Assembly: GCA_001871015.1 (NCBI GenBank)
Contig: MNUO01000049.1
Coordinates: 1-17,394 of the forward strand
Direction: 5' to 3'
DNA from: Candidatus Desantisbacteria bacterium CG1_02_38_46
GTDB taxonomy: Bacteria; Desantisbacteria; UBA1551; UBA1559
DNA: 17,394 nucleotides
Every line of letters starts with the position of its first letter. The first letter of the stretch is position 1. Of the stretch, positions 1 through 17,394 are shown piece after piece. Both the position numbers and the translations under genes were made by a program. Below the pieces are notes generated by a model. The model was not told the origin of the DNA and did no database searches. It saw nothing but the letters and a program-made list of their open reading frames with translations.

Positions 1-839
1 TTGCTGGACCTCCATCTGGAGAGCCCAGAGCAGTTGAAAAGTTTTTTTTTATTACCTTCATCCTCTAAATACGAAGAAAAACGCTCCAGCATTCTTCTTA
101 AGGGCTCTTTATAGTCAGGTTTCTTAAGATAACTTTTGTAGAGTTCAATATATTCCTTGATAACTTTTTCAGATTGATTTGTTAAAACCCGGATGTCCCT
201 TGCTGATTTGCCAGCAGTGTAGAAATAGACTACTCTTGAAAAATCTCTTTCATAGCGTTCTATTGATTGAGCACAATGACCAGAGTAGGACTGTATTTGA
301 TAATAAGTGTAATCTTTAAGGAGAAGTTCAATAATCCTTGCTTTATGGCTAACCCCAGGTCCTATATCCTCTATGTTGCCTCTTGTAGGAACATAAAGTC
401 CTTTTTCCTTTAACTTCTTCATCATACGCCTGATTGTTCTTGTGTTTAAGCTAAGGATATCAGCAAGGTCTTCCTGGCTTAGGGTTCCTCCTTGCTGGTA
501 TGCTTCCCAGCAGAATCTGTGCAGTCGTGCCTCTCGGCTTGCAGGAAGACCTTCTTTCTGGATAATGGACAGGTCTTCGGGGTCATTTATGGTAAGGTTT
601 ACTTCTATTAGCCGACACTCTGATATCTTCTTTCCTGCAGGCTCTCCCCTCGCCACAACCTGACGCACAATCTGGTTTTTAGCTCTTTGAGAAGAGAGAT
701 TCTCTTCCTGGAATCGCACAACGCGCTGTACAAGAACTTTGCTGTCAATCTTGTTTAACCCATAATCCTCACGGAACTCCCGGTAAAGAAGTTGCTGAGG
801 CGTCTTCACCTTTACCCTCTCAAAGAACTCTGTATTCAT
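1..839 (-). CDS. DUF1670-family protein with helix-turn-helix, 3' end outside window
   Basis: The reading frame starts at ATG 839 and stays open for 279 codons to the window edge. The start is set by an AAGGGGG ribosome binding site about 8 bases upstream. From memory the protein matches the DUF1670 family: residues 97-115 (GLPASREARLHRFCWEAY), a helix-turn-helix at about 119-145 (TLSQEDLADILSLNTRTIRR), the stretch VPTRGNIEDIGPGVSHKA at 150-167, and a second HTH-like part around 174-235 ending in KEYIELYKSY. The family's function is not established; two HTH-like segments suggest DNA binding. The last 13 residues, after a run of nine A at 50-42, look unlike the rest, so a frameshift there is possible. 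It stands alone behind its own promoters. Family call fairly sure, function unknown. Confidence 0.75.
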   Translation of the reverse strand, partial: MNTEFFERVKVKTPQQLLYREFREDYGLNKIDSKVLVQRVVRFQEENLSSQRAKNQIVRQVVARGEPAGKKISECRLIEVNLTINDPEDLSIIQKEGLPASREARLHRFCWEAYQQGGTLSQEDLADILSLNTRTIRRMMKKLKEKGLYVPTRGNIEDIGPGVSHKARIIELLLKDYTYYQIQSYSGHCAQSIERYERDFSRVVYFYTAGKSARDIRVLTNQSEKVIKEYIELYKSYLKKPDYKEPLRRMLERFSSYLEDEGNKKKLFNCSGLSRWRSS

Positions 840-877
840 CTTGCCCCCTTACTGATTATTTTAATTTGTTTTTCCTT

Positions 878-905
878 AGTATATCATATCCTAAAGAAAA
901 AGCAA
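878..905 (-). promoter_or_regulatory. Second promoter-like site for the DUF1670 gene
   Basis: TTGCTT (905-900) and TATACT (883-878) are spaced by 16 bases, closer to the start codon than the consensus promoter. The 11-mer GATATGATATA overlaps this -10 (890-880) and recurs exactly at 951-941 over the upstream -10. The direct repeat could be a regulator site used twice or two tandem promoters. Confidence 0.4.
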
Positions 906-938
906 TTTTAACTAGTAGAGGACATTTGCCCTGATATA

Positions 939-966
939 ATTATATCATATCTTTCAAAAATGTCAA
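939..966 (-). promoter_or_regulatory. Sigma-70-type promoter for the DUF1670 gene
   Basis: On the minus strand TTGACA (966-961) and TATAAT (944-939) are both perfect consensus, 16 bases apart. A perfect 14-bp palindrome, GATATAATTATATC at 933-946, covers the -10 box and could be an operator. The start codon is 100 bases downstream, so the leader would be about 90 nt. Confidence 0.65.
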
Positions 967-1013
967 ATTCACGCATTGAATTATTGGATTATCTGGTCAC
1001 AACTTGTGGTGTA

Positions 1014-1202
1014 TTACTGTCCAACTTCGCTGGTTTCAAAAAGATATGAGCCAATCGAAACGACAACTACGCAGATGCCAGCAAGGATTGTAAAATTAAA
1101 CATAATGGGAAACATTGATGAGCCCAGAATTGCACCGCTCATTTCCCAGCCAGTGGAGTGGAAATTTATAGCTCGTGATTCTTGACTTATGCCTGTATTT
1201 AT
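1014..1202 (-). pseudogene. Possible 3' remnant of an ABC-2-type permease
   Basis: A minus-strand frame opens after a TGA at 1205-1203 and closes at TAA 1016-1014. Its only ATG, at 1142, gives 42 residues with no clear ribosome binding site. The last 35 residues are one hydrophobic span followed by a short tail (FPIMFNFTILAGICVVVVSI, then GSYLFETSEVGQ), which resembles the C-terminal helix and tail of ABC-2-type transport permeases. It lies directly behind the MacB-like permease gene and overlaps its last codon in another frame. An intact ABC-2 permease would need over 200 more residues, so I infer a deletion that kept only the 3' end of a further operon gene. It could instead be a chance hydrophobic frame. 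Confidence 0.4.
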
Positions 1203-2392
1203 TCATAACGCAGGGCTTCGATGGGGTCAAGTTTTGCAGCTTTACTGGCAGGATAAACGCCAAAGAATACACCGACAAACACAGAAAAACCAAAAGCAAG
1301 AAATATTGACCAGGGAGTAATTGCAGTGGGAAGAAATCTTTTAAGTAAAAATGCACCTCCATATCCCAGACCTATGCCTGCCACACCCCCCGAAGCGCTG
1401 AGCATGACTGATTCAATCAAGAACTGGACTAAAATGTCGCCTTCCTTTGCGCCTACAGCTTTCCTGATTCCAATTTCTCTCGTGCGCTCAGTAACTGTAA
1501 CAAGCATAATATTCATTATTCCAATTCCACCCACAAGCAGCGAAATACCGGCAATCCCACCGAGGGCAACACTTAATATTCCGGTAATTTTCTGCAGCAT
1601 TTCAAGTATGTCCTTCTGATCGGATATTTCGAAATCCTCTTCCGAGAGTCTGCGAAGAAGAATCCTTTTTACTATTCTCTTAGTTTCCTCCACTCTGTCT
1701 TCACTGGGTGCCTGAATTGCAGTGCGGTCAATAGACGTCTTTCCAAAAAATGACTGTGCTGTAGTGATGGGCACAATGGCAAGGTCATCCTGGTCCTGGC
1801 CCATTGTCTTACCTTTTGATTCAAGAATACCTATAATCAGAAACTTCTGACCGCCTATTGACAGCCTATTTCCAAGGGCATTTTTACTCACAAAAAGGTC
1901 GCTGGCTACCGTTTTGCCTATAACGCAAACTTTTCTCTGAGAATTGACCTGGCTTGCATTAAAAAACCTTCCCTCTTCGACTTTTTGATTGAGAATTTCC
2001 GGATAAATCTCCGTTGTACCGTATATCATGCTCTGACGGCTTTTATTTCCATGTTTGACTACAAGGGAAGTAAACATCAAGGGAAGTACCTTAAGATTAA
2101 TATTGCTCCTTGCTTTAATGGCTAATATGTCATTGTATGTAATCTTGTTTCCGAACATTCCCGGAGGCCCGCGATGTGCACCTTTTCCGCCGCTGCCCGG
2201 CATAACAAAAATAAGGTTTGAACCCAATCCTTTTATTTCTCCTGAAACTTCTTCTTTTACACCCTGACCTATGGAAACAAGCAGGATTATTGCGCCGACT
2301 CCTATCAGGACTCCCAGGATTGTCAGGGCGGTCCGGACCTTGTTTGCACGCAGTGCTTCAATAGCACTTCCAAATCCAACAAAAATGTTCAT
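1199..2392 (-). CDS. MacB-like ABC transporter permease (FtsX/MacB_PCD), no ATPase domain
   Basis: A four-helix MacB/LolC-type permease of about 397 residues. The N-terminus (about residues 10-45) has the typical amphipathic lead ALRANKVRTALTILGVLIGVG into helix 1. A periplasmic MacB_PCD domain of about 220 residues follows, then helices 2-4 with the conserved GGIGIMNIMLVTVTERTREI stretch and the family ending YPASKAAKLDPIEALRYE. Such permeases drive substrates from the periplasm through an adaptor and TolC, using ATP hydrolysed by a partner subunit. No ATPase domain is fused and no ATPase gene is present here. ATG 2392 is preferred over TTG 2398 because GAGG lies 6-7 bases upstream. It is the third gene after channel and adaptor. 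Substrate unknown. Confidence 0.88.
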   Translation of the reverse strand: MNIFVGFGSAIEALRANKVRTALTILGVLIGVGAIILLVSIGQGVKEEVSGEIKGLGSNLIFVMPGSGGKGAHRGPPGMFGNKITYNDILAIKARSNINLKVLPLMFTSLVVKHGNKSRQSMIYGTTEIYPEILNQKVEEGRFFNASQVNSQRKVCVIGKTVASDLFVSKNALGNRLSIGGQKFLIIGILESKGKTMGQDQDDLAIVPITTAQSFFGKTSIDRTAIQAPSEDRVEETKRIVKRILLRRLSEEDFEISDQKDILEMLQKITGILSVALGGIAGISLLVGGIGIMNIMLVTVTERTREIGIRKAVGAKEGDILVQFLIESVMLSASGGVAGIGLGYGGAFLLKRFLPTAITPWSIFLAFGFSVFVGVFFGVYPASKAAKLDPIEALRYE

Positions 2393-2433
2393 TTTCAACC
2401 TCTATGAATCCCCCCTATTTCACCCTTTTCTCT

Positions 2434-2475
2434 CAAAGGGATCCATTCGGGATAAAGAGGGATTGTCTCCCTTTG
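2434..2475. repeat. Intercistronic inverted repeat between adaptor and permease genes
   Basis: CAAAGGGA (2434-2441) is repeated inverted as TCCCTTTG (2468-2475). Between them lies a smaller hairpin ATCC-attcg-GGAT and a GGGA/TCCC pair. It begins one base after the adaptor stop codon. No U-tract follows on the transcribed strand, so an mRNA-processing or stability role fits better than termination. Confidence 0.5.
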
Positions 2476-2476
2476 C

Positions 2477-3553
2477 CTATTCCTCGTGCAGCAATTTCAC
2501 AGGTCTGCCGTCAAAAAGACGGTCAACATTGGTAGAAATTATTTCTTCCCCCTCTTTTACGCCGATAATCACTTCTGCTTCTTCGTCGTTCTCTAAACCT
2601 AATTTTATTTCTTTTCTTCTGGCTTTTCCGTTCTCCACTGTATAAACAAATTTTTTTTCGTCTTTTTCCTGTACTGCATCAAGGGGTACTTTAACAATGT
2701 TATCCCGTGTAGCTACAAAAATATCTACATCAGCAGTCATACCCAGACGCAGCACTACTCCTGACTTCTTCACAGCAATTCTAACAAGAAAAGTCACTCC
2801 TTTTTCTTTAATGTCCTGACTTGCGGCGGCGATATAGGAAACTATACCGTACACTTCTTCGCCCGGATAAGCATCGAGGACAATCCTGGCTCTCTGTCCA
2901 AGTTTAATCTTCCCGATATCCGATTCATCAACGTTAACCTCAACATTTAAAGTTGAGGGGTTGTATACGGTAACTAAAGGAACACCAGGGTTTATCATTT
3001 CTCCAGCGCTAACAAATTTCTGAAAGACTATGCCGGAAACAGGAGAAATAATCTTTGTATTATCTATCTGGACTTTGATAAGGTCAATCTGTGCCTCAAT
3101 TTGTTTCACTCTTGCCTGCGCAATTTTAAATTGTGCTTCAGCGTTGTCCATCTGCTGTTCGGTAATAACTTTTTCTGAGAATAATTTAAACATCCTCTCA
3201 TAGTTCTTCTGGTTTGTTGCAAGGTCTACCCTTGCCTGCTCCAGGTTTGCCTCGACTTGCCTCAATTGCGCAACCAGTTCTGCGTCATCAATCTTTGCAA
3301 TCAGCTCGCATTTCTTTACTACATCGCCTTCTTTTACGCTGAGCTCAACAAGTTTACCGCCGGTTTTCGAACTGATTTTTATCTGTTCTCCTGCCTTGAC
3401 CACACCGGTGGGAAAAACGCTGAATATGATGGAGCCTTTTTTAGCAATTACAGTCTTGACCGGAACAACAGATTTTCTTTTAGAATTGAAGATACCCAAA
3501 ACCACTATTGCCGCAACACAAATCACTATTATAAACCATGCTCTCTTAGACAT
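2477..3553 (-). CDS. HlyD/MacA-type periplasmic adaptor (membrane fusion protein)
   Basis: The 358-residue protein starts at an ATG with AGGAGA about 9 bases upstream. An inner-membrane anchor at about residues 6-22 leads into the periplasm. Order of parts: first half of the lipoyl-like domain (about 55-90), an alpha-hairpin coiled coil (about 92-165, many Q/E/A), second lipoyl half (about 168-200, ISPVSGIVFQKFVSAGEMIN), then beta-barrel and membrane-proximal domains ending KLLHEE. Adaptors of this type bridge an inner-membrane MacB-like permease and a TolC channel. Its place between genes for exactly these partners supports the role. Length is usual for the family. It is followed by an inverted repeat and the permease gene. 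Confidence 0.92.
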   Translation of the reverse strand: MSKRAWFIIVICVAAIVVLGIFNSKRKSVVPVKTVIAKKGSIIFSVFPTGVVKAGEQIKISSKTGGKLVELSVKEGDVVKKCELIAKIDDAELVAQLRQVEANLEQARVDLATNQKNYERMFKLFSEKVITEQQMDNAEAQFKIAQARVKQIEAQIDLIKVQIDNTKIISPVSGIVFQKFVSAGEMINPGVPLVTVYNPSTLNVEVNVDESDIGKIKLGQRARIVLDAYPGEEVYGIVSYIAAASQDIKEKGVTFLVRIAVKKSGVVLRLGMTADVDIFVATRDNIVKVPLDAVQEKDEKKFVYTVENGKARRKEIKLGLENDEEAEVIIGVKEGEEIISTNVDRLFDGRPVKLLHEE

Positions 3554-3571
3554 TTTTCTCTCTCCTGTTCA

Positions 3572-3595
3572 AACTCAGGACTAAAGTCCTGAGTT
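3572..3595. repeat. Perfect 11-bp palindrome overlapping the channel gene's stop codon
   Basis: AACTCAGGACT (3572-3582) and AGTCCTGAGTT (3585-3595) are perfect inverted copies separated by AA. The right arm covers two bases of the stop codon of the TolC-like gene. It fills most of the gap to the adaptor gene. There is no T-run, so it looks like a dispersed REP-like element or an mRNA stabiliser rather than a terminator. Confidence 0.6.
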
Positions 3596-4919
3596 ACAAC
3601 TCTCCAACGGCTTTTTTCCACTTTGTCTGGGCGATATTATAATCGTAGAGTGCCTGAAGCATATTAAGCCGAGTCTGCAATAGAACTAATTGAGTATCCA
3701 TAACTTCAGCATTTGTCGCCATACCTTCACGGTACCTCGCTTCTACGAGCTCCAGTGCCTTTTTTGCCTGCTGGATATTTTTTTCCTGTGAAATAATAAT
3801 TTCTTCGTTCTCTTTTAATTCATAATAAGCCTGTTCTACTTCAAGTTTTATATTCTGAATAAAACTACTTTCTGCGATCTTTAAATCTTCCAGCGCAGCT
3901 TTTGCTTGTTTGACTCTTGCCCTGGTAATAAATCCGTCAAAAATCGGAATGCTTAAATTTGCTCCTGCAGTCCAGCTTTTTTCCCATTCTTCAGGATCAG
4001 AAGATTGGCCCTTTTGCCACTGATAATAATAAGAAAAGGAAAGATTTGGTTTGTTGCCTGAATCAGCAATTTTTACAGCGAGGTCTGCTACAACTTTTTG
4101 ATAATTAATTTGCTTTAATTCTACACGACTTAGTATTGCTTTATTAATACCTTCCTTTAATTCATATTCTAAGGGATTATACTTTAATTCACCCTGCAAT
4201 TCAAAAGGAGTATTATCGTCAATTTTAAGTAAATTCCTGAAAGAATTTTTTGCAAGTTTCAAATTATTTCTTACCTTAATTAATTGGGGTTTCAGGTTTG
4301 AGAGTTGGACTTCTGCTTTTAAAACATCGAATTCAGAAGAAACCCCTGCTTTAAAGTTTCTTTGTGCATTTTCTAGGTGAATTTCAGCATTTTTAATAGC
4401 TTCTTCAGATACTTTTACAAGTTCATTTGCCAGAATTATACCATAAAAACCCTTTGTAACATCGAGAACTGTCTGCGCCTTTGTTTTTTCACAGTCAAGT
4501 TTTGCTGCTTCAAAATTTGCCTTAGATTGCTTATAAGTATTGAGTGCTCTAAACCATGTGAATAAATATTGCTGTGCAGAAGCTTTAATTGTCCATACAT
4601 CTGGCTGACCACTACTGAAAGAAGCAGCAGGTGTACCTGGGCCAAAGGTACCCGCAGGAATCTCGAATGCTGAAACTTCACTTAAACGGGAATAAGAGCC
4701 GCTCGCGCTTATCTGAGGATAAAATCCTCCTGATGTCTCTGCAACCTTCCATTTACCAGAAAGAAGTTTCTGCTGGGACGATAAAATATTCGGATTGTTG
4801 GATAAAGTGATATTTATACTTTCTTCCAGAGTCAGAATTTTTGTCTCCCCTGCTCCTGAAATTCCTGCACAGAAAAAAAACAATAAAGTTAATAAAACGC
4901 TTACTATCTTGTTTTTCAT
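3594..4919 (-). CDS. TolC-family outer-membrane efflux channel
   Basis: About 441 residues from ATG 4919, which gives a normal signal peptide (MKNKIVSVLLTLLFFFCAG, cleavage near SGA-GET). An in-frame ATG at 4931 would add MEDE and put acidic residues ahead of the signal. The mature protein opens with LTLEESINITLSNNPNI, the usual OEP-domain start, and contains two OEP repeats with long alpha-helical runs (about 145-240 and 335-430, such as LEVEQAYYELKENEEII). The protein forms the trimeric outer-membrane exit duct. It is the first gene of the channel-adaptor-permease set. No clear promoter precedes it; the upstream 240 bases are palindromic repeats. Confidence 0.92.
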   Translation of the reverse strand: MKNKIVSVLLTLLFFFCAGISGAGETKILTLEESINITLSNNPNILSSQQKLLSGKWKVAETSGGFYPQISASGSYSRLSEVSAFEIPAGTFGPGTPAASFSSGQPDVWTIKASAQQYLFTWFRALNTYKQSKANFEAAKLDCEKTKAQTVLDVTKGFYGIILANELVKVSEEAIKNAEIHLENAQRNFKAGVSSEFDVLKAEVQLSNLKPQLIKVRNNLKLAKNSFRNLLKIDDNTPFELQGELKYNPLEYELKEGINKAILSRVELKQINYQKVVADLAVKIADSGNKPNLSFSYYYQWQKGQSSDPEEWEKSWTAGANLSIPIFDGFITRARVKQAKAALEDLKIAESSFIQNIKLEVEQAYYELKENEEIIISQEKNIQQAKKALELVEARYREGMATNAEVMDTQLVLLQTRLNMLQALYDYNIAQTKWKKAVGEL

Positions 4920-4943
4920 CTCGTCTTCCATTTACATAAAGAA

Positions 4944-5019
4944 CCCCCCCGTCTTGCTTTCGCTCTTCCAGAGAGCCTACTTTCGGTCGTAAGACCTACT
5001 CGGCAAGAAAGCGGGGGGG
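4944..5019. repeat. C-run/G-run palindrome, first copy
   Basis: C7 (4944-4950) faces G7 (5013-5019). Five unpaired bases, GTCTT, follow the C-run, then GCTTTC (4956-4961) pairs with GAAAGC (5007-5012). The apical part holds the sub-hairpin GGTCGTAAGACC (4985-4996), a four-bp stem closing a GTAA loop. It lies in the gap between the cold-shock gene and the channel gene, where no coding frame is evident. Confidence 0.6.
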
Positions 5020-5029
5020 TCTATCCAAG

Positions 5030-5100
5030 CCCCCCCGTCTTGCTGTCTTAAGACCTACTCGGTCGCAAGACCTACTCGGTCGCAAGACAGCAGGGGGGGG
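5030..5100. repeat. C-run/G-run palindrome, second copy
   Basis: C7 (5030-5036) faces G8 (5093-5100). The four-base bulge GTCT follows the C-run, then TGCTGTCTT (5041-5049) pairs perfectly with AAGACAGCA (5084-5092). The loop is made of 17-bp direct repeats. It has the same plan and orientation as the copy just upstream. Confidence 0.65.
5050..5088. repeat. Tandem 17-bp repeat inside the second palindrome
   Basis: AAGACCTACTCGGTCGC occurs twice exactly (5050-5066, 5067-5083) and a third copy starts with AAGAC. A diverged copy, AAGACCTACTCGG, is at 4991-5003. Each junction forms GGTC-GCAA-GACC (or GTAA), a mini-hairpin with a GNRA-type loop when read on the plus strand. Confidence 0.7.
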
Positions 5101-5133
5101 CAACCCGTTGTCAAATTCAGTTTCTTTCAATAC

Positions 5134-5153
5134 CCCCCGATGTTCATCGGGGG
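5134..5153. repeat. Short perfect hairpin downstream of the cold-shock gene
   Basis: CCCCCGATG (5134-5142) and CATCGGGGG (5145-5153) are perfect inverted copies around TT. It sits about 14 bases after the cold-shock stop codon. On the transcribed strand it is followed by GTATTG, not a U-tract, so a terminator role is uncertain. A related hairpin (CTCCGATG/CATCGGAG) occurs at 16983-17001. Confidence 0.5.
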
Positions 5154-5166
5154 AGCGAACAAGAAC

Positions 5167-5376
5167 TTAAATTTTAACAACATTGTTGGCTTGCGGTCCC
5201 TTTTCGGACTCAGCAACATCGAACTCAACCTTTTGCCCTTCGGCTAAAGTCTTGAATCCTTCGCCCTGAACGGCCGAATAGTGAACAAACACATCGCCAG
5301 CACCATCATCTCGTTCAATGAAACCATAGCCCTTATTTTCATTGAACCACTTCACCTTACCTGTTACTTTTGCCAT
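5167..5376 (-). CDS. csp: CspA-family cold-shock protein
   Basis: A complete single cold-shock domain of 69 residues, the usual length. It has the RNP1 motif KGYGFI (15-20), RNP2 DVFVHY (28-33), the N-terminal [14 protein letters not shown] signature and a C-terminal GPQANNV. Proteins of this family bind single-stranded RNA and DNA and melt RNA structure; many are expressed constitutively, so cold induction is not implied by the sequence. The start has a strong GGAGGT about 9 bases upstream. It lies 65 bases after the HD-GYP gene in the same direction and may be cotranscribed with it or use an unseen promoter. Confidence 0.97.
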
Positions 5377-5414
5377 ACTTCTTACTACCTCCTTACTAAA
5401 ATTTTTAAACCCGG

Positions 5415-5441
5415 ACCATCATAATGGCGACCATTTATGGT
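5415..5441. repeat. Interrupted hairpin between HD-GYP stop and cold-shock gene
   Basis: Outer arms ACCAT (5415-5419) and ATGGT (5437-5441), inner arms AATGG (5423-5427) and CCATT (5431-5435), loop CGA. The hairpin touches the stop codon of the HD-GYP gene and lies in the leader of the cold-shock gene if they are cotranscribed. No U-tract follows directly. Confidence 0.35.
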
Positions 5442-6530
5442 TCAGGCAAACTCATCGACAACTTCTAAGAAAGCGCCTACCACTTTAGGGTCAAACTGTA
5501 CACCCGAGTATTTTTTAATCTCCCTGATTGCAATCTCTTTAGAAAATGCTTTTCTGTAAGGACGCTCTGCTGTCATCGCCTCATATGTATCTGCTACAGC
5601 CAAAATTCTCGACCCCAATGGTATGCTTTCGCTCTTCAATCCATTGGGATATCCTTTACCATCATATCTCTCATGATGATGCATAATCAAAGGGGAAAGA
5701 GGTCTAATCATATCCATGCGTTCAGCGATGTTGGCACCCACCAGTGGATGCTTTATAATTTGTCTCCATTCCTCTTCTGAAAGCTTCTCAGGTTTCCTTA
5801 TTATACTTAAATCCACTCCCACTTTTCCAATATCATGAATGTAGGCAGCGTATTCAATATCCTTTAAATCCTTCTGTGGAAGATTCATCTTCTTTGCAAT
5901 TGCTAAAGCGTAATCCCTGACCTTTTCTGAATGCCTTTCTGTATGCCAGTCAAAAGCATCGACTATTGCTCCCAGAACCTTAAGTGTATTGAGATAAGCA
6001 TCCTGGAGTTTTCTAACCAGTTTTGCATTTTCAATCGCAATTGCTGCTTCACTTGCAAACAACATAAGAATTTTTTCATCGCGCTTGGAAAAATGACGAA
6101 GTCTGGTAGAATACACATTGAGCACGCCAAGAACTTTATTTTTTGCAATTAGAGGAACAGACAGGAGAGATTTAAGATGTGCCTTTTTAGCAAAATTGGG
6201 ATGTTTGTACCGCGGATCCTTTAAAACATCAAGTACTGCTTGAGGCTTTTTTCCCTTAATTACCTGCTCTGCGATGCTATCTTTAATTTTTACCGGACCT
6301 TTTTTCCTATATTCAAGACTGAGTCCATATACAGAAGAAGCAATGTCCAGTTCATCTCTTTCTTCATTAATAAACCTTAGAGTGCAGGCATGTGTCTTTA
6401 CAACCTGGCAAGCGCTACGCGTTATAAGGTCAAGAACCTCCTCCAGTTCCAGAGTAGAAGTAACAGTGGAACTGACCTTGCAAAATGTGGAAATTTCATC
6501 TAAATAATCTATCTTTTTTCTTTTATTCAT
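5442..6530 (-). CDS. GAF and HD-GYP domain protein, probable cyclic-di-GMP phosphodiesterase
   Basis: About 362 residues from ATG 6530 (a GTG two codons upstream is the alternative; neither has a good ribosome binding site). Counting from the GTG, a GAF sensor domain spans about 25-170 and a complete HD-GYP domain about 185-360. Metal-site residues are present: H198, H202, H234-D235 in HDIGKVG, H263 in KHPLVGA, HHH at 286-288, then DGKGYP (292-297) and ADTYEAMTAERPYR (315-328). HD-GYP enzymes hydrolyse cyclic di-GMP, and this one keeps the GYP motif and metal ligands. No signal peptide or membrane helix is seen, so it is cytosolic. The GAF ligand cannot be told. It has its own promoter. Confidence 0.92.
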   Translation of the reverse strand: MNKRKKIDYLDEISTFCKVSSTVTSTLELEEVLDLITRSACQVVKTHACTLRFINEERDELDIASSVYGLSLEYRKKGPVKIKDSIAEQVIKGKKPQAVLDVLKDPRYKHPNFAKKAHLKSLLSVPLIAKNKVLGVLNVYSTRLRHFSKRDEKILMLFASEAAIAIENAKLVRKLQDAYLNTLKVLGAIVDAFDWHTERHSEKVRDYALAIAKKMNLPQKDLKDIEYAAYIHDIGKVGVDLSIIRKPEKLSEEEWRQIIKHPLVGANIAERMDMIRPLSPLIMHHHERYDGKGYPNGLKSESIPLGSRILAVADTYEAMTAERPYRKAFSKEIAIREIKKYSGVQFDPKVVGAFLEVVDEFA

Positions 6531-6557
6531 CTTCACAAACTTAAAAACCTATATATT

Positions 6558-6585
6558 AATATACCATAAAAAGTATATTTGTCAA
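6558..6585 (-). promoter_or_regulatory. Sigma-70-type promoter for the GAF-HD-GYP gene
   Basis: TTGACA (6585-6580) and TATATT (6563-6558) with 16 bases between them. The expected start of transcription is about 20-25 bases before the start codon, giving a very short leader. It lies in the 90-bp gap after the vapC stop codon. Confidence 0.65.
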
Positions 6586-6623
6586 GTAAAATCGTGTTTT
6601 TAGTAAAATCGTTTTTTGTCCGC

Positions 6624-7034
6624 TTAAGGTTTTTTAACTTCAAGCCCTTCTATTTTTTTGAAGTCTTTTTCGTCATAAGTGTAAACAGTTGTAAATCCTT
6701 TTTCCATGCCCCAGTGTCCCATTACTGCATCAGCAAATTTTATGCCCTTTGTTTCATAATCTGACAGAGCTTTTCTAAAAACCTCTTCACTTTCCGTTTT
6801 TATCCCGGGTGTGTTTAGAATTGCCCCCACCAGCTCCACTATATTTTGCCTGGAGTACTTATAAACCTTTTCCAGCACCCAGACTATTTCAAGAATCGTA
6901 ACCGGAAGAAGATAAAGAGAGGCCTCGCGCTCATTGGCGTTCTTGATGAGCTCAAGGCAGGACTTGATTTTTACCTCGTCATCCTTTATCAAGAGCCGCA
7001 GAATGATGTTTGTGTCCAGAAATGCCTTACTCAT
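6624..7034 (-). CDS. vapC: VapC-like PIN-domain toxin ribonuclease (copy 1)
   Basis: A 136-residue PIN-domain protein. The acidic metal-site residues are all present: D7 in FLDTNI, E49 in TILEIVW, D102 in FADAV and D121 (or D124) in TYDEKDF. VapC toxins are magnesium-dependent endoribonucleases that cut tRNA or rRNA and are held inactive by the cognate antitoxin. The start codon lies inside the end of the antitoxin gene (8-bp overlap), typical of translational coupling in toxin-antitoxin operons. The toxin looks intact. Its RNA target cannot be read from sequence. Confidence 0.9.
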   Translation of the reverse strand: MSKAFLDTNIILRLLIKDDEVKIKSCLELIKNANEREASLYLLPVTILEIVWVLEKVYKYSRQNIVELVGAILNTPGIKTESEEVFRKALSDYETKGIKFADAVMGHWGMEKGFTTVYTYDEKDFKKIEGLEVKKP

Positions 7035-7257
7035 CTTTCATTGCCTCTCGCGTTGCCTTCTCCCTTATCTCTCCAATGCTCATTCCGATGTTTGGCAGGG
7101 TCCCAACATAGTCGTAAATAGTCTTCCCTTTCCTGAGGATTATTTTTTCTTTTTCTTCTTCCAGCACAACAGCGTCCCCCAGGTGCAGGTTTAGCTTTTT
7201 ACGAATTAGTTTTGGAATAGTGATTTGATATTTTGGTAAAACCTTAACGCTTGTCAT
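7027..7257 (-). CDS. vapB: AbrB/SpoVT-type antitoxin, VapB-like (copy 1)
   Basis: A 76-residue protein with an N-terminal swapped-hairpin AbrB DNA-binding domain (about 3-46: VKVLPKYQITIPKLIRKKLN, GDAVVLEEE, IILRKG) and a short C-terminal tail (47-76) that would wrap the toxin. A strong AGGAGG (7271-7266) sits 8 bases before the ATG. It is first in a two-gene operon with the PIN toxin, behind a near-perfect promoter. Antitoxins of this kind usually bind and repress their own promoter together with the toxin. Confidence 0.88.
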   Translation of the reverse strand: MTSVKVLPKYQITIPKLIRKKLNLHLGDAVVLEEEKEKIILRKGKTIYDYVGTLPNIGMSIGEIREKATREAMKDE

Positions 7258-7299
7258 TTTAATATCCTCCTGTTGAAGTATTCTATCCTACCATAGATT

Positions 7300-7327
7300 A
7301 TTATACTACAAAGTCTTAATTTGTCAA
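7300..7327 (-). promoter_or_regulatory. Promoter of toxin-antitoxin pair 1
   Basis: TTGACA (7327-7322) and TATAAT (7305-7300), both perfect, 16 bases apart. Between -10 and the ribosome binding site lies the imperfect inverted repeat CTATCCTACCATAG (7283-7296), a possible but unproven antitoxin operator. Confidence 0.7.
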
Positions 7328-7362
7328 GAAAAAAAGTTCAGAGGTTCTTAATTTCCCTGGTA
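7328..7362 (-). terminator. Weak possible terminator after mltG
   Basis: On the minus strand CAGGG can pair with CC(T)CTG around the mltG stop codon, followed by AAC and seven T. The stem is short and bulged, so this is only a candidate end of the arginine-csgG-mltG transcript. Confidence 0.25.
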
Positions 7363-8325
7363 TTTTTTCTTTGCTTGTTTATGCTCCTCATAACTTTTTG
7401 CAAAATGATGTGTCCCGTCATTCTTTGAAACAAAATATAGATAATCTACATCTAACGGTTGTAGAGCCGATTTAATTGATGCAATGCCAGGATTGCAAAT
7501 GGGCTGAGGTGGAAGTCCGGTATGAATGTAGGTATTGAACGGTGATTTAACATTTAAATCTTCAGTGGTTAACTTTCCATCAAATTTTCCAAGTGCATAC
7601 CTGACTGTTGGGTCGCACTGGAGTCGTATCTTCTTTTTTAAACGATTGTAAAATACGCCGGCAATAACCGGTCTCTCGAAACCAACTATAGCCTCTTTTT
7701 CTATCAAAGATGCAAGAGTAACTATTTTTTCCAGCGAATACCCTTTCGCCTTTATCTCTTCACCGTATGCATCAATAACCTTCTTCTTGAACCGGGAAAG
7801 CATCTGTTCAATAATAGCATTTTCACTATTTGCACCTTTCATAAAATAATAGGTATCAGGAAAGAGATATCCCTGCAATTTTTTTGGAAATCTATAAGAA
7901 CCAATTATAAAATTGGCATCGTTGACAAGGTTAAAAAATTTTTTGAGGTCAATCAACTCTGCTCGCGCTAACAAATTACCTATATCCAGTGCTGTCCATC
8001 CTTCTGGAATAGTTATTCTGTAAATTGTAATTTCGCCCCTCGCTAATTTTCCCAAGACCATCCATGTTGAAACACGCGGGTCAAAATTATATTCACCAGC
8101 TCTAAGATTATAAAATACTTTAAATATCTGCCCTATAATTAGAAAATAAAATTTATTCTTGATTATTCCATTATCCTTCAAGATGGAAGCAACCTGAATA
8201 GAATTTGAATGCGGTGGGATTATGACTGATTTACTCTGATTCTGGAATGGATAAAAGAGGAAAAAAAGATTAAGCAAAGCCAAAACAACCAAGCCGCAGA
8301 TTACTATATAGCTGACTTTTTTCAT
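7348..8325 (-). CDS. mltG: Endolytic murein transglycosylase MltG (YceG-like)
   Basis: A 325-residue protein with an N-terminal membrane anchor (about 6-26), a LysM-like region and the YceG catalytic domain. Diagnostic parts: GYLFPDTYYF (152-161), TLASLIEKEA (203-212) with the catalytic glutamate at E209, LQCDPTVRYAL, SPFNTYIHTGLPPQPICNPG and YLYFVSKNDGTHHFA. MltG cuts nascent glycan strands at the cytoplasmic membrane and is thought to release peptidoglycan synthesis from its lipid anchor. The gene follows the CsgG-like gene by only 5 bases and is the last of the arginine-headed transcription unit. A weak stem with seven U follows the stop codon. Length is usual. Confidence 0.96.
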   Translation of the reverse strand: MKKVSYIVICGLVVLALLNLFFLFYPFQNQSKSVIIPPHSNSIQVASILKDNGIIKNKFYFLIIGQIFKVFYNLRAGEYNFDPRVSTWMVLGKLARGEITIYRITIPEGWTALDIGNLLARAELIDLKKFFNLVNDANFIIGSYRFPKKLQGYLFPDTYYFMKGANSENAIIEQMLSRFKKKVIDAYGEEIKAKGYSLEKIVTLASLIEKEAIVGFERPVIAGVFYNRLKKKIRLQCDPTVRYALGKFDGKLTTEDLNVKSPFNTYIHTGLPPQPICNPGIASIKSALQPLDVDYLYFVSKNDGTHHFAKSYEEHKQAKKKYQGN

Positions 8326-8330
8326 AACTT

Positions 8331-9341
8331 TTATTTAAATTTGACAATATCTTTGGCATTAAATCCACTTCCATCAACTGCTATGCCAATTGAGAATTTT
8401 TTTTCTACCTTTTCAATTTTAATCGTCCCGATTTTAGTTTGTTCAGCACCCAAGGAAAGCCCGGTCTCAGGGTCAATCAATTCCTCGCCAGCTCTGTAAA
8501 CTGTAAGGATGTCACCGATTTTTATGTTAGTCTCCTCTCCTGCATTGATATAGACACTGCCTTCCTTTACTGTCACAATCCTACCCTGCCATGGCATTGT
8601 TTCCATTTTTACAACGATGTAATTAACTGCTTCCTGAATACATTCACGCACTGCCTTACCGATAGGAGTCTTCTGAAAACCTCCTCCTCCAAAACTAATC
8701 CCCTTAACGCGAGCAGCCAGTGCCAGCCCACTTTCAGAAATCTTTCTTTCTATATTTTTTGCTTCTAAAACAACTCCTGTAGTAGCATCGTACATTTTTA
8801 AATCAATAGCAACATGGGCTTCGGCTGTTTTTACGCCTATACCAAATCCGCCAAAACCTATCCCTCCTGCACCTCCACCCGTGCTTTCCTGAAATTCAGT
8901 GACAGCTCCACGGATTAAAATCTGTGCTCCAAGCAATTCTCCGATTTTTACTGCAGTAGCATCCGTCACCCTTCCTGATACACCAAGTTTCTGTTCTTCA
9001 GATACATCTTCAAGATTCTGTCTTTCTACTACAACGAACCTTCCGCTTTCAACAAGTGCTGTTGTAAGCATATCGCTCATCCCTGTTCCAACAGTTGCAC
9101 CTTCTGTAACCCCTGCTCCTCCAAACAAAAGCCTGAGCAACGAAATTCTTTCTTGTGTTCTTGGGACTTTATCTTCAAAACCCATTACAGCAATTCTCTT
9201 TTTTGGTCCTGTAAACTTTACCACCTCCTGTGTAACTGATGCTCCGGTTTTAACCTGAGCACCGGTAGTTGCACATCCACTCAGTGATACCAATAACCCG
9301 CCAATCAATATCCAGTACAAAATCTTTTTTCCTGTCTCCAT
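8331..9341 (-). CDS. CsgG-family outer-membrane lipoprotein
   Basis: A 336-residue lipoprotein: signal helix at about 7-20, lipobox L20-S21-G22-C23, then a CsgG-type domain starting KRIAVMGFEDKV (48-59), with DMLTTALVESGRFVVVERQN (90-109) and LLGAQILIRGAVTEF (136-150). Two stretches rich in glycine (154-170 and 212-221) lie where CsgG has the hairpins that build its beta-barrel. Residues 250-336 form a further beta-rich domain similar in character to FlgT or CsgG-like C-terminal domains. CsgG exports curli subunits in enterobacteria, but no csgA, csgE or csgF is present, so the cargo or role is unknown. The ATG lies one base after the argH stop. Confidence 0.85.
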   Translation of the reverse strand: METGKKILYWILIGGLLVSLSGCATTGAQVKTGASVTQEVVKFTGPKKRIAVMGFEDKVPRTQERISLLRLLFGGAGVTEGATVGTGMSDMLTTALVESGRFVVVERQNLEDVSEEQKLGVSGRVTDATAVKIGELLGAQILIRGAVTEFQESTGGGAGGIGFGGFGIGVKTAEAHVAIDLKMYDATTGVVLEAKNIERKISESGLALAARVKGISFGGGGFQKTPIGKAVRECIQEAVNYIVVKMETMPWQGRIVTVKEGSVYINAGEETNIKIGDILTVYRAGEELIDPETGLSLGAEQTKIGTIKIEKVEKKFSIGIAVDGSGFNAKDIVKFK

Positions 9342-9342
9342 A

Positions 9343-10674
9343 TTACCCCCTTATAGTTGCTGTTCCACCAACGGATTTTTTCGATTCAATAGAAAATTTA
9401 ACATTCAGGTTTTTATAGACATCTGCTTTGAACTTTACACAAAAAGACCTGAACTCATTTAGCGACAATTCATCAATCCGCTTCCCGTTCTTAATGCAGT
9501 GCATAACAATTTGCGCAACTATTGAATATGCCTGACGGAAAGGAACACCTTTTTTTACAAGATAATCTGTTAAATCAGTGGCAACAGAGAACCCATCGTT
9601 AGCAGCAAGATACATCTTATCTTTATTTACTTTAATATTTTTCAAAAGGGAAATATAGATTTTAAGACATTCTTTCACTGTATCCACTGCATCAAATACT
9701 GGCTCTTTGTCCTCCTGCATGTCTCTATTGTAGGAAAGCGGCAATCCTTTCATTGTCATAGTTAGTGTAGCTAAGTCTCCAAACACTCTGCCAGCTTTAC
9801 CTCTTATAAGTTCAGGAATATCAGGATTTTTTTTCTGCGGCATAATGCTGGAACCAGTGCAGAAGGACTCGTCAATTTCAATAAAATTAAATTCTGAAGA
9901 GCTCCACAGGATAAGTTCTTCGCTCAACCTGCTCAGGTGCACCATTATAAGAACAAGATGCCCCAATGTTTCAATGGCAAAATCTCTGTCGCTTACAGTA
10001 TCAATGCTGTTTTCGCTGACACTTGAAAAACCCAGAAGTCTTGCCACATATTTCCTGTCAATTGGAAGTGAGGTTCCGGCAAGAGCACATGCACCTAAAG
10101 GCATAACATTAATTCGCTTCAAACAATCTCTCAATCTCTGAGCATCACGATTCAGCATAAAAAAATAAGACATAATATGATGGGAAAATAAAACCGGTTG
10201 AGCATGCTGCAGGTGCGTGTACCCGGGCATTATCACGCTCAAGTTTTTTCTGGCAACTCCCAAGATTACTTCCTGCAGATTCCTGAGCAATTTAATAATT
10301 TCTCCAACCGCATCCCTCAGAAACATACGAAAATCCAGTACCACCTGGTCATTCCTGCTCCTTGCAGTATGAAGTTTTTTACCGGGAGAGCCGATTTTCT
10401 GGATTAGCCTGGCCTCAATCGCCATATGAATATCTTCTGCATTTCTAAGTTTTAATTTTCCATTTTCAATTTCCTGGTGAATTTCTTCTAATCCTTTCAC
10501 AATCCTGCAGGATTCTCTCTTTGAAATTATTCCGCATTTTCCTAACATTTTAGCATGAGCAATACTACCATCAATATCGTATTTGTATAGTCTTTTATCA
10601 AACTTTAAAGACGAACTGAACTCTAAAACCTCTTTCCTCAATCCTTTGTTGAACCTCTTTCTTAAAAAATTCAT
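9343..10674 (-). CDS. argH: Argininosuccinate lyase
   Basis: Splits argininosuccinate into arginine and fumarate, the last step of arginine synthesis. The 443-residue protein has the fumarase/aspartase superfamily signature GSSIMPQKKNPDIPELIRGK (274-293) with the catalytic serine loop, the substrate motif LHTARSRNDQV (101-111) and GYTHLQHAQP (151-160). The C-terminus (KKSVGGTATIRG) ends soon after the family's SxGGTA motif, so it is slightly short but looks complete. It overlaps the argG stop codon by four bases (ATGA), and its 3' end carries the ribosome binding site of the csgG-like gene. Confidence 0.97.
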   Translation of the reverse strand: MNFLRKRFNKGLRKEVLEFSSSLKFDKRLYKYDIDGSIAHAKMLGKCGIISKRESCRIVKGLEEIHQEIENGKLKLRNAEDIHMAIEARLIQKIGSPGKKLHTARSRNDQVVLDFRMFLRDAVGEIIKLLRNLQEVILGVARKNLSVIMPGYTHLQHAQPVLFSHHIMSYFFMLNRDAQRLRDCLKRINVMPLGACALAGTSLPIDRKYVARLLGFSSVSENSIDTVSDRDFAIETLGHLVLIMVHLSRLSEELILWSSSEFNFIEIDESFCTGSSIMPQKKNPDIPELIRGKAGRVFGDLATLTMTMKGLPLSYNRDMQEDKEPVFDAVDTVKECLKIYISLLKNIKVNKDKMYLAANDGFSVATDLTDYLVKKGVPFRQAYSIVAQIVMHCIKNGKRIDELSLNEFRSFCVKFKADVYKNLNVKFSIESKKSVGGTATIRG

Positions 10675-11861
10675 TTTCGTCTCCTAAGTGCCTTTATCTT
10701 ATATGGCAATCCCCATAGTTTAACAAATCCCTCACCTAACCTCTGGTCAAATGTAGAACTTTTTTCATATGTTGCCAGATTTAAGTTGTACAATGAGTAA
10801 GAGGATTTTCTGCCAACCGGGTTACACATTCCCTTGTAAAGTTTCAATCGCACAAACCCTGTCACTTCTTTCTGGGTCTGATTTATAAACGCATCCAGGG
10901 CCTTTTTAAGCGGAGAATACCAGAGCCCATAATAAATTAGTTCAGAATATTTCTGGGCTATCAGCTCCTTATAATGCATTGTTTCCCTGTCCAGAACCAG
11001 GGATTCCAGTTCCCTGTGAACATTCATAAGAATTGTTGCTGCCGGAAACTCATAAATCTCTCGGGACTTTATTCCAACCAACCGGTTTTCCATCATATCA
11101 ACCCTTCCTATCCCATTTATGCCCCCGATTTCATTCAACTTGCAAACAATATCTGTGGACGAAAGAGTTTTTCCGTTTAACTTGGCCGGTTCACCCTTAT
11201 TGAAATAAATTTCGACATAAGTCGGCTTATCTGGTGCATCCTGTGCTGATTTTGTAATCTGGTAAACATTTTCATCCGGTTCCACTGAAGGGTCTTCAAT
11301 GGTGCCACATTCAATGCTTATTCCCCAGAGATTTTTATCGATGCTATATGGACTTTTTTTAGTAACATTTATTGGTATATTATGCTTGTGCGCATATTCT
11401 ATTTCTTCTTCCCTCGATGCAAGTTCCCATTCCCTTACAGGTGCAATGTTTTTAAGGTGTGGAGCAAGAGTCATCATGCCAACCTCGAACCTGACCTGGT
11501 CATTGCCTTTTCCTGTACAACCATGAGCAACGGCATCGCATTTTTCCAGCGCTGCAACCCTGACAAGTTCCCAGACTATAAGTGGTCGGGAGAGCGCTGT
11601 TGCAAGAAGATATTTTTGTTCGTAAACAGCACCTGCCTTTAAGGCCGGAAATACAAATTCTTTTATGAATTTTTCTTTCAGGTCTGAAACATAAACTTTA
11701 CTTGCACCGCTTGCAATCGCCCTCTTCTCAATGGCGTTAATATCTTCCCCCTGCCCTACATCGGCATAGACACATATGACTTTGGCATTGTACTTTTCTT
11801 TCAACCACCTGATTGCCACAGAAGTATCCAATCCCCCTGAATAAGCCAGCGCAATTTTCAT
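10671..11861 (-). CDS. argG: Argininosuccinate synthase
   Basis: Joins citrulline and aspartate with ATP to give argininosuccinate. The 396-residue protein begins with the ATP pyrophosphatase loop AYSGGLDTSV (6-15) and has the second family signature GCTGKGNDQVRFE (about 114-126). Length is typical. The start ATG follows the argF stop codon by one base, and its ribosome binding site (AGGAGA) is made of the last argF codons, which indicates tight translational coupling. The 3' end overlaps argH. Confidence 0.98.
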   Translation of the reverse strand: MKIALAYSGGLDTSVAIRWLKEKYNAKVICVYADVGQGEDINAIEKRAIASGASKVYVSDLKEKFIKEFVFPALKAGAVYEQKYLLATALSRPLIVWELVRVAALEKCDAVAHGCTGKGNDQVRFEVGMMTLAPHLKNIAPVREWELASREEEIEYAHKHNIPINVTKKSPYSIDKNLWGISIECGTIEDPSVEPDENVYQITKSAQDAPDKPTYVEIYFNKGEPAKLNGKTLSSTDIVCKLNEIGGINGIGRVDMMENRLVGIKSREIYEFPAATILMNVHRELESLVLDRETMHYKELIAQKYSELIYYGLWYSPLKKALDAFINQTQKEVTGFVRLKLYKGMCNPVGRKSSYSLYNLNLATYEKSSTFDQRLGEGFVKLWGLPYKIKALRRRK

Positions 11862-11862
11862 T

Positions 11863-12813
11863 TTATCTCCTCATTTTGTTTTTTTTATTGCCCAACCATA
11901 GAATCAGAATTGCTTTCTGGACATGAAGGCGGTTTTCAGCCTGTTCCCAGATTATAGAATTTTTACCGTCAAGCACTTCTGATGTAATTTCCTGTCCGCG
12001 GTGAGCCGGGAGACAATGCAGGACAACACAATCCTGCTTTGCATATTTTAGCAATTCCTTGTTAACCTGGTATGGTTTGAAATCATGAAGCCGTTTCTTC
12101 ACCTCAGTCTCCTGACCCATACTTACCCACGTATCTGTATAAATAACATCTGCGTCTTTTACGGATTGAGCAGGGTTGTGAAACAAATCTATGCTCCCAC
12201 CACTTTTTTTAGCATCTTTGGTTGCTTTTTCAATAATCTGTGCACCGGGTTCATATCCTGCAGGGCAGCATGCAATAAAGTCTATTCCGAGTTTCCCGGC
12301 CGCAAACATTAAGGAATTGCAAATGTTATTTCCATCGCCAACAAAAACCAGTTTAAGATTTTTAAAATTCTTACCTGATTCGCTGATTGTCAGTAAATCA
12401 GAAAGAATCTGGCACGGATGTGTAACTTCTGTCAAGCCATTTATTACAGGAATTAACGCATGCTTTGCAAATTCTAAAAGAAATTTATGCTCTCCGCGCA
12501 CTACTATTCCGTTAAGATACTTAGAAATCACTTTTGCAGTATCCGCAATTGTTTCTCCCCTGCTCAACTGAGACTCTTTGATATCTAACAAAATTGTTTC
12601 TCCTCCAAGTTGTTTCATGCCCGCTTCAAAAGAAACTCTTGTCCTGGTGGATGGTTTCTGAAAAATCAAACCTAAAATCTTCCCTTTGAGCAAGCCTGAT
12701 GTCAGGACTTCCTGACCTTTTAAATGTTTCTTTTTAATGTCTATAGCAAATTCGAGAATTTCTTTAATTTCTCTAACTGTTAAATCATAAATAGAGATCA
12801 GATTTTTTTCCAT
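11863..12813 (-). CDS. argF: Ornithine carbamoyltransferase
   Basis: Transfers a carbamoyl group to ornithine to make citrulline. The 316-residue protein has the carbamoyl-phosphate motif STRT (55-58), HPCQ (132-135), the ornithine loop DTWVSMGQE (227-235) and HCLPAHRG (265-272) with the active-site cysteine C267. The SMG loop argues for ornithine rather than acetylornithine or aspartate as substrate. The gene overlaps the end of argD by 16 bases. It belongs with the flanking arginine genes and is biosynthetic rather than catabolic, since no deiminase or carbamate kinase genes are nearby. Confidence 0.97.
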   Translation of the reverse strand: MEKNLISIYDLTVREIKEILEFAIDIKKKHLKGQEVLTSGLLKGKILGLIFQKPSTRTRVSFEAGMKQLGGETILLDIKESQLSRGETIADTAKVISKYLNGIVVRGEHKFLLEFAKHALIPVINGLTEVTHPCQILSDLLTISESGKNFKNLKLVFVGDGNNICNSLMFAAGKLGIDFIACCPAGYEPGAQIIEKATKDAKKSGGSIDLFHNPAQSVKDADVIYTDTWVSMGQETEVKKRLHDFKPYQVNKELLKYAKQDCVVLHCLPAHRGQEITSEVLDGKNSIIWEQAENRLHVQKAILILWLGNKKNKMRR

Positions 12814-13985
12814 TTTCTTATAACCTTTTCAAAAATTTCAATTGCTTCGTCAATTTCGCTTTTACTCAAATTTAACGGTGGTAAAAACCGCAGGACTTTT
12901 TCTGCTGTGCAATTGATAAGCAAACCTTTTCTCATGCATTCCTGCACAATATCTGCACCCTTGATGTTTAGTTCTATACCTAACATAAGACCCTTGTTTC
13001 GAATATCGTTTATGAATTGGTAACGAGATTTTAAAATCAGCAATTTTTTACATAAATAATCTCCCATCTTTGTTGCATTGCCTAACAGATTTTTCCTTTT
13101 AATTATGTCTAAAACTGCGCAGGATGCAGCGCAGACAACAGGGTTTCCTCCGAAAGTAGATGCATGAGTTCCAGCTCGTAAAACATCAGCAAATTTCTTA
13201 CTCGCTATCATCGCTCCTATTGGCAATCCGCCACCAAGTGCTTTGGCAAGCGTCAGCACATCAGGAGTGACGCCGTAGTGTTTATAAGCAAACATTTTAC
13301 CTGTCCGTCCAATTCCTGTCTGAACTTCATCAAATATAAGGAGGATTTTCTTCTCGTTGCATAGTTTGCGCACACCTTTTATAAACTCACCACTTGCAAT
13401 GTTGACTCCACCTTCTCCCTGAATCGGCTCCATCATTATTGCTACGGTCTGTTTAGTAATTGATTTCTTTAATGCATTTAAATTATTAAAAAGCACGTAC
13501 TTAAATCCTGACACAAGCGGTTGAAAACCCTTCTGGTATTTAGTCTGTCCTGTAGCAGTCAGTGTAGTTACAGTCCTTCCATGAAATGATTCTTTCATAG
13601 TAATAATCTCGTTACGGTTCGGGTTTCCCCATTTGCGTGCAAGCTTAATTGCAGCTTCATTTGCTTCAGCTCCGCTGTTGCAGAAAAAAACTTTTCCAGG
13701 AAAAGCCAGTTTTATCAATTTTTCTGCAAGTTTTGCCTGTGGTTGGGTATAATAGAGATTCGAAGTATGCATCAGCTTATTGGCTTGATTTTTAATCGCT
13801 CTGACCACATCCGGATGGCAGTGTCCAAGGTTGTTTACTGCTAGTCCGGAAAAGAAATCTAAATATGCATTACCTTTTGCATCCCATATCCTTGTGCCAC
13901 TTCCTTTTACAAATGCAACAGGATTTCTTTTGTAGGTCGGCAAAATATACTTTTCAGTTAATTTAATAATCTCTTTTTCTTTCAT
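12798..13985 (-). CDS. argD: Acetylornithine aminotransferase
   Basis: A PLP-dependent class-III aminotransferase converting N-acetylglutamate semialdehyde to N-acetylornithine. Of about 395 residues, the visible landmarks are FFCNSGAEANEAAIKLARKW (PLP phosphate site), SFHGRT, D220 and E221 in LLIFDEVQTGIGRTG, and the Schiff-base lysine K249 in LTLAKALGGGLPIGAM (numbers from the GTG one codon upstream). Either GTG 13988 or ATG 13985 could be the start; no ribosome binding site is obvious, and coupling to argB, which ends four bases before ATG 13985, is likely. Homologues may also act in lysine synthesis (DapC), which this protein could share. Confidence 0.95.
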   Translation of the reverse strand: MKEKEIIKLTEKYILPTYKRNPVAFVKGSGTRIWDAKGNAYLDFFSGLAVNNLGHCHPDVVRAIKNQANKLMHTSNLYYTQPQAKLAEKLIKLAFPGKVFFCNSGAEANEAAIKLARKWGNPNRNEIITMKESFHGRTVTTLTATGQTKYQKGFQPLVSGFKYVLFNNLNALKKSITKQTVAIMMEPIQGEGGVNIASGEFIKGVRKLCNEKKILLIFDEVQTGIGRTGKMFAYKHYGVTPDVLTLAKALGGGLPIGAMIASKKFADVLRAGTHASTFGGNPVVCAASCAVLDIIKRKNLLGNATKMGDYLCKKLLILKSRYQFINDIRNKGLMLGIELNIKGADIVQECMRKGLLINCTAEKVLRFLPPLNLSKSEIDEAIEIFEKVIRKWKKI

Positions 13986-13989
13986 CACA

Positions 13990-14829
13990 TTATGTTATCT
14001 GCGTCCCTATTCCTTCATCGGTGAAAATTTCTAAAAGCAGAGCGTGGGGAATTCTGCCATCTATAATGTGTGTTTTTTTGACTCCCTGTTTCACCGCATT
14101 AATGCATCCTTTCAGTTTCGGTATCATTCCCTTTCCGACAGCACTCATTGTTCTTTTAGCATCTTTTAATTTTATAGTTGAAATCAAATTGCCTTTTTTA
14201 TCCAGCACCCCTCGCACATCTGTAAGCATAATCAACTTATCTGCTTTAAGTGCACTCGCAATATTAGAGGCAACTTCGTCGGCATTTACATTATACACTA
14301 TTCCTTTTTCATCTACTCCAACAGGTGCGATAACAGGAATGAAGTCTTTAGCAAGAGCACTTAGAAAACGACTGTTAACTTTTTCAACCTCACCGACAAA
14401 ACCTATATCAATTCCATCAGGTGTCTGCCTTCTGACACGAATAAAACTCGCATCCTTTCCGCTCAAGCCTATCGCCTTTCCGCTGTATTTATTTATAAGA
14501 TTGACAATGTCTTTATTTATTTTCCTCACCAGGACATCTTCCACCACATTCATTGTTTGCTTATCTGTCATTCTTAAACCCTGCACAAATTTTGTTTTTT
14601 TGTTTAATTTTTCCAGTGCCAGGGTTATTTCAGGACCGCCACCATGGATGAGTATGGGATTCATCCCCACATATTTCATAAGAATCACATCTTTTGCAAC
14701 GCTCTCCCTGAGGTCTGCCTTTTCCATTGCTGCTCCGCCATATTTTATCACAAAAGTGTTCCCGTAAAATTTACGTATGTATGGCAGTGCTTCAATGACA
14801 ATTTTTGCCCTTTCGATTATCCTTTTCAT
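13990..14829 (-). CDS. argB: Acetylglutamate kinase
   Basis: Phosphorylates N-acetylglutamate, the second pathway step and often the regulated one. The 279-residue protein has KYGGAAM (29-35), the LIHGGGPEI glycine-rich loop, the NVNADEVASNIASALKADKL segment and the ending IFTDEGIGTQIT. The N-terminal helix before the first strand (RAKIVIEALPYIRKFYGNTF) is the extension found in hexameric, arginine-inhibited enzymes such as those of Thermotoga and Pseudomonas. I therefore infer feedback inhibition by arginine, which suits a genome using the acetyl-recycling ArgJ. GGAG lies just before the start. Confidence 0.97.
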   Translation of the reverse strand: MKRIIERAKIVIEALPYIRKFYGNTFVIKYGGAAMEKADLRESVAKDVILMKYVGMNPILIHGGGPEITLALEKLNKKTKFVQGLRMTDKQTMNVVEDVLVRKINKDIVNLINKYSGKAIGLSGKDASFIRVRRQTPDGIDIGFVGEVEKVNSRFLSALAKDFIPVIAPVGVDEKGIVYNVNADEVASNIASALKADKLIMLTDVRGVLDKKGNLISTIKLKDAKRTMSAVGKGMIPKLKGCINAVKQGVKKTHIIDGRIPHALLLEIFTDEGIGTQIT

Positions 14830-14841
14830 TCTTCTCCATTC

Positions 14842-16041
14842 TTAAGTATACGCTGCATTTATTTTCACATATCCTGGCGTCAAGTCTGATGTCCAGACAC
14901 TACACTTACCTTTCCCGATACCAAGGTCAACAAAAATTACTATCTCATTATTAGACAATAACCTCTTTGCTCTTTCTCTTCCTCCTGAAACTGGCGCATT
15001 GTTACAAACCACAGGGATTCCACTAAAAAAGACATCTATTTTATTTGGGTTGAGTTTTATTGGGGCATTCCCAACTGCAGATACAATCCTGCCCCAATTT
15101 GGGTCTTCGCCGTACATGGCGGTTTTAACCAAATTTGAATTCGCAATGGAGAAAGCTGCTATTTTCGCTTCGGCAAAACTTGCAGCACCTGCAACTTTCA
15201 CTTCTATAAACTTAGTTGCCCCCTCTGCATCCTTTACCATCATTTTTGCCAGGAAGGTACACACATAACTCAGGACTTGCTGAAATATCCTGTATGCCGA
15301 AGAATTTCTATATACCTTCTCATTGCCAGCCAACCCATTAGCAAGCACAGCGACCATATCATTTGTGCTCCTGTCACCATCAACTGTAATTAAATTAAAA
15401 GAACTATCAACAGATGTTTTCAGTGCAGATTTTAGTGCATTTCTGTCTATTAATATATCCGTTGTCAAAAAACACAGCATTGTTGCCATATTGGGATAAA
15501 TCATTCCCGAACCCTTGGCAATTCCACCTATTCTGACTGGCACACCATCAATTTTTATCTCAACTGCAATTTCTTTTTTAATTTTGTCAGTTGTCAGAAT
15601 TGCTAGCGCAGCATCTGAACTGCCATTGCTGTCCAACATTGAAACTACTTTTTTTATTCCTTGTTTTATTTTATCCATTGGAAGGGACATGCCGATTTTA
15701 CCAGTTGAAGCAACAAGCACACTGTTTTTCTGGATTCCAAATTCCTTTGCTGTAAACTCAACAGTTTCCTTTACATCTTCAATCCCCTTTTTACCTGTAC
15801 AGGCATTAGCGCTTCCGCTATTGGCAACTATTGCCTGGATTTTGCTTCCCTTACGGATAGCATCCTGGCTTACTAATATTGACGCTGCCTTCACTTTATT
15901 GGAAGTAAAAACAGCAGCAGCATTGGCTGGAACTTCGCAGTAAATGATTGCAAGGTCTTTCTTTTTCTTTTTTATCCCGCAGTGAACTCCTGCAGCTTTA
16001 AAACCTTTAGGGGCAGTAATACTACCTTCGATAATTTTCAT
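14842..16041 (-). CDS. argJ: Glutamate N-acetyltransferase / amino-acid acetyltransferase (ArgJ)
   Basis: Moves the acetyl group from N-acetylornithine to glutamate, and in bifunctional forms also acetylates glutamate from acetyl-CoA. The 399-residue precursor carries the self-cleavage site in MIYPNMATMLCF (180-191); the chain would be cut between A186 and T187, T187 becoming the nucleophile. Other landmarks are VANSGSANACTG (72-83), STGKIGMSLP, TVDGDRSTNDM and GEDPNWGRIVSAVG. It is the first arginine gene of the operon. A GAAAGGGA ribosome binding site precedes the ATG. The 45-bp gap upstream contains no clear promoter, so the operon may start inside or before the neighbouring toxin genes. 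Confidence 0.97.
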   Translation of the reverse strand: MKIIEGSITAPKGFKAAGVHCGIKKKKKDLAIIYCEVPANAAAVFTSNKVKAASILVSQDAIRKGSKIQAIVANSGSANACTGKKGIEDVKETVEFTAKEFGIQKNSVLVASTGKIGMSLPMDKIKQGIKKVVSMLDSNGSSDAALAILTTDKIKKEIAVEIKIDGVPVRIGGIAKGSGMIYPNMATMLCFLTTDILIDRNALKSALKTSVDSSFNLITVDGDRSTNDMVAVLANGLAGNEKVYRNSSAYRIFQQVLSYVCTFLAKMMVKDAEGATKFIEVKVAGAASFAEAKIAAFSIANSNLVKTAMYGEDPNWGRIVSAVGNAPIKLNPNKIDVFFSGIPVVCNNAPVSGGRERAKRLLSNNEIVIFVDLGIGKGKCSVWTSDLTPGYVKINAAYT

Positions 16042-16086
16042 TCTTTGATTCCCTTTCTGTTCTTATTCGTAAGTTAAAGTGCATAG

Positions 16087-16488
16087 CTATGGGACGACTC
16101 GTTTTATGCCTTCTATTTTATCAAAATCTTCATCATAACTGTAGATCTCTTTTATTCCTTCTTTTATCACACAGGCAGCATTATAGGCGTCTGCAAACGA
16201 TATATTTTTTTCAATATAGAAATCAAGGGCATGTTCATAAATTTCTCTATTTGCCAGATGAAGACCTTTGAGTGCTAAAATCGGCAACAAAAGATTTTTA
16301 ATTTCTTGCCCTGGTATTCCATAAGATTTTTCAAGGGTGAAAATCGTCTCAAAGATTACAAGCGGAGACATTGTGATTATTTCTTCGTTCTTCTCAACCC
16401 TTTTAAACAGAGCGAGCACCTTATTGGCTTTTTCTTTATCATCCTTGGTGAAAAAGCGAATCAAAAGGTTGGTGTCAATAAAGCGCAT
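16087..16488 (-). CDS. vapC: VapC-like PIN-domain toxin ribonuclease (copy 2)
   Basis: A 133-residue PIN protein with the acidic residues D5 (FIDTN), E47 (VIFETIF), D100 (SFADAY) and D119 (SYDEDF), so it should be an active endoribonuclease. It is recognisably related to the other PIN toxin 9 kb away: the start DTN-(I/L)(I/L)-(I/L)R, the LEK-Y pattern near residue 53 and the ending YDE-DF-KIEG are shared. It starts two bases after its antitoxin gene's stop codon. Only 45 bases separate it from argJ in the same direction. Confidence 0.9.
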   Translation of the reverse strand: MRFIDTNLLIRFFTKDDKEKANKVLALFKRVEKNEEIITMSPLVIFETIFTLEKSYGIPGQEIKNLLLPILALKGLHLANREIYEHALDFYIEKNISFADAYNAACVIKEGIKEIYSYDEDFDKIEGIKRVVP

Positions 16489-16490
16489 AG

Positions 16491-16748
16491 CTAAACTTCC
16501 TTCCTGACTTCTTCGGCTACTTTCTCTTCAAACGATTTCCTTAATTTTTTGAAATCCTCGGGCATGTGTTTAGGGCGCACGCGTCCAAAAGCGGATTCTA
16601 AATTAAGAATGGGCCGTATTTTAATTCCATTATCCTCAATGTCAAATTCAATTTTATCCCCCGCTCCAATTTTTAAAATTTCTCTTACTCTCTTAGGAAT
16701 GGTCGCCTGCCCTTTCGGGTTCAATGTAGTAACAATGCTTGTTTTCAT
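16491..16748 (-). CDS. vapB: AbrB/SpoVT-type antitoxin, VapB-like (copy 2)
   Basis: An 85-residue protein from ATG 16748, chosen because GAGGGGGG ends about five bases upstream; an upstream TTG start would run through that site. An AbrB-type DNA-binding domain (about 2-45: TTLNPKGQATIPKRVREILK, GAGDKIEFDIEDN, GIKIRP) is followed by a charged tail (KKLRKSFEEKVAEEVRKEV) that probably binds the PIN toxin encoded next. No convincing promoter is visible just upstream; a TTGACA at 16783-16778 (minus) lacks a -10 box and is part of an inverted repeat. Confidence 0.86.
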   Translation of the reverse strand: MKTSIVTTLNPKGQATIPKRVREILKIGAGDKIEFDIEDNGIKIRPILNLESAFGRVRPKHMPEDFKKLRKSFEEKVAEEVRKEV

Positions 16749-16772
16749 AATAACCCCCCTCAATAATTTTTG

Positions 16773-16867
16773 GTAGTGTCAAAAATATCTTAGCAGTTTT
16801 ATTAATGTAGGGACGGAGATTTGAAGATTTAGTCTCCCTCCCCCTTTTTTTGATACTTTTGACCTAC
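16773..16867. repeat. 95-bp inverted-repeat element, possible MITE or transposon end
   Basis: GTAGTGTCAAAAATATC (16773-16789) is matched in inverted form by GATACTTTTGACCTAC (16852-16867), whose reverse complement is GTAGGTCAAAAGTATC. The arms differ by one gap and one base. They enclose a second, G-rich stem-loop. No coding frame is evident. It could be a miniature element or the left end of the element carrying the gene at 17129. Confidence 0.5.
16810..16851 (+). terminator. Terminator-like hairpin facing the gene at 17129
   Basis: GGGACGGAGA (16810-16819) pairs with TCTCCCTCCC (16833-16842) with one mismatch; the loop is 13 bases. CC and seven T (16845-16851) follow on the plus strand. 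No plus-strand gene ends here within the window, so it would stop transcription coming from outside and heading toward the downstream gene. Confidence 0.5.
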
Positions 16868-16904
16868 TTTTTGTTTTTAAAAAATATATTAAAATTAGCA
16901 GTAG

Positions 16905-17036
16905 TGCTTAGTGGATAATGTGGGTCCCCCTGCTTGTCTGCGTCAAGCAGACAGGGGGATCCAAGCGATGTGGAAACTGTGTCTCCGATGCAACATCGGA
17001 GCATCAGTTTCCACAGAGCGTCATTATCCACAAGCA
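16905..17036. other. Three-way-junction fold of nested inverted repeats
   Basis: The outer stem is TGCTTAGTGGATAATG (16905-16920) with CATTATCCACAAGCA (17022-17036): 15 pairs with one bulged A. Arm A (16922-16962) has CCCCC/GGGGG, a left bulge TGCT, then TGTCTGC/GCAGACA and loop GTCAA. Arm B (16970-17014) has GTGGAAACTG/CAGTTTCCAC, a 3x3 internal loop, CTCCGATG/CATCGGAG and loop CAA. No coding frame is evident. It could act as folded RNA, extruded DNA or a transposase recognition site; function unknown. Confidence 0.65.
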
Positions 17037-17052
17037 AAGTTTATATAAGTCC

Positions 17053-17133
17053 CTCATGGACTTGCCTTCTTTAAAAATTTGAGTATAATAAACTCAAATA
17101 TTTTAAATCTTCTTTCGGAGGTAAGTCCATGAG
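17053..17133 (+). promoter_or_regulatory. Long hairpin that can mask the ribosome binding site and start codon
   Basis: CTCATGGACTT (17053-17063) is the exact inverted copy of AAGTCCATGAG (17123-17133), which contains the start codon. The pairing extends over the GGAGGT ribosome binding site as 17 bp with two G-U pairs in RNA. An inner stem pairs TTTAAAAATTTGAGT (17071-17085) with ACTCAAATATTTTAAA (17092-17107). A nine-base bulge lies on the 3' side. Only transcripts starting upstream contain the left arm. Confidence 0.7.
17062..17089 (+). promoter_or_regulatory. Promoter of the plus-strand gene at 17129
   Basis: TTGCCT (17062-17067) and TATAAT (17084-17089) with 16 bases between. The -10 box lies at the tip of the long hairpin. 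Transcription would start near 17096, leaving the ribosome binding site unpaired. Confidence 0.55.
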
Positions 17134-17394
17134 AAAAATAGAGCGATTCGTTATCTGGATATGTTCTAAGTTTACTCGTAATGAAATAGAACAAATTATT
17201 CAAGGACTACAAGATGTTTTAGCAAATCGTAATCCCGAAGTTAAACCCAGGGATGATTTCAAAGAAAAACATCCAAACTGGCGTAATTTCTACGTTGATC
17301 CTAACCTACCACTTCCAGCAAAAGAAGAATCAGGCCCTAAGTTAGACTGGAAAGAATTGCTAAAACAATACGAGAAAGAGCATGGCGAATCTTT
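17129..17394 (+). CDS. N-terminal part of an unidentified protein, possibly a transposase
   Basis: The frame starts at ATG 17129 with GGAGGT (17118-17123) five bases upstream and stays open to the window edge (88 codons). The protein starts MRKIERFVIWICSKFTRNE, followed by EQIIQGLQDVLANRNPEVKP and a proline- and charge-rich linker (51-88). I do not see a diagnostic domain in this part. The general look resembles, from memory, N-termini of transposases in uncultured bacteria, and the upstream read-through protection is a known transposase feature; both are weak grounds. It is the only clear plus-strand gene. A DNA-binding or regulatory protein is the alternative. Confidence 0.7.
   Translation, partial: MRKIERFVIWICSKFTRNEIEQIIQGLQDVLANRNPEVKPRDDFKEKHPNWRNFYVDPNLPLPAKEESGPKLDWKELLKQYEKEHGES

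Follow-up and report, generated by a model that had tools for sequence, protein, structure and literature searches.

A leader hairpin over the transposase start of an IS6-like insertion sequence as a probable safety catch against incoming transcription

Read-through RNA of IS10 is thought to fold and thereby hide the ribosome site of the transposase gene, whereas the element's own RNA, which starts inside, does not; the inverted repeat lies near the outer end of the element. IS200, a single-strand element of the HUH/Y1 type, lacks terminal inverted repeats. Protection of Tn10/IS10 from external promoters was reported by Davis, Simons and Kleckner (1985, as cited in PMC2965389), and in IS200 the secondary structure of the leader RNA limits transposase synthesis (Beuzon et al. 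1999, as cited in PMC2965389 and PMC8944449). In ISPpu9, a structure in the 5'-UTR covers the ribosome site and limits transposase translation; the native mRNA itself contains this structure, and an antisense RNA is proposed to open it (PMC8450116). Of the IS6 surveys, PMC7986276 uses neither "hairpin" nor "impinging" and PMC6807381 does not use "hairpin", and no description of start-hiding logic in the IS group treated here was found in the open-access papers searched.

The hairpin before the gene at 17129

The window, which is the whole stretch analysed, comprises contig C59 (17394 bp), the end of which falls inside the gene starting at 17129. The start-codon segment AAGTCCATGAG (17123-17133) has an exact inverted copy, CTCATGGACTT (17053-17063). 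The computed RNA fold contains an outer stem of 17 bp, two of them G-U, which covers GGAGG and ATG, and an inner stem closed by a 7-nt loop (17085-17091) within the TATAAT region (Table 1). The fold of 17045-17145 reaches -37.7 kcal/mol against -14.1 +/- 2.9 kcal/mol for shuffled sequences (z -8.07, with 0 of 200 shuffles as good), whereas RNA beginning at 17096 has no unusual structure (-6.2 kcal/mol, z -0.2). The best promoter-like pair of the leader consists of TTGCCT and TATAAT, separated by 16 bp, with the -35 box sitting in the left arm. An Rfam search returned nothing at gathering score, only chance microRNA and snoRNA matches (E 0.17-0.82).

These results confirm the hairpin as it was described in the initial annotation, which had reported an exact inverted copy of the start-codon region upstream of the -10 box, a 17-bp duplex over the ribosome binding site and ATG, and a second stem at TATAAT. 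The folding comparison of long and short RNA that it had proposed also separates the two.

Table 1. Positions of the hairpin, the transposase gene and neighbouring features in the window
Feature	Coordinates	Strand	Basis
Probable left terminal inverted repeat GGTAGTGTCAAAAATATCTTAG	16772..16793	+	Motif also found at either end of L023, L037/L042, L044 and the four-copy G473 element; next bases match the L023 and L025 left ends
Dispersed palindromic three-way-junction element, between IS end and hairpin, outside the hairpin	16902..17036	.	Five close copies elsewhere in the assembly; -83.9 kcal/mol, z -12.5
Left arm of outer stem (anti-SD/anti-start arm)	17053..17069	+	Pairs with 17117-17133; pairing kept in relatives
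Predicted -35 hexamer TTGCCT in left arm	17062..17067	+	Top promoter-like pair, 16-bp spacer
Inner stem-loop around -10 box	17070..17107	+	17070-17084 paired with 17092-17107; between-arm region z -4.9
Predicted -10 hexamer TATAAT	17084..17089	+	Transcription expected from ~17096 (predicted start point), past the left arm
Shine-Dalgarno GGAGG in right arm	17117..17121	+	Sequence and fold
Right arm of outer stem over SD and start codon	17117..17133	+	Fold
Transposase gene, first 88 codons, runs off contig end	17129..17394	+	63-86% identity (best segment) to L023-L025 transposase N-termini; full-length L023 has DDE_Tnp_IS240

The dispersed element at 16902-17036 possesses an outer stem, GTGGATAATG/CATTATCCAC, with copies in L002-L006 and L018. 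Five near copies are located near contig ends, at least one of them just past the stop codon of an open frame. The copy on C114 carries a both-sided change, GTGGATACTG/CAGTATCCAC; the hairpin tips differ among copies, and one end has TTATCCACA, the DnaA-box consensus. Hairpins of the form GTCCCCCCGTCTGCTTGTCGCAGACAAGCGGGGGGAC also recur in the genome (L007 1501-1536 and L008 1501-1544), one of them just upstream of a gene start. Elsewhere in the window, two MazE-like antitoxin/PIN-domain toxin pairs on the minus strand (16087-16748 and 6624-7257) flank an arginine-biosynthesis gene cluster.

The transposase gene and its IS6-like relatives

On the evidence of its relatives, the gene at 17129 encodes the N-terminal part of a DDE transposase, and the insertion sequence (IS) to which it belongs measures ~1.8 kb and has the ends GGTANTGTCAAA. 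The 88-aa fragment by itself matched no family in Pfam or NCBIfam. Its nearest relatives come from metagenome-assembled genomes: L023 from Atribacteria, L024 from Ratteibacteria and L025 from Aerophobetes. The full L023 protein, composed of 483 residues, matches DDE_Tnp_IS240 (Pfam PF13610, E 2.4e-10). Further relatives, sharing 29-37% identity with L023, are present in Geobacillus, on Pediococcus and Levilactobacillus plasmids, on viral-collection contigs and in other genomes, and several of the relatives' genomes fall in the class to which the Spo0A-bearing genome G052 belongs. Searches of viral contigs with the window or the L023 protein, and of phages with L023, returned nothing.

The relatives' transposases measure ~451-488 aa, and their alignment reveals invariant D304, D364 and E410, together with invariant C107, C110, C130, C133, C151, C172 and C177 (CxxC motifs) behind ~100 N-terminal residues. 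In G473, four copies delimit an 1831-bp element whose ends are CGTATTGTCAAAA and GGTAGTGTCAAAA, each copy flanked by a different exact 8-bp target duplication; exact 8-bp duplications are also present in L023, L042 and L044. The initial annotation had placed the gene, by inference, in a mobile element while finding it unlike the transposases of IS10, IS50 and IS200, and both points are borne out by the relatives and the L023 domain match: the product is a DDE transposase of a different kind and not a housekeeping protein.

The only other piece of this gene in the assembly is C102:6-218 (residues 114-182), which is followed by unrelated sequence. If C59 and C102 are neighbours, as we infer, the copy in the window is probably truncated and not active. 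The genes of L024 (~313) and L025 (~3150), which come from different phyla, are fragments too, and in both similarity is lost right after the same codon, at residue 50 (FKEKHP). Read outward, the terminal repeat at 16772 and at other family ends contains TTGACA, the consensus -35 box, so hybrid promoters could arise where an element joins flanking DNA; IS6 elements are known to form such promoters (PMC7986276).

The long-transposase IS6 group, which comprises ISTet2, ISHahy6 and ISHco2, corresponds to clade VIII of Harmer and Hall (PMC6807381) and to clade i of PMC7986276. Judged by sequence features, the window element fits this long zinc-ribbon IS6-like group, the comparison with ISTet2, ISHahy6 and ISHco2 being one of architecture. 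The G473 element is longer than 1700 bp and generates 8-bp duplications, the alignment contains zinc-ribbon CxxC motifs with an N-terminal extension of ~100 aa, and a DDE_Tnp_IS240-type domain with conserved D, D and E is recognised in L023 and in the alignment. For the strict IS6/IS26 family of short transposases, L023 stays below threshold, scoring 61.3 bits against a cutoff of 125 for the NCBIfam IS6 equivalog model NF033587.

Arm pairing across relatives and its alternative readings

Start codons and core arms were assigned by eye, and the pairing and arm-swap tests are independent of the core arms. The duplex test takes the RNA duplex energy between -105..-28 and -20..+14 relative to the start. 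In nearly every relative's leader, the left arm is complementary to the Shine-Dalgarno (SD)/start segment of the same leader, with different letters; 17 family leaders average a duplex z of -2.7, compared with -0.09 for 37 ordinary genes (Mann-Whitney p 1.3e-6). Another four full leaders, retrieved once the test had been fixed and run under unchanged settings, all passed (p 0.004, 0.018, 0.030 and 0.012). Pairing is individually weak in L034, L056, L025 and L033, and by the same test it is not significant in the pseudogene L042 or in the degenerate L035. Three other IS6-family leaders gave z values of -0.5 (L051), -0.1 (L053) and -2.6 (L054).

Exchanging arms between elements revealed a preference for the cognate partner. 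Cognate arms pair at -21.7 kcal/mol and non-cognate arms at -14.3 kcal/mol in 12 elements, with 0 of 100,000 permutations as good; the corresponding values for 16 elements, whose effective number is smaller because several come from one related (Geobacillus-like) subgroup, are -21.5 and -14.6 kcal/mol, with 0 of 200,000 permutations as good. L061 and L066, which are close to the Geobacillus type, were left out of the counts. Both-sided changes separate near relatives, from CTTGCCTCC/GGAGGCAAG in L023 to CTTGTCTCC/GGAGACAAG in L025, and from CCCGGAC/TCCGAG in L032 to CCCGAAC/TTCGAG in L034. The initial annotation had looked to homologous loci for conservation of the left arm and to other genomic copies for compensatory changes; both are found in the relatives, the arm being kept as a pairing partner while its letters have changed. 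Leaders of the Geobacillus type (L031, L033, L036 and L043) contain a second inverted repeat, which could also hide the start; one of its arms (TTGAGGTAAC) lies just past the -10 box and the other (GTTACCTCAA) within the opening codons.

The arms could instead be half-sites of a DNA operator, both bound by the transposase or another protein that represses the promoter between them, with covariation following the changing specificity of that protein. We consider this improbable as an explanation of the pairing, and it is the main rival, or else a companion, to a role in RNA, with which it could coexist. Each arm is placed where binding would repress, one at the -35 box and the other at the SD/start, and zinc ribbons and an additional N-terminal region are present in the transposase. 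The wobble test gives no support for RNA: the arms contain 8 G-U against 19 A-C mismatches, a count due in part to AT-rich extensions included in the comparison and to a C-A mismatch common to one subgroup, and with G-U not preferred, sequence alone is no proof of RNA-level selection. Against the operator, the inverted repeat places its inner arm over the SD and/or start codon of the transposase gene, and in every element this right arm lies over either the ribosome landing site or the start codon, which a DNA operator does not require. There is folding between the arms as well (mean z -2.1), through inner stems that are unlike between elements (TTGTTTTAGG/CCTAAAACAA in L062; ATCTTGG/CCAAGAT in L065), and the spacing of the core arms ranges between 39 and 62 nt.

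A 5' transcription terminator or attenuator, halting incoming RNA polymerase and not ribosomes, is very unlikely. Other transposases are known to be preceded by such terminators (PMC2965389), but here what follows the right arm is coding sequence lacking a U-run, and the conserved pairing is centred on the SD and start codon. A palindrome arisen by chance, or a dispersed hairpin repeat inserted before the gene, is scarcely credible and is refuted by the arm-swap test: although a palindromic dispersed element adjoins the hairpin (16902-17036), the 1.73-Mb genome assembly holds no second copy of 17053-17133, so the hairpin is not a dispersed repeat that landed there by chance, its z is -8.1, and the family keeps the pairing with different sequence.

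Promoter position, proposed mechanism and known systems

In 12 of 16 elements, against 3.7 expected (P 1.3e-5), the highest-scoring promoter prediction has its -35 box within the left arm. Promoter-like pairs include TTGACT-17-TATAGT in L023, TTGCCA-17-CATCAT in Geobacillus, TTGCCA-17-TATATT in L045 and TTGCCT-16-TAAAAT in L047, while the best promoter score falls outside the left arm in L024, L025, L034 and L056. With the -35 box in the left arm, the element's own transcripts should start past that arm. Mean unpaired probability is a blunt measure and was replaced by the cost of opening the SD/start region (-14..+3), compared with controls. In each of the 16 elements, this region costs 2.2-13.9 kcal/mol more to open in the read-through RNA than in the RNA predicted from the element's own promoter, and the same truncation at 39 ordinary control genes changes the cost by a mean of 0.4 kcal/mol (p 5e-8). 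The picture given in the initial annotation stands with two additions: a promoter is predicted inside the hairpin, as it had claimed, the -35 box itself belongs to the left arm, and the window copy is probably truncated.

The predicted fold, the family covariation, the positions of the promoter boxes and the predicted difference in opening cost together make it very probable that the hairpin acts as a safety catch of the insertion sequence against incoming transcription. The element's promoter would lie inside the hairpin, with the -35 box in the left arm and the -10 box at the inner stem. Native mRNA would start ~30-50 nt before the start codon, without the left arm, and its SD and start codon would be comparatively open. 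Polymerase arriving from a neighbouring gene would copy the left arm, and the resulting RNA would fold over the SD and start codon, so that the transposase should not be made. The interpretation first proposed for this leader is supported, the silence of read-through RNA and the translation of short RNA being its predicted step.

A broader reading, for and against which we find the case evenly balanced, is that an IS clade spread over several bacterial phyla carries an overlapping code in which the -35 hexamer is also the anti-SD arm. RNA from the element's own promoter would then necessarily lack the silencer, RNA bearing the silencer would necessarily come from outside, and the arms may double as a DNA operator for the transposase. 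A safety catch of the proposed kind would place protection from incoming transcription in a DDE IS group for which the survey PMC6807381 found no experimental data, and would show that covariation has preserved it across deep divergence. A -35 box overlaid on an anti-SD arm would represent a compact, testable design for a leader that reports where its own RNA began, and would offer a way to recognise similar leaders in other mobile elements.

Among the described systems, the leader resembles that of IS10 in that read-through RNA is predicted to hide the start and own RNA is not; it differs in having an unrelated transposase and an arm that is itself the -35 region. The likeness to IS200 lies in a leader RNA structure that, here by prediction, limits transposase synthesis, but the present element is of the DDE type, with terminal repeats and 8-bp target duplications. 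ISPpu9 likewise has secondary structure over the ribosome site, whereas the native mRNA here should be without the stem. With clade VIII/clade i, the relatives share the IS240/IS6-type DDE domain, the zinc-ribbon CxxC motifs, a further N-terminal extension, a length of 1.7-1.8 kb and 8-bp target duplications (the last two known here from relatives, the window holding the left end only), and they differ in a transposase length of ~451-488 aa against 453-454 aa. Start-hiding logic itself is known from IS10 and IS200; for its conserved presence in these elements, with a -35 box that doubles as the anti-SD arm, the open-access papers searched gave no description.
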